A DNA stretch of 64,000 bases, taken from Ewingella americana. Lineage in GTDB: Bacteria; Pseudomonadota; Gammaproteobacteria; Enterobacterales; Enterobacteriaceae. How positions within the stretch are numbered: the stretch's first letter is position 1; each line of letters opens with the position of its first letter. Under the pieces are notes generated by a model. That model was not told the DNA's origin, did no database searches, and was given only the letters and a program-made list of their open reading frames with translations. The stretch lies in the NCBI RefSeq assembly GCF_006438725.1, contig NZ_RCZD01000005.1, positions 293,588 through 357,587 of the forward strand, written 5' to 3'. A program made the position numbers and the translations under genes. Below, piece after piece: positions 1 through 64,000 of this stretch.

Positions 1-580
1 TTGCCTGACATCGACGCGCAAAAATACCGATCGCGGTATCAATATGCATGTGGTGACCGAGGTACAGCATATCGTGATTATGGCCGAACACCGCTTGCTT
101 GAAAGCTCTCTGGTCGCCAAGCGGCTGAGAAACATCAAGCCGCTACGTTACCCGCGCTGGTTGATGATTCTGATGGTGGCGCTTTCCTGTGCCTGTTTTT
201 GTAGACTCAACGGCGGCGGTTGGGACGCTTGTCTTGTCACACTGTTAGCCAGTGGCGTGGCGATGGCGGTGCGCCAGACTCTGACCATTCGCCAGACACA
301 CCCGCTGCTCAACTTCTGCTGTACTGCATTTGTCGCCACTTCCATTTCTGGTTTATTGCTCAAGCTGAATATGTTCAGCCATGCCTCCAGCGTGGCGATG
401 GCTGCCAGCGTTTTACTGCTGGTCCCTGGTTTCCCATTGATTAATGCCGTGGCTGATATGTTCAAAGGCCACGTGAATACCGGGTTGGCGCGCTGGACTA
501 TGGCCAGCTTATTGACGCTGGCGACCTGTATCGGCGTGGTGATGGCGATGTCGTTGTGGGGACTACAGGGATGGAAATGA
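1..580 (+). CDS. yjjP: YjjP, ThrE-family exporter subunit (5' end outside window)
   Basis: This is the larger half of the split ThrE-type inner-membrane exporter YjjP/YjjB, which family knowledge links to export of small acids such as succinate, or of threonine/serine in the fused relatives. The gene is already open at base 2 and reads [16 protein letters not shown], a close match to the middle of E. coli YjjP, so the first part of the soluble N-terminal domain is missing from the window. What remains is the end of that domain followed by about five hydrophobic helices and the conserved stretch [17 protein letters not shown]. The stop codon lies inside the start region of yjjB, so the two are translationally coupled. 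In E. coli this pair sits beside dnaT-dnaC; here it precedes folA. The identification is secure but the exact substrate is not shown by sequence. Confidence 0.95.
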
Positions 581-1041
581 GTCTGTTGTGGGCGTTGGTT
601 CAGGATATGTTGCTGGCAGCGGTGCCGGCGTTGGGCTTTGCCATGGTATTTAACGTTCCGCCACGTGCGCTGCGCTATTGTGCACTGCTGGGAGCGCTGG
701 GGCATGGTTCCCGTATGCTGATGATGCAAACAGGTTTCAATGTTGAATGGGCTTCGCTACTGGCGGCTATACTGGTGGGCGTGATTGGTATCCACTGGTC
801 GCGCTGGCTGCTGGCGCACCCCAAAGTCTTTACTGTCGCTGCCGTGATCCCGATGTTTCCCGGCATCTCAGCCTATACTGCGATGATTTCGGTGGTGGAA
901 ATTTCGCATCTTGGTTACACCGAGGTGCTGATGTCCAGCGTCATTACCAATTTCCTGAAGGCCAGCTTTATCGTCGGTGCGCTTTCGATTGGTTTATCAC
1001 TGCCTGGGCTGTGGCTGTACCGTAAACGCCCCGGGGTGTAA
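571..1041 (+). CDS. yjjB: YjjB, ThrE-family exporter subunit
   Basis: Small membrane partner of YjjP, about 156 residues, with four to five hydrophobic segments and the conserved block [20 protein letters not shown] in the middle. The two proteins together equal one fused ThrE transporter. The start is either ATG at 571, preceded by ACAGGG, or ATG at 577, which overlaps the yjjP TGA as ATGA; both are in frame and differ by two residues. E. coli YjjB is one residue longer than the product from 571, so I chose that start. Nothing resembling a strong terminator follows, and the next 354 bases contain no gene. Confidence 0.93.
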
Positions 1042-1395
1042 GCCGCACTGTACAGGGTCAGAAAACACGCATAGGCAACAGTTTAATATATCGTATTATG
1101 GGGAATATTCCCCTGTTCTGGGATGGCTTTCCGGTCATCCTCGAAGTTTTCATGAGGATAAATCACGCATTGATGAGAGCCGTCTTATATCTGTGCACAG
1201 TGTGACTATCCCTATCGACGGCTTGAGGGGCTTTCCGTATAGTGTCAGCACTTTTTCGGGTCACAATTTATCCGTCATATTTCACGTTGCACAAACGTTG
1301 TTTGAATCGGTTCCTGACCGGTTTGGCCTTCGTTTACAGCCTTCCTGCAACTCGAATTATCGAGGGTAAACTCTACATTAATACAGGGCCTCACA
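1042..1395. other. Non-coding gap between yjjB and folA
   Basis: No convincing gene is seen in these 354 bases. They contain a perfect 10-bp palindrome CTGTGCACAG at 1191-1200, enclosed by the inverted repeat AGCCGTC (1178-1184) and GACGGCT (1217-1223). Closer to folA there is a short inverted repeat CTCG/CGAG (1351-1364) between the likely -35 and -10 boxes. In E. coli the gene upstream of folA is kefC, so the arrangement differs here. The palindromes look like possible operator or RNA-hairpin sites, but I cannot assign a regulator. Confidence 0.5.
1345..1372 (+). promoter_or_regulatory. Probable folA promoter
   Basis: CTGCAA at 1345-1350 and TAAACT at 1367-1372 are separated by 16 bases and lie about 24 bases before the folA ATG. 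The E. coli folA promoter also ends in GGTAAACT, which supports the -10 assignment. An inverted repeat CTCG-aattat-CGAG fills most of the spacer. Assigned by eye; the -35 box is weak. Confidence 0.5.
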
Positions 1396-1884
1396 ATGAT
1401 TATCAGCCTGATCGCCGCACTGGCGACGGATCGCGTTATTGGCATGGAAAACGCCATGCCTTGGCATTTACCGGCTGACCTGGCTTGGTTTAAGCGCAAT
1501 ACGCTGAACAAACCGGTCATCATGGGACGCAAAACGTTCGACTCTATTGGCCGTCCTTTACCTGGCCGTTTAAATATCGTCATCAGTTCAAATCCAGGTA
1601 CCCACGATGGCGTGACCTGGGTAAGCTCCGTTGACGCGGCGATTGCTGCTGCGGGCGACGTTGAGGAAGTCATGGTGATGGGCGGTGGCCGCGTGTATGA
1701 ACAGTTCCTGGATCGTGCCGACCGTTTATATCTGACACACATTGATGCCGAAGTGGAAGGGGACACGCAATTCCCGGATTACGAACCTGATCAATGGGAA
1801 AGCACGTTCAGCGAATTCCACGATGCCGATGCGCAGAACTCTCACGGTTATTGCTTTGAAATTTTGGATCGCAACCGGGATTAA
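1396..1884 (+). CDS. folA: Dihydrofolate reductase
   Basis: Cytoplasmic enzyme that reduces dihydrofolate to tetrahydrofolate with NADPH, supplying one-carbon carriers for thymidylate, purine and methionine synthesis; it is the target of trimethoprim. The 162-residue protein spans the single DHFR domain. The substrate-binding acidic residue is Asp28 (E. coli Asp27) in PADLAWF. The Met20-loop residues [11 protein letters not shown], the NADPH-binding MGRKTF and the GGGRVYEQF segment are all present. It begins MIISLIAAL, one residue longer than E. coli MISLIAAL. The closest upstream purine-rich sequence is AGGG, about eight bases before ATG. It is monocistronic: a strong bidirectional terminator follows and apaH converges on it. 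No residue change typical of trimethoprim resistance is obvious, though that cannot be excluded by eye. Confidence 0.98.
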
Positions 1885-1904
1885 TTCCGCAGCCTGGTCC
1901 AATC

Positions 1905-1930
1905 AAAAGGCACCTTTTCAGGTGCCTTTT
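1905..1930. terminator. Bidirectional terminator, folA / apaH
   Basis: A perfect 10-bp stem AAAAGGCACC / GGTGCCTTTT with a six-base loop TTTTCA. The A and T runs flanking the GC core allow termination of both the rightward folA transcript and the leftward apaH transcript that ends at 1956. Confidence 0.9.
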
Positions 1931-1955
1931 GCATGTCCAGAGAACGCAGAATACT

Positions 1956-2810
1956 TCAGGACGCCTTGGGTGCCTGAGCCGGCTCTTTCTCACTGTTTCG
2001 GCTGGAAGGCTGAGTAAACCAGGCCTTGTCTTCCCAACGCACCATGGTCATAACGCCACCCCAGCAACAGCCGGTATCCAGCGCGTAGACACCTTCTGGC
2101 GTACCTTTGCCTTCGAGCGATGCCCAATGACCGAAAGCAATGCTGTAGCCTGCCTGGAGGATTGGGCTTTCAATATCAAACCACGGTTTAAGCGGTCGCG
2201 GTGCGTTATCTGGCGTGTCTTTGCAGATCATATCGAGCTGACCGCTCGGGAAGCAGTAGCGCATACGCGTGAGGGCATTGGTACTGAAACGCAACCGTGC
2301 CAGGCCGCTCAGTTCTGGCGACCAGTTATTCGGCATGTCGCCATACATGGCATCGAGGAAAAGTGGGTAGGTATCGCTGCTTAATACCGCTTCCACTTCA
2401 CGTGCGCATATTTGTGCTGTTTCCAAATCCCACTGCGGCGTGATACCCGCGTGGGCCATCACCAGCTTAAGCTCTTCGTCAACCTGTAACACCGGCTGGC
2501 GTCGCAACCAGTTGATGAGCTCGTCGGCATCTTCAGCTGCGAGCAGCGGATTAAGACGATCTTTCGGTTTGTTGAAGCTGATCCCTGCATAGATGGCCAA
2601 CAGATGCAGGTCATGATTACCGAGCACCATGCGCACGGAATCCCCTAAACTGCTGACAAAACGCAGCACTTCAAGTGAGCTGGGGCCTCGCGCGACGAGA
2701 TCGCCCGTCAGCCATAAACAGTCATGCTGCGGATCAAAGTCTGCCTGCGCCAATAGCGCTTTAAGTTCATCGATACAGCCATGAACGTCACCAATAAGAT
2801 ATGTCGACAT
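1956..2810 (-). CDS. apaH: Symmetrical bis(5'-nucleosyl)-tetraphosphatase (Ap4A hydrolase)
   Basis: Metal-dependent phosphoesterase that splits diadenosine tetraphosphate into two ADP and thereby limits alarmone and cap-like Np4N levels. The 284-residue protein carries the calcineurin-type motifs GDVHG (residues 7-11), GDLVARGP (36-43) and GNHD (64-67), which supply the metal ligands and catalytic histidine. Length agrees with the family. It is the last gene of the lptD-surA-pdxA-rsmA-apaG-apaH operon and starts five bases after the apaG stop; GAGG-like bases sit within the apaG stop region as ribosome-binding site. The C-terminus, with [13 protein letters not shown], is less conserved than the rest. 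It ends just before the terminator shared with folA. Confidence 0.98.
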
Positions 2811-2815
2811 GAGGA

Positions 2816-3193
2816 TTAATTAATCAGCGTTGGGATCGCGAGGCGAAAAACAGGGATAGGCACGCGGAACGGTTCACCGTTCTCTGCGACCATTTCGTAA
2901 TGACCTTCCATTGTACCCAGCGGCGTTTCAAGAACAGCACCGCTGGTATAGTGAAATTCACTACCGGGCAGAATGAGGGGTTGTTGACCCACCACACCTT
3001 CACCCTGAACTTCAGTCTGACGTCCATTACTGTTGGTTATCAGCCAGTAACGGCGGAGCAACTGCACATTGAAACGCCCCACATTGCGTATGGTAATCGT
3101 GTAAGCGAAGACAAAACGCTCTTCATCAGGTATCGACTGTGACTCTATGTAGACACTTTGCACCTGAACACTGACGCGAGGTGAATCAAGCAT
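2816..3193 (-). CDS. apaG: ApaG, Co2+/Mg2+ efflux-associated protein
   Basis: Small (125-residue) beta-sandwich protein of the ApaG/DUF525 family. E. coli mutants suggest a link to Co2+ tolerance and Mg2+ efflux, but the biochemical role is not settled. The start [13 protein letters not shown] aligns with E. coli MINSPRVCIQVQS and is preceded by GGGAG at good spacing; an in-frame upstream extension to 3235 has no conservation and is rejected. The conserved [11 protein letters not shown] and [11 protein letters not shown] segments are present. It sits between rsmA and apaH in one operon, as in E. coli. Confidence 0.96.
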
Positions 3194-3262
3194 GGCGTTA
3201 CTCCCTATCCCCTTCACCCTTCGATAAAATGGCAACTCGAAAGGTTTGGGTCTATGAAATTA

Positions 3263-4093
3263 TTATTCCGGCTTCGGTTCAGACGCTTTCGGCCGGGTCG
3301 ATAACCAGTTAGCCAGTTTGCAGTATTGCTCAACAGAAATGTTTTCTGCGCGCATTTGCAAATCAAGGCCGAGTTCGGTCATTTGCTCTGGTGTGAACAA
3401 GTGGCCAAGACTATTGCGCACCGTTTTACGACGCTTGTTAAAGGCATCGGTGGTCAGACGGCTCAAAATTCTGATGTCATCTACCGGGTATGGAATGGTC
3501 GCATGTGGGATCAATCGCACCACGGCTGAGTCAACTTTTGGCGCTGGTGTAAAGGATTCCGGTGGCACTTCAAGTACCGGAATAATGTTGCAGTAATACT
3601 GCGCCATAATGCTTAAACGGCCAAATGCCTTGCTGTTCGGCCCGGCAACCAGACGGTTAACCACTTCCTTTTGCAACATGAAATGCATGTCACTAATGGC
3701 ATTGGTATAAAGAAAAAGATGGAACATTAACGGGGTGGAGATGTTATACGGCAAATTACCGAACACGCGCAGCGGCTGTCCAAGCTCTTTGGAAAGCTCA
3801 CCGAAATCAACCTTCATGGCATCGGACTGGATAACCCGCAGTTTACCCTGCATCTTGGGATTATTTTCCAGACGCGCTGCTAAATCACGGTCAATCTCGA
3901 TAACTGTCATGCTGTCGAGGCGTGAAGCAACCGGCTCCGTCAATGCTGCCAGACCGGGACCGATCTCGACGACCGCCTGACCCGGCATAGGATGAATGGC
4001 CGATACAATGCTGTCGATAACAAACTGATCGGTTAAAAAGTTTTGCCCAAAACGTTTACGGGCAAAGTGGCCTTGGTGTACACGATTATTCAT
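3263..4093 (-). CDS. rsmA: 16S rRNA (adenine1518/1519-N6)-dimethyltransferase
   Basis: RsmA (KsgA) dimethylates two adjacent adenosines in the 3'-terminal helix 45 of 16S rRNA using S-adenosylmethionine, late in 30S maturation; loss causes kasugamycin resistance. The 276-residue protein has the SAM-binding EIGPG loop (residues 43-47) after the FGQNFL motif, and the catalytic NLPYN motif near residue 113. E. coli RsmA is 273 residues; the extra residues are at the C-terminal tail. The gene begins five bases after the pdxA stop and is followed by apaG after 69 bases, in the standard operon order. Confidence 0.98.
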
Positions 4094-4098
4094 TGTAG

Positions 4099-5106
4099 TT
4101 ATTTATCATTACTGGTGTTTGCCATGCGAATGGCGAGATTTATTGCTGTCTTGAAACTGCCTGCATCGGCGGTGCCGGTAGCAGCAAGTTCAAGGGCGGT
4201 GCCGTGATCAACGGAGGTCCGAATAAAGGGCAGGCCGAGAGTGATATTCACTGCGCGACCGAATCCCTGATATTTTAGCACCGGAAGGCCCTGATCGTGA
4301 TACATCGATAATACGGCGTCAGCGTGTTGCAGATATTTAGGCTGGAAAAGCGTATCCGCAGGCAACGGGCCGATGAGGCTGATGCCTTGCTGACGCAGCG
4401 CTTCCAGTGCAGGAATGATGGTGTCGATCTCTTCATGCCCCATGTGGCCGCCTTCACCGGCGTGCGGATTAAGACCACACACGTAGATTTGCGGATCACG
4501 GATGCCAAATTTGGTCTGGAGATCATGATGTAAAATAGTGATCACTTCGTGCAGGCTTTGACGGGTTATCGCGGCAGGCACGGCGGAGAGTGGCAGATGC
4601 GTGGTCGCCAATGCAACGCGTAACTCTTCGGTGGCCAGCATCATCACTACGCGATCGCAGTGGCTGCGATCGGCAAAGAATTCGGTATGCCCAATAAACG
4701 GAATGCCCGCGTCATTGATAATACTTTTCTGTACCGGGCCGGTCACGAGGGCTGCAAACTCGCCTTGGATAGCACCGTCACAGGCACGGGCCAACGTTTG
4801 CACTACGTAGGCGCTGTTTGCCATGTTCAACTGGCCGGGTGTGACTGGCTCGGCGGTGGTGACGGGCAACACGGTCAGGGTACCGGCAGCCTGAGGCTGA
4901 GGTGGGACGCCTGGCTGGTAGTCGCGAAGCTGAATTTTCAGACCCAAAACAGCGGCCCGCTCAAGCAATAAAGCCGGATCTGCACACACTACCAGCTCAA
5001 CAGGCCACGCCTGCTGAGCCAGAGCAAGTACCAGATCCGGCCCAACCCCGGCTGGCTCGCCGGGGGTGATGACCACAGATTTCGTCACGGAAGTATTATT
5101 TCCCAT
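4099..5106 (-). CDS. pdxA: 4-hydroxythreonine-4-phosphate dehydrogenase
   Basis: NAD-dependent enzyme that oxidises 4-phosphohydroxy-L-threonine in pyridoxal 5'-phosphate synthesis; PdxJ then condenses the product with deoxyxylulose 5-phosphate. The 335-residue protein shows the family motifs [13 protein letters not shown] near the N-terminus, [13 protein letters not shown], and [14 protein letters not shown]. The metal-binding histidines lie in GHTEFF, in NPHAGE and in MYHDQG. The ATG at 5106 lies inside the last codons of surA, giving an 11-base overlap and likely translational coupling. An alternative GTG at 5088 would give a protein closer to the 329 residues of E. coli PdxA, so the first six residues are uncertain. 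It is followed by rsmA. Confidence 0.97.
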
Positions 5107-6391
5107 TACCGTCCATAATTTTCACGTACGCATTGGCACGCTGTTCCTGCATCCAGGTCTGAGCTTCTTCAGAGAATTTGCGGTTGAACAGCATCCGGTA
5201 CGCACGTTCTTTCTGGGCAGCATCAGTTTTATCAACCTGACGGGTGTCGAGCACTTCAATCAAGTGCCAGCCGAAGGAAGAATGTACGGGTGCACTGAGC
5301 TGGCCTTTCTTCAGGTTGATCAGCGCTTCACGGAACGCAGGATCATACATGTCAGGAGACGCCCAACCTAAATCGCCGCCCTGATTGGCAGAACCGGGAT
5401 CCTGAGAAAGCTGTTTCGCTTCATCAGCAAAATTAGCTTTACCACTGCGGATATCAGCAGCAACTTGCTCAAGTTTAGCTCTCGCCTGATCGTCCGTCAT
5501 CACCACGGAAGGTTTCAGCAGGATGTGGCGTGCATGAATTTCTGTCACTGAGACGGTTTTGTTGTCGCCACGGATATCGTTCACTTTCAGAATATGGAAG
5601 CCTACACCGGAGCGAATAGGACCAATAATCTGGCCTTTCTGCGCAGTGCTTAGTGCCTGAGCAAACAGCGACGGCAGCTCCTGCAGTTTACCCCAACCCA
5701 TGTTGCCGCCTTTCAGCGCCTGGGAGTCAGCAGAGTAGGTGATGGCCATTTTGCCGAAGTCAGCACCATTATTGAGTTCTCCCATCACTTTTTTCGCCAG
5801 TGCTTCAGTGGTATCCACCTGGTCCTGTGTCGGGTTTTCCGGCAAAGGAAGCAGGATATGGCTGAGGTTAAACTCAGCGCTGCCACCGTTTTGCGCGCCA
5901 ACCTGCTTCGCCAGTGCATCCACTTCTTGTGGCAACACCGTCACACGTCGACGAACTTCACTGTTACGGACTTCGCTGATCATCATCTCTTTGCGGATCT
6001 GGGCACGGTAAGTGCTGTAGTTCAGACCGTCATAGGCCAGACGACTGCGCATTTGATCAACGGTCAGTTTGTTTTGTGCTGCAATGCCGGCAATGGCTTT
6101 ATCAACATCTTCATCAGTCAGTTTGATGCCCATTTTATTGGCCATCTGCAACTGGATGTTATCCATGATCAAACGATCGAGGATCTGATGGCGCAGCGTG
6201 GCGTCGTCAGGCAATTGCTGATTGGCCTCTTTTGCCTGCTGTTTAACCGACTGCATCAGACTTGTGACATCACTTTCCAGGACCACGCCGTTATCGACCA
6301 CGGCGGCCACTTTATCAACCTCTTGTGGAGCTGCAAACGCGGTGCTGGCACAAAGCGTTACGCCGAGGAGAAGGGTTCTCCAGTTCTTCAT
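5096..6391 (-). CDS. surA: Periplasmic peptidyl-prolyl isomerase and OMP chaperone SurA
   Basis: Main periplasmic chaperone escorting outer-membrane proteins, LptD among them, to the BAM complex. The 431-residue precursor starts with a Sec signal peptide (basic MKNWR, hydrophobic core, likely cleavage after Ala20 in STAFA-APQE). Next comes the SurA N-terminal chaperone domain (to about 170), then two parvulin-type domains. The second, active one is recognisable around [15 protein letters not shown] and [11 protein letters not shown]. It lies directly downstream of lptD, the substrate that depends on it, with a 66-base gap, and overlaps pdxA at its 3' end. Gene order and length match other Enterobacterales. 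Confidence 0.98.
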
Positions 6392-6457
6392 ACTTTTTCC
6401 ATTTGTTTAATCCGCAATTGCGGATGCAAGTTCACTGAGTTCAACATATCGTCTGGT

Positions 6458-8833
6458 TTAGAAAGCACGTTGATAAGGCAGTATGCCGCTGGCCAACATT
6501 TCATTGGTCCCGAGGCTATGATTACCGCTCAGGCCACGAAGTTCAATGTTGAATGAAATCTTGTTGTCATACTTGCTTTCGGATTTGGTTAAGTCGTAAG
6601 TCGTGATTTTACGCTCGTACCCCAAGTTAACCGCCCAACAGCAAGTATTGTATTGCAGACCCAGTAACTGATCGGCCGATTGCTGCGCTTTGATGTCGTA
6701 ATAATAGGCTCCGACAATCGCCCAACGGTCAGCGATCGGCCAGCTGGCAATCCCACCGACCTGCGAAATCCCATTCTGATAGCCAGGGTTAGTCACCTGA
6801 GGCAGCGTAGCCTGAATATACTCCGGGCTGGCATAACGGTAGCTCAACTGCACCATTTTTTCTGAATCACCGCGGTATTCCAGTACAGCATCACCAAGCG
6901 CCAGGGCGTCAAGGCGAGTGTCATACTGTGCGCCACCGCGGACACCCCAGAAATCATTGATTTTATAGTAGGAATCACCGGCCCATACCAGGCTACCGGT
7001 GTCGTCACTTTTATCCAGCGCACTGTTCTGATCGCCAGTACGTGGAGGCGTAAAGTAATAAATCTGGCCAAGAGAGGCATTGAAGCGCTCAACCAGGCCA
7101 TCATCATAAATACGCGTCGTCAAACCACTGGCTACCTGATTGGCAGAAGCGATGCGGTCCAGGCCGCTGTAGCTCTTATCGCGGAACAGGCCAGTATAGT
7201 CAGACTGTAATAACGTCGAGTCATAGGTATTGATTGAACTCTGATCACGGTAAGGGATGTAAAGGTATTGTGCCCGAGGTTCGAGGGTTTGCGTGAAACC
7301 TTGATCCCAGTCCATGGTGCGTTCAAACACCATTTTACCGTCGCTTTTGAACTCTGGCATCGTACGGTTAACCGTATTTTTCAGTTTGGAGTCTGGATTG
7401 GCAACGAAGTAAGCATCAGGAATATCCTGCTGATAATGGGTCGTCATCAATTTGACTTCATTATTCAGACTACCCAGGCTGTTGCTTAATGGCAGGCTCA
7501 GGGTTGGCTCTAAGTGTAACCGTACTGCATCAGGCTGATCCGGATTGACGTTGGTAAACTTCACAGCCTGGCTGTAGATATGAAGGTCAAACGGGCCGAG
7601 ATCATTTTTATAATAATTGACGTCGAATTGCGGCATGGCACGGTAAACGTTACCGGTGTCATAGCCACTGAATATTTGGAATTGCTTGCTGGCTAAGGTC
7701 GCATCCCAGTTTTCATTGGCATAGCCGACGCTGAATTTCTGCGCCGCATAGCCATCGGTGGTCGAGCCATATTTGGAGTCAAAATCGGTGAAGTAATAGG
7801 GGTCACTGACCTTAGTGTAGTCGACGTTAAAGCGCCAAACTTGATCCACCACGCCTGAGTGGGCCCAATAGTACATCCAGCGCTTGGTTTGATCGCTGGT
7901 GCGGCCTTCACTCTTAACGTATTCATCATCGATTTTCTTATCGTCACCGAGGTAGTCGAACTCCATCATACCGGCACCGGCAACGGTCAGGTAACGGAAT
8001 TCATTCTGCAGTTGCAGACCACGGTTACTCATGTAATTCGGCGTGATGGTGGCGTCGTAGTTAGGCGCAATGTTCCAGTAATAGGGGACAGTGACACCAA
8101 AGCCATTGTTGCTGCTGTAGTTGGCGTTCGGGATCAGGAAGCCGGAGCGACGCTTATTCCCAATAGGCAACTGCATATACGGGCTGTAAAACACTGGCAC
8201 CGGCCCGATGTGGAAACGGGCATTCCAGATCTCAGCCACTTCTTCCTGGCGGTCTTCGATGATCTGCGAGCCAACTACGCTCCAACTGTTATCACCGGGC
8301 AAGCAGGAGGTAAATGTCCCGTTATCAAGAATGGTGTAACGGTTGCTATCACGCTGCTTCATTTTATCTGCAACGCCACGCCCCTGACGGCCGACCATCT
8401 GATAATCGCCGTTTTCCACGTCGGTATCTTTGGTTGTCAGGTTCGAGAAACCTTTCGGGCCGTTGAGCTTGACTTGATTGTCATTGTATTTAACGTTACC
8501 GGTCGCCGTCACGGTGCGAGTCGGTGTGGCCTGTCCAGGGTTCGCGATCTGATTCAGCTGAACCTGGTCGGCATCAAGGGTAGCATTACCCTGCTCGACG
8601 TTAACTTTTCCGCTAAACAGGGCATTGTCCGGGTAGTTCCCGGTGGCCTGGTCAGCTTGAATATGAACGGGAAGTTTATTCGGGTCGCCGGTAACCAGCG
8701 GTTTATCATAGGTTGGAACGCCAAGCATACATTGCGCAGCGAGATCGGCGAAAGCCCCATGGCTGTATAGGGCCGTCCAGATCGTGGTGGCCAGCAGCGT
8801 GGGGAAGCGAGTTTTCAGACGTCTGTTTTTCAT
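6458..8833 (-). CDS. lptD: LPS-assembly outer-membrane protein LptD
   Basis: Outer-membrane beta-barrel that, with the lipoprotein LptE, inserts lipopolysaccharide into the outer leaflet. The 791-residue precursor has a signal peptide ending near Ala29, an N-terminal periplasmic OstA/beta-taco domain that receives LPS from LptA (about residues 50-200), and a large barrel rich in aromatic beta strands. The four cysteines needed for the interlocking disulfides are visible: Cys35 (AAQC), one in FTSCLPG, and the adjacent pair in NTCCWAV. E. coli LptD has 784 residues and the alignment is co-linear. It is the first gene of the lptD-surA-pdxA-rsmA-apaGH operon, divergent from djlA. I looked for a sigmaE promoter upstream but found no convincing match. 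Confidence 0.98.
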
Positions 8834-9015
8834 ACGTAAAATGGTGTTCCGTCATCAGAGGCATCATGCCGGCAAACGGTCAGAGACTATATCACTCGTC
8901 ATCGTTGCGCTAGTGTTAAATCCAACCGGTAATTATTGTCGCCGTTAGGCACAACGGTAAATGCCGGTTATGATAAAGCAATTTTTCGACGACGCCATGG
9001 TGAATTGAGGAGTAT

Positions 9016-9834
9016 ATGCAGTATTGGGGAAAGCTGCTCGGTCTTATGCTGGGCTTAATGTCTGGTGTGGGGTTCTGGGGAATCGTAATAGGGCTGTTGG
9101 TTGGGCATATGTTCGACAAAGCGCGCTCGGTCAAGAGCCGCGGTTATTTTGCCGATCAGCAGACAAGACAAACACTTTTTTTCCGCACCACCTTTGAGGT
9201 GATGGGGCATTTAACAAAATCGAAAGGGAGAGTGACCGAAGCCGACATTCAGATTGCCAGCCTGTATATGGACCGCATGCAATTGCATGGTGAAAACCGT
9301 AATGCGGCTCAGCGTGCTTTCCAGGTCGGCAAAGAGTCAAGCTATCCGCTGCGCGATAAAATGCGTGAATTACGCGGTGTTTGCTTCGGGCGTTTTGATT
9401 TAATCCGAACTTTTCTGGAAATTCAGATCCAGGCGGCTTTTGCCGATGGTTCATTGCATCCCAATGAACGTCAGGTGCTGTATGTCATTGCCGAAGAGTT
9501 GGGGATTTCACGCCAGCAGTTTGACCAGTTCCTTAGCATGATGGAGGGCGGTCAGCAATTTGGTGGCGGTCAGCAAGGGCACTATTCGCAAGGCGGTTAC
9601 CGTCAGGCGGCGCAAGGCCCGACGCTGGCGGATGCTTGTAAAGTGCTGGGCGTCAGCCCGTCCGATGAGGGTACGACGATCAAACGCGCCTACCGCAAGC
9701 TGATGAGTGAGCACCATCCGGACAAACTGGTGGCGAAGGGTTTGCCGCCGGAAATGATGGAAATGGCGAAGGAAAAAGCGCAGTCGATTCAGGCAGCGTA
9801 TGACTTAATTAAGAAAGAAAAAGGCTTCAAGTAG
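9016..9834 (+). CDS. djlA: Membrane-anchored DnaJ-like co-chaperone DjlA
   Basis: Type III J-domain protein of the inner membrane that stimulates DnaK; in E. coli it affects the Rcs capsule phosphorelay when overproduced. The 272-residue protein has one N-terminal transmembrane segment (about residues 6-30) with glycine repeats like the family's dimerising helix. A TerB-like central domain follows ([32 protein letters not shown]), then a Gly/Gln-rich linker ([13 protein letters not shown]), and a C-terminal J domain with HPD at residues 234-236. The start is supported by GAGGAG seven bases upstream. It diverges from lptD and ends at a strong terminator shared with rluA. Confidence 0.98.
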
Positions 9835-9860
9835 CCTTTTCGCCTCGTCTAAAAAAACCA

Positions 9861-9882
9861 AAGGCGCTGAATTCAGCGCCTT
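9861..9882. terminator. Bidirectional terminator, djlA / rluA
   Basis: Perfect 22-bp palindrome whose arms are AAGGCGCTGAA and TTCAGCGCCTT. An A-run lies to its left (AAAAAAACCA) and a T-rich stretch to its right (ATTTCGTTCTATTATTTTT), so it can end both converging transcripts. Confidence 0.88.
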
Positions 9883-9912
9883 ATTTCGTTCTATTATTTT
9901 TCGCAACTGACT

Positions 9913-10614
9913 TTAAAAGTCTGGCTCGCAGTTGAACACTAGCGGTTCATCGGTGATCGGATGATAGAACGACAGCTCCTGCGCATGCAGTTGCAAACGC
10001 GGAACCATCACCAGCGCGTCGTGCGGGGCATAAAATTTATCGCCCAGAATCGGGTGGCCGAGTGCCAGCAGATGCACACGCAACTGATGGGAACGCCCGG
10101 TGATCGGCCGCAGTCTGATCCGCGTGGTGCCGTCGTCGTCCCATGACATCACTTCATATTGCGTCAGCGCTTTTTTGCCCGTCTCGTGACACACCTTCTG
10201 TTTAGGGCGGTTGGGGTAGTCGCAAATCAGCGGCAGATCGATGATGCCGTAATCCTCCGCCATATGCCCCCAGACCCGTGCGATATAGACCTTCTTGGTT
10301 TCACGCTCGCGGAACTGGCGCTTAAGCTCACGCTCGGCTTCTTTCGTCAGTGCAGCAACCATCACGCCGCTGGTGGACATATCCAGACGATGCACGGATT
10401 CTGCATCGGGATAATCGCGCTGAATCCGTGTCATCAGGCTGTCCTGATGTTCCGCCGCTTTACCCGGCACCGACAACAATCCGCTGGGCTTATTGACCAC
10501 CATGATGTGTTCATCCTGAAACAACACCTGCAACCAGGGATCGGTTGGCGGATGATAATCTTCCAGAGGGCGGGTATTGGACGGTTGATAAGGTGCGGGC
10601 TGGTTTTCGCTCAT
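9913..10614 (-). CDS. rluA: Dual-specificity 23S rRNA/tRNA pseudouridine synthase RluA
   Basis: Converts U746 of 23S rRNA and U32 of several tRNAs to pseudouridine. The protein (233 residues from this start) has the RluA-family core with the catalytic aspartate at residue 78 in HRLDMSTSG, plus NKPSGLLSVPG and the RPITGRSHQLRVH segment. E. coli RluA has 219 residues; the extra length is a variable N-terminal tail rich in Pro and Gln before PWLQVLFQDEH. I took the ATG at 10614; an in-frame GTG at 10626 would add four residues, and neither has a clear ribosome-binding site. It follows rapA with a 72-base gap in the same orientation, as in E. coli. Confidence 0.95.
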   Translation of the reverse strand: MSENQPAPYQPSNTRPLEDYHPPTDPWLQVLFQDEHIMVVNKPSGLLSVPGKAAEHQDSLMTRIQRDYPDAESVHRLDMSTSGVMVAALTKEAERELKRQFRERETKKVYIARVWGHMAEDYGIIDLPLICDYPNRPKQKVCHETGKKALTQYEVMSWDDDGTTRIRLRPITGRSHQLRVHLLALGHPILGDKFYAPHDALVMVPRLQLHAQELSFYHPITDEPLVFNCEPDF

Positions 10615-10686
10615 AGCGGATTTCACGAGTCTGTTGTCATCAAAGTGAGAAAAGAGAGGCAGGGGAAACCTGCCTCTGTGCTGACA

Positions 10687-13584
10687 TTACTGATGGCTGA
10701 CGACGACCAGACGAATAGCGTCCAGACGCCAACTTGCTTCATTCAGATTAGCCAGAACCTGTATACGGTTTGATTCTATCGCTTCCAGTTCATCATCACG
10801 AATATTTGGGTTGACCTCTTTCAGCGCTTTCAGACGTGCCAGCTCTTGGCTGAGCTGAACATCGGCGTCCACTTTCGCCGCTTCAATCAGCACGCGCGCC
10901 TCATCGGCAATCTGCGGCTCAGCACGTTGCAGCATGGTATGAACGTCAGCCTGTACCGCATTCACCAGCTTGCTGGAGTTATGGCGGTTGATGGCATTGA
11001 GCTGGCGGTTGAAGCTTTCAAACTCTACCTGTGCCGCCAGATTGGTGCCTTTGCTGTCTATCAGCATGCGCACCGGGGTCGGTGGCAGGAAGCGGGTCAG
11101 CTGCAGATGCTTAGGTGCCTGACACTCGACCACATAGATCAGCTCCGCCAGCAGCGTGCCGGCCGGCAACGCTTTATTTTTCAGAATGGAAACCGCACAG
11201 CTGCCGGTATCGCCGGAGAGGATCAGATCCAGACCATTGCGCACAATCGGGTGTTCCCAACTGATGAACTGAGTATCTTCACGCGACAGCGCCTGTTCAC
11301 GGTTGAACGTCACGGTGCAGCCATCTTCCGGCAGGCCAGGGAAATCAGGCACCAGCATGTGATCGGACGGTGTCAGGACGATCAGGTTATCGCTGCGATC
11401 TTCCTGATTAATGCCGACGATATCGAACAGGTTCAGCGCGAAATTCACCAGATTAACGTCGTTATCCTGCTCGCCGATCTCTTTCGCCAGCCGTTGAGCC
11501 GCTTCGCCACCGTTGGAGTGCATCTCCAGCAGGCGGTCACGGCCGTTTTCCAGTTCCAGCTTCAGCGCATCATGTTTGCTGCGGCACTCCATGATGAACT
11601 CATCCAGACCTTCCTGCTCGTTTGGCGTGGCGAGGAAGGCAATCAGTTGCTCGTAAGCGCTGTCATAAATCGTACGTCCGGTCGGGCAGGTATGTTCGAA
11701 AGCGTCCAGCCCTTCGTTGAACCAGCGAACCAGCACCGCCTGCGCGGTCTGCTCAAGGTAAGGCACCATGATGTCGATATTATTGAGTTGGCCGATGCGG
11801 TCCAGACGCCCGATGCGCTGCTCGAGCAGATCAGGGTTGAACGGCAGGTCGAACATCACCATCTTGCTGGCGAACTGGAAGTTACGGCCTTCAGAGCCGA
11901 TTTCAGAACACAGCAGCACCTGAGCGCCATCTTCCTGCGAGGCAAAATAGGCCGCCGCACGGTCACGCTCAATAATGGATAAGCCTTCGTGGAATACGGC
12001 GGCGCGGATAGCTTCACGCTCGCGCAGAACCTGCTCCAGTTGCAGCGCAGTGGCCGCTTTGGCGCAAATCACCAGCACTTTCTCATCGCGGTTGTTGGTC
12101 AGGTAACCGAGCAGCCATTCGACGCGTGGGTCGAAGTTCCACCAGGTGGCGTTGTCGCCTTCAAACTCCTGATAAATCTGCTCCGGGTAAAGCATGTCGT
12201 AAGCGCGGGCTTCCATGGTTTTCTTCGCGCTCATAATGCCGGAGACTTTGATGGCCGTTTGATACTGGGTCGGCAGCGGCAGTTTTACTGCATGCAAATG
12301 ACGATCGGGGAAACCTTTCACACCGTTACGGGTATTACGGAACAGCACGCGGCTGGTGCCGTGGCGGTCCATTAGCATGGCAACCAGCTGTTTAGCCGCG
12401 GCTTCGTCGCCGTTGTTAGCCGCTTTCAGCAGGGTTTCCGTATCCGCATTGCCGACGCTTTCACCGAGCAGCGTCAGCGCCTCCTGCGTCAGTGGCTCTT
12501 TATTGAGCAACAATGTGACGGCATCGGCCACCGGCTGATACTGCTGCTGTTCGTGAATAAATTCTTCATAATCGTGGAAACGGTCCGGGTCGAGCAAACG
12601 CAGACGGGCGAAGTGGCTTTGCTGGCCCAGTTGCTCCGGCGTCGCGGTCAATAACAGTACGCTTGGGATCTGCTGGGAGAGTTGCTCGATCACCTGATAT
12701 TCACGGCTTGGTGCTTCTTCGCTCCACACCAGATGGTGAGCTTCATCGACCACCAGCATGTCCCACTCAGCATCAACCAGCTGTTCCAGTCGGGACTTAT
12801 TGCGGCGCACAAAGTCCAGAGAGCAGATAACCAACTGCTCAGTTTCAAACGGGTTGGTGGCGTCATGCAGCGATTCTGCGTAGCGGTCGTCATCAAACAG
12901 GGAGAAACGCAGGTTGAAGCGGCGCAGCATTTCGACCAGCCATTGGTGTTGCAGCGTTTCAGGCACCACGATCAGCACGCGTTCGGCGCGGCCAGAAAGC
13001 AGTTGCTGATGGATGATCATCCCGGCTTCGATGGTTTTACCCAGACCGACTTCATCAGCCAGTAAAACGCGTGGCGCATGACGCTGACCGACTTCATAAG
13101 CGATATGTAACTGGTGGGGGATCAGGCTGGCGCGCATGCCGCGCAGGCCGCCGAACTCCAGACGGAACTGTTCGCGCTGATATTTACGGGCGCGAAAACG
13201 CAGGGCAAAACGGTCCATGCGGTCAATCTGACCAGCGAAAAGGCGGTCCTGCGGTTTGCTGAACGTCAGTTTGCTGTCGAGCAGCACTTCACGCATCGAC
13301 ACACCGGTTTCTTCGGTGTCCGTGCGGGTGCCCACATAGGTCAACAACCCTTTATCCTCAATGACTTCTGCAACCAGCAATTGCCAGCCTTCGTGGCAAC
13401 TGATGGTATCACCGGTATTGAACATCACGCGGGTGATCGGGGAATCATGACGGGCATACAGGCGGTTTTCACCGGTGGCGGGGAAAAGCAGGGTCACCAT
13501 ACGCGTATCAATCGCGACGATAGTGCCTAGACCTAATTCGCTTTCCGTATCGCTTATCCAGCGTTGACCCAATGTAAACGGCAT
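10687..13584 (-). CDS. rapA: RNA polymerase-associated SWI2/SNF2 ATPase RapA
   Basis: ATP-dependent protein bound to RNA polymerase core that helps recycle stalled polymerase after transcription. The 965-residue product has two N-terminal Tudor-like folds ([19 protein letters not shown] onward). The SWI2/SNF2 motor follows, with Walker A DEVGLGKT (residues 177-184), DEAH (279-282), LLLTATPEQ, and C-terminal helicase motifs including [12 protein letters not shown] and [11 protein letters not shown]. Spacer and RapA-specific C-terminal domains complete it. E. coli RapA is 968 residues and starts at the same MPFTLGQRW; a longer in-frame N-terminus to 13620 is rejected because it lacks conservation, whereas AGAGAGA sits just before the ATG at 13584. 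It lies downstream of polB with a 223-base gap in which I recognise nothing. Confidence 0.97.
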
Positions 13585-13807
13585 AATCTCTCTCTGTGTT
13601 GTTTGCTCTATATATGGCAACTGCGACGGCGACTGCGCAATGCTTGCTATGCCTCTACTAACGCTTGGGCAATAGTTTTCTTTCCTCGCCCGGAGGCGCG
13701 GAGTGATTTTCTGTGTGAGGATGAATCAGAATTGGGAAAGGGCGCTATGGTAATGGAAGGTAAACGATTCGTCACCTGTGAATCACGAGAGCAGGCCCAT
13801 CTTTTAC

Positions 13808-16108
13808 TTAAAATAATCCCATCTGGCCATTAATCAGTGTAGCAAAGTCGTCGTGAAGGAAGGGCAGAATACCGTCGGCGACCGGTTCAAGCTGACGTTC
13901 AATGTAGTGATCGTAATCGATAGGTGAGTGCAAATTCTCCAGCGGCTCAGGCCCGGAGGTGGTCATCACGTAGCTTATCCAGCCACCACTCTGATACTGC
14001 TGGGCGCGCCCCTGCGCCAGGTTATATTCATCTGCCAGGCGTGCTGCGCGGACATGCGGTGGGACATTGCGTTCGTAGTCACTCAGTTTGCGGCGCAGGC
14101 GTTTGCGATAGACCAGTTGGCTGTCGAATTCACCGGCCAGCGTTTTCGCCACGTAATCCCGAACATAATCCTGATAAGGCTGCTGATGGAATACCCGCTG
14201 ATACAGCGCCTGTTGAAATACCTGCGCCAGCGGCGTCCAGTCGGTACGTACGGTTTCCAGACCCTTATAAATAATATGTTCACCGTCTGCACCGTTAACC
14301 AACCCGGCGTAACGCTTTTTGCTGCCCTGTTCTGAGCCGCGAATGGTGGGCATCAGGAAGCGTTTGAAATGGGTTTCAAACTCCAGCTCCAGCGCACTTT
14401 CCAGTCCGTACTCTTGCTGAAGATGTGCCTTCCACCATGTGTTGACCCGTTCAACCAGCTTACGGCCAATGGCGCTGGCTTCCTCTTCGGTATGCGCCCG
14501 GTTCAGCCAGACGAAGGTAGAGTCGGTGTCGCCGTAGATCACCTGATAACCTTCGGCCTCAATCAGTTCGCGGGTCTGGCGCATAATGTCATGGCCGCGC
14601 AGCGTAATGGATGACGCCAGTCGTGGGTCGAAAAACCGGCAGCCGCTGGAACCCAGTACGCCATAAAAGGCATTCATGATAATTTTCAGCGCCTGTGACA
14701 GCGGTTTGTTTTTCTGCCGCTTGGCATTTTCCCGCCCCAGCCAGATTTGCCGGACGATCTCCGGCAGGCAGTGTTTCAGTCGCGAGAACCGTGCTTCACG
14801 ATATCCTGGCACCGAATGCGCGTCGTCAGGCTGTTGCAGCCCAGCCACCAAACCGACCGGATCAATTAAAAAGGTACGGATGATCGACGGGTAAAGACTT
14901 TTGTAATCCAGCACCAGAACCGAATCGTACAAACCGGGGCGCGAATCCATCACAAAACCGCCGGGGCTCATCTCTTCCGGGCGTTCGCCCAGATTGGGCG
15001 CGACGTACCCGACGCGGTGCATGCGCGGTAAATAGAGATGGGTGAATGCAGCCACTGAGCCGCCGCTGCGATCGACGGCCAGGCCCGTCACCGAGGCGCG
15101 TTCCAGCAGGAAGGGCATCAGTTCGGTTTTGGCAAAGATCCGCGTCACCAGCTCACAGTCTTTCAGGTTGTAGTGGGCCAGCGCGGGCTTGTTTTCGCGA
15201 AAACGCTGCTCAATCTCCTCAAGCCGCTGATAAGGGCTGTCGCTGGCTTTGCCTTCACCTAACAACGTTTGCGAGACGTTTTCCAGACTGAATGACGGGA
15301 AGTTCCAGAAGGCGGTTTTCAGTGCTTCAATACCGTCGATGATCAGACGCCCGGCGGCAGCGGCGAAAAAATGCCCCTGCTTAAAGCCGTGTTCGCGCCA
15401 CTCCAGTTCACCGCCGCCGCGCCCGAAACGTAACGGAATGTTGTAGCGTTCAGCATGTTTTTGCAGTACGCGCAGATCAAACTGCACGACGTTCCAGCCG
15501 ATGATGGCATCGGGGTCGAAGTCGGCCAGCCACTGATTGAGTTTTTGAATCAGCATCGGGCGGCTGTCGACGTATTCGAGAATAAAATCGCGCGGGGTAT
15601 CAGGGTCACCATTGGGCGGTCCGAGCATATAAACGTGGCGCTGGCCGCAGCCTTCGAGACCGATGCAATAAAGTTCGCCGTTGCCGCTGGTTTCGATATC
15701 CAGCGAGCACAACTTCAGCGGAGGGCGGTAGCCTTCGGCCGGTTTCATGCGGGTATTGAGCAGCAAATTGTCTGCCCCCGGCGTACCGCTGAACCAGACG
15801 GGTGCGGTGATATAACGCTCCATCAGGAAGCGCTCCGGCGGGCGGATATCCGCTTCGTAAACCGTCACGCCAGCCTCTTTCAGCAGTTTTTCCATACGCA
15901 TCAACTGGCGATGCTGCGGGCAATAAAGGCCCAGCACCGGGCGGGAGTGGAAATCCTGCAACGGTAATTCCCGCAAGCTAAAGCCTTTCTCCCCGGCCAG
16001 TGCCCGTTCTGCCAGCGCGCGCTGGGCTGCTGGCAAGAACGCCACGGATTCCTGAGGCGGCAGCCGCACCTTCTGCGGGCCGTCGTCGGTCGCCAGCCAC
16101 AGTTCCAC
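13808..16108 (-). CDS. polB: DNA polymerase II (family B); translation start unclear
   Basis: SOS-inducible family B polymerase with 3'-5' proofreading, acting in replication restart and lesion bypass. Visible motifs are the exonuclease DIE (residues 137-139 of this reading), GWNVVQFD, and the polymerase motifs [19 protein letters not shown] and YGDTDSTF, ending in GQMGLF-like beta-clamp-binding residues. From the GTG at 16108 the protein has 766 residues, against 783 in E. coli. Homology continues upstream in the same frame: the codons at about 16109-16160 encode [15 protein letters not shown], matching E. coli [14 protein letters not shown]. The real start is therefore probably upstream, but the open frame back to a TAA at 16262-16264 contains no ATG, GTG or TTG. 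A noncanonical start, or one missing T in the T6 run (16149-16154), would explain this. See the finding. Confidence 0.93.
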
Positions 16109-16250
16109 TTCCGTGCCGCGCGGCGTATCGCGCCAGTGCCGGGTTAATAAAAAACCCTGTCGGGGAGCATTAGCGGCGGATGTGTGGGTGGGACTCGTAT
16201 TGATAAGCGCCTCATTGAACCAGGTTAAAAGAAGAATACTGATGGGATAG

Positions 16251-16279
16251 AGTATGGTTATTTATACAGTCTTTGTCCA
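16251..16279 (-). promoter_or_regulatory. Probable polB promoter overlapping a degenerate LexA box
   Basis: On the minus strand TGGACA (16274-16279) and CATACT (16251-16256) are separated by exactly 17 bases. The spacer holds CTGTATAAATAACCAT (16254-16269 region), which resembles the LexA box CTGT-N8-ACAG in its left half and middle but matches only two of four bases in the right half. E. coli polB (dinA) is under LexA control at the same position, with a box also beginning CTGTATAAA, so SOS regulation is likely here but weaker binding is expected. Inference from motif and gene identity. Confidence 0.6.
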
Positions 16280-16330
16280 TCAGCGGTGCTTTTGCCCCCT
16301 ATTGCGGCAAATATGCATACAATTAGGCGG

Positions 16331-16359
16331 TTGACTCACTTTGGCCGTGCACTGACAAT
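16331..16359 (+). promoter_or_regulatory. Possible yabI promoter
   Basis: TTGACT at 16331-16336 and GACAAT at 16354-16359 with a 17-base spacer, about 100 bases before the yabI start. A second TTGACT lies at about 16367, without a good -10 box. Assigned by eye only. Confidence 0.4.
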
Positions 16360-16457
16360 TCAGCCGCTTGACTGACTTATCGTAATAAACGATGCACGAA
16401 GCCTATCCCCTAAATGATTCGAGTTGCAGTATGACGGGGATATCACTCTGGGATTTT

Positions 16458-17225
16458 ATGGAAGCTTATTTACAACATCTTGTCGCACAATCGGTGGGAA
16501 TCGCACTGATCATCGTCGCCGTGGTGGCGTTTTTTGAATCACTGGCGCTGGTCGGGATGATATTGCCCGGCACCGTCATGATGGCCACGCTGGGTACGCT
16601 GATTGGTAGCGGGCAAGTGGGTTTGTATGAAGCCTGGCTGGCTGCGGGGCTGGGTTGCTTCTGTGGCGACTGGGTGTCGTACTTTATCGGGCGGAAATTT
16701 AAAGGTCCGCTGCACAGTTGGAAATTCCTGCAACGCTATCAGACATTGCTCGATAAAACCGGCCATGCCCTGGATCGACACAGCTTTGCGACGGTGATCC
16801 TCGGGCGCTTCATCGGCCCGACGCGGCCGCTGGTACCGCTGGTGGCCGGTATGCTGAACTTACCGCCTTATAAGTTTGCGCCACCCAATATTGTGGGTTG
16901 TATCTTCTGGCCGCCGGTCTATTTTTTACCGGGAATTCTGGCGGGCGTGGCGATTGATATTCCGGCGGGGCACAACAGTACTGTCTTCAAATGGCTACTG
17001 CTGGGTTCCATCAGCCTGTTGTGGCTGAGCGCCTGGCTGGTCTGGCGCTGGATCCGGTCGGCGAAAAACAGCGATGATGCGATGTCGCGCTGGCTGCCAT
17101 TACCGCGTTTGCGCTGGGTCTGTATTCTCAGCGTCGCGGCTACCGTGGTCAGTTTTTTGATGCTGAGTAAGCAGTCGCTGATGCCGGTTTACGGGCATCT
17201 GTTGTGGGAAGTCATGGTCAGATAA
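16458..17225 (+). CDS. yabI: DedA-family inner-membrane protein YabI
   Basis: Member of the DedA/SNARE-associated (VTT domain) family, now linked to lipid scrambling or flippase activity such as undecaprenyl-phosphate recycling; the particular role of YabI is not established. The 255-residue protein has several hydrophobic segments and the family signatures FFESLALVGMILPGT and GRFIGPTRPLVPLVAGM, followed by a re-entrant-type region and PGILAGVAIDIPAGH. The start MEAYLQHLVAQS aligns with E. coli MQALLEHFITQS and has GGGA upstream; an in-frame extension to 16392 is not conserved. It is divergent from polB and converges on thiQ, with only seven bases between the stop codons and no obvious terminator between them. 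Confidence 0.95.
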   Translation: MEAYLQHLVAQSVGIALIIVAVVAFFESLALVGMILPGTVMMATLGTLIGSGQVGLYEAWLAAGLGCFCGDWVSYFIGRKFKGPLHSWKFLQRYQTLLDKTGHALDRHSFATVILGRFIGPTRPLVPLVAGMLNLPPYKFAPPNIVGCIFWPPVYFLPGILAGVAIDIPAGHNSTVFKWLLLGSISLLWLSAWLVWRWIRSAKNSDDAMSRWLPLPRLRWVCILSVAATVVSFLMLSKQSLMPVYGHLLWEVMVR

Positions 17226-17232
17226 CACGGCT

Positions 17233-17934
17233 TTAGCGCAGCGCAATGCCCAAGACTTTGGCTTCGGCGGCACTGCCCTCAACTAATGCCTGCGTCGGAC
17301 CGTCGTAATAGAGGCGTCCGTCGACAATCAGCAACGTCCGATCCGCGACCCGTGCCGCGTCATCCAGATTATGTGAAACCATGAGCAGCGTCAGGTTTCG
17401 CTCCCGGCAGATCTTGTCCAGCAGGTTCAGCATTTCACTGCGCAGCGCAGGATCCAGCGCGGAGAAAGGCTCGTCGAGCAGTAAAATCGGCTGGCTGCGC
17501 AACAGACAGCGCGCCAGTGCGACCCGCTGACGCTGCCCGCCTGAAAGCTGCGACGGCAATCGGTCTAAGCACGCCTCCAGCCCGACCTGACGGGCGATAT
17601 CCTGCAATGCCTGCTGCTGCGCTGACGTCAGTTTCAGCCCCGGATGCAGTCCCAGTCCCATGTTCTGGCGCACCGTCAGGTGTGAGAACAGATTGTTCTC
17701 CTGAAACAGCATCGATACCGGACGTTTTGCCGGAGGTGTATGGCTGTGATCTTCGCCGTTCAATGTGATCCTGCCGCTGGTCGGTGCCAGAAAACCGGCC
17801 ACCAGACTCAGCAGCGTGCTCTTCCCAGCACCGCTCGGCCCGAGGATTGCCACACGTTCACCCGCTTCAATCTGTAAATCAAAGCGCATCGGCAGATGTT
17901 CGTAGAGATAAGTCAGTTTATTTAGCGTCAGCAT
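17233..17934 (-). CDS. thiQ: Thiamine ABC transporter ATP-binding protein
   Basis: ATPase that powers import of thiamine, thiamine phosphate and TPP through ThiP. The 233-residue protein has Walker [10 protein letters not shown] (residues 32-40), the Q-loop FQENNLF, the ABC signature [13 protein letters not shown], Walker [12 protein letters not shown] and the switch histidine in MVSHNLDD. Its ATG lies inside the end of thiP, overlapping by 17 bases, so translation is coupled. It is the last gene of the thiBPQ operon, which is controlled by the TPP riboswitch upstream of thiB. Confidence 0.97.
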
Positions 17935-19528
17935 GGCGGCCCGGTAAACGTTCGATCAGAGTAAACAGCAGGAAACACAGCAGCAGTAATAGCAGCGCGG
18001 TCACGGCGCCGTCCTGACTGCGGTAGGAGCCGATCTGCTGATAAAGATAAAAAGGCAGGGTGCGGAAATTCTCATTGCCGAACAGGGCAATCACGCCGAA
18101 ATCACCCAGTGACAGCACACAGGCAAAGGCCAGCGCCTGTGTCAGCGGACGCTTCAGGGCGCTCAGTTCGACCCAACGCAACCGCTGCCAGCCGTGCATA
18201 TCCAGCGAAAGACACAGCGGATTGTAGCGTTCCGCCACGTCACGCATCGGGTTATCCAGCACTTTCAAAGCGTAAGGGACCGCCATCAGTGCGTTGGTTA
18301 ACATCACCAGTGCCCAGGGTGACTGCGGCAAACCGAAGGTATCACTGAGCAGTAAAAAGAAGCCGGTGGCCAGCACAATGCCCGGCATAGCGAGGATCAA
18401 CATCCCGCTGAGATCCATGGCCTGCGCCCAGCCGTTGTGCTGACGCAGGCGTAACTCGCGGCTGCTCCACAGCAACATCATGGTCAGGATCACACACAGC
18501 AGGCCGCTGCCTGCGGCGATCCTGACTGACGTCCACAGCGCCTGCCATAACGCGGGCTGCTGCAACACGCTGAATACGGCGCGGTTGGCTCCGTCGGCGA
18601 CTACCGCCAGCAAAGGGGGCAGGATAAGTAACAGGGCGAGCACAATCAGTAACGCATCACCCGCCAGCCGAAGTCGCGAGTCATCTGGGTTACGCCAACG
18701 CTGAGCATGAGTATGTCCCACCGGCATTGCCCGGCTTAACTGCTGGCTGAGCATGACCAATCCCAGGCAACAGATCAGCTGAATCAGCGCTAACGTGGCG
18801 GCGCGTGTCAAATCATAGTCATAACTTAGTGCCTGATAAATCGCCAGCTCAATGGTGGTGGCCTGTGGCCCGCCGCCCAGCGACAGCACGGTGGCAAAAC
18901 TGGCGAAGCACAGCATAAAAATCAGTGCCGCTGCGGGCAGGATCTGGCGTTGCAATGCGGGCCACTCGACAAAACGGAACTGCTGCCAGGCATTCATGCC
19001 GAGCTGAGCGGCTAGCTGTCGCTGCTCGGTGGCGATATTTTCCAACGACTGCAACAACAGGCGCGCGGCCAGCGGCATATTAAAGAAGATGTGCGCGAGT
19101 AAAATGCCTTTCAGCCCATAAGGGGAGAACGTGTAATTAACGCCGAACCAGCCGCACAGCTGGGCCAGCCAGCCCTGACGGCCATACACGCTGAGAATAC
19201 CAAACACCGCAACCAGTACCGGCAGCACGAGCGTCATGGCGCACAGGCGCAGTAAGATCCGCCTCCCCGGAAAGCGCCGGCGAAACAGCGCCCGGGCCAG
19301 CAGGATCGCAGGCAGCACCGAGAACAACGCCGACAACAACGCCTGCCAGAAGGTAAAGCGGATCACGTGCCACAGATAAGCATCTTGCCACAGTGACGGC
19401 CCGCTCAGCTGCGGCGCGTGGCGCCACAGTGAACCGAGCGCCAGCACGGCCACCGCGAGAATACACAGCGCGGCGACTATGCCCGGCCACAACCCGTCAG
19501 GGATTAGCGGCTGACGGCGGTTTGCCAT
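17918..19528 (-). CDS. thiP: Thiamine ABC transporter permease
   Basis: Inner-membrane permease of the thiamine/TPP importer. The 536-residue protein has twelve or so hydrophobic segments arranged as two homologous halves, each with an ABC-permease EAA loop (around [13 protein letters not shown] and [13 protein letters not shown]). The start [10 protein letters not shown] aligns with E. coli MATRRQPLIP; four additional in-frame codons upstream are not conserved. The gene overlaps the thiB 3' end by 25 bases and thiQ by 17 bases, indicating one tightly coupled transcript. Confidence 0.96.
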
Positions 19529-20487
19529 GCCCGGATCCATTCACTGCGGTGATCGGCGACATCTTTGGCGCTGTATTGCAGCGAAACCGCCGGAACCGTC
19601 AGTTGGCCAAAAGCAGCAGGCAGATCTTGTTTCACTACCGGATACATCCAGTTGCCGGTTGGGATCGTCTGCTGGAAACCAGCGCTGGTGACGAACTTAA
19701 TGAACTTCGTCGCCAGCGCAGGTTGTTTGCTGGCAGACAGCTGGCCCGCAACTTCAACCTGCATATAGTGACCTTCGCTGAAATTGGCCGCTGCGTAGTT
19801 ATCTTTCTTCTCTTCGATAATGTGGTAAGCCGGAGAGGTGGTGTAGCTCAGCACCAGGTCACTTTCCCCTTTCAGGAACAGGCCATAGGCTTCACTCCAG
19901 CCTTTGGACACCGTGACGGTTTTCTTCGCCAGTTTCGCCCAGGCTTCAGGGGCTTTGTCACCGTAGACTTTTTGCATCCACAGCAGCAGGCCCAGGCCCG
20001 GCGTGCTGGTGCGTGGATCTTCGTAGATCACTTTCCAGTTTTGCGAGCTGTTAACCAGTTCATCCAGGCTTTTCGGCGGGTTTTTTAGCTTATTTTTGTC
20101 ATACACAAAGGCAAAATAGCCGTAGTCGTAAGGCACGAAAGTGTCGTTCTTCCAGCCACCGGGGATATCGAGCCTGGCGTCAATGGTGGGGGCCTTGGCG
20201 AACAAACCGGTTTGTTCGGCGGCCAGCAGCAGGTTGTTATCCAGCCCGACCACCACATCGGCTTTACTGTTTTTACCTTCCATCCGCAAGCGGTTGAGCA
20301 GTGACACGCCGTCCTCAAGGGCGACATATTTCAGTTCACAGCCGCAGTCAGTTTCAAAGGCTTTTTTGATAGCCGGGCCGGGGCCCCAGTCAGCCGCGAA
20401 AGAGTCATAGGTATAGACAGTCAGGACGGGTTTGGCCGCAAAGGCCGGGGAGGTCAGCAATAGCAAGCAGGGCAGTAATTTCTTCAA
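19504..20487 (-). CDS. thiB: Periplasmic thiamine-binding protein
   Basis: Substrate-binding component of the ThiBPQ importer; it binds thiamine, thiamine monophosphate and TPP in the periplasm. The 327-residue precursor has a lipid-free signal peptide (KKLLPCLLLLTSPAFA) followed at once by KPVLTVYTYDSFAADWGPG, as in E. coli. The start is most likely TTG at 20487, preceded by GGAG at seven bases; it gives the same length as E. coli ThiB. An in-frame ATG at 20535 is rejected because it falls within the P1 helix of the riboswitch. The gene overlaps thiP. Confidence 0.96.
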   Translation of the reverse strand: MKKLLPCLLLLTSPAFAAKPVLTVYTYDSFAADWGPGPAIKKAFETDCGCELKYVALEDGVSLLNRLRMEGKNSKADVVVGLDNNLLLAAEQTGLFAKAPTIDARLDIPGGWKNDTFVPYDYGYFAFVYDKNKLKNPPKSLDELVNSSQNWKVIYEDPRTSTPGLGLLLWMQKVYGDKAPEAWAKLAKKTVTVSKGWSEAYGLFLKGESDLVLSYTTSPAYHIIEEKKDNYAAANFSEGHYMQVEVAGQLSASKQPALATKFIKFVTSAGFQQTIPTGNWMYPVVKQDLPAAFGQLTVPAVSLQYSAKDVADHRSEWIRAWQTAVSR

Positions 20488-20532
20488 CTTTGCACTCCAA
20501 AAAAATAAAGGGGGCAAAGGATTTTGAGTGAG

Positions 20533-20769
20533 CATGGTGCAGTCTCAAATCCCTCCGCCGGTATCAACCGGATCAGGTTCGACGGGTCTACTCTCAGCCT
20601 TTTTAAACTTGCTGCGCGGGTGTTGATCGGGCGTCGTGCAGTGCTCGTAATGCTCACGTACTGAATGTACGCTCCGCTTACTGCGCGCTGGACTTCTCCC
20701 GCTGAACACTCGCTCGCGGCGTTTAAAGATCGAGTCCACAAAACATGGACTTCAGGCACCCCGTTGAGA
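20533..20769 (-). promoter_or_regulatory. TPP riboswitch (THI element) of thiBPQ with expanded P3 arm
   Basis: On the minus strand the conserved core elements occur in order: GGGGTGCC (20755-20762), GCTGAGA (20592-20598), ACCC (20584-20587), GAACCTGATC (20571-20580), CCGG/CCGG of the P4-P5 arm, and GGAGGGA (20540-20546). The P1 helix is formed by TCTCAA and TTGAGA (20764-20769 with 20533-20538). TPP binding is known to repress thiamine genes; here it would mask or terminate before the thiB ribosome-binding site GGAG at about 20495. The unusual feature is about 155 extra bases between GGGGTGCC and GCTGAGA (20599-20754), where P3 is normally a short hairpin. Confidence 0.93.
20599..20754 (-). 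repeat. Structured insert in the riboswitch P3 arm, repeat-like
   Basis: The extra P3 sequence is closed by TTTAAAC (20721-20727) pairing with GTTTAAA (20602-20608). Inside are GCGGG and CCCGC arms and an imperfect long hairpin whose tip is CGTAC-attca-GTACG (20657-20671) flanked by GCAGT/ACTGC. A separate hairpin GTCCA/TGGAC is at 20734-20750. The symmetric, GC-rich form resembles small dispersed palindromic repeats of Enterobacterales, but I cannot count other copies from this window. Confidence 0.55.
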
Positions 20770-20813
20770 ACGGTTGTCATTCTAGAGGTTAAGTGCGCCG
20801 GGTGAAAGGGCGA

Positions 20814-22478
20814 TTAACTGTCGGGCGGTGCGAACCAGGCGGATTTGAAGTCGAACCAGCCCAGAGTATTCATACGCACGCCGCGCATACTGCGCTGGCC
20901 TTGCAGAACCAGCCAGTGGTGAAACAGCGGATGGATCTGGTGGTTGGCGATCTGCTTCTGGCTCCATTCAGCCATGGAGAATTCACCGGCATGCCATAAT
21001 GCTGCGTCGTCGTCCATATTGTGACGGAAACAGTGTGTCGCCAGGGGCAGCTCGAGGAAGGTGGCGAACAGGGAGAACTCTAACGGCAGAGTGAAGTTTG
21101 CGCTGCCCAGCCACAGGTCACTTTGCGCGTCCCCCCGGTGCCAGACGGCGTATTCGACCACCTGAATAATCAACTCAATACCTTCTGCGAGCAGCAGTGG
21201 ACGCAGGGCATTGCAGATAGCCTGATGCTCCGAATGCTCACTGTAAAACGTCAGCGTAATGTGCGTCAGACCTTCCGGTTTTGGCGGACCCGGTTGCGGA
21301 TTTTTATGATGCCAGCGCGGTAACAGGCCATACGCCGGCGACCAGTAGCGCTGATAAATCGGTTCTGCGGCGTTGAGTAAGGCAATCGGACTCAGTAAAT
21401 CACACAGCCACTGGCGAGTTTCATCATGTTGACCGACGGGCGAACGCTGATCGAACAGCAGAAAATAGCAACCTTCCTCAAGACGACTTTCCAGCTCGCT
21501 TTTACCGGATTCATCCGCCTGTAGCTGGACGCCGGAATGGACCAGATCTTCGGTCAACTCCGGCAACACCCAGATTGTCACTTCGTCGATCAGCGCACGG
21601 AAACCGAAATAGTCGTCAAAGGCGCGGATGCGCAGCTGCGTTTTTTGATTCCGAACCACAGCATAAGGGCCTGTACCCACCGGATGTCGGGCAAAGTCAG
21701 GCAGAGATTCCCATTCCCGTGGCAGGATCATGGCGTGAATGTTTCCCAAGAGCCATGGCAGCCAGCGATCGGACGTGAGCAGGTGAATGTCAATCACGTT
21801 GGATGTCGGTGACGTGACCGAAGCGAGATGACTAAACAGCCGGTGGGATTGTTTCAGACGGGTAAACGTTGTGATGATATCGGCCATCTCCAGTTCACGA
21901 CCGTGGTGGAAATGAATGGCCGGACGCAGATAAAACCGCCAGTGCAGCGGTGTGACTTGCTGCCAGTGATGGGCTAAATCGCCTTCGACTTCCCCTTTTT
22001 CCTCATTTATAAGTGTCAGGCCGCTGAAGATTTGCCGGGCGATATGGGTTTCCGAACGACGTAGCATAGTGCCGGGCAACAAATTAAAGAGTGGGCGATA
22101 GTACAGCACGCGCAAGAGATGTTTACCCTGACGGAAACTGCGTCCCAGCTGCGACAGCAGCATCTGACGCACCTGTGTTTTATCACCAACCAGCTGTACC
22201 AGTTGTTCGATTTGATCCTGCTCAAGAAACTCTTCGGCGCGCTGTTGCTGGAGCGCCAGCCCAGTATAGAGGAATGTCAGCGTTGAGCGTTTCCCCCGGC
22301 CAACCTGGGCCTGCCAGTGCAACCACCCCTGGTCTTGCATGGTGGACAGCAGGGAGCGCATATGACGGCGGGAGCAATTCATCACCCCGGAAAGCACCTC
22401 AAGCGTGGTGTCGGTGGCTTCGCCATGACAGCTTTGCCACAGCCGGATGAACTGTTGTTGCAGACGAGGTGATGGCAT
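20814..22478 (-). CDS. sgrR: Transcriptional regulator SgrR
   Basis: Activator of the small RNA gene sgrS during glucose-phosphate stress. The 554-residue protein has an N-terminal winged helix DNA-binding domain (about residues 1-110, with [18 protein letters not shown] as the recognition region). The long C-terminal part resembles solute-binding proteins of the oligopeptide (SBP bac 5) family and is thought to bind a small effector. Co-linear with E. coli SgrR (551 residues), including the closing [18 protein letters not shown]. It is divergent from sgrS with a gap of about 80 bases, where shared regulation by SgrR is expected. Downstream, on the same strand, is thiBPQ after the riboswitch. 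Confidence 0.97.
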
Positions 22479-22578
22479 AAAAGAGGAACTCCTTTCCTAA
22501 GTTTCATCAATTTATCTTTCCTCATATTACTCCGATACTGTTGAGCAACAAAGCAGTGATGCAGAACGGGAGGCCATC

Positions 22579-22767
22579 ATGAAACGCGTTTTAAACCGCA
22601 GTTTTTATCAACGCTATTTTCTGGCTATTGCTCAAAAGAGAGCGATGAAAACGCAAGCTGAATGGTTGTCATGGGTGCCTCAGGAATATCGTCTCGATAT
22701 CCTGTCACGGCTGATGCAGTGGGATCTCGATGAGATGAGCGATGAGCAGTACCGCCAGCATTTATGA
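22579..22767 (+). CDS. sgrT: SgrT, small inhibitor of glucose uptake, extended form
   Basis: Small protein encoded in the 5' part of SgrS; in E. coli it binds PtsG (EIICB-Glc) and stops glucose transport. The 62-residue product contains FYQRYFLAIA, matching the FYQHYFTATA start of E. coli SgrT, and ends its conserved part with RLMQWDL, matching GLMQWDD. Compared with the 43 residues of E. coli it has about seven extra N-terminal residues (MKRVLNR), an insertion around KRAMKTQAE, and an acidic C-terminal tail. GGGAGG lies eight bases before the ATG, a strong ribosome-binding site. Expression should follow sgrS, hence SgrR. Confidence 0.88.
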   Translation: MKRVLNRSFYQRYFLAIAQKRAMKTQAEWLSWVPQEYRLDILSRLMQWDLDEMSDEQYRQHL

Positions 22768-22839
22768 AGTCCGCCCCTGTGGGGTTAATGACCAGGGCCG
22801 GCGATGAAGATTTTCTGAGTAATGGTGTAATGTCACCAG

Positions 22840-22866
22840 CCAGTGGGGTAACTCACTGGTTTTTTT
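22840..22866 (+). terminator. SgrS rho-independent terminator
   Basis: CCAGTG / CACTGG stem with loop GGGTAACT, followed by seven T residues (22860-22866). In E. coli this poly-U tail is required for Hfq binding by SgrS. Confidence 0.93.
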
Positions 22867-23025
22867 ATTGTATTTTTCGAGCCGCATTCCAATGTGCACC
22901 ACAGTGACACTTTAGACCTGACAGACTCAGGTACACTCAGTGCGCATATTTTTTCGGCATTCACTGCAAAGGTGTCTACACTGGGCGGTGTTATTTATTC
23001 GCCTTCGGTTTATCAGGGATGGGTC

Positions 23026-24189
23026 ATGCTTAAACGTCGCGTCAATTCAGTTTACGTCACTTTCTTATTGGTTTCCCTACTGTGCGGAATTGCAGGTGCG
23101 CTGCAGGCACCCACACTGAGCCTGTTTCTGACCAATGAAGTCAAAGTGCGGCCGATGTGGGTTGGCCTGTTTTATACGGTGAATGCCATCGCGGGGATTG
23201 CGATCAGCTTCCTGCTGGCGAACCGGTCTGATAATAAAGGCGACCGGCGCAAGTTGCTGCTGGTGTGCTGCACGATGGCCTTAGGCAATAGTCTGGTGTT
23301 TGCTTTTAGCCGCGACTATCTGGTGCTGATCACCGTGGGCGTACTGTTAGCGGCTATTGCCAATGCTTCCATGCCACAGTTGTTTGCACTGGCGCGTGAA
23401 CACGCAGACCGTTCCTCCAGTGAAGTGGTGATGTTCAGCTCAATGATGCGCGCGATGCTCTCACTGGCCTGGGTGCTTGGGCCGCCGCTGTCGTTCATGC
23501 TGGCGCTGAATTACGGCTTTACTCTGATGTATCTGTGCGCGGCGGGTGTCTTTGTTGCCAGTATTGCGATGATTTGGTTTTTCCTGCCCTCAGTACCCCG
23601 CGCCGGGCAGCCGGTCGATAATGTGGTCGTGCCGGTCAGCGCATGGCGTAACCGGGACGTGCGGTTGCTCTTTCTGGCTTCTTTGCTGATGTGGACTTGC
23701 AACATCATGTATGTGATCGACATGCCGTTGTATATCACCAATGACCTTGGGCTGTCAGAAGGGCTGGCCGGGCTGCTGATGGGGGCGGCGGCAGGGATAG
23801 AAATTCCTGCCATGTTACTCGCTGGTTATCTGGTCAAACGGCTGGGGAAACGCAAACTGATGCTGTATGCCGTCGCCAGTGGGGTGATTTTCTATGCTGG
23901 TCTGGTTGCCTTCCAGTTCAAAACTGCGCTGATGATCCTGCAATTGTTCAATGCGATTTTTATCGGAATTATTGCCGGTATCGGTATGCTCTATTTTCAG
24001 GATCTGATGCCGGGACGAGCAGGTTCGGCGACGACGTTATTCACCAACAGCATCTCAACCGGGGTGATTTTCGCCGGGTTATTGCAGGGGGCTATCGTGG
24101 AAAATTTCGGCCATTATCAGGTTTATTGGGTCGCAACAGGGCTGGCGCTGGTGGCGTTTGCGCTGATGTGGAAAGTAAAAGATGTCTGA
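23026..24189 (+). CDS. setA: Sugar efflux transporter SetA (MFS)
   Basis: Twelve-helix major facilitator that exports sugars such as lactose and glucose analogues; it helps relieve sugar-phosphate stress. From the ATG at 23026 the protein has 388 residues and aligns from MLKRRVNSVYVTFLLV with E. coli SetA. Conserved blocks are GALQAPTLSLFL, the MFS loop NRSDNKGDRRK between helices 2 and 3, and LFTNSISTGVIFAG. A 44-codon upstream extension is open but not conserved and is rejected; GGGATGGG precedes the chosen start. It follows SgrS, as in E. coli where sgrS-setA can be co-transcribed. The palindrome CCTGA-cagac-TCAGG at 22917-22931, next to a TACACT box, may belong to its own promoter. Confidence 0.96.
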   Translation: MLKRRVNSVYVTFLLVSLLCGIAGALQAPTLSLFLTNEVKVRPMWVGLFYTVNAIAGIAISFLLANRSDNKGDRRKLLLVCCTMALGNSLVFAFSRDYLVLITVGVLLAAIANASMPQLFALAREHADRSSSEVVMFSSMMRAMLSLAWVLGPPLSFMLALNYGFTLMYLCAAGVFVASIAMIWFFLPSVPRAGQPVDNVVVPVSAWRNRDVRLLFLASLLMWTCNIMYVIDMPLYITNDLGLSEGLAGLLMGAAAGIEIPAMLLAGYLVKRLGKRKLMLYAVASGVIFYAGLVAFQFKTALMILQLFNAIFIGIIAGIGMLYFQDLMPGRAGSATTLFTNSISTGVIFAGLLQGAIVENFGHYQVYWVATGLALVAFALMWKVKDV

Positions 24190-24202
24190 GTTTTGAACAC
24201 AT

Positions 24203-24231
24203 AAAAAACCCGCGATTTACGAGGGTTTTTT
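24203..24231. terminator. Bidirectional terminator, setA / leuD
   Basis: AAAAAACCC and GGGTTTTTT arms around an 11-base loop, between the converging setA (stop 24189) and leuD (stop 24250). Confidence 0.85.
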
Positions 24232-24249
24232 ATGCTTCGTATCCCAGAA

Positions 24250-24852
24250 TCAGTTCATAAACGCGGGCTGTTTGCTCTCGTAGGTGGAGATGTTGGCTTC
24301 GTGCTGCAAAGTCAGGCCAATGCTGTCCAGACCGTTAATCATGCAGTGACGGCGGAAGCTGTCTATCTCAAACGGGTAGCTTTTATCGCCCGCTTGCACG
24401 GTCTGATTTTCCAGATCCACCACGAAGGTAATACCTTCATTGGCTTCGACCAGATTGAATAACTCATCAATCTGCGCATCACTCAACGTGATAGGCAGCA
24501 GTTGGTTATTAAACGAATTGCCGTAGAAGATGTCAGCGAAACTCGGCGCAATGACCGCGTGAAAACCGTAGTCGGTCAACGCCCACGGCGCATGTTCACG
24601 CGATGAACCGCAGCCGAAGTTTTCACGCGCCAACAGAATGCTTGCACCTTTATAACGTGGCTTGTTCAGCACGAAATCGGGGTTAGGTTTCTGCCCGGCA
24701 TCGTCGAGAAACCGCCAGTCGTTAAACAGATGCTGACCAAAACCGGTGCGGGTGACTTTCTGCAAAAACTGCTTCGGAATAATGGCGTCGGTATCGACGT
24801 TAGCCGCATCCAGCGGAACCACCAGACCAATGTGTTGGGTAAATTTAGCCAT
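24250..24852 (-). CDS. leuD: 3-isopropylmalate dehydratase small subunit
   Basis: Small swivelling subunit of isopropylmalate isomerase, which with LeuC converts 2-isopropylmalate to 3-isopropylmalate in leucine synthesis. The 200-residue protein has the typical start [29 protein letters not shown] and the substrate-binding [13 protein letters not shown] loop. It ends the leuABCD operon, ten bases after the leuC stop, with a ribosome-binding GGAG before the ATG. Confidence 0.98.
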
Positions 24853-24862
24853 GGTGTTCTCC

Positions 24863-28930
<4,068 letters not shown>

Positions 28931-28971
28931 GGGTAGGTTCCTTGTCTGCTTTACTTTCACGCCGTGGAGGT

Positions 28972-29000
28972 AAAAAAAAACCCGCGCATCGGCGCGGGTT
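28972..29000 (-). terminator. leu operon attenuator
   Basis: On the minus strand, AACCCGCGC / GCGCGGGTT (9-bp stem, four-base loop CGAT) followed by a run of nine T residues. It lies between leuL and leuA and acts as the regulated terminator of the leucine operon: fast translation of leuL lets it form; stalling at leucine codons favours an alternative structure. Confidence 0.95.
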
Positions 29001-29021
29001 TAGTGTCTGTGGAAGAGGAAA

Positions 29022-29105
29022 TCAGTTCTGATTTTCGGCCACTGGCTTACCGCGCAAATTTTCTGCGTTAAGTAGTAGGCCTGATAGACGAGTGATCATG
29101 AACAT
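29022..29105 (-). CDS. leuL: leu operon leader peptide
   Basis: A 27-residue leader peptide, MFMITRLSGLLLNAENLRGK then PVAENQN, too short for usual gene finders. It contains the control block RLSGLLLN with consecutive codons CTA CTA CTT preceded by another CTA; CTA is a rare leucine codon, which sharpens sensitivity to charged tRNA-Leu. E. coli LeuL is 28 residues with a comparable LLLL block. AGAGAAG precedes the ATG. The position between promoter (29167-29195) and attenuator (28972-29000) fixes the role: ribosome stalling here at low leucine prevents termination. Confidence 0.93.
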   Translation of the reverse strand: MFMITRLSGLLLNAENLRGKPVAENQN

Positions 29106-29166
29106 GGTTTCAGCTTCTCTTGAATTTGGATGATTAAATCAGGGTTTATTTAAACCGTTGCTTAAA

Positions 29167-29195
29167 TTGATACGTGAATGCGCCGCGCATGTCAA
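29167..29195 (-). promoter_or_regulatory. leuLABCD promoter
   Basis: On the minus strand TTGACA (29190-29195), a 17-base spacer and TATCAA (29167-29172), a strong sigma70 promoter about 60 bases before leuL. Confidence 0.88.
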
Positions 29196-29224
29196 CCATT
29201 GTGGCGACAAAGGAGGTAGATCGC

Positions 29225-29299
29225 ATGAGTATGAGAGTGAATCTCATTTGCTACAATATGCTGCGTGGCGGCGTTCATTTGAAGCAATCAAATGCTTAG
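29225..29299 (+). CDS. Possible 24-codon ORF with strong Shine-Dalgarno, divergent from leuL
   Basis: ATG at 29225 opens a frame of 24 codons ending at TAG 29297-29299. It is preceded by AAAGGAGGT (29209-29217), an almost complete anti-16S match, with eight bases between AGGAGG and ATG. The predicted peptide begins MSMRVNLICYNMLRGG. I do not recognise it. It lies just outside the leu promoter and points towards leuO, so it could be a leader peptide of a leuO transcript, or a chance ORF. Confidence 0.4.
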   Translation: MSMRVNLICYNMLRGGVHLKQSNA

Positions 29300-29674
29300 A
29301 AGCTAGACAAGAAAAAAAAGGATGAACTGTCTGTTTTAGGACTATTTTTCAAGTTGACGAGCAAATATTCCAATGAATTCATCGTATTATAGTGTAGTTA
29401 CCAATGCTTAATTAATTATTCAATTTCCATATATTGTTTAGGGTAATATTTTGTAGTTCTATATCATCCGTTTGAGAGTGAAAATTAAATTAATTGATAC
29501 ATTACATATATCACTGTTGACCTGGTCACCTCATTTTCTGGCGGGAATATGCTGAGTAAAATATGTTTGAAGTGGTGTGTTAACGCCAGTGTGAGTGTTA
29601 TCCCGATGTATCTAAATATATGATGATTGATCTTTAATTATAAATAACGAAATATTTTCCTATCGGAGATAATA
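29300..29674. other. AT-rich non-coding region upstream of leuO
   Basis: About 375 bases, strongly AT-rich compared with the flanking genes, with runs such as GAAAAAAAAGG and TAATTAATTATTC. No gene is seen. In E. coli the matching leuO-leuABCD interval is an H-NS-bound, AT-rich silencer and promoter-relay region, and the composition here fits the same role; I could not assign a confident leuO promoter. Confidence 0.55.
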
Positions 29675-30639
29675 ATGACTGAAAAATTAGCTGATATTCA
29701 GGCTGAAATAACGGCTTCGGCCGGGCATTTACGTAATGTCGATCTTAATTTACTGACCGTCTTTGACGCCGTTATGCAATTACAGAATATTACCCGTGCC
29801 TCGCAAATGCTGGGAATGTCTCAACCGGCCGTGAGCAACGCGGTATCGCGTTTGAAAATCATGTTTAACGATGATTTGTTTGTGCGCAGTGGACGGGGCA
29901 TTCAGCCAACAACACGCGCCAGACAGTTGTTTGGGCCCATCCGTCAGGCACTGCAAACCGTAATGAATGAATTGCCGGGAGCAGGTTTTGACCCGCGCGT
30001 TAGCCAGCGCCAGTTTAATATTGCAATATGCAGTCCTCTGGATATTCTTCTCACTGCCGATATTATTAATTCGCTGGAAGCGACATCATCTTCTGTCAGC
30101 GTTAAGTTTCAAACGCAAATTTCAGACAGCATTGAAAATCAGTTACGTTATCAGAATATTGAATTTGTGATTGGTTATCGTCGCTTTGAGGGGACTGATT
30201 TTTGCAATCAAGAACTATTTACTGATGAACTGGTATTAGTGGCAGCACAAAACCATCCCCGAGTCAGTCCACATATGTCTGATGAGACATATCTTAATGA
30301 ACAACATGCTGTTGTGATGTTAGATCGCCATTACTCATTCAGCCTTCCTTATTATGAATCTCCCTCCGTTCGTCCATTAATTGCGTTTCAGGGTACCGAT
30401 TTAAACAGTGTAATGAATATTGTTTCGAGAACACATATGGTGGCGCTGGTTCCACGCTGGTTCCACGCTGGTTGGCGCAGGCGCACGCCGGGATATTAAA
30501 CCTGACGGTCGTGCCCATTTCCTGGATGAATAATCAGTTGCCATGTTATTTGACCTGGCATGAATCTTCCTGCAAAGACAAAGGCAATATGTGGATGAAG
30601 TCACTGCTTGATACTTGCGAAGTGATTCGGTGCAAGTAA
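29675..30639 (+). pseudogene. leuO: LysR-type regulator LeuO, frameshifted near the C-terminus
   Basis: LeuO is a LysR-type regulator and H-NS antagonist that controls many silenced loci. The first 260 or so residues are intact: the winged helix (VDLNLLTVFDAVMQLQNITR, QPAVSNAVSRLK, DLFVRSGRGIQPT) and most of the effector domain. The reading frame as written stops at 30499, after VALVPRW followed by an unrelated tail. The cause is an 11-bp tandem duplication of TTCCACGCTGG at 30450-30460 and 30461-30471. Skipping one copy restores the family ending: WLAQAHAGILNLTVVPIS and then CYLTWHESSCKDKGNMWMKS, stopping at TAA 30637-30639. That gives 317 residues against 314 in E. coli. GGAG precedes the ATG. 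Either a genuine inactivation or a sequencing/assembly error. Confidence 0.88.
30448..30471 (+). repeat. 11-bp tandem duplication within leuO
   Basis: Two head-to-tail copies of GGTTCCACGCT followed by a partial third (GGTT). The second copy is absent from the reading frame expected for LeuO and shifts it. Confidence 0.93.
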
Positions 30640-30924
30640 TACCAGAAAGGGGATTATCTCCCACACCAATGTCTTAAGTGGTTTTTTATCCTGCGCGAAA
30701 TCTTTCAATTTTTGCGTCTTTCGCGCAGGATCTATGTCCTTGATTGATACTCCGCCTTTTTTTCCTTTTCTCGTTTCCCTCCGATTTCTGAACCATAATT
30801 TGATTTGCCTGCCGTACCAGACTCGGTAGACTACGCAAATTGTTAATCATGGTGAGCAAATGCAAATAAATCCTCGGGTTTATTGCGGCTGGCTGTTCTT
30901 CTTTCCCCCCTCAGGCCGCAGGTT

Positions 30925-32721
30925 ATGAACACGACTTTAACTGATTATCATCTTGTTGCTCGTTTCAGACAGCAACGGTCTTCACTGCCTGACCATACTG
31001 CTTTTCGTGAATGGTCTTTGGAACGTGAAACCACACTTACCTGGCTTGAAGCCGGTAAAAAAGTCGATCACCTGTCCCGCTTGTTATTGCAGTTGGGCGT
31101 TGAGACACAAGAGCGTGTCGCCATTTGCGGCAGTAATGGTATGGCGTGGACGCTGGCGGATATGGCCATTTTGCAGTTGCGTGCCATCACCGTACCCATT
31201 TATGCCACCAATACGGCTGCGCAGTCGGCTTATGTCTTAAATGATGCCGGGATCCGCACGTTGTTTATCCTCGGCCAGGCACAGTTTGATGCCGCCCTGC
31301 AACTGCGTGAACTCTGCCCGCAGTTGCAGCATATCCTGGTACTTGATGCCGATATCGATCTGCGCGGCGTCGCGATGGCCCGCCACGTCCATGCGCTGAG
31401 CGTGCCAGATATCTTGCTGGATGAGATGTTGCAGGCCCGTATCGCTGAGCGCAATTTGGAGGATCTGTTTACCCTGATTTACACCTCGGGCACGACTGGT
31501 GAACCCAAAGGGGTGATGCTCGATTACCGCAGTATTGGCACACAACTCCAGCAACATGAACAGCGACTGGCGCTGTCAGAGCGCGATGTTTCATTGTGCT
31601 TCCTGCCACTGGCGCATGTTTTTGAACGTGCATGGAGTTTTTTCGTCATGCATTGCGGGGCACAGAACGTTTACCTGCGGGATACCGATGCGGTGCGCGA
31701 CGCGTTGCAAGCGATCAAACCGACCGTGATGTGTGCGGTGCCACGTTTTTATGAAAAGGTCTTCAGCGCCATTAATCAGAAAGTCGCGCACTCCGGTTAT
31801 ATCAAAAAGAAGCTGTTCCATTGGGCGATGGCTTGTGGGCGCGAGAAATTTCTGTCTGAAAGGCAAGGTGCTACCCCTTCATGGTGGCAGAAACGCCAGT
31901 ATGCGCTGGCGGATAAACTGGTGCTGGGCAAACTGCGCAGTGTATTGGGCGGTAATCTGCGTTTTCTGCCTGCGGCAGGCGCCAGCCTCGACGATAATGT
32001 GATCTTGTTCTTCGAATCCATTGGTCTGAAGATCAAATACGGCTACGGTCTGACGGAAACCTGTGCGACCGTGACCTGTTGGGAAGAGGAAAATTTCCAG
32101 TTTGGTTCGGTCGGGACAGCGCTACCCCTGATTGAAGTGCGTATTGGTGAGGAAAACGAAATTCAGGTGCGCGGACCGACGCTGTTTCGCGGTTATTTCA
32201 ATAAGCCGCAAGAGACTGCTGACAGTTTTACAGCCGATGGTTGGTTCAAAACCGGCGACGCAGGAAAGTGCGATGAGCAAGGTAATCTGTTTGTCACCGA
32301 GCGTTTAAAAGATTTGATGAAAACGTCGGGCGGTAAATATATCGCGCCACAGCGCATAGAAGGAACGTTGGTTCAGGACCGCTATATTGAACAGGCGGCG
32401 GTGATTGCCGACGCTAAGCATTTTGTTTCCGCACTTATTGTGCCGGATTTTAATGCGCTGATTGAATATGCCCAGATGCACCATATTGATTACCTTAACC
32501 GCGAAAGCCTGCTGAAGAATGAGCAGATCCTATCGCTGTTTACTTATCGTGTGCGCGAAATCCAGCATGAGTTGGCAAGCTATGAGCAGGTGAAAAAATT
32601 CGCTTTGCTGACGTCGCCGTTTACCATGGAAGCTGGCGAGTTGACGCCAACACTGAAGCTGCGGCGCAAAATTATCCTGCAGAGATATAAAAAAGAGGTC
32701 GACACTTTCTATTGTGATTAA
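30925..32721 (+). CDS. Long-chain fatty acyl-CoA ligase (AMP-dependent synthetase, FAA1/FadD15 type)
   Basis: A 598-residue acyl-adenylate-forming enzyme. It has the P-loop-like AMP motif YTSGTTGEPKGV, the A4/A5 motif KYGYGLTET, the GWFKTGDAG motif, and a catalytic lysine region near the C-terminus (LTPTLKLRRK). The length and the internal DYRSIGTQL and CFLPLAHVFERAW segments place it in the COG1022 group (eukaryote-like long-chain acyl-CoA synthetases), distinct from E. coli FadD. The expected reaction is ATP + CoA + long-chain fatty acid to acyl-CoA; the actual chain length and role are unknown. No E. coli K-12 gene occupies this place between leuO and ilvI. The start MNTTLTDYHLV was chosen over an upstream in-frame start because family homology begins there; the ribosome-binding site is weak. 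A terminator follows. Confidence 0.9.
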   Translation: MNTTLTDYHLVARFRQQRSSLPDHTAFREWSLERETTLTWLEAGKKVDHLSRLLLQLGVETQERVAICGSNGMAWTLADMAILQLRAITVPIYATNTAAQSAYVLNDAGIRTLFILGQAQFDAALQLRELCPQLQHILVLDADIDLRGVAMARHVHALSVPDILLDEMLQARIAERNLEDLFTLIYTSGTTGEPKGVMLDYRSIGTQLQQHEQRLALSERDVSLCFLPLAHVFERAWSFFVMHCGAQNVYLRDTDAVRDALQAIKPTVMCAVPRFYEKVFSAINQKVAHSGYIKKKLFHWAMACGREKFLSERQGATPSWWQKRQYALADKLVLGKLRSVLGGNLRFLPAAGASLDDNVILFFESIGLKIKYGYGLTETCATVTCWEEENFQFGSVGTALPLIEVRIGEENEIQVRGPTLFRGYFNKPQETADSFTADGWFKTGDAGKCDEQGNLFVTERLKDLMKTSGGKYIAPQRIEGTLVQDRYIEQAAVIADAKHFVSALIVPDFNALIEYAQMHHIDYLNRESLLKNEQILSLFTYRVREIQHELASYEQVKKFALLTSPFTMEAGELTPTLKLRRKIILQRYKKEVDTFYCD

Positions 32722-32734
32722 GGTCACAGTATTG

Positions 32735-32764
32735 ACCCGATACACTGCATTGGGTCGGGTTTTT
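32735..32764 (+). terminator. Terminator after the acyl-CoA ligase gene
   Basis: ACCCGA / TCGGGT stem (32735-32740 with 32755-32760) followed by TTTTT. Confidence 0.75.
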
Positions 32765-33166
32765 CGCCATATGGAGGATTTTTCTCATCCCTTCCAGCCT
32801 AAAACCCGCCCTGGATTGCTACACAATGCCGTCATAATTTAATGCTGTAATTTGTTCTCCCTTCCTGATATTCCTGAGTAGTAGCTTCAGTTGAGTAGTG
32901 TTTTGTCTGGAGAGAACCGGACATAGCAGTGCGACACAATAACCCTGCGGTTATTCCGGCATTTTGCCGTTTGCCTGACCTAAATTCAGACGTTAAGGTA
33001 CTGAGTTAAGTTCGCGTAATCCGATAAGAACAACAGGGCTTAGCCCTCTTACCTGGAATGAGTGGAAATGATTTCCATCACTCCTTTGAGTTGCTTACTT
33101 ACCCGGGCAATTCACTTATTAAAAATAAGTCATCCTATTAGAAGCAAAAAGCCTGGAGGCAAAACC
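32765..33166. other. ilvIH upstream regulatory region
   Basis: About 400 bases without a recognisable gene. It contains the palindrome GGAAAT-G-ATTTCC at 33064-33076 within a longer inverted repeat GAGTG/CACTC, and a hairpin ACTTATT-aaa-AATAAGT at 33114-33130, 36 bases before the ilvI ATG. In E. coli the equivalent region binds several Lrp molecules that activate ilvIH; the palindromes are candidates for such sites, but the Lrp consensus is too loose to assign by eye. Confidence 0.5.
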
Positions 33167-34885
33167 ATGGAGATGTTGTCAGGAGCCGAGATGGTCGTGC
33201 GATCGTTAATCGACCAGGGGGTTAAACACGTATTCGGTTATCCCGGCGGAGCGGTGCTGGATATCTATGATGCCCTGCATACGGTCGGCGGGATTGATCA
33301 CGTGCTGGTGAGACATGAGCAGGGTGCTGTTCATATGGCTGATGGTTATGCCCGTGCCACTGGCGACGTAGGCGTGGTGTTGGTGACTTCCGGTCCCGGC
33401 GCAACCAATGCCATTACCGGTATCGCTACGGCCTATATGGATTCCATTCCGCTGGTGGTGCTGTCTGGTCAGGTACACAGTTCACTTATTGGCTACGATG
33501 CCTTCCAGGAATGTGACATGGTGGGGATCTCCCGCCCGGTGGTCAAACACAGCTTCCTGGTCAAGCGCGCAGAAGACATTCCTACAGTACTTAAGAAAGC
33601 GTTCTATCTGGCTTCCACCGGCCGTCCTGGTCCGGTCGTGGTTGACCTGCCAAAAGACGTGGTGAATCCGCAGATAAAATTCCCGTATGCCTACCCGGAC
33701 CACGTCAGCTTGCGCTCCTATAATCCGACCGTTCAGGGGCACCGGGGGCAGATTAAACGCGCCCTGCAAACCCTGCTGGCGGCGAAAAAACCGGTGCTGT
33801 ACGTGGGCGGCGGAGCGATCAATTCAGAATGTCATGCAGAGCTTTTACAGCTGGCAGAAAAACTTAATTTGCCGGTCACCACCTCCCTCATGGGACTGGG
33901 CGCTTTCCCTGGAACCCATCGTCAGAGCATCGGTATGCTAGGCATGCATGGTACCTATGAAGCCAACATGACCATGCACAACGCCGATTTGATTTTCGGC
34001 GTGGGGGTGCGTTTTGACGACCGTACTACTAACAATCTGGCCAAGTACTGCCCAAATGCCACGATCATGCATATCGATATCGACCCGACGTCGATCTCCA
34101 AAACGGTCAGTGCAGATATTCCGATTGTTGGCGATGCCAAACAGACCCTGGAGCAGATGCTCGAGCTGCTGGCACACAGTGATGAGAAGCAGGAATACGA
34201 CGCGCTGCGTGACTGGTGGCAAAGTATCGAACAGTGGCGCAGTAAACATTGTCTCAGCTATGACAAGAACAGCGGCACCATTAAGCCTCAGGCGGTCATT
34301 GAGACGCTGCATCGCCTGACCAAAGGGGATGCCTATGTTACCTCTGATGTCGGGCAGCACCAGATGTTTGCGGCGCTGTACTACCAATTTGATAAACCAC
34401 GTCGCTGGATAAACTCCGGTGGTCTCGGCACCATGGGCTTTGGTTTACCGGCGGCGCTCGGTGTGAAACTGGGTTTGCCGGATGAAACGGTCATTTGCGT
34501 CACCGGTGACGGCAGCATCCAGATGAACATTCAGGAGCTTTCTACCGCACTGCAATATGATTTGCCGGTGATCGTGGTCAACCTGAATAACGGTTACCTC
34601 GGTATGGTGAAGCAGTGGCAGGATATGATTTATTCTGGCCGTCATTCCCAGTCATACATGCAGTCACTGCCTGATTTCGTGAAACTGGCGGAAGCTTACG
34701 GGCACGTGGGGATTGCCATTCGCACCCCGGATGAACTGGAAAGCAAACTGGCGCTCGCGCTGGAACAGAAAAACCGTCTGGTATTTGTGGATATCAGCGT
34801 AGATGAAACAGAACACGTTTACCCTATGCATATCCGAGGCGGTGCGATGGACGAAATGTGGTTAAGCAAAACGGAGAGGACCTGA
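33167..34885 (+). CDS. ilvI: Acetohydroxyacid synthase III, large catalytic subunit
   Basis: TPP-, FAD- and Mg2+-dependent enzyme making 2-acetolactate and 2-aceto-2-hydroxybutyrate, first common step to valine, leucine and isoleucine. The 572-residue protein has the three TPP-enzyme domains. The TPP-activating glutamate is Glu51 in VRHEQ. FAD-domain residues ([26 protein letters not shown]) and the TPP/Mg motif GDGSIQMN followed by LNNGYLGM are present. E. coli IlvI has 574 residues. The start is the ATG after GGAGG at 33156-33160; a 35-codon open extension upstream has no conservation. IlvH begins two bases after the stop. Confidence 0.98.
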
Positions 34886-34887
34886 TC

Positions 34888-35379
34888 ATGCGCCGGATTT
34901 TATCAGTATTGCTGGAGAACGAATCGGGCGCGCTGTCCCGTGTGGTTGGTCTGTTCTCGCAACGCGGCTACAACATTGAAAGCCTCACCGTGGCCCCGAC
35001 CGATGACCCAACCCTGTCACGCATGACCATTCAAACAGTGGGTGACGCTAAGGTGCTTGAGCAGATCGAAAAGCAGCTGCACAAACTGGTGGACGTGTTA
35101 CGCGTCAACGAGCTGGTGCAAGGCGCTCACGTTGAGCGTGAAATCATGCTGGTTAAGCTTCAGGCTTCTGGTTATGGCCGCGAAGAGGTGAAAAGATCCA
35201 CCGAGATTTTCCGCGGTCAAATCGTTGATGTCACGGCAACGCTTTACACTGTGCAACTGGCGGGGACCAGCGACAAACTGGATGCTTTCCTGGCGACCGT
35301 GCGTGATGTGGCTGAAATTGTCGAAGTAGCCCGTTCCGGCGTCGTCGGTGTTTCGCGTGGCGATAAAGTGATGCGTTAA
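34888..35379 (+). CDS. ilvH: Acetohydroxyacid synthase III, small regulatory subunit
   Basis: Regulatory partner of IlvI that raises activity and gives valine feedback inhibition. The 163-residue protein (same as E. coli) has an N-terminal ACT domain ([35 protein letters not shown]) where valine binds, and a C-terminal ACT-like domain. GAGAGGA lies about six bases before the ATG. The ilvIH pair ends at a strong terminator. Confidence 0.98.
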
Positions 35380-35435
35380 AAACACAATGCTGTCGCCACA
35401 GGGATTTGATTGGCGAGAGGCATCCATGGCCCGTC

Positions 35436-35468
35436 AAAAGCCCAACTTCAGGTTGGGCTTTTGTTTTT
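35436..35468 (+). terminator. ilvIH terminator
   Basis: 11-bp stem AAAAGCCCAAC / GTTGGGCTTTT with loop TTCAG, followed by GTTTTTTC. Confidence 0.92.
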
Positions 35469-35509
35469 TCTCAAGGTTGATCGGATAGAATATCGACATG
35501 AATGTTTCG

Positions 35510-35525
35510 GGTGAAACGATTCGGT
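35510..35525 (+). promoter_or_regulatory. Candidate Cra operator upstream of cra
   Basis: GGTGAAACGATTCGGT agrees closely with the Cra (FruR) consensus, roughly GCTGAAWCGATTCAGC, and lies about 190 bases before the cra start. It suggests autoregulation; only the motif and location support this. Confidence 0.5.
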
Positions 35526-35717
35526 AAAACACCTTGCTCAGCAGGGTCTTCTGCGGTTAGATAACAACACTTATCTTAATCATACCGCTACTCAGGCGCG
35601 TTTTTGCGCCTTATTAGAGCGGATAAAAGAGAGCAGAAACGTCTCTTTCAGCCTGTGCGGCTGAACACTTCAGAGCGGCTGCATTTCATTTTATGAGCAA
35701 TCAAAGGGGTTTTCTCG

Positions 35718-36722
35718 GTGAAACTGGATGAAATCGCGAGGTTAGCGGGCGTTTCGCGGACGACTGCCAGTTATGTGATTAACGGCAAAGCGAAGCAGTA
35801 TCGTGTCAGCGATAAGACAGTTGATAAAGTCATGGCTGTCGTGAAGGAACATAACTACCACCCGAATGCCGTGGCGGCAGGTTTGCGCGCGGGCAGAACC
35901 CGTTCTATCGGGCTGGTCATCCCTGATCTTGAAAATACCAGCTACACCAAAATCGCCAATTATCTTGAGCGTCAGGCCCGCCAGCGGGGGTATCAATTGC
36001 TGATTGCCTGCTCGGAAGACCAGCCAGACAATGAAATGCGCTGCGTCGAGCATCTGTTGCAGCGTCAGGTTGATGCGATCATTATTTCCACGTCATTGCC
36101 GCCTGAGCACCCTTTTTATCAGCGCTGGGTGAATGATAATTTCCCGATCATTGCACTGGACCGCGCCCTTGATCCTGAACATTTCATCAGCGTAGTGGGT
36201 GCTGATCAAGAAGATGCGCTGATGCTGGCGCAGGAGTTGCGTTCGTTCCCGGCTGAATCGGTTCTTTATCTGGGCGCGTTACCGGAGCTCTCCGTCAGTT
36301 TCCTGCGCGAACAGGGTTTCCGTCAGGCCTGGGCCGACGACGCACGCGAGCCACAGTATCTTTATGCTAATGCCTATGACCGCGAATCTGCCGGGATTGC
36401 CTTTGCTGAATGGCTGAAAACCCATCCGATGCCGCAGGCGCTTTATACCACCTCATTTCAGTTGTTGCAGGGCGTGATGGATGTGGCGCTTAAGCAGCAG
36501 GGACGTCTGCCGATCGATTTAGTGATCGCCACCTTTGGTGACAATGAACTCCTCGATTTCCTCGACTGTCCCGTTCTGGCTGTCGCGCAACGCCATCGCG
36601 ATGTGGCTGAACGGGTATTGGAACTGGTATTGGGCTGCCTTGATGAACCGAAGAAACCGAAAGCGGGGCTGACCCGTATTCGCCGTAATCTGTTCCGCCG
36701 CGGACGGTTGAGTCGCAAGTAA
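35718..36722 (+). CDS. cra: Catabolite repressor/activator Cra (FruR)
   Basis: LacI-family regulator that senses fructose 1-phosphate and switches carbon flow between glycolysis and gluconeogenesis. The 334-residue protein has an N-terminal helix-turn-helix ([20 protein letters not shown]) and hinge region, followed by a periplasmic-binding-protein-like effector domain. It starts with GTG after AAAGGGG, as the E. coli gene does, and has the same length. It stands alone between ilvIH and the dcw cluster, with a terminator at 36739. Confidence 0.98.
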
Positions 36723-36738
36723 ACCCGGTAAACGGCAT

Positions 36739-36772
36739 GACGGGCTTTCTTGACACCAAGCCCGTCTTTTTT
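36739..36772 (+). terminator. cra terminator
   Basis: GACGGGCTT / AAGCCCGTC stem (36739-36747 with 36758-36766), ten-base loop, six T residues after it. Confidence 0.9.
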
Positions 36773-37324
36773 ACTCTTTCTGAATCCAGCCTGTTAATTA
36801 GTAAAACGCGCCGAAAAAATAACCCATACTTTCTTAAGGGATATTTTGGGAAATATCTTAATGCCTGAATTATTAGCAAATGTTTTCCTGCGTTATTTCT
36901 CTGATATAAACCGTTAAATCAATTTTAAAATACGTTAATACCGGCTTTAAAAGTGCTGTAGAATTCACGCCGTCATTTTGACGAGGCTTTTTAAGGCCTT
37001 TTCATCCAATGAAAATGTAGAAGAAGGCTTGCAGTATGCGGCCTGGCAACATGAGTGATGTCGTTTTAGCAGTCAGCGTTTAAAAAGAGGCCAAAATTTC
37101 TTTCAGACGTTAAACAGGTTAAGAAATGAGAGATCGATAGCAGAAGAATACAAATAGCTAAATAATGTTCAATTTGATTTATTTTTAATCATCATTATTT
37201 TTTCTACGAAATTTCCTCAACTAATCATGATGTTATTTTCTATTCCTCGACAAAAAAAACCTACCTCATTGCGACGCGTCTTCCTGACGCTCAGTAAATA
37301 TTGCCAAACCGCCTCCGCTCTGGC
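36773..37324. other. Non-coding AT-rich interval between cra and the dcw cluster
   Basis: About 550 bases with no recognisable gene. An 18-codon ORF starting ATGCCTGAATTATTAG near 36861 follows GGGAAATATCTT but resembles nothing I know. A short inverted repeat CGTCA/TGACG lies near 36973-36984. E. coli has a long interval at the same place. The dcw promoter follows at 37325. Confidence 0.45.
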
Positions 37325-37354
37325 TTGACAAGGTTTTAAAACCATCCGTAAACT
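37325..37354 (+). promoter_or_regulatory. dcw cluster promoter (Pmra)
   Basis: TTGACA (37325-37330), 18-base spacer, TAAACT (37349-37354). Transcription should begin close to 37361, at the edge of the MraZ operator. Corresponds in position to E. coli Pmra, the main promoter for the first division and wall genes. Confidence 0.85.
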
Positions 37355-37361
37355 CTTTTAA

Positions 37362-37386
37362 GTGGGAATTTGTGGAGGAAAGTGGT
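37362..37386 (+). promoter_or_regulatory. MraZ operator, three direct repeats
   Basis: GTGGG, GTGGA and GTGGT begin at 37362, 37372 and 37382, an exact 10-bp period. This is the known MraZ-binding arrangement (TGGG-type repeats on one DNA face), here directly downstream of the promoter, so MraZ should repress its own operon. Confidence 0.85.
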
Positions 37387-37415
37387 GATCATGGTTATAG
37401 AGGGGTAGAACGGTC

Positions 37416-37874
37416 ATGTTTCGTGGCGCGACGATGGTTAACCTCGACAGCAAAGGGCGACTTGCCGTACCCACCCGATACCGGGATTTGCTGAGCGAAG
37501 AATCGCAAGGTCAAATGGTTTGCACCATAGACCTCCATCACCCATGCCTCCTCTTATACACCCTGCCCGAATGGGAAGTTATCGAACAAAAATTGTCCCG
37601 TCTGTCGAGTATGAACCCTGTCGAGCGCCGTATTCAGCGCCTGCTGTTGGGACATGCAAGTGAATGTCAGATGGATAACGCCGGGCGTCTGCTCATCGCA
37701 ACCACATTGCGTCAGCACGCCGGGCTAGCCAAAGAAGTGATGCTGGTTGGACAGTTCAATAAGTTCGAACTGTGGGATGAACAGACCTGGTATCAACAAG
37801 TTAAGGAAGACATTGACGCTGAACAATCGTCTCAGGAACCGCTTTCTGACCGATTACAGGACTTGTCACTATAA
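37416..37874 (+). CDS. mraZ: Transcriptional regulator MraZ
   Basis: Ring-shaped DNA-binding protein of the AbrB/SpoVT-like fold that represses the dcw operon. The 152-residue protein has two copies of the MraZ domain, beginning [23 protein letters not shown] and around [18 protein letters not shown], each with the DxxGR motif. GAGGGG precedes the start. The stop is two bases before rsmH. Confidence 0.98.
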
Positions 37875-37876
37875 GC

Positions 37877-38818
37877 ATGGTTGAAAATTATAAGCACACA
37901 TCCGTTTTGCTGGATGAGGCCGTGAATGGCCTGAACATTCGCCAGGATGGAATTTACATCGATGGAACTTTTGGCCGTGGTGGCCATTCGCGTTTGATTC
38001 TGTCCCAGCTTGGGCCGGATGGACGCCTGCTTGCTATTGATCGCGACCCTCAGGCCATTAAAGCCGCAGAAGCGATAAACGATCCCCGCTTTTCCATTGT
38101 CCATGGTCCTTTCTCTGATTTGGCGCAATACGTTAAAGATCGTGGCCTGGAAGGCAAGATTGACGGCGTGTTGCTGGATCTTGGCGTCTCTTCGCCGCAA
38201 TTGGACGATGCCGAACGCGGCTTTTCGTTTATGCGTGATGGGCCGCTGGATATGCGTATGGACCCGACGCGCGGCTACTCTGCTGCTGAATGGCTGATGA
38301 AAGCCGAAGAAGAAGATATTGCCTGGGTGTTGAAAACTTTTGGCGAAGAGCGTTTTGCCAAACGTATAGCGCGCGCCATCGTTGAGCGTAACCGCGAACA
38401 ACCGATGACCCGTACTAAAGAGTTGGCTGACCTGATCACCCATGCGTCGCCGTTTCGCGAGAAACATAAGCATCCGGCGACCCGTAGCTTCCAGGCGATC
38501 CGTATTTACATCAACAGCGAACTGGAAGAGATCGAACGCGCGCTGGATGGCGCACTGGAGATCCTGGCAACCGACGGGCGTCTGTCGGTGATCAGTTTCC
38601 ATTCGTTGGAAGATCGCATCGTGAAACGCTTTATCCGCCAGCACAGTCGAGGCGCACAGGTTCCCGCTGGGATCCCGATGACCGAAGCGCAGATTGCTGA
38701 ACTGGGTGGCCGTTCCCTGAAGCCGGTCGGGAAAATGAAGCCTTCTGATGCTGAAGTGTCTGAAAATCCACGTGCCCGCAGCTCGGTCTTACGGTTTGCC
38801 GAGAGAACGGCATTGTGA
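37877..38818 (+). CDS. rsmH: 16S rRNA (cytosine1402-N4)-methyltransferase
   Basis: RsmH (MraW) adds the N4 methyl group of m4Cm1402 in the ribosomal P site, using SAM. The 313-residue protein, equal in length to E. coli, has [10 protein letters not shown], the SAM-binding [22 protein letters not shown] and the C-terminal [12 protein letters not shown] motif. It starts two bases after mraZ and overlaps ftsL by four bases. Confidence 0.98.
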
Positions 38819-39135
38819 TTGGTAATGAGAGACATGGGCTGGTTGGTGTCATCACCAGCGACATTTTGCGTAATGGCAAGTTACCCATGATTTTGCTGAT
38901 TGCCGTATTGGTAAGCGCCATTTTTGTTGTGACAACGTCTCACAAGACGCGCTTATTGACGGCCCAAAGAGAGCAACTGGTACTGGAACGGGACGCGCTG
39001 GATATTGAGTGGCGCAACTTAATCCTGGAAGAGAATGCTCTCGGCGATCACAGCCGTGTAGAACGCATCGCAACGGAGAAATTGCAGATGCAACATGTTG
39101 ATCCATCGCAAGAAAATATTGTGGTTCAACCTTAA
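38815..39135 (+). CDS. ftsL: Cell division protein FtsL
   Basis: Bitopic membrane protein that joins FtsB and FtsQ and activates FtsW-FtsI at the septum. The 106-residue product starts with GTG overlapping the rsmH stop (GTGA). It has a short cytoplasmic part, one transmembrane segment ([17 protein letters not shown]) and a periplasmic leucine-zipper-like coiled coil ([22 protein letters not shown]). E. coli FtsL has 121 residues; the first 15 are absent here, as in Serratia and Yersinia relatives, and the ERHGL segment is near the start. The coiled coil is almost unchanged. Confidence 0.96.
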
Positions 39136-39162
39136 AATGCTCATGGAGAAGATTAGCAACTG

Positions 39163-40926
39163 ATGAAAGCAGCACGCAAAACGAAGTTAAAACGTCCTGA
39201 AGATCAAGCCAGCTTTATCAGCTGGCGTTTTGCGTTGCTGTGCGGTTGTATTCTTCTCGCTCTGGTGGGGTTGATGCTGCGGGTCGCTTATCTGCAAGTT
39301 ATCAACCCGGATCGTCTGGTTAAAGAGGGCGATCTCCGTTCATTGCGAGTGCAAACCATTGAAACTTCGCGTGGCATGATCACCGACCGTGCTGGACGCC
39401 CTTTGGCCGTGAGCGTACCGGTCAATGCGATCTGGGCCGATCCGAAAGAAATTAACGATCGCGGTGGTATCACGGTAGATACCCGCTGGAAAGCCTTGTC
39501 CGATGCTTTAAATACTCCTCTTGATCAACTTTCTGCCCGCATCAATGCCAATCCGAAAGGACGCTTTGTCTATCTGGCGCGGCAGGTTAATCCATCGATT
39601 GGCGAGTATATCCACAAACTGAAACTTCCCGGTATCTCACTGCGTCAAGAATCGCGCCGTTATTATCCGGCAGGGCAGGTGACTGCGCATGTTATCGGTG
39701 TAACCAATATTGACGGTCAGGGTATCGAAGGTGTGGAAAAAAGCTTTGATCGTTGGCTGACCGGAAAACCGGGCGAACGTACCATCCGTAAAGACCGCTT
39801 CGGGCGCGTTATCGAAGATATCTCGTCGGTAGACAGTCAGGCTGCGCACAATCTTGCACTAAGCATCGACGAACGTTTACAGGCATTGGTTTATCGCGAA
39901 CTGAACAACGCCGTGGCGTTCAACAAAGCTGAGTCAGGCACTGCGGTTCTGGTCGATGTACAGACTGGCGAAGTACTGGCGATGGCCAACAGCCCTTCCT
40001 ACAATCCGAATAATTTGCCGGATACGCCAAAAGAAGCCATGCGTAACCGCGCCATTACGGACATCTTCGAGCCGGGTTCCACCGTCAAGCCAATGGTGGT
40101 CATGACGGCACTAAAAAACGGTGTGGTGAAAGAAAACAGCGTTCTTAACACCCTGCCGTACTACGTTAATGGTCACGAAATTAAAGACGTGGCCCGATAT
40201 CCTGAGCTTTCAGTGACGGGTGTCTTACAGAAGTCGAGTAACGTCGGTGTATCAAAAATGGCGTTAGCGATGCCGTCCGCAGAGCTGGTAGATACTTACT
40301 CGCGATTCGGATTGGGAAAACCGACCAATTTGGGGCTGGTTGGAGAAAGCAGTGGCTTATACCCTAAAAAACAACGGTGGTCTGACATAGAGAGGGCCAC
40401 CTTCTCTTTCGGCTACGGGCTAATGGTGACTCCACTTCAGTTAGCGCGTGTCTATGCAACGATCGGCAGCCTGGGTATTTATCGGCCACTGTCGATCACT
40501 AAAGTTGATCCCCCTGTTTCCGGTGAACGCATCTTCCCTGAACCGCTGGTACGTACCGTGGTTCACATGATGGAAAGCGTGGCATTACCGGGCGGAGGTG
40601 GCGTGAAAGCCGCTATCAAGGGTTATCGTATTGCGATTAAAACCGGTACGGCGAAGAAAGTCGGTCCGGACGGCAAATACGTTAACCGCTATATCGCTTA
40701 TACCGCTGGCGTAGCACCTGCCAGCAACCCACGCTTTGCGCTTGTGGTGGTCATCAACGATCCCCAGGGTGGTAAATATTACGGTGGTGCCATTTCAGCG
40801 CCAGTCTTCGGTGCCATCATGGGGGGCGTACTGCGCACCATGAACATTGAACCTGATGCGCTAACTGCCAGTGAAAATGACGCAATAGTTGACAATCAAA
40901 AAGAGGCTTCAGGTGGCAGATCGTAA
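39163..40926 (+). CDS. ftsI: Septal peptidoglycan transpeptidase FtsI (PBP3)
   Basis: Class B penicillin-binding protein cross-linking peptidoglycan at the division site with FtsW; target of cephalexin and aztreonam. The 587-residue protein has a cytoplasmic tail and one transmembrane helix (about residues 20-42), a pedestal domain, and a transpeptidase domain. The catalytic motifs are in order: the serine of GSTVKP, SSN in KSSNVGVS, and KTGT. Starts 27 bases after ftsL. The 3' end overlaps murE by 14 bases. The C-terminal tail is polar, as in the E. coli precursor, which is processed there. Confidence 0.98.
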
Positions 40927-42400
40927 TTTGCGCGACCTACTGGCGCCCTGGGTGAGTGATGCCCCGGATGTAGCGCTGAGAGAGTTGATTTTAGACAGCC
41001 GCGTTGCGGCTGCCGGAGATCTGTTCGTCGCGATTTCAGGCCATACCAACGACGGACGTCGTTTTATTCCACAGGCCATTGCACAAGGTGTGGCTGCTGT
41101 GGTGGCCGAGGCTCAGGGAGAAAAAGAGCATGGTGCAGTATGCCAGATGCATGGTGTGCCGGTTATCTATCTCAATCATCTGAACGTACTGTTGTCTGAG
41201 CTGGCCGGGCGTTTCTACGCTGAGCCAGGCAAGGCATTACGTTTGGTGGGTGTGACCGGAACCAACGGCAAAACCACCACCACTCAGCTACTCGCGCAAT
41301 GGGCGCAGCTGCTGGGTGATACCGGTGCGGTAATGGGGACGGTGGGCAATGGTTTGCTCGATCGTGTGGTCCCCGCCGAAAACACCACCGGTTCTGCCGT
41401 ACAGGTACAGCACATATTGGCCGAACTGGTACAACAGGGCGCAACCTTTGCGGCGATGGAAGTCTCTTCGCACGGGCTGGTTCAACACCGCGTGGCAGCA
41501 CTACCCTTTGCAGCGGCCGCATTTACCAACCTGAGCCGTGATCACCTCGACTACCACGGTGATATGCAAAGTTACGAAGCAGCCAAATGGCAGCTTTTCG
41601 CTACGCATCAGGTGGGGCAAAAAATTATTAATGCTGATGACGAAGTAGGATTGCGTTGGCTGGCAACATTGCCGGATGCTGTCGCTGTCAGCATGGAAGA
41701 TAAGATCCCGGCCAACTGGAAAGGCCGCTGGCTGGTGGCACGTGGCGTGGATTATCACGATAACGGCGCCAGCGTAAACATCGACTCCAGCTGGGGCGAA
41801 GGCCAACTGGAAAGCCGTCTGATGGGCGCTTTCAACGTGAGTAATCTGTTAGTGGCACTGGCAACGTTATTGTCACTGGATTACCCGCTGGCGCAGCTGC
41901 TTGCAGCAGGTTCACAACTACAGCCGGTTTGCGGTCGTATGGAAGTCTTCAATGCGCCCGGCAAGCCGACCGTGGTGGTCGATTACGCCCACACGCCGGA
42001 TGCCCTCGAGAAAGCCCTTGCGGCAGCACGTCTGCACTGCAAAGGCCAGCTGTGGTGCGTGTTTGGTTGCGGTGGTGACCGTGACAAAGGTAAGCGCCCA
42101 CTGATGGGTGGCATTGCCGAACAATACGCCGATCGCGTGATCGTGACCGATGACAATCCTCGCAGCGAAGAGCCTGGTGCGATTGTGGCCGATATTCTGG
42201 CCGGCCTGCTGGATGCAGGACGTGCGCTGGAAATCCACGGTCGTGCTGAAGCGGTGACCAGCGCCATCATGCAAGCGTCGGAAAATGATGTGGTACTGAT
42301 TGCCGGTAAAGGTCATGAAGATTATCAACTGGTAGGTAACCAACGCCTGGATTACTCCGACCGCGTAACTGCCGCCCGTTTGCTGGGGGTAGTCGCATGA
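40913..42400 (+). CDS. murE: UDP-MurNAc-L-Ala-D-Glu:meso-DAP ligase
   Basis: Adds meso-diaminopimelate to the peptidoglycan precursor in the cytoplasm. The 495-residue protein has the Mur ligase ATP motif TGTNGKTT (residues 115-122), the carbamylated-lysine region YEAAKWQ, and DNPR (in [11 protein letters not shown]), the diagnostic motif for meso-DAP rather than lysine specificity. It uses GTG inside the end of ftsI (GTGGCAGATCGTAA), as in E. coli, with AGAGG upstream; an ATG eight codons earlier is less likely. Confidence 0.98.
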
Positions 42401-43758
42401 TCCGCGTCTCCCTTCAGACTCTTACCCACGTGCTTAACGCCGAACTTATTGGTAGCGATACGCAGATTGCTAGCGTAACGACTGACACCCGAAAAATTGA
42501 AGCTGGTGGGCTGTTTATCGCCCTGAAAGGCGAAAAATTCGATGCTCATGACTTTGCTGCTGATGCCATTGCTGCGGGAGCCGGAGCCTTGTTGGTAAGT
42601 AAGCGCTTACGGGTGGAGCTGCCGCAACTCGTGGTTGCCGATACCCGCATTGCACTGGGCCAACTGGGTGCGTGGGTGCGCCAGCAGGTGCCGGCCCGCG
42701 TTGTGGGTCTGACTGGCTCATCCGGCAAAACCTCGGTGAAAGAGATGACTGCCGCGATTTTGCGTCAGTGTGGCAATGTGCTGTATACCGCTGGCAATTT
42801 CAATAATGATATCGGCGTGCCGCTAACCCTGTTGCGACTGACTGCAGAGCATGACTTTGCGGTGATCGAAATGGGTGCTAATCATCTGGGCGAAATTGCC
42901 TACACCGCCGATCTGGCCAGGCCAGAAACGGCGCTGGTCAATAATCTCTCCGCTGCCCACCTTGAGGGCTTTGGCTCGCTGGCGGGTGTGGCGCAGGCCA
43001 AAGGCGAAATTTTCGAAGGCTTGCCAGCCGAAGGCGTGGCTATCCTCAATGCCGACAGCAACGACTGGCCGCACTGGCAGCGTCACCTGAACAATAAAAC
43101 CGTCTGGCGTTTCTCGCCGGATGCCGCTGATGGCGTTGATTTCTACGCAACAGACATTCAATTCAGCCCACTAAACACCGCATTCACCCTGCACTCACCG
43201 CAAGGCTCTTTGGCTGTTTCCCTGCCATTGCCGGGGCGTCACAATATTGCTAACGCGCTTGCCGCTGCTGCACTGGCATTGTCAGTCGGCGCCAGTCTGG
43301 AGGCTGTACGTGAAGGTCTAGCCACCCTGCAAGCCGTACCGGGACGTCTGTTCCCAGTCGTATTGAGTGAGGGTAAAACCCTGCTTGATGACAGCTATAA
43401 CGCTAACGTCGGTTCAATGACCGCCGCTGCGCAGACGCTGGCCGAGATGCCAGGCTACCGCGTGATGGCGGTGGGCGACATGGCTGAACTCGGTGCTGAA
43501 ACTGAAAATTGTCACCGTCAGGTGGGAGAAGCCATCCGTGAAGCCGGGATCGATAAAGTGTTTAGTATTGGTCATGCCAGCCGCGTCATCAGTGACGCCA
43601 GTGGCTGTGGCGAACATCTTCAGGATAAGGCAGCCCTGACGGCCCGTTTAACGAGCTTACTGTCTGAACATGCGGTCATTACCGTTTTAATTAAAGGTTC
43701 ACGTAGTGCCGCCATGGAGCAGGTAGTACGGGCATTACAGGAGAATTCAACATGTTAG
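42397..43758 (+). CDS. murF: UDP-MurNAc-tripeptide:D-Ala-D-Ala ligase
   Basis: Completes the UDP-MurNAc-pentapeptide by adding D-alanyl-D-alanine. The 453-residue protein has the ATP motif TGSSGKTS (residues 106-113), [13 protein letters not shown] and [13 protein letters not shown]. The start overlaps the murE stop as ATGA, and the end overlaps mraY by seven bases. Confidence 0.98.
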
Positions 43759-44834
43759 TTTGGCTGGCCGAACATTTGGTCAAATATTATTCGGGCTTCA
43801 ACGTCTTTTCCTATTTGACGTTTCGCGCCATCGTCAGTCTGCTGACGGCTCTGTTCATCTCTTTATGGATGGGGCCGCGCATGATTGCGCGTCTGCAGAA
43901 AATGTCTTTTGGTCAGGTTGTGCGTAACGACGGCCCGGAATCACATTTCAGTAAACGCGGCACGCCAACCATGGGCGGTCTGATGATCCTCACGTCAATC
44001 ACCATCTCGGTATTGATGTGGGCTTATCCTTCTAACCCTTATGTCTGGTGCGTTCTGTTTGTTCTGATCGGCTATGGCATCGTCGGTTTTGTCGATGACT
44101 ACCGCAAAGTGGTACGCAAGGACACCAAGGGCCTGATCGCCCGCTGGAAATACTTCTGGCAGTCGGTGATTGCGCTGGCGGCGGCCTTTGTTATGTACGC
44201 CATTGGCAAAGATACTCCGGCCACTGAGCTGGTCGTGCCGTTCTTCAAAGACATCATGCCGCAGCTGGGATTGCTCTACATCCTGCTGAGCTATTTCGTG
44301 ATTGTCGGCACCAGTAATGCCGTAAACCTCACCGATGGTCTGGATGGTTTGGCGATTATGCCCACCGTCTTCGTCGCTGGTGGTTTTGCGCTGGTGGCCT
44401 GGGCGACGGGGAACATGAACTTTGCCAACTACCTGCATATCCCTTATCTGCGGCATGCCGGTGAATTAGTGATTGTCTGTACGGCGATAGTCGGTGCAGG
44501 TCTGGGTTTCCTGTGGTTTAACACCTATCCGGCTCAGGTGTTTATGGGTGATGTTGGCTCACTGGCACTGGGGGGCGCGCTTGGCACTATCGCCGTCTTG
44601 CTACGACAGGAATTCTTACTGGTGATTATGGGTGGCGTGTTCGTGGTTGAAACGCTGTCGGTCATCTTGCAGGTTGGGTCCTTTAAGTTACGTGGTCAGC
44701 GCATTTTCCGTATGGCGCCTATTCATCACCACTACGAGCTTAAAGGTTGGCCGGAACCGCGTGTCATCGTGCGCTTCTGGATCATTTCGCTGATGCTGGT
44801 GCTGATTGGCCTGGCGACGCTGAAGGTGCGGTAA
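43752..44834 (+). CDS. mraY: Phospho-MurNAc-pentapeptide translocase
   Basis: Integral membrane enzyme that moves phospho-MurNAc-pentapeptide to undecaprenyl phosphate, making lipid I. The 360-residue protein has ten hydrophobic segments and the catalytic aspartates in FVDDYRK and [10 protein letters not shown], plus the [11 protein letters not shown] motif near the end. Length equals that of E. coli. MurD starts two bases after its stop. Confidence 0.98.
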
Positions 44835-44836
44835 TT

Positions 44837-46153
44837 ATGGCTGACTATCTGGGTAAAAAAGTCGTCATTATCGGGTTGGGCCTGACCGGGCTTTCCTGTG
44901 TTGATTTCTTTATGGCGCGTGGCGTAACGCCGCGCGTTATTGATACCCGCGTCAGCCCGCCGGGTCTGGACAAACTGGCGGACAGCATTGAGCGTCATCT
45001 TGGTTCATTGAACGAAGAGTGGCTGCTGGATGCTGATTTGATCGTTGCCAGTCCGGGAATGGCGCTGGCGACGCCGGCATTGAGCGCAGCTGCCGAAGCC
45101 GGTGTGGAAGTCGTGGGTGATATCGAATTGTTTTGCCGCGAAGTGCAGACACCGATCGTAGCGATCACTGGCTCAAACGGTAAAAGTACCGTCACCACAC
45201 TGGTCGGCGAGATGGCAAAAGCTGCAGGCTGGAAAGTTGGCGTCGGTGGCAACATTGGTTTGCCGGTTCTGACCATGCTTGATCAAGAGTACCAGCTGTT
45301 TGTCCTGGAGTTGTCCAGCTTCCAGCTTGAAACAACACACAGTCTGCACGCAGCCGCTGCCACTATTTTGAACGTGACCGAAGATCATATGGATCGCTAT
45401 CCGTTCGGCTTGCAGCAGTACCGTGCGGCCAAACTGAAAGTCTATGAGAACGCCAAACTGTGCGTAGTCAATGCGGATGATGCTCTCACGATGCCTGTAC
45501 GCGGAGCAGATAAGCGCTGCGTCAGCTTCGGCGTAGACGTGGGCGATTACCACCTGACCCGCCAGCAAAACGATATCTGGCTGCGCGTGCGCGGCGAGAA
45601 GGTCCTGAATACCAAAGAGATGCCATTAACGGGCCGCCACAATTACACCAACGCGTTGGCTGCACTGGCGCTGGCCGATGCTGTCGGTATTCCTCAGTCA
45701 TCAAGTTTGCAAGCACTCACTCATTTTACCGGTCTGGCACACCGCTATCAGACGGCGTGGCAGCACAATGGCGTACGCTGGATTAACGATTCCAAAGCCA
45801 CCAATGTAGGCAGCACCGAAGCCGCACTCAACGGCATTCAGGTTGACGGAACGCTGCATTTGTTACTGGGCGGTGATGGGAAATCTGCCGATTTCTCTCC
45901 GCTGGCGCGTTACCTACAAGGTGACAACATTCGGATTTACTGTTTTGGTCGTGACGGTGGCGAGTTGGCAGAACTGCGTCCTGAAGTTTCATCGACCTTT
46001 GAAACGATGGAACAAGCCATGCGTGATATCAGCGGCCGCATCACTGCAGGCGATTTGGTGCTGTTGTCTCCGGCCTGTGCCAGTCTCGACCAATTCCGCA
46101 GTTTTGAGCAACGTGGCGACGTTTTTGCAGCCTTGGCTAAGGAGCTTGGCTGA
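44837..46153 (+). CDS. murD: UDP-MurNAc-L-Ala:D-glutamate ligase
   Basis: Adds D-glutamate to UDP-MurNAc-L-alanine. The 438-residue protein has an N-terminal dinucleotide-like fold ([14 protein letters not shown]), the ATP motif TGSNGKST (residues 111-118), TEDHMDRY and WINDSKATN. An in-frame extension back into mraY (to 44747) is rejected. The stop and the ftsW ATG share one base. Confidence 0.98.
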
Positions 46154-47355
46154 TGCGCATTCCCGGACTGGGCCTGATTGGCAAATTCAACGATTGGGTG
46201 ATGGGCGTTAAAGATAACGACGCCGTCACGCTGGTGCTCTACGACCGAACGTTGTTGTGGCTGACCTTTGGGCTGGCAATTATCGGGTTTGTGATGGTGA
46301 CGTCCGCCTCTATGCCAATCGGGCAGCGTCTGGCAGATGACCCTTTCCTGTTTGCCAAACGTGATGCGATTTATCTCGGGCTGGCTTTTGGTATGTCACT
46401 GGTGACGCTGCGGGTGCCAATGATCGTCTGGCAGCGTTACAGCAATATTCTGCTGCTGATCTCCATCGTGATGTTGCTGGTGGTGCTGGTGGTGGGGAGC
46501 TCGGTTAACGGTGCATCCCGCTGGATCTCCTTCGGGCCGCTGCGTATTCAGCCGGCCGAGTTTTCCAAGCTGTCGCTGTTTTGTTATTTGGCCAGTTATC
46601 TGGTGCGTAAGGTTGAAGAAGTTCGCAGCAACTTCTGGGGCTTCTGTAAACCGATGGGCGTGATGGTGATTCTGGCGGTTCTGCTGTTGGCACAGCCTGA
46701 CCTCGGTACGGTGGTGGTGCTGTTTATCACCACACTCGCCATGCTGTTTCTGGCGGGTGCAAAAATGTGGCAGTTTCTGGCGATTATCGGCTCCGGTGCT
46801 TTCGCGGTGGTCCTGCTTATCGTGGCGGAGCCTTACCGTATGCGTCGCGTGACATCGTTCTGGAATCCGTGGGCGGATCCCTTCGGCAGTGGCTATCAAT
46901 TAACCCAGTCCCTGATGGCATTTGGGCGCGGTGAGTTTTGGGGCCAGGGCCTGGGTAACTCGGTGCAAAAGCTCGAGTATTTGCCCGAGGCACACACTGA
47001 CTTTATCTTCTCTATTTTAGGCGAAGAATTGGGGTATTTCGGTGTGGTACTCGCCCTGTTAATGGTATTCTTCGTCGCTTTTCGTGCTATGTCCATCGGC
47101 CGACGTGCGCTGGAGCTTGATCAGCGCTTTTCCGGCTTTTTGGCCTGCTCGATTGGTGTGTGGTTTAGTTTCCAGGCACTGGTCAACGTCGGCGCTGCTG
47201 CGGGGATGTTACCGACTAAAGGTCTGACGCTGCCGCTGATAAGTTACGGCGGTTCGAGCCTGATTATTATGTCGACAGCCATTGTGCTGTTGCTGCGAGT
47301 TGATTTCGAAACGCGTCTGGCAAAAGCCCAGGCGTTTGTAAGGAGTGCCCGATGA
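46153..47355 (+). CDS. ftsW: Septal peptidoglycan glycosyltransferase FtsW
   Basis: SEDS-family polymerase that forms septal glycan strands from lipid II in complex with FtsI. The 400-residue protein has ten hydrophobic segments and the SEDS signature region ([16 protein letters not shown], with the catalytic acidic residue of the extracellular loop) and [11 protein letters not shown]. coli FtsW has 414 residues; the difference is in the short cytoplasmic N-terminus. It overlaps murD by one base and murG by four. Confidence 0.97.
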
Positions 47356-48419
47356 GTGGCGAGACCAAGCGTTTAATGGTGATGGCTGGCGGCACCGGCG
47401 GGCACGTGTTCCCCGGTTTGGCTGTTGCACATCATTTGATGGCGCAAGGCTGGGAAGTGCGTTGGTTAGGCACAGCAGACAGAATGGAAGCGGATCTGGT
47501 GCCTAAGAACGGCATTGAGATTGACTTCATTCAGATATCCGGTCTGCGTGGAAAAGGTCTGAAAGCGCAACTCACCGCACCGCTTCGCATCTATCATGCG
47601 TGGCGTCAGGCGAAAACCATCATGCGTCGTTTCCAGCCGGATGTGGTGCTGGGGATGGGCGGTTATGTTTCCGGCCCGGGCGGGCTGGCAGCGTGGTCAT
47701 GCGGTATTCCTGTGGTGCTGCACGAGCAAAATGGTATTGCCGGGCTGACTAACCGCTGGCTGTCACGCATTGCCAAAACCGTATTACAGGCTTTCCCTGG
47801 TGCTTTTCCCAATGCGCAAGTGGTGGGGAATCCGGTCCGTACCGACGTATTAGCGTTGCCGCTGCCAGAAGTGCGCTTTGCTGGCCGACAGGGGCCGATT
47901 CGTGTGTTAGTGATCGGTGGCAGTCAGGGGGCGCGAGTACTCAATCAGAGCATGCCTGAGTTGGCCGCGCTGATGGGCGACAAAATTACCCTCTGGCATC
48001 AGGTCGGTAAAGGTGCGCTGGAGTCAGTGAATCAAGCCTATGCCAAGGGCGATCAGACACAGCATAGAGTCACCGAGTTTATCGATGATATGGCAGAGGC
48101 GTATGCCTGGGCCGACGTGGTGGTTTGCCGTTCAGGTGCTTTGACGGTCAGTGAAATTGCCGCCGCCGGATTGCCTGCGATCTTTGTGCCTTTCCAGCAT
48201 AAAGACAGACAACAGTACTGGAACGCGTTGCCGCTGGAAAAAGCCGGTGCCGCAAAAATTATTGAACAGGTGAATTTCAGTGCCGCCGCCGTTGCCGATG
48301 CCATGGCGGGCTGGGACCGAACTCATCTGCTTGAGATGGCACATGCAGCGCGTGCGGTGGCCATCCCAGACGCCACCGAGCGTGTGGCTGCTGAAGTCGT
48401 TGCAGCCAGTAAAAAATAA
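47352..48419 (+). CDS. murG: Lipid II synthase (N-acetylglucosaminyl transferase) MurG
   Basis: Peripheral inner-membrane GT-B glycosyltransferase that adds GlcNAc from UDP-GlcNAc to lipid I. The 355-residue protein has the G-loops [16 protein letters not shown] and [11 protein letters not shown], then [12 protein letters not shown] and the UDP-binding [17 protein letters not shown] with [13 protein letters not shown] overlap with ftsW. A 77-base gap follows before murC. Confidence 0.98.
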
Positions 48420-48496
48420 ATATGAACGGGCCGAACTATCACGGCCTGAGCCGTAAGCATCGGATTAATCAGTAACTGAAAATAGTGAATAAAAAC

Positions 48497-49972
48497 GTGA
48501 ATACACAACAATTGGCGAAACTGCGTACCTTCGTGCCCGAGATGCATCGCGTCCGGCACATTCACTTTGTTGGCATCGGTGGTGCCGGCATGGGTGGTAT
48601 CGCCGAAGTGTTGGCAAATGAAGGCTATCAGATTAGTGGCTCCGACCTGGCACCGAATGCCGTTACGCAACAACTGACCGCGCTGGGCGCGCAGATTTAT
48701 TTCAATCACCGCCCGGAGAATGTGCTGGATGCCAGCGTGGTGGTGGTGTCGACGGCAATTGCTGCCGATAACCCGGAGATCGTTGCAGCGCGCGAAGCCC
48801 GTATCCCGGTTATCCGTCGTGCCGAAATGCTGGCCGAACTGATGCGTTTTCGTCATGGCATCGCCGTGGCAGGTACGCACGGTAAAACCACGACCACAGC
48901 GATGGTGACCAGTATTTATGCTGAGGCCGGTCTGGATCCGACCTTCGTGAACGGCGGTTTGGTGAAAGCTGCTGGCACACATGCGCGGCTGGGGTCGAGC
49001 CGCTTCCTGATTGCTGAAGCAGATGAAAGCGATGCGTCTTTCCTGCATCTGCAACCGATGGTGGCGATTGTGACCAACATCGAAGCGGATCACATGGATA
49101 CCTATCAGGGCGACTTCGAGATCCTGAAACAGACCTTCATCAACTTTCTGCACAACCTGCCATTTTATGGCCGTGCAGTAATGTGTATCGATGATCCGGT
49201 GATTCGCGAACTGTTGCCGCGTGTCGGTCGCCATATCACCACTTATGGCTTCAGTGAAGATGCCGATGTGTTTATAGAAAGTTACCGTCAGGATGGCGCG
49301 CAGGGGCATTTCACCATTCGCCGTCAGGACAAACCACTGATAAGCGTCACGCTTAATGCACCGGGCCGCCACAACGCCCTGAACGCCGCAGCAGCTGTCG
49401 CTGTAGCGACGGATGCAGGCATTGAAGATGATGCGATTTTACGTGCGCTGGCAGGCTTTCAGGGAACCGGACGGCGGTTTGATTTCCTCGGCGAATATTC
49501 GCTTGAGAACGTTAACGCGAAAAGCGGTAGCGCTATGCTGGTGGATGACTACGGTCATCATCCGACAGAAGTGGATGCAACCATTAAAGCAGCACGTGCT
49601 GGCTGGCCGGACAAACGTTTGGTGATGATTTTCCAGCCACACCGTTACACCCGCACCCGTGATTTATACGATGATTTTGCCAACGTGCTTTCACAAGTTG
49701 ATGTGCTGATCATGTTAGATGTCTATCCCGCTGGCGAAACGCCAATCCCGGGAGCTGACAGTCGTTCCCTGTGCCGCACTATTCGTGCCCGCGGTAAGCT
49801 GGACCCTATTTTGGTCTCGGACATGGATACCGTGCCGGAAAGCCTGGCGCAGATCCTTGAGGGTGGAGATCTGGTTATGGTTCAGGGCGCCGGCAACATC
49901 GGCAAAGTTGCCCGAAAATTGGCTGATCAGAAATTACAGCCGGTGAAGAAAGGTGAAGAACATCATGTCTGA
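48497..49972 (+). CDS. murC: UDP-MurNAc:L-alanine ligase
   Basis: First amino-acid-adding ligase of peptidoglycan precursor synthesis. From the GTG at 48497 the protein has 491 residues and starts [16 protein letters not shown], aligning with E. coli [16 protein letters not shown]. The glycine-rich [15 protein letters not shown] binds UDP-MurNAc, and [10 protein letters not shown] (residues 125-134) binds ATP. Another in-frame GTG at 48485 would add four residues (MNKN); neither GTG has a strong ribosome-binding site and there is no ATG, so translation may be modest. The end overlaps ddlB by eight bases. Confidence 0.96.
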
Positions 49973-50885
49973 GAAAGTTGCAGTGTTATTTGGCGGTACT
50001 TCCGCAGAGCGTGATGTGTCATTGAATTCTGGCGCTGCCGTGCTGGCAGGCCTGAGAGAGTCAGGTATTGACGCCCATGCAGTTGATACCAAAACCTTCG
50101 CGGTCACCCGCCTTAAAGACGAAGGTTTCGACAAGGTCTTTATTGCGTTACATGGCCGCGGTGGCGAAGACGGCACCTTGCAGGGCACGTTGGAACACCT
50201 GGGCCTGCCTTATACCGGCAGCGGCGTAATGGCTTCGGCACTGGCGATGGACAAATTTCGTACCAAATTGGTGTGGCAGGCGCTGGGATTACCGATTGCA
50301 CCTTTCGTTTTAGTGAATAAAAAACAGCTTGGTGAAGTAGGGCAGGGCGCTTTGGCCGAGAAGATTTCAGCTCTGGGTCTGCCGCTTATCGTTAAACCAA
50401 GCCGTGAAGGCTCCAGCGTTGGTATGAGCAAAGTCACCACGCCTGAAGCCTTGCTTCCTGCATTACAGGAAGGCTTCGTTCATGACGATAATGTACTGAT
50501 TGAACAATGGTTGAGTGGCCCAGAGTATGCCGTAGCGGTGTTGGGGGATCAGGTGTTGCCTTCAATCCGCATTCAGCCTGTCGGGTCTTTTTATGACTAT
50601 CAGGCAAAGTATTTTTCTGATGAAACACAATATTTTTGCCCGAGCGGTTTAACCGTTGAACAGGAAAACACGCTCGCAGAGTTGGTACTGCAGGCTTATC
50701 GTGCGCTGGATTGCAGCGGCTGGGGCCGGATTGATGTGATGCAAGACCGTGACGGTGGCTTCAATCTGCTCGAGGCGAATACCTCGCCGGGCATGACCAG
50801 CCACAGTCTGGTGCCGATGGCGGCAAAACAGTTCGGGTTAAGTTTCCCGCAGCTGGTCGCCCGTATTCTGGAGCTGGCCGACTGA
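49965..50885 (+). CDS. ddlB: D-alanine:D-alanine ligase B
   Basis: ATP-grasp enzyme making the D-Ala-D-Ala dipeptide used by MurF; target of D-cycloserine. The 306-residue protein has [43 protein letters not shown] and the C-terminal metal-binding [14 protein letters not shown]. The start [11 protein letters not shown] aligns with E. coli MTDKIAVLLGG; AGGTGA lies upstream. An earlier in-frame ATG four codons upstream is less likely. Confidence 0.98.
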
Positions 50886-50886
50886 T

Positions 50887-51723
50887 ATGTCTCAAGCGGC
50901 CCTGAATGCACGAGAGCGCGAGACGACGGAGAAAAATGGTCGTCGCAGCAATGGCAGCCAATTGGCGGGTGTCATTTTCCTGCTGATGGTGCTGGGAACC
51001 ATTTTATGGAGTGTATGGGCAGTAATTGGCTGGATGCAGGACGCAAACCGATTGCCGTTGTCCCAACTGGTGGTGACAGGAGAACGTCATTACACCACTA
51101 ACGATGATATTCGTCAGGCTATTCTGGCTTTAGGTTCGCCGGGTACGTTCATGACGCAGGATGTAAACGTCATTCAGCAGCAGATTGAGCGTTTACCCTG
51201 GATAAAACAGGTCAGCGTACGTAAGCAATGGCCGAACGAGTTGAAGATCCATTTGGTGGAGTATGTGCCGGTCGCACATTGGAATGATTTGCACATGGTC
51301 GATGCTGACGGCAAATCATTCAGCATACCTGCCGAACGAGTAGTCAAACAGAAGATGCCGTTGCTTTATGGTCCGGAAGGCAGCGAACAAGATGTTTTGC
51401 AAGGCTTTCAAACGATGAGCCAGACGCTTTCTGCCGCTAAGTTCTCGTTGAAAGCTGTGGCAATGAGTGCGCGTCACTCTTGGCAAGTCACTCTGGATAG
51501 CGATATCCGCCTGGAATTGGGAAGAGACGATCGAATGGGGCGTTTGCAACGTTTTATCGAACTTTATCCGAAGTTCCAGCAACAGGCCGACACCGATAAA
51601 AAACGCATCAGTTATGTCGATTTACGTTACGACACCGGTGCGTCAGTAGGCTGGGCCCCAGAGTTTATCGATCAGCAAAACAGTAATCAGCAACAGAATC
51701 AGGCACAGGCTAAACAACAATGA
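50887..51723 (+). CDS. ftsQ: Cell division protein FtsQ
   Basis: Bitopic inner-membrane protein linking early and late divisome parts; it binds FtsB-FtsL. The 278-residue protein has a basic cytoplasmic N-terminus, one transmembrane segment (about residues 25-48), the POTRA domain ([18 protein letters not shown] onward) and the beta domain with the conserved FtsB-binding end [16 protein letters not shown]. The tail [16 protein letters not shown] is low-complexity, as in E. coli. One base after ddlB; ATGA overlap with ftsA. Confidence 0.97.
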
Positions 51724-52976
51724 TCAAGTCGACGGACAGAAAACTGGTAGTTGGGCTGGAGATCGGTACGGCGAAGGTCGCCGCATTGGTAGGGGAAGTT
51801 CTGCCCGATGGCATGGTCAATATTATTGGCGTGGGAAGTTGCCCATCGCGCGGCATGGATAAAGGCGGCGTGAATGACCTTGAATCAGTGGTGAAATGCG
51901 TACAGCGCGCCATTGATCAGGCAGAATTAATGGCAGATTGCCAAATTTCCTCTGTTTACCTTGCTTTGTCTGGTAAACATATCAGTTGTCAGAATGAAAT
52001 AGGGATGGTTCCTATTTCAGAAGAGGAAGTAACACAGGAAGATGTAGAGAACGTAGTGCATACCGCTAAATCGGTTCGCGTTCGTGATGAGCACCGTGTG
52101 TTACACGTGATTCCGCAGGAATATGCCATCGATTATCAGGAAGGGATCAAAAATCCAGTCGGACTTTCCGGCGTGCGTATGCAGGCTAAGGTCCATTTGA
52201 TCACCTGCCACAATGATATGGCGAAGAACATCGTTAAAGCCGTTGAACGCTGTGGTTTGAAAGTTGACCAGCTTATTTTTGCAGGTCTGGCAGCCAGTTA
52301 CGCGGTTTTGACTGAAGATGAACGTGAATTGGGTGTCTGTGTCGTCGATATTGGCGGTGGAACCATGGATATCGCTGTTTATACCGGCGGAGCGCTGCGT
52401 CATACTAAAGTTATACCTTATGCGGGTAACGTTGTGACCAGTGATATCGCCTACGCATTTGGTACACCGCCGACTGACGCCGAAGCGATTAAAGTACGAC
52501 ACGGTTGTGCGTTGGGCGCGATGGTGGGTAAAGACGAAAACGTCGAAGTGCCAAGCGTGGGTGGGCGACCACCGCGCAGTCTGCAACGTCAGACTCTGGC
52601 CGAAGTTATCGAGCCGCGCTACACAGAATTGCTGAATTTAGTCAATGATGAGATTTTGCAATTGCAGGAGCAGTTACGTCAGCAAGGCGTAAAACATCAT
52701 CTGGCCGCCGGAATAGTATTGACGGGCGGCGCAGCACAAATTGATGGTCTGGCAGCCTGTGCGCAGCGGGTATTCCATACCCAGGTGCGTATCGGACAAC
52801 CGCTGAACATCACCGGGCTGACAGATTATGCGCAGGAACCTTACTACTCAACTGCTGTAGGGCTGCTGCACTATGGAAAAGAGTCTCACCTCAGTGGTGA
52901 GTCAGAAGTGGAAAAACGCGCCTCAGTGGGCAACTGGTTCAAACGAATCAGCAGCTGGTTGAGAAAAGAGTTTTAA
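51720..52976 (+). CDS. ftsA: Cell division protein FtsA
   Basis: Actin-like ATPase that tethers FtsZ to the membrane and recruits later division proteins. The 418-residue protein has phosphate-binding [15 protein letters not shown] near the N-terminus, [14 protein letters not shown], and adenosine-binding [14 protein letters not shown]. It ends with the amphipathic membrane-targeting helix [14 protein letters not shown]. It overlaps ftsQ as ATGA. A 71-base gap containing a hairpin separates it from ftsZ. Confidence 0.98.
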
Positions 52977-52987
52977 TGTTTTAACAA

Positions 52988-53018
52988 CGGGATCATGTTG
53001 TCACTTATTATGATCCCG
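52988..53018 (+). other. Hairpin in the ftsA-ftsZ spacer
   Basis: CGGGATCAT / ATGATCCCG, a perfect 9-bp stem with a 13-base loop, 30 bases before the ftsZ ATG. No T-run follows, so it is not an intrinsic terminator; it may protect or process the mRNA 5' of ftsZ. Confidence 0.65.
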
Positions 53019-53047
53019 AAGCGACAGGCACAAAACGGAGAGAAACT

Positions 53048-54202
53048 ATGTTTGAACCTATGGAACTGACCAACGACGCGGTGATTAAAGTCATCGGCGT
53101 CGGCGGTGGCGGTGGCAATGCCGTCGAGCACATGGTGCGTGAGCGCATCGAAGGTGTTGAATTCTTCGCTGTTAACACCGACGCACAGGCGTTGCGTAAA
53201 ACAGCAGTAGGCCAGACTATCCAGATTGGTAGCGGTATTACCAAGGGACTGGGTGCTGGTGCAAACCCTGAAGTCGGTCGCAATTCTGCTGAAGAAGACC
53301 GTGAAGCGCTGCGTGCCGCTCTCGAAGGCGCGGACATGGTCTTTATCGCTGCAGGCATGGGCGGCGGTACCGGTACCGGTGCAGCGCCAGTGGTTGCTGA
53401 AGTAGCAAAAGAATTGGGTATTCTGACCGTTGCTGTCGTGACTAAGCCTTTCAATTTTGAAGGCAAAAAACGTATGGCTTTCGCGGAGCAGGGTATCGCT
53501 GAGCTGTCCAAACACGTTGACTCCTTGATCACCATTCCTAACGACAAGTTGTTGAAAGTGTTGGGTCGTGGCATTTCTCTGTTGGACGCCTTCGGTGCGG
53601 CCAATGACGTCCTCAAAGGCGCAGTGCAGGGGATTGCAGAACTGATCACCCGCCCTGGTCTGATGAACGTCGACTTTGCTGATGTGCGTACCGTAATGTC
53701 CGAAATGGGTTATGCCATGATGGGTTCCGGTGTGGCATGTGGTGAAGACCGTGCGGAAGAAGCGGCAGAAATGGCCATTTCCAGCCCACTGTTGGAAGAC
53801 ATCGATTTGTCCGGTGCCCGTGGCGTGCTGGTCAACATCACCGCCGGTTTCGACTTACGTTTGGATGAGTTTGAAACCGTGGGTAACACTATTCGTGCCT
53901 TTGCTTCTGACAACGCTACCGTGGTTATCGGTACGTCGCTTGATCCGGAAATGAATGACGAACTGCGTGTCACCGTGGTGGCAACAGGCATTGGCATGGA
54001 TAAACGTCCAGAGATCACTTTGGTGACTAACAAGCCAGCCAGCCAGCCAGTGATGGATCATCGTTATCAGCAGCACGGGTTGTCGCCTCTGCCGCAGGAA
54101 ACTAAACCCGCAGCGAAGGTGGTTAATGATCCGAACACGCAATCAAACAAAGAGCCCGACTATCTGGACATCCCAGCCTTCCTGCGTAAGCAGGCAGACT
54201 AG
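53048..54202 (+). CDS. ftsZ: Cell division protein FtsZ
   Basis: Tubulin-like GTPase that forms the Z ring. The 384-residue protein has [17 protein letters not shown] at the nucleotide fold, the tubulin signature [10 protein letters not shown] (about residues 104-113), and the T7 catalytic loop [12 protein letters not shown] disordered linker follows, and then the conserved C-terminal peptide [12 protein letters not shown] that binds FtsA, ZipA, MinC and ZapD; zapD is also in this window. GGAGAG precedes the ATG. Confidence 0.99.
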
Positions 54203-54208
54203 TCCGAA

Positions 54209-54238
54209 TTGTAGGGTCTCCGCTCTTTGTGCTAAACT
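54209..54238 (+). promoter_or_regulatory. Probable lpxC promoter
   Basis: TTGTAG (54209-54214), 18-base spacer, TAAACT (54233-54238), just after the ftsZ stop. Start of transcription is expected near 54245, at the base of the following hairpin. Confidence 0.6.
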
Positions 54239-54243
54239 GTCCC

Positions 54244-54274
54244 ACCAACCTTAATGTAGTATTAAGAGGTTGGT
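54244..54274 (+). other. 5'-terminal hairpin of the lpxC leader
   Basis: ACCAACC (54244-54250) pairs with GGTTGGT (54268-54274), and TTAAT with ATTAA inside, around the loop GTAGT with a two-base bulge. It lies at the predicted 5' end of the lpxC mRNA, followed by no T-run. Confidence 0.65.
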
Positions 54275-54289
54275 AGGATAGATGGATAA

Positions 54290-55225
<936 letters not shown>

Positions 55226-55240
55226 TCGGTATTGATATCA

Positions 55241-55765
55241 TTATTTATTACGACTGGTTGGTTTGGCACTCTCTCCGGCCAACCCAGCCAGTCGTTCTAA
55301 TGCCTTTCTAAGTTTCTCTGGGCTTCGGCTCGCTAATAACATTAATTCCTGCGCACTTTCTGCACTCAGCTGCCTGAACGGTTTCTCACCGCACGCTGTG
55401 GTGCTTGTCTGATCCTTAAACTGCGACGCATTTTCCACTTTCACCATCAGGGAAGGATTAATCCTGATGTCGATTGATGACAATGATGGTAGAATTTGCG
55501 CTCGAAGTGCAGAGAGGAGTGCGGGTTGTTCATAGCGTAGCCGCATCATCCAACTGGCGTTTGCTATCTCCAGCACTAAAACACCTTGTCGATAATTACC
55601 GACGCGGCACCATGGTTTCATGGGCGCAGGTAACAAGCCCTTCACGGCGCGGTTAAGTTTTAACAATGCCGCAGCACGTTGCTGAACCAGTCGCAGCGGG
55701 CTTTTGTCCGCTGAAGAGGCATCGTCGAACAGGACATCTAATAATTGTGGGCGACTATCGCGCAT
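55241..55765 (-). CDS. DUF721 / DciA-like protein
   Basis: A 174-residue protein of the DUF721 family, whose members include DciA, the ancestral loader or partner of the replicative helicase DnaB. Supporting features are the start MRDSRPQLLDVLFDD, the core PWCRVGNYRQGVLVLEIANASWMMRL with a hydrophobic beta-alpha pattern, and LRAQILPSLSSIDIRI. In Enterobacterales DnaC has replaced DciA, so this may be a relic with a different or reduced role. The start has GGAG upstream; a longer frame to 55996 runs into secM and is rejected. It is transcribed against lpxC and secM; its start is 26 bases from the secM start. Confidence 0.82.
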   Translation of the reverse strand: MRDSRPQLLDVLFDDASSADKSPLRLVQQRAAALLKLNRAVKGLLPAPMKPWCRVGNYRQGVLVLEIANASWMMRLRYEQPALLSALRAQILPSLSSIDIRINPSLMVKVENASQFKDQTSTTACGEKPFRQLSAESAQELMLLASRSPEKLRKALERLAGLAGESAKPTSRNK

Positions 55766-55791
55766 GACCGGCTCCGGCGGATTGTAAACTT

Positions 55792-56316
55792 GTGATTGGT
55801 ATTCTAAATCGTTGGCGACAATTTGGCAGAAGGTATTTTTGGCCGCATCTCCTGTTGGGGATGGTCGCGGCAAGCCTCGGCGTGTCCACAAACCTGACGC
55901 AAACGGAACTGGCAGCAGTACCGAATACGTCTTCAAGTTTAAACCGGCTAAGCATCGGGAGTACAGGGCTGACGAATCTCGCTCTGCTCCAGGCACATCG
56001 CCGGCCTGCTTTTGGGGTCGATTACTGGCAACAGCATGCGCTTCGCACCGTAATTCGCCACCTTTCTTTTGCCCTGGCCCCGCAGGCAGTGTATACCGCA
56101 GCTCCTGAGATTATCATTGAGGAAGCCGAACCGCTTCACGTGCAGCAACTGGCATTGCTGGTGACCCTCAACGCATTATTGACGCATGAGTCAAAACCCC
56201 CAGTTATTATCCGTCAGACGCAACAACCGCAGATCCTTTCTACCCATCAGCATCAACCCGGTCTATGGCTGGCTCAGGTGCAAGGCATTCGTGCCGGTCC
56301 ATTGTCTTTGAGTTAA
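55792..56316 (+). CDS. secM: Secretion monitor SecM (arrest peptide)
   Basis: Exported peptide whose stalled translation, when Sec export is low, opens the secA ribosome-binding site. The 174-residue protein starts with GTG, as in E. coli ([12 protein letters not shown] against MSGILTRWRQFG), has a signal-like segment [17 protein letters not shown], and ends with the arrest module [12 protein letters not shown] (159-170) and four more residues. Compared with E. coli FSTPVWISQAQGIRAGP, the residue at the Phe150 position is His154 and Ile156 is Leu160. GIRAGP is intact. The middle part is poorly conserved. It precedes secA by 96 bases. Confidence 0.93.
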
Positions 56317-56379
56317 CCCCCTCTGATTTCACAGATTTTTACCTTGTGGTTCTATCAATAAATCAACAAAACAGTGGCC

Positions 56380-56409
56380 GCTTCACGTGGTCTCAAAGAG
56401 ACATTAAGC
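56380..56409 (+). promoter_or_regulatory. secM-secA translational control hairpin
   Basis: GCTT (56380-56383) pairs with AAGC (56406-56409), and GTCTC (56390-56394) with GAGAC (56398-56402) around the loop AAA. The only Shine-Dalgarno-like sequence before the secA ATG (AAGAGA, 56396-56401) is inside the inner stem. This fits the known mechanism in which a ribosome stalled on SecM disrupts the hairpin. Confidence 0.75.
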
Positions 56410-56412
56410 ACT

Positions 56413-59136
56413 ATGTTAATTAAATTATTGACCAAAGTTTTTGGTAGCCGTAACGATCGTACCCTGCGCCGCATGCGCAAAGTGGTCGATCTCATCAACC
56501 GTTTGGAACCTGAAATCCAGCAACTGACTGATGATCAGTTAAGAGCGAAGACGGATGAATTCCGCGCGCGTTTGGCAAAAGGCGAGATTCTTGAGAACCT
56601 GATCCCGGAAGCCTTTGCTGTTGTCCGTGAGTCGAGTAAGCGTGTGTTTGGGATGCGCCACTTTGACGTGCAGCTGCTTGGCGGTATGGTGCTCAACGAA
56701 CGTTGCATCGCAGAAATGCGTACCGGTGAAGGTAAAACCCTGACCGCGACCCTGCCAGCTTATCTCAACGCCCTGAGCGGAAAGGGTGTGCACGTTGTGA
56801 CCGTGAACGATTATCTGGCCCAGCGTGATGCCGAAAACAACCGCGGCCTGTTTGAATTCCTCGGGTTGAGCATTGGTATCAACTTGCCGAACATGCCAGC
56901 GCCTGCCAAGCGTGCCGCCTATGCCGCTGACATCACTTACGGTACCAACAACGAATACGGTTTTGACTACCTGCGTGACAACATGGCGTTCAGCCCGGAA
57001 GAGCGCGTACAACGTAAATTGAACTACGCATTGGTCGATGAAGTTGACTCCATCCTGATCGATGAAGCACGTACACCGCTGATCATTTCTGGTCCGGCTG
57101 AAGATAGCTCCGAGATGTATGTACGCGTTAACAAACTGATCCCACAGCTGATTCGCCAGGAAAAAGAAGATACGGAAACCTTCCAGGGTGAAGGTCACTT
57201 CTCGGTGGATGAAAAAGCGCGTCAGGTTCATCTGACCGAACGTGGTCTGGTATTGATCGAAGAGCTGCTGATGGAAGCGGGCATTATGGACGATGGCGAA
57301 TCCCTGTATTCCCCGTCAAACATTATGCTTATGCACCATGTTACCGCTGCATTGCGTGCTCACGTACTGTTCACCCTTGACGTTGACTACATCGTAAAAG
57401 ATGGTGAAGTCATTATTGTCGATGAGCACACTGGCCGTACCATGCAGGGGCGTCGCTGGTCAGATGGTCTGCATCAGGCCGTTGAAGCCAAAGAAGGCGT
57501 TGATATTCAAAACGAAAACCAGACGCTGGCATCTATCACCTTCCAGAACTACTTCCGTCTGTACGAAAAATTGGCCGGTATGACAGGTACCGCCGATACC
57601 GAAGCGTTCGAATTCAGTTCCATTTACAAACTCGATACCATCGTTGTTCCAACTAACCGCCCCATGGTGCGTAAAGATTTACCCGATCTGGTCTACATGA
57701 CTGAAATGGAAAAAATCGGCGCTATCATTGAAGATATCCGCGAGCGTACAGCTAACGGTCAACCGGTGCTGGTTGGTACTATTTCGATAGAAAAATCTGA
57801 AGTTGTTTCGCGTGAACTCGATAAAGCCGGTATTGCGCACAGCGTACTGAACGCCAAGTTCCACGCCAAAGAAGCCGAAATCGTTTCCCAGGCAGGTCAG
57901 CCAAGTGCGGTGACCATTGCTACCAACATGGCCGGTCGTGGTACCGATATCGTGTTGGGCGGTAGCTGGCAGGTTGAGATTGAAAACCTGGGCGAAGAAG
58001 TGACCGACGAACAAAAAGCTGAGATTAAAGCTGCCTGGCAGATTCGCCACGACGCCGTTCTGGCATCGGGTGGTTTGCACATCATTGGTACTGAGCGTCA
58101 TGAATCTCGCCGTATTGATAACCAGCTTCGTGGTCGTGCCGGTCGTCAGGGTGATGCAGGTTCTTCACGCTTCTACTTGTCAATGGAAGATGCCCTGATG
58201 CGTATCTTCGCATCAGACCGCGTGACTGGCATGATGCGTAAACTGGGCATGAAACCTGGTGAAGCGATTGAGCATCCTTGGGTCACCAAAGCGATTGCCA
58301 ACGCGCAGCGTAAAGTGGAAAGCCGTAACTTTGATATTCGTAAGCAATTGCTTGAATATGATGATGTTGCGAGCGATCAGCGTCGGGCTATTTATAGCCA
58401 GCGTAATGAGTTGCTCGACGTGTCTGACGTGAGTGAAACCATTCGCAGTATCCGTGAAGATGTGTTCAAAACCACTATCGACAGCTATATTCAGCCGCAG
58501 TCCCTGGAAGAAATGTGGGATGTGGCAGGGCTGGAACAGCGTCTGAAAAATGACTTTGAACTGGAGATGCCGATTGCCGAGTGGCTGGACAAAGAACCAG
58601 AACTGCATGAAGAAACTCTGCGCGAGCGTATCCTGCAAAATGCTTTGGATTCCTATGCCCGTAAAGAAGAAGTGGTTGGCATTGAAATGATGCGTAACTT
58701 TGAAAAAGGTGTGATGTTGCAAACGCTGGATTCATTGTGGAAAGAGCATCTTGCGGCTATGGATTACCTGCGTCAGGGTATTCACTTACGTGGTTATGCG
58801 CAGAAAGATCCAAAGCAAGAGTACAAACGTGAGTCTTTCGCCATGTTTGCTTCTATGCTGGAATCACTTAAATATGAAGTGGTTAGTGTACTGAGCAAGG
58901 TTCAGGTGCGTATGCCTGAAGACGTGGAGGTAATGGAAGAGCAGCGCCGTGAAGAAGCTGAACGTTTGGCTCGTCAGCAGCAACTCAGCCATCAGAACCA
59001 GACTTCCCTGGAAGTTGAAGAAGCAGAGCGTCTGGCCTCCGGTTCACAAGGTGATCGCAAAGTAGGGCGCAATGACCCTTGTCCGTGTGGCTCGGGTAAG
59101 AAATACAAGCAGTGCCACGGCCGCCTGCAGAAGTAA
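56413..59136 (+). CDS. secA: Preprotein translocase ATPase SecA
   Basis: Motor of the Sec pathway; drives unfolded preproteins through SecYEG. The 907-residue protein has Walker A MRTGEGKT (102-109), the DEAD-type region [21 protein letters not shown], the preprotein-binding domain, [13 protein letters not shown] in the second nucleotide fold, and the C-terminal zinc motif with Cys890, Cys892, Cys901 and His902 that binds SecB. E. coli SecA has 901 residues. The start at 56413 is chosen by homology ([21 protein letters not shown]); translation is governed by SecM. Confidence 0.99.
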
Positions 59137-59165
59137 GCTGCAGCTTTGTTCTGTGTATGAAATTG

Positions 59166-59197
59166 AAGGGCGGCTAATCACCGCCCTTTGTTTTTTC
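59166..59197 (+). terminator. secA terminator
   Basis: AAGGGCGG / CCGCCCTT stem (59166-59173 with 59181-59188), loop CTAATCA, then TTTGTTTTTT. Confidence 0.88.
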
Positions 59198-59227
59198 CAA
59201 ATCAGTTATGTTGTAAGGATAGATATA

Positions 59228-59629
59228 ATGACGCTGAAAAAAATCACTATTTCGGTGGGTATTATTCGTAATTCGCAAAATGAAATCTTTATCACGCAGC
59301 GTGATGTTTCATCGCATATGGCGGGTTTTTGGGAGTTTCCGGGCGGTAAAGTTGAAGTAGGTGAAACACCTTACGAAGCGGTAGTCCGTGAACTGCAAGA
59401 GGAAACGGGGATTGTGGCCGAGCAACCGGTGCTGATTAAAAGCCTTGAGCACATTTTCCCGGATCGGGTGATCACTCTGCATTTCCATCTGGTCGAGAAA
59501 TGGCAAGGGGAACCTTACGGTAAAGAGGGGCAGCCTATGCGTTGGTTAGCTCAGTCAGCGCTAAACCCGGCGGAGTTTCCACCGGCTAATGAATCGATAG
59601 TGCAAGCGTTAATCAGTGGCGAAATTTAA
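59228..59629 (+). CDS. mutT: 8-oxo-dGTP diphosphatase MutT
   Basis: Nudix hydrolase that cleanses the nucleotide pool of 8-oxo-dGTP, preventing A:T to C:G transversions. The 133-residue protein has the full Nudix box from Gly40 to Ile62 (G-x5-E-x7-REL-x-EE-x-GI, with Glu46, Arg54, Glu55, Glu58 and Glu59). AAGGA lies ten bases before the ATG. E. coli MutT has 129 residues. A longer frame from 59072 overlaps secA and is rejected. Confidence 0.97.
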   Translation: MTLKKITISVGIIRNSQNEIFITQRDVSSHMAGFWEFPGGKVEVGETPYEAVVRELQEETGIVAEQPVLIKSLEHIFPDRVITLHFHLVEKWQGEPYGKEGQPMRWLAQSALNPAEFPPANESIVQALISGEI

Positions 59630-59656
59630 CGTGATTCGCTCATTATCGATATCAAT

Positions 59657-59681
59657 AAAAAAGGGCCTCAGGCCCTTTTTT
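59657..59681. terminator. Bidirectional terminator, mutT / yacG
   Basis: AAAAAAGGGCC / GGCCCTTTTTT, 11-bp stem with a three-base loop TCA, between the converging mutT and yacG genes. Confidence 0.92.
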
Positions 59682-59703
59682 ATTTCTGGTGTTTGACTGG
59701 TCA

Positions 59704-59904
59704 TTAACGGAGGTCTTCTTCACTCCAGTCATCCAAATCGTTGATCTCCCCTTTACTTGGGATCCGTTTCTCTTCGTCTGCCCATTCGCCAAGATCAATC
59801 AACTGGCAGCGTTTACAGCAAAAAGGACGATAAGGACTCTGGGCACCCCAGACTACTGATTTGCCGCAGGTTGGACATTTTACAACAATAATTTCGGGAT
59901 CCAT
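59704..59904 (-). CDS. yacG: DNA gyrase inhibitor YacG (zinc protein)
   Basis: Small zinc-finger protein that binds GyrB and inhibits gyrase in vitro. The 66-residue protein has zinc ligands Cys10, Cys13, Cys29 and Cys33 (CPTC and CCKRC) and the motif [17 protein letters not shown]. The start [14 protein letters not shown] has AGGAG upstream; an in-frame start five codons earlier overlaps zapD and is rejected. Last gene of coaE-zapD-yacG; eight bases separate it from zapD. Confidence 0.96.
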
Positions 59905-59912
59905 TGTTACTC

Positions 59913-60665
59913 CTAACAACAGGCTAGTTCAAAAGTCAGTCTGGCTGGCACCTGACCGCGCTCACTGTCTAGCGGTAAAAAGCGGATGGCATAACGGGTT
60001 TTATGACCAGATACTTGCGGATAAAGTTGATTTTCCAGTGTGATACGCATTCTTAGCAAGTCTGCGCCTCCGGCATTTTCCTGAAAAAATCCATTCAGGC
60101 TAATCTGATTACGGAATACGCCTGATTGCCGGATCAAACCCAGTACCAATGTCAGTGCATGATGCAACGGGTCCAATGTGACCAGCCAGCCTTGCACATC
60201 GTTGTCACGCTGTGTTTGTGATAGATGCAGCCATATATGCAAAGTAGGCAGATCAAAACTGCAACAGCCACCGGGGATACTCAAACGCTGGCGTACCAGA
60301 GCCATTAGACGATCTTCCCGCAAAGCCTGACCGATACGCGGGGCTTTCATCAACACGGCGGCTGTCTGTTTTAGATCGCCTCGCAGTGAATCGATACGTG
60401 AGGCATCAACACCGGGCACATCTTCCCATTGAGAGAGTTTCTGCTGCTGACGCTCGAGCTCTTTCAGCAAATCTGTCCGTACTTCGCCGCGTTCAAGTAC
60501 ATCTAATAGGTCAGATGCCGTACGAAAGAAAATCAGGGCAGAAGAAATTGAAGTGATCTGAGTATTTGTATGCATTTGCTGCAACAAAAACTCGATCCTC
60601 AGCCAGGTGCGCATTTTTTCATTCAAAGGATGTTCAAAGAGAACGGTAGTTACTACATCACTCAT
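59913..60665 (-). CDS. zapD: Z-ring-associated protein ZapD
   Basis: Cytoplasmic protein that cross-links FtsZ filaments by binding the FtsZ C-terminal peptide. The 250-residue protein (E. coli 247) has [23 protein letters not shown] at the start, [21 protein letters not shown] in the middle and FELACC at the end. The ATG overlaps the coaE stop by eight bases. Confidence 0.97.
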
Positions 60666-61287
60666 TCTTGTCAATATCCTGTCGGGTCGCTGAAGCCGCT
60701 AATTCCAGATAACGGCTATGTAATGAAGCAACACGCGGTTCGATCGTCTCGGCACCACCGTTGTTATCAATAATGTCATCTGCGCAGGCTAAGCGCTGTT
60801 GGCGGCTTACCTGAGCGCAGAGAATTCGTTCTGCCTGCTGGCGATCCACGCCGTCACGCAGCATGGTTCTGGCAAGCTGCGTTTGTTCATCAACATCCAC
60901 CACTAACACACGATTAGCCTGTTTCTGTAACCCATTTTCGATCAACAACGGCACAACCCACAGTACGTAAGGTGTTGTAGCCGCGGCAATGAATTGCCGG
61001 GTTTTTGCATGGATTAACGGATGCAAAAGTTGATTAACCCACTGTTTAGCCGTGGGGTCGCTAAAGATAATCTCTCGCAAAAGGGCACGATTTAGCGAGC
61101 CATCAGGCAGAAGAATCTGTTGACCCAATCGAACCGCCAAATCATGAAGTGCAGGTTGGCCGGGTTCAACGACCTGGCGTGCAATTACATCAGCGTCAAC
61201 AATGCTGACACCATGGCGGGCAAAACTTTCTGCCACGGTACTCTTGCCACTGCCGATACCACCGGTCAATGCAACGACATAACTCAT
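60658..61287 (-). CDS. coaE: Dephospho-CoA kinase
   Basis: Last enzyme of coenzyme A synthesis; phosphorylates the ribose 3'-OH of dephospho-CoA. The 209-residue protein has the P-loop GGIGSGKST (residues 9-17), [13 protein letters not shown] and PLLIENGLQ, and the lid arginines. An in-frame TTG four codons earlier is less likely than the ATG at 61287. First gene of coaE-zapD-yacG; in E. coli it follows pilus genes, which here lie further right beyond guaC. Confidence 0.97.
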
Positions 61288-61550
61288 TGGCGTGCTCAAT
61301 AATAACAGTTGAGGTAAATGATAAAGAGATTATGAGTAAGTGCAAGCCGTGCTCATCGCGCTTTTGGCCTGAAATGCTTCAAACGGTGCAGACGGATGGG
61401 GTGCGATTAAAGTTATGAAAGCAGTCTTGCCGTTATGGTTTTCATGCGTATGATAAAACCACTGGAAGGGTGCCAAACAACCCCGTTTAACACCTCAGCG
61501 ATACGTCGGTACGAACTACCTCACTCTCGCCAAACCCAGGACATGACCTC

Positions 61551-62594
61551 ATGCGCATTGAAGAAGATTTGAAATTAGGTTTTAAAGACGTTTTGATTAG
61601 ACCAAAACGTTCGACCCTCAAAAGCCGTTCCGAAGTTGAGCTGGAGCGCACCTTTACCTTCAAACACTCCGGTTTCAAATGGTCCGGTACACCCATCATT
61701 GCGGCAAACATGGATACTGTCGGTACTTTTCGCATGGCTGAAGCGCTAGCTTCATTCGATGTGCTGACTGCGGTTCACAAACACTACAGCGTTGAGCAAT
61801 GGACGGCGTTTGTTGATGCTTCCACCGAGTCTGTTCTGCGTCATGTGATGGTATCGACAGGCACTTCCGAAGCTGATTTTGTCAAAATGAAGCAAATCCT
61901 GGCTCTTTCGCCGCTGCTAAAATTTGTGTGTCTTGATGTTGCTAATGGATATTCGGAACACTTTGTGTCGTTTCTGAAACGCGTCCGTGAAGCTTGCCCT
62001 GACAAAGTCATCTGCGCTGGCAATGTAGTGACGGGCGAAATGGTCGAAGAACTGATTCTTTCAGGTGCCGATATTGTCAAAGTCGGTATTGGTCCGGGTT
62101 CAGTTTGTACCACACGCGTTAAAACTGGCGTGGGTTATCCGCAACTATCAGCAGTCATCGAATGCGCTGACGCAGCTCATGGGTTAGGTGGACAGATCGT
62201 CAGCGATGGTGGCTGTGCAGTGCCGGGTGACGTGGCAAAGGCCTTTGGTGGCGGCGCAGATTTCGTGATGCTGGGCGGTATGCTGGCTGCGCACGATGAG
62301 TGTGAGGGTACAGTCGTTGAAGAAGGCGGTGAGAAATTCATGTTGTTCTACGGAATGAGCTCTGAATCAGCAATGAAGCGCCACGTCGGCGGCGTTGCTG
62401 AATACCGTGCAGCCGAAGGTAAAACGGTTAAGTTGCCACTGCGCGGCCCGGTAGAAAATACCGTGCGCGATATCCTTGGTGGGTTACGCTCCGCTTGTAC
62501 CTATGTCGGTGCGGAACGTTTGAAAGAGCTGACCAAACGCACAACATTTATTCGTGTTGCCGAGCAGGAAAACCGACTTTTCGGTTCCAACTAA
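61551..62594 (+). CDS. guaC: GMP reductase
   Basis: NADPH-dependent conversion of GMP to IMP and ammonia, returning guanine nucleotides to the purine pool. The 347-residue (beta/alpha)8 barrel protein has the catalytic cysteine (Cys186 by E. coli numbering) in [19 protein letters not shown], and [27 protein letters not shown] for IMP and GMP binding. Same length as E. coli GuaC. It stands alone, divergent from coaE across 263 bases in which I see no clear regulatory element beyond the ribosome-binding region CCAGGA. Confidence 0.98.
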
Positions 62595-62663
62595 TCACCG
62601 CCTCTAAATTACTTTCATGCGGCGGCGGTAGTAAACCACCGCATGATTTTTCTGCCAAAGCAC

Positions 62664-63884
62664 TTATCCCATAACCGCCCCCAGCTGGAATATGGGTAAA
62701 TACATGGCGATAACGAGTCCCCCCACCAGAATTCCCATCACTACCATCAGCATCGGTTCGATAGATTGTGACATCGTCTCCGCCAGTTGATGAGCCTGTT
62801 GATTATGCCAATGCGCCAGTTTCAATAAAATATCATCCAGTGATCCCGACTCTTCACCGATACGTATCAACTGTTGGCAAAGCGAAGGAAATAGGGGGAT
62901 TTGCCCGATCGCGCTATAAAGTGGGACACCCAGCGCAATCTGTTCTTTAACCTCCATAACTGCGCGCTGAAAAAGTAGATTCGACGACGACGTTGCCGCA
63001 GCTTCCAGTCCGGTGATCAATGTCATTCCAGCTTGCTGAGTCATGGCGAGAGTTTGGAATATCTGGCTCAGACAACTGTCCGCAATCAAGCTTTTTATTA
63101 ATGGCATGCGTAACAGAAGTCTTTGTTCACGCCAGCGCCACTTTGATTGTGGATGATAAATTCGAAGATAGGCGACCATGAAAGCTGCAATTGCTAAGGT
63201 GCATGCCGGACCGTAACGGATCAACGCCCCCGAAACTGTCATCAATAGCTGAGTAAACCAAGGCAAGCTAGCATCGAAGGATGCATATATTTTTGCAAAC
63301 TCAGGTAACACCATCGTCAGCATCAGGACAGTAACGATCGTTGCAATGCAACACACTATTAGCGGATAACGCAGGGCTTTTTTCACCTTTGCGCGTAATT
63401 CGGACTGTTGTTCTTGTTGGATCGCCAGTTGCATGCAGCAGCGATCTAACTGCCCTGTTAATTCTCCAACTGAAATAATATGCCGGTAAATCAGTGGAAA
63501 CACGTCAGGGAGCACGGTTAACATTACTGATAGCGGTTTCCCCTGTTTTACCCCGGTGGCGATATCTTGCAAAATGCAGCGCCAGGGCGCTTTGGAATGT
63601 TCGCCAGCTAGCAGCATCAGGCCATTGACCAAAGGAAGTCCTGCCTGCAACAGTGTTGCTAATTGTCGTATCAGAGCAATACGGTCAACACTTTTCCAGT
63701 AAGTTGCCCTCAGACGTAGCCGTTTATTGACGGTAACTGGTTGGAGGGAGAGGGCAAAAAGTTGTTGATGAACATCGGCAACATCAGCAGCCAGCCGTTC
63801 TCCTGCCTGTAACTGCCCGAGTGCGTCAATAGCCTGCCATCGGTAAAGAAAGAGGCGATGTTGGGAGGGGAGAAGTGAGTTCAT
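62664..63884 (-). CDS. hofC: Type IV pilus assembly platform protein HofC (PilC family)
   Basis: Inner-membrane platform protein of the type IV pilus / type II secretion family (GspF/PilC). The 406-residue protein has two repeated cytoplasmic GspF domains (RQLATLLQAGLPLVNGL and FQTLAMTQQAGMTLITGLE) and three hydrophobic segments (around residues 175-195, 225-245 and 375-395), with EESGSLDDILLKLA near the end. In E. coli the hofBC-ppdD genes are intact but poorly expressed. The ATG overlaps the hofB stop (ATGA). Confidence 0.95.
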   Translation of the reverse strand: MNSLLPSQHRLFLYRWQAIDALGQLQAGERLAADVADVHQQLFALSLQPVTVNKRLRLRATYWKSVDRIALIRQLATLLQAGLPLVNGLMLLAGEHSKAPWRCILQDIATGVKQGKPLSVMLTVLPDVFPLIYRHIISVGELTGQLDRCCMQLAIQQEQQSELRAKVKKALRYPLIVCCIATIVTVLMLTMVLPEFAKIYASFDASLPWFTQLLMTVSGALIRYGPACTLAIAAFMVAYLRIYHPQSKWRWREQRLLLRMPLIKSLIADSCLSQIFQTLAMTQQAGMTLITGLEAAATSSSNLLFQRAVMEVKEQIALGVPLYSAIGQIPLFPSLCQQLIRIGEESGSLDDILLKLAHWHNQQAHQLAETMSQSIEPMLMVVMGILVGGLVIAMYLPIFQLGAVMG

Positions 63885-64000
63885 GCTTCAAAGCCTTCAC
63901 CTGCCACCCGATAGAGTTCTTCAAGTGACGTAATACCTTGTTCCACCAATACAATCCCTGCTTCCAGCAAAGTTTTATGACCCTGTTCATGGGCGATTTT
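63881..64000 (-). CDS. hofB: HofB, type IV pilus assembly ATPase (C-terminal end only)
   Basis: Only the last 39 codons are within the window, read from the right edge: KIAHEQGHKTLLEAGIVLVE then QGITSLEELYRVAGEGFEA. The pattern L-x-x-AG-x-x-LV-x-x-G-x-TSLEEL-x-RV is the typical C-terminus of GspE/PilB secretion ATPases. Its stop overlaps the hofC start, which supports the assignment. Confidence 0.88.
   Translation of the reverse strand, partial: KIAHEQGHKTLLEAGIVLVEQGITSLEELYRVAGEGFEA

What the first reader, a model, noticed from the sequence alone, without database searches (positions are those of the whole stretch)
29675..30639. leuO disrupted by an exact 11-bp tandem duplication
The repeat TTCCACGCTGG occurs twice in a row (30450-30471). 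Reading through gives VALVPRW followed by a foreign tail and a stop at 30499. Deleting one copy restores the LeuO C-terminus for another 50 residues up to TAA 30637. The frame remains otherwise intact, so the event is recent, a reversible phase-variation-like tract, or a sequencing error. LeuO is a global antagonist of H-NS silencing, so loss could be selected in culture.
Basis: seen in the sequence. Interest (0 to 1): 0.72.

Follow-up and report, generated by a model that had tools for sequence, protein, structure and literature searches.

The report
Recently frameshifted leuO regulator gene
In this Ewingella-like bacterium an 11-base stretch near the end of the regulator gene leuO has been copied once in tandem, which shifts the reading frame and cuts off the last sixth of the protein; it looks like an ordinary, fairly recent loss of one gene.

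Summary
The frame runs 274 codons, the last 12 foreign, and stops at 30497-30499. In 18 of 18 relatives read (of 20 loci found) the gene stays open for 297-319 codons; the array's 19-base core is absent from 96 of 99 fetched loci, the other three being the window's own. Both leuO pieces keep all 96 residues that are invariant in 14 relatives and hold no stop, so the break is young relative to species divergence, although the downstream piece shows a mild excess of changes. Most likely cause: slipped-strand duplication between two 8-base repeats three bases apart, produced by the codons of a conserved stretch. Most likely consequence: loss of LeuO function, since the removed end carries eight invariant residues and no second LeuO was found. 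A same-genus genome (G002) lacks leuO. Phase variation, selection in culture and assembly error cannot be decided without reads or sister strains. Ordinary pseudogene; low interest.

The parts
29675..30499 (+). Interrupted leuO frame, 274 codons; residues 1-262 in the LeuO frame, last 12 foreign
   Evidence: (LeuO equivalog 403.5 bits, cut-off 262)
30444..30473 (+). Perfect tandem array, 2.7 copies of an 11-base unit
30472..30639 (+). Downstream piece of leuO, 55 codons plus TAA in the relatives' frame, out of frame with the upstream piece
27359..28960 (-). leuA, the divergent neighbour; open
30883..32721 (+). AMP-binding (acyl-CoA ligase type) gene between leuO and ilvI; open

Best explanation
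A recent loss-of-function allele of an ordinary LeuO gene. Shown: an exact 11-base tandem duplication shifts the frame after residue 262 and cuts off the last 52-55 residues of the LysR effector-binding domain. Inferred: it arose by slipped-strand replication between two copies of CGCTGGTT lying three bases apart, a repeat produced by the codons of a conserved stretch (A-L-V-P-R-W-L); the truncated protein is misfolded or inactive, so LeuO's antagonism of H-NS at its targets is lost, although the DNA-binding domain may still be made. No second LeuO was found in this genome.
For: Array and frame. Relatives: 18 of 18 read are open for 297-319 codons; period-11 arrays occur only in the window's own copies among the loci held; the 19-base core is absent from 96 of 99 loci, the other three being the window's own. 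Family scan: of 150 rows listed the window's open frame is the shortest, 283 codons stop to stop, the next 305 and the longest 400. Eight residues invariant in 14 relatives lie in the lost part (L271, Y288, L289, W291, D298, G300, W303, L308 of L017). Little decay: 0 of 96 invariant residues changed; 10 window-only against 16 MAG-only changes in the N part, dN/dS 0.054 to the MAG. Slippage-prone context: lag-11 identity runs of 8 in 4 of 18 relatives and 6 in one more. No second LeuO: the only other match at E <= 1e-20 in the genome is a 32% identical protein.
Against: The downstream piece shows more change than expected of a very recent break: 7 window-only against 2 MAG-only changes, Fisher p = 0.06 with the N part; 4 of 29 sites invariant in eight close relatives changed (I276V, P279S, S296C, L314I) against 5 of 155 in the N part, p = 0.036; the same measure for each close relative left out gave 0-2 in that part. 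This may mean some time without constraint, or a variable C-terminus. The lag-11 run is only 2 in E. americana and 4 in the MAG, so the slippage context is not general in the nearest genomes. No reads, no second strain. Inactivity of the short protein is inferred; structure prediction could not be run.
Confidence: 0.8

Rival explanations
1. Reversible slippage switch: gain and loss of one 11-base unit turns LeuO off and on in the population.
For: Repeat context favouring slippage; in-frame tandem duplications that revert are described for pneumococcal capsule genes (passages of PMC4243769).
Against: No relative read carries the array; one state seen in one genome. In Xenorhabdus lrp, mutations including tandem duplications did not revert by restoration of the gene (passages of PMC6786866).
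Confidence: 0.06
2. Assembly or sequencing error.
For: One draft genome of 39 contigs; no reads available.
Against: A 30-base array is shorter than a normal read (recalled), and the neighbouring leuA, leuB, leuC, leuD, ilvI and ilvH frames are open; the change is an exact unit and not a homopolymer error.
Confidence: 0.08
3. Older loss fixed in the species, with the downstream piece already drifting.
For: Excess of changes in the downstream piece, p = 0.04-0.06; a same-genus genome without leuO.
Against: N part shows no excess, and no stop or change at 96 invariant residues; the array copies are identical.
Confidence: 0.2
4. The short protein is a working variant LeuO with a new C-terminal tail.
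For: DNA-binding domain and most of the effector domain remain; N part still under constraint.
Against: Eight invariant residues lost; no listed frame of 150 is as short.
Confidence: 0.06

Closest known systems
LeuO (E. coli K-12 b0076; NCBIfam NF007063.1)
   Same: Sequence over residues 15-263, divergent leuA on one side, ilvI further on
   Different: Frame shifted after residue 262; the K-12 protein has 314 residues and its site shows a lag-11 run of at most 3 (by eye on the letters); an AMP-binding gene lies between leuO and ilvI here
Tandem duplications in lrp of Xenorhabdus nematophila (PMC6786866, passages read)
   Same: A global regulator of an enterobacterium lost by a tandem duplication within the gene
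   Different: There 26-116 bases, many independent mutations and a measured stationary-phase advantage; here 11 bases, one genome, no phenotype
Reversible sequence duplications in pneumococcal capsule genes (Waite 2001, 2003; seen only as cited in PMC4243769)
   Same: Tandem duplication within a reading frame
   Different: Reversion reported there; not tested here

Membership tests
LeuO (LysR-type regulator) | Score above the curated cut-off of the LeuO equivalog model | tested here: met
   403.5 bits against 262
LeuO (LysR-type regulator) | Place beside divergent leuA and before ilvIH | tested here: met
   with an extra AMP-binding gene before ilvI
LeuO (LysR-type regulator) | Complete effector-binding domain | tested here: not met
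   PF03466 matched to profile position 162 of 209, against 192 and 196 in L017 and L018; 52-55 residues cut off. Filed as a broken leuO gene, not as a working LeuO.
LeuO (LysR-type regulator) | Antagonism of H-NS silencing | not testable with these tools
   needs an assay
Pseudogene by frameshift | Frame interrupted relative to intact orthologues | tested here: met
   18 of 18 relatives read are uninterrupted
Pseudogene by frameshift | Relaxed selection since the break | tested here: inconclusive
   none in the N part; weak excess in the downstream piece, p = 0.04-0.06
Phase-variable contingency locus | More than one repeat-number state in the species or culture | not testable with these tools
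   one genome of the species held, no reads
Phase-variable contingency locus | Repeat array kept in related species | tested here: not met
   no period-11 array in the other loci held; 19-base core absent from 96 of 99 loci

The most novel reading that the evidence does not exclude
The codons for A-L-V-P-R-W-L build a direct repeat of up to 8 bases at 11-base spacing in leuO of this species and of some Rahnella, making the C-terminus of LeuO a codon-encoded slippage site at which the H-NS antagonist is switched off and on by gain and loss of one 11-base unit.
Probability: 0.05. Interest if true: 0.5.

Novelty: new member of a known kind. Interest (0 to 1): 0.13.

Why it matters
It is one more natural loss of a usually kept regulator: of 6 genomes held for this genus one (this) has leuO broken and one (G002) has no match, whereas 5,314 of 5,426 E. 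coli genomes hold at least 80% of leuO in one place (small frameshifts would not show there). If reversible it would be a switch on H-NS silencing; nothing here shows that.

Tried and rejected
Megablast of the gene against E. coli genomes: no match, so the window is not E. coli. Search for a second LeuO in the genome: only a 32% identical protein besides the window's copy at E <= 1e-20. A generally error-ridden region was set aside because neighbouring genes are open. Programmed ribosomal frameshifting at the array was considered by eye only (no slippery heptamer seen); not tested. Loss of leuO throughout the genus was rejected: G001, G003 and G005 have it uninterrupted, G004 has a match that begins at a contig end (open frame 195), and only G002 has none. 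In G002 leuA and the AMP-binding gene are neighbours, with 221 bases that match nothing in the window between flanks matching up to about 29263 and from about 30674. Papers: listings (4 papers; 18 of 19; 3; 4) showed no title or abstract on such a leuO allele; some searches were listings for background. Passages only were read in PMC6786866, PMC6267812, PMC6797219, PMC4243769, PMC13410964, PMC12267313 and PMC9499468; no paper was read whole. Structure prediction of a relative was interrupted and then switched off, so which structural elements are lost was not shown.

Full report
Where it is. The window is G000:C35:293588-357587 of an unnamed 5.35 Mb, 39-contig genome. Five other genomes of its genus are held. 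The leuO DNA is 77% identical to the MAG's and 71-74% to those of G001, G004 and G005, so I take this for a distinct species of the Ewingella group. It has no megablast match in E. coli.

The observation. The repeat is at the stated place. The perfect array covers 30444-30473, 2.7 copies of 11 bases, the highest-scoring of 22 tandem repeat rows in the window. The frame 29675-30499 codes for 274 residues, the last 12 out of frame. The product scores 403.5 bits against the LeuO equivalog model (cut-off 262) and matches the E. coli LeuO structures 6gz0 and 6gz1 over residues 110-264. Ten random surrogates of the window held no array of 30 bases or more. In 384 kb of the genome (window plus 16 stretches of 20 kb) there were 8 distinct perfect arrays with a unit of 9 or more: five with a unit of 9, one of 15, one that is seven copies of ACAGA and appears to lie between genes, and this one, the only 11. 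Shorter units and the rest of the genome were not scanned.

Relatives. The search for related loci gave 20 loci. I left out L036, a distant Polaromonas protein, and L034, which begins at a contig end; the other 18 are open for 297-319 codons from the start of the match. Period-11 arrays occur only in the window's own copies among the loci held, and the 19-base core is absent from 96 of 99 loci, the other three being the window's own. Of 30 loci from the genus and family scans, the motif was found in 27 with 52-53 residues after its W; L041, L062 and L067 were missed, of which L041 had been read with 52. In the family scan 179 of 392 genomes had a match; in the 150 rows listed the window's frame is the shortest, 283 codons stop to stop, the next 305. 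One other listed row, G065, has an internal TAG. Rows not listed were not examined there; one of them, G004, has an open frame of 195 because its contig begins inside the gene.

Age. The N piece (255 codons) has 10 changes unique to the window against 16 unique to the MAG, and dN/dS to the MAG is 0.054. The 88 and 8 residues invariant in 14 relatives (13 of the 18, plus G001) are all kept in the N and downstream pieces. In a simulation, 10 or fewer changes in the N piece have probability 0.03 at a neutral divergence of 0.03, and keeping 96 invariant residues has probability 0.015 at 0.02. This bound is rough, as the 10 counts only changes where the outgroups agree. The absence of stops is weak evidence: 46% of simulated pairs lack one at 0.02. 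Synonymous divergence to the MAG is about 1.7, so the break is young on that scale but could be far older than the culture. Against a very recent break, the downstream piece has a mild excess of changes: 7 against 2, p = 0.06; 4 of 29 against 5 of 155 sites invariant in eight close relatives, p = 0.036; each close relative left out in turn gave 0-2 in that part. The two tests overlap and were not corrected.

Mechanism (inferred). The array implies that CGCTGGTT stood twice with three bases between. That repeat follows from the codons of A-L-V-P-R-W-L. The lag-11 run is 8 in 4 of 18 relatives (the same 8 bases in L023 and L025; CGCGCTGG in L021 and L024, all Rahnella), 6 in L020 and 1-5 in the other 13, including 4 in the MAG and 2 in E. 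americana. Slipped-strand duplication is the simplest cause.

Consequence. The cut removes 52-55 residues of the effector-binding domain with 8 invariant residues. I infer loss of function. The only other match in the genome at E <= 1e-20 is 32% identical, so no backup LeuO was found. [quoted passage not shown] coli LeuO at wild-type levels had negligible effect on bgl while overexpression relieves silencing (passages of PMC9499468); both fit a tolerable loss.

Other losses. G002 of the same genus has no LeuO match. Its leuA and AMP-binding gene are neighbours, with 221 bases unmatched to the window between flanks that match up to about 29263 and from about 30674. In E. coli 5,345 of 5,426 genomes have a leuO match and 5,314 cover at least 80% in one place.

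Verdict. Ordinary; interest 0.13.

Noticed in passing
L079 (G002:C5:172500-182500), about 6842-7062: In this same-genus genome leuO is absent between leuA and the AMP-binding gene; flanks match the window on both sides.
   Followed up: partly
window 30883-32721; L079 5057-6586: An AMP-binding gene sits between leuO and ilvI here and in the genus genomes viewed, not in E. coli K-12; in G002 its frame is 509 codons against 598 from the window's matching ATG and lacks the C-terminal domain match, so it may be broken there.
   Followed up: partly
L095 17881-17915 (G000:C34): Seven perfect copies of ACAGA just after the stop of a 504-codon transporter-like frame and before an oppositely directed 337-codon frame; a possible variable simple-sequence site.
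   Followed up: no
window 30688-30731: A 13-base inverted repeat (ATCCTGCGCGAAA / TTTCGCGCAGGAT) between leuO and the AMP-binding gene, seen by eye; the terminator scan did not list it.
   Followed up: no
G065:C5:205123-205839: Another genome of the family whose LeuO match has one internal TAG.
   Followed up: no
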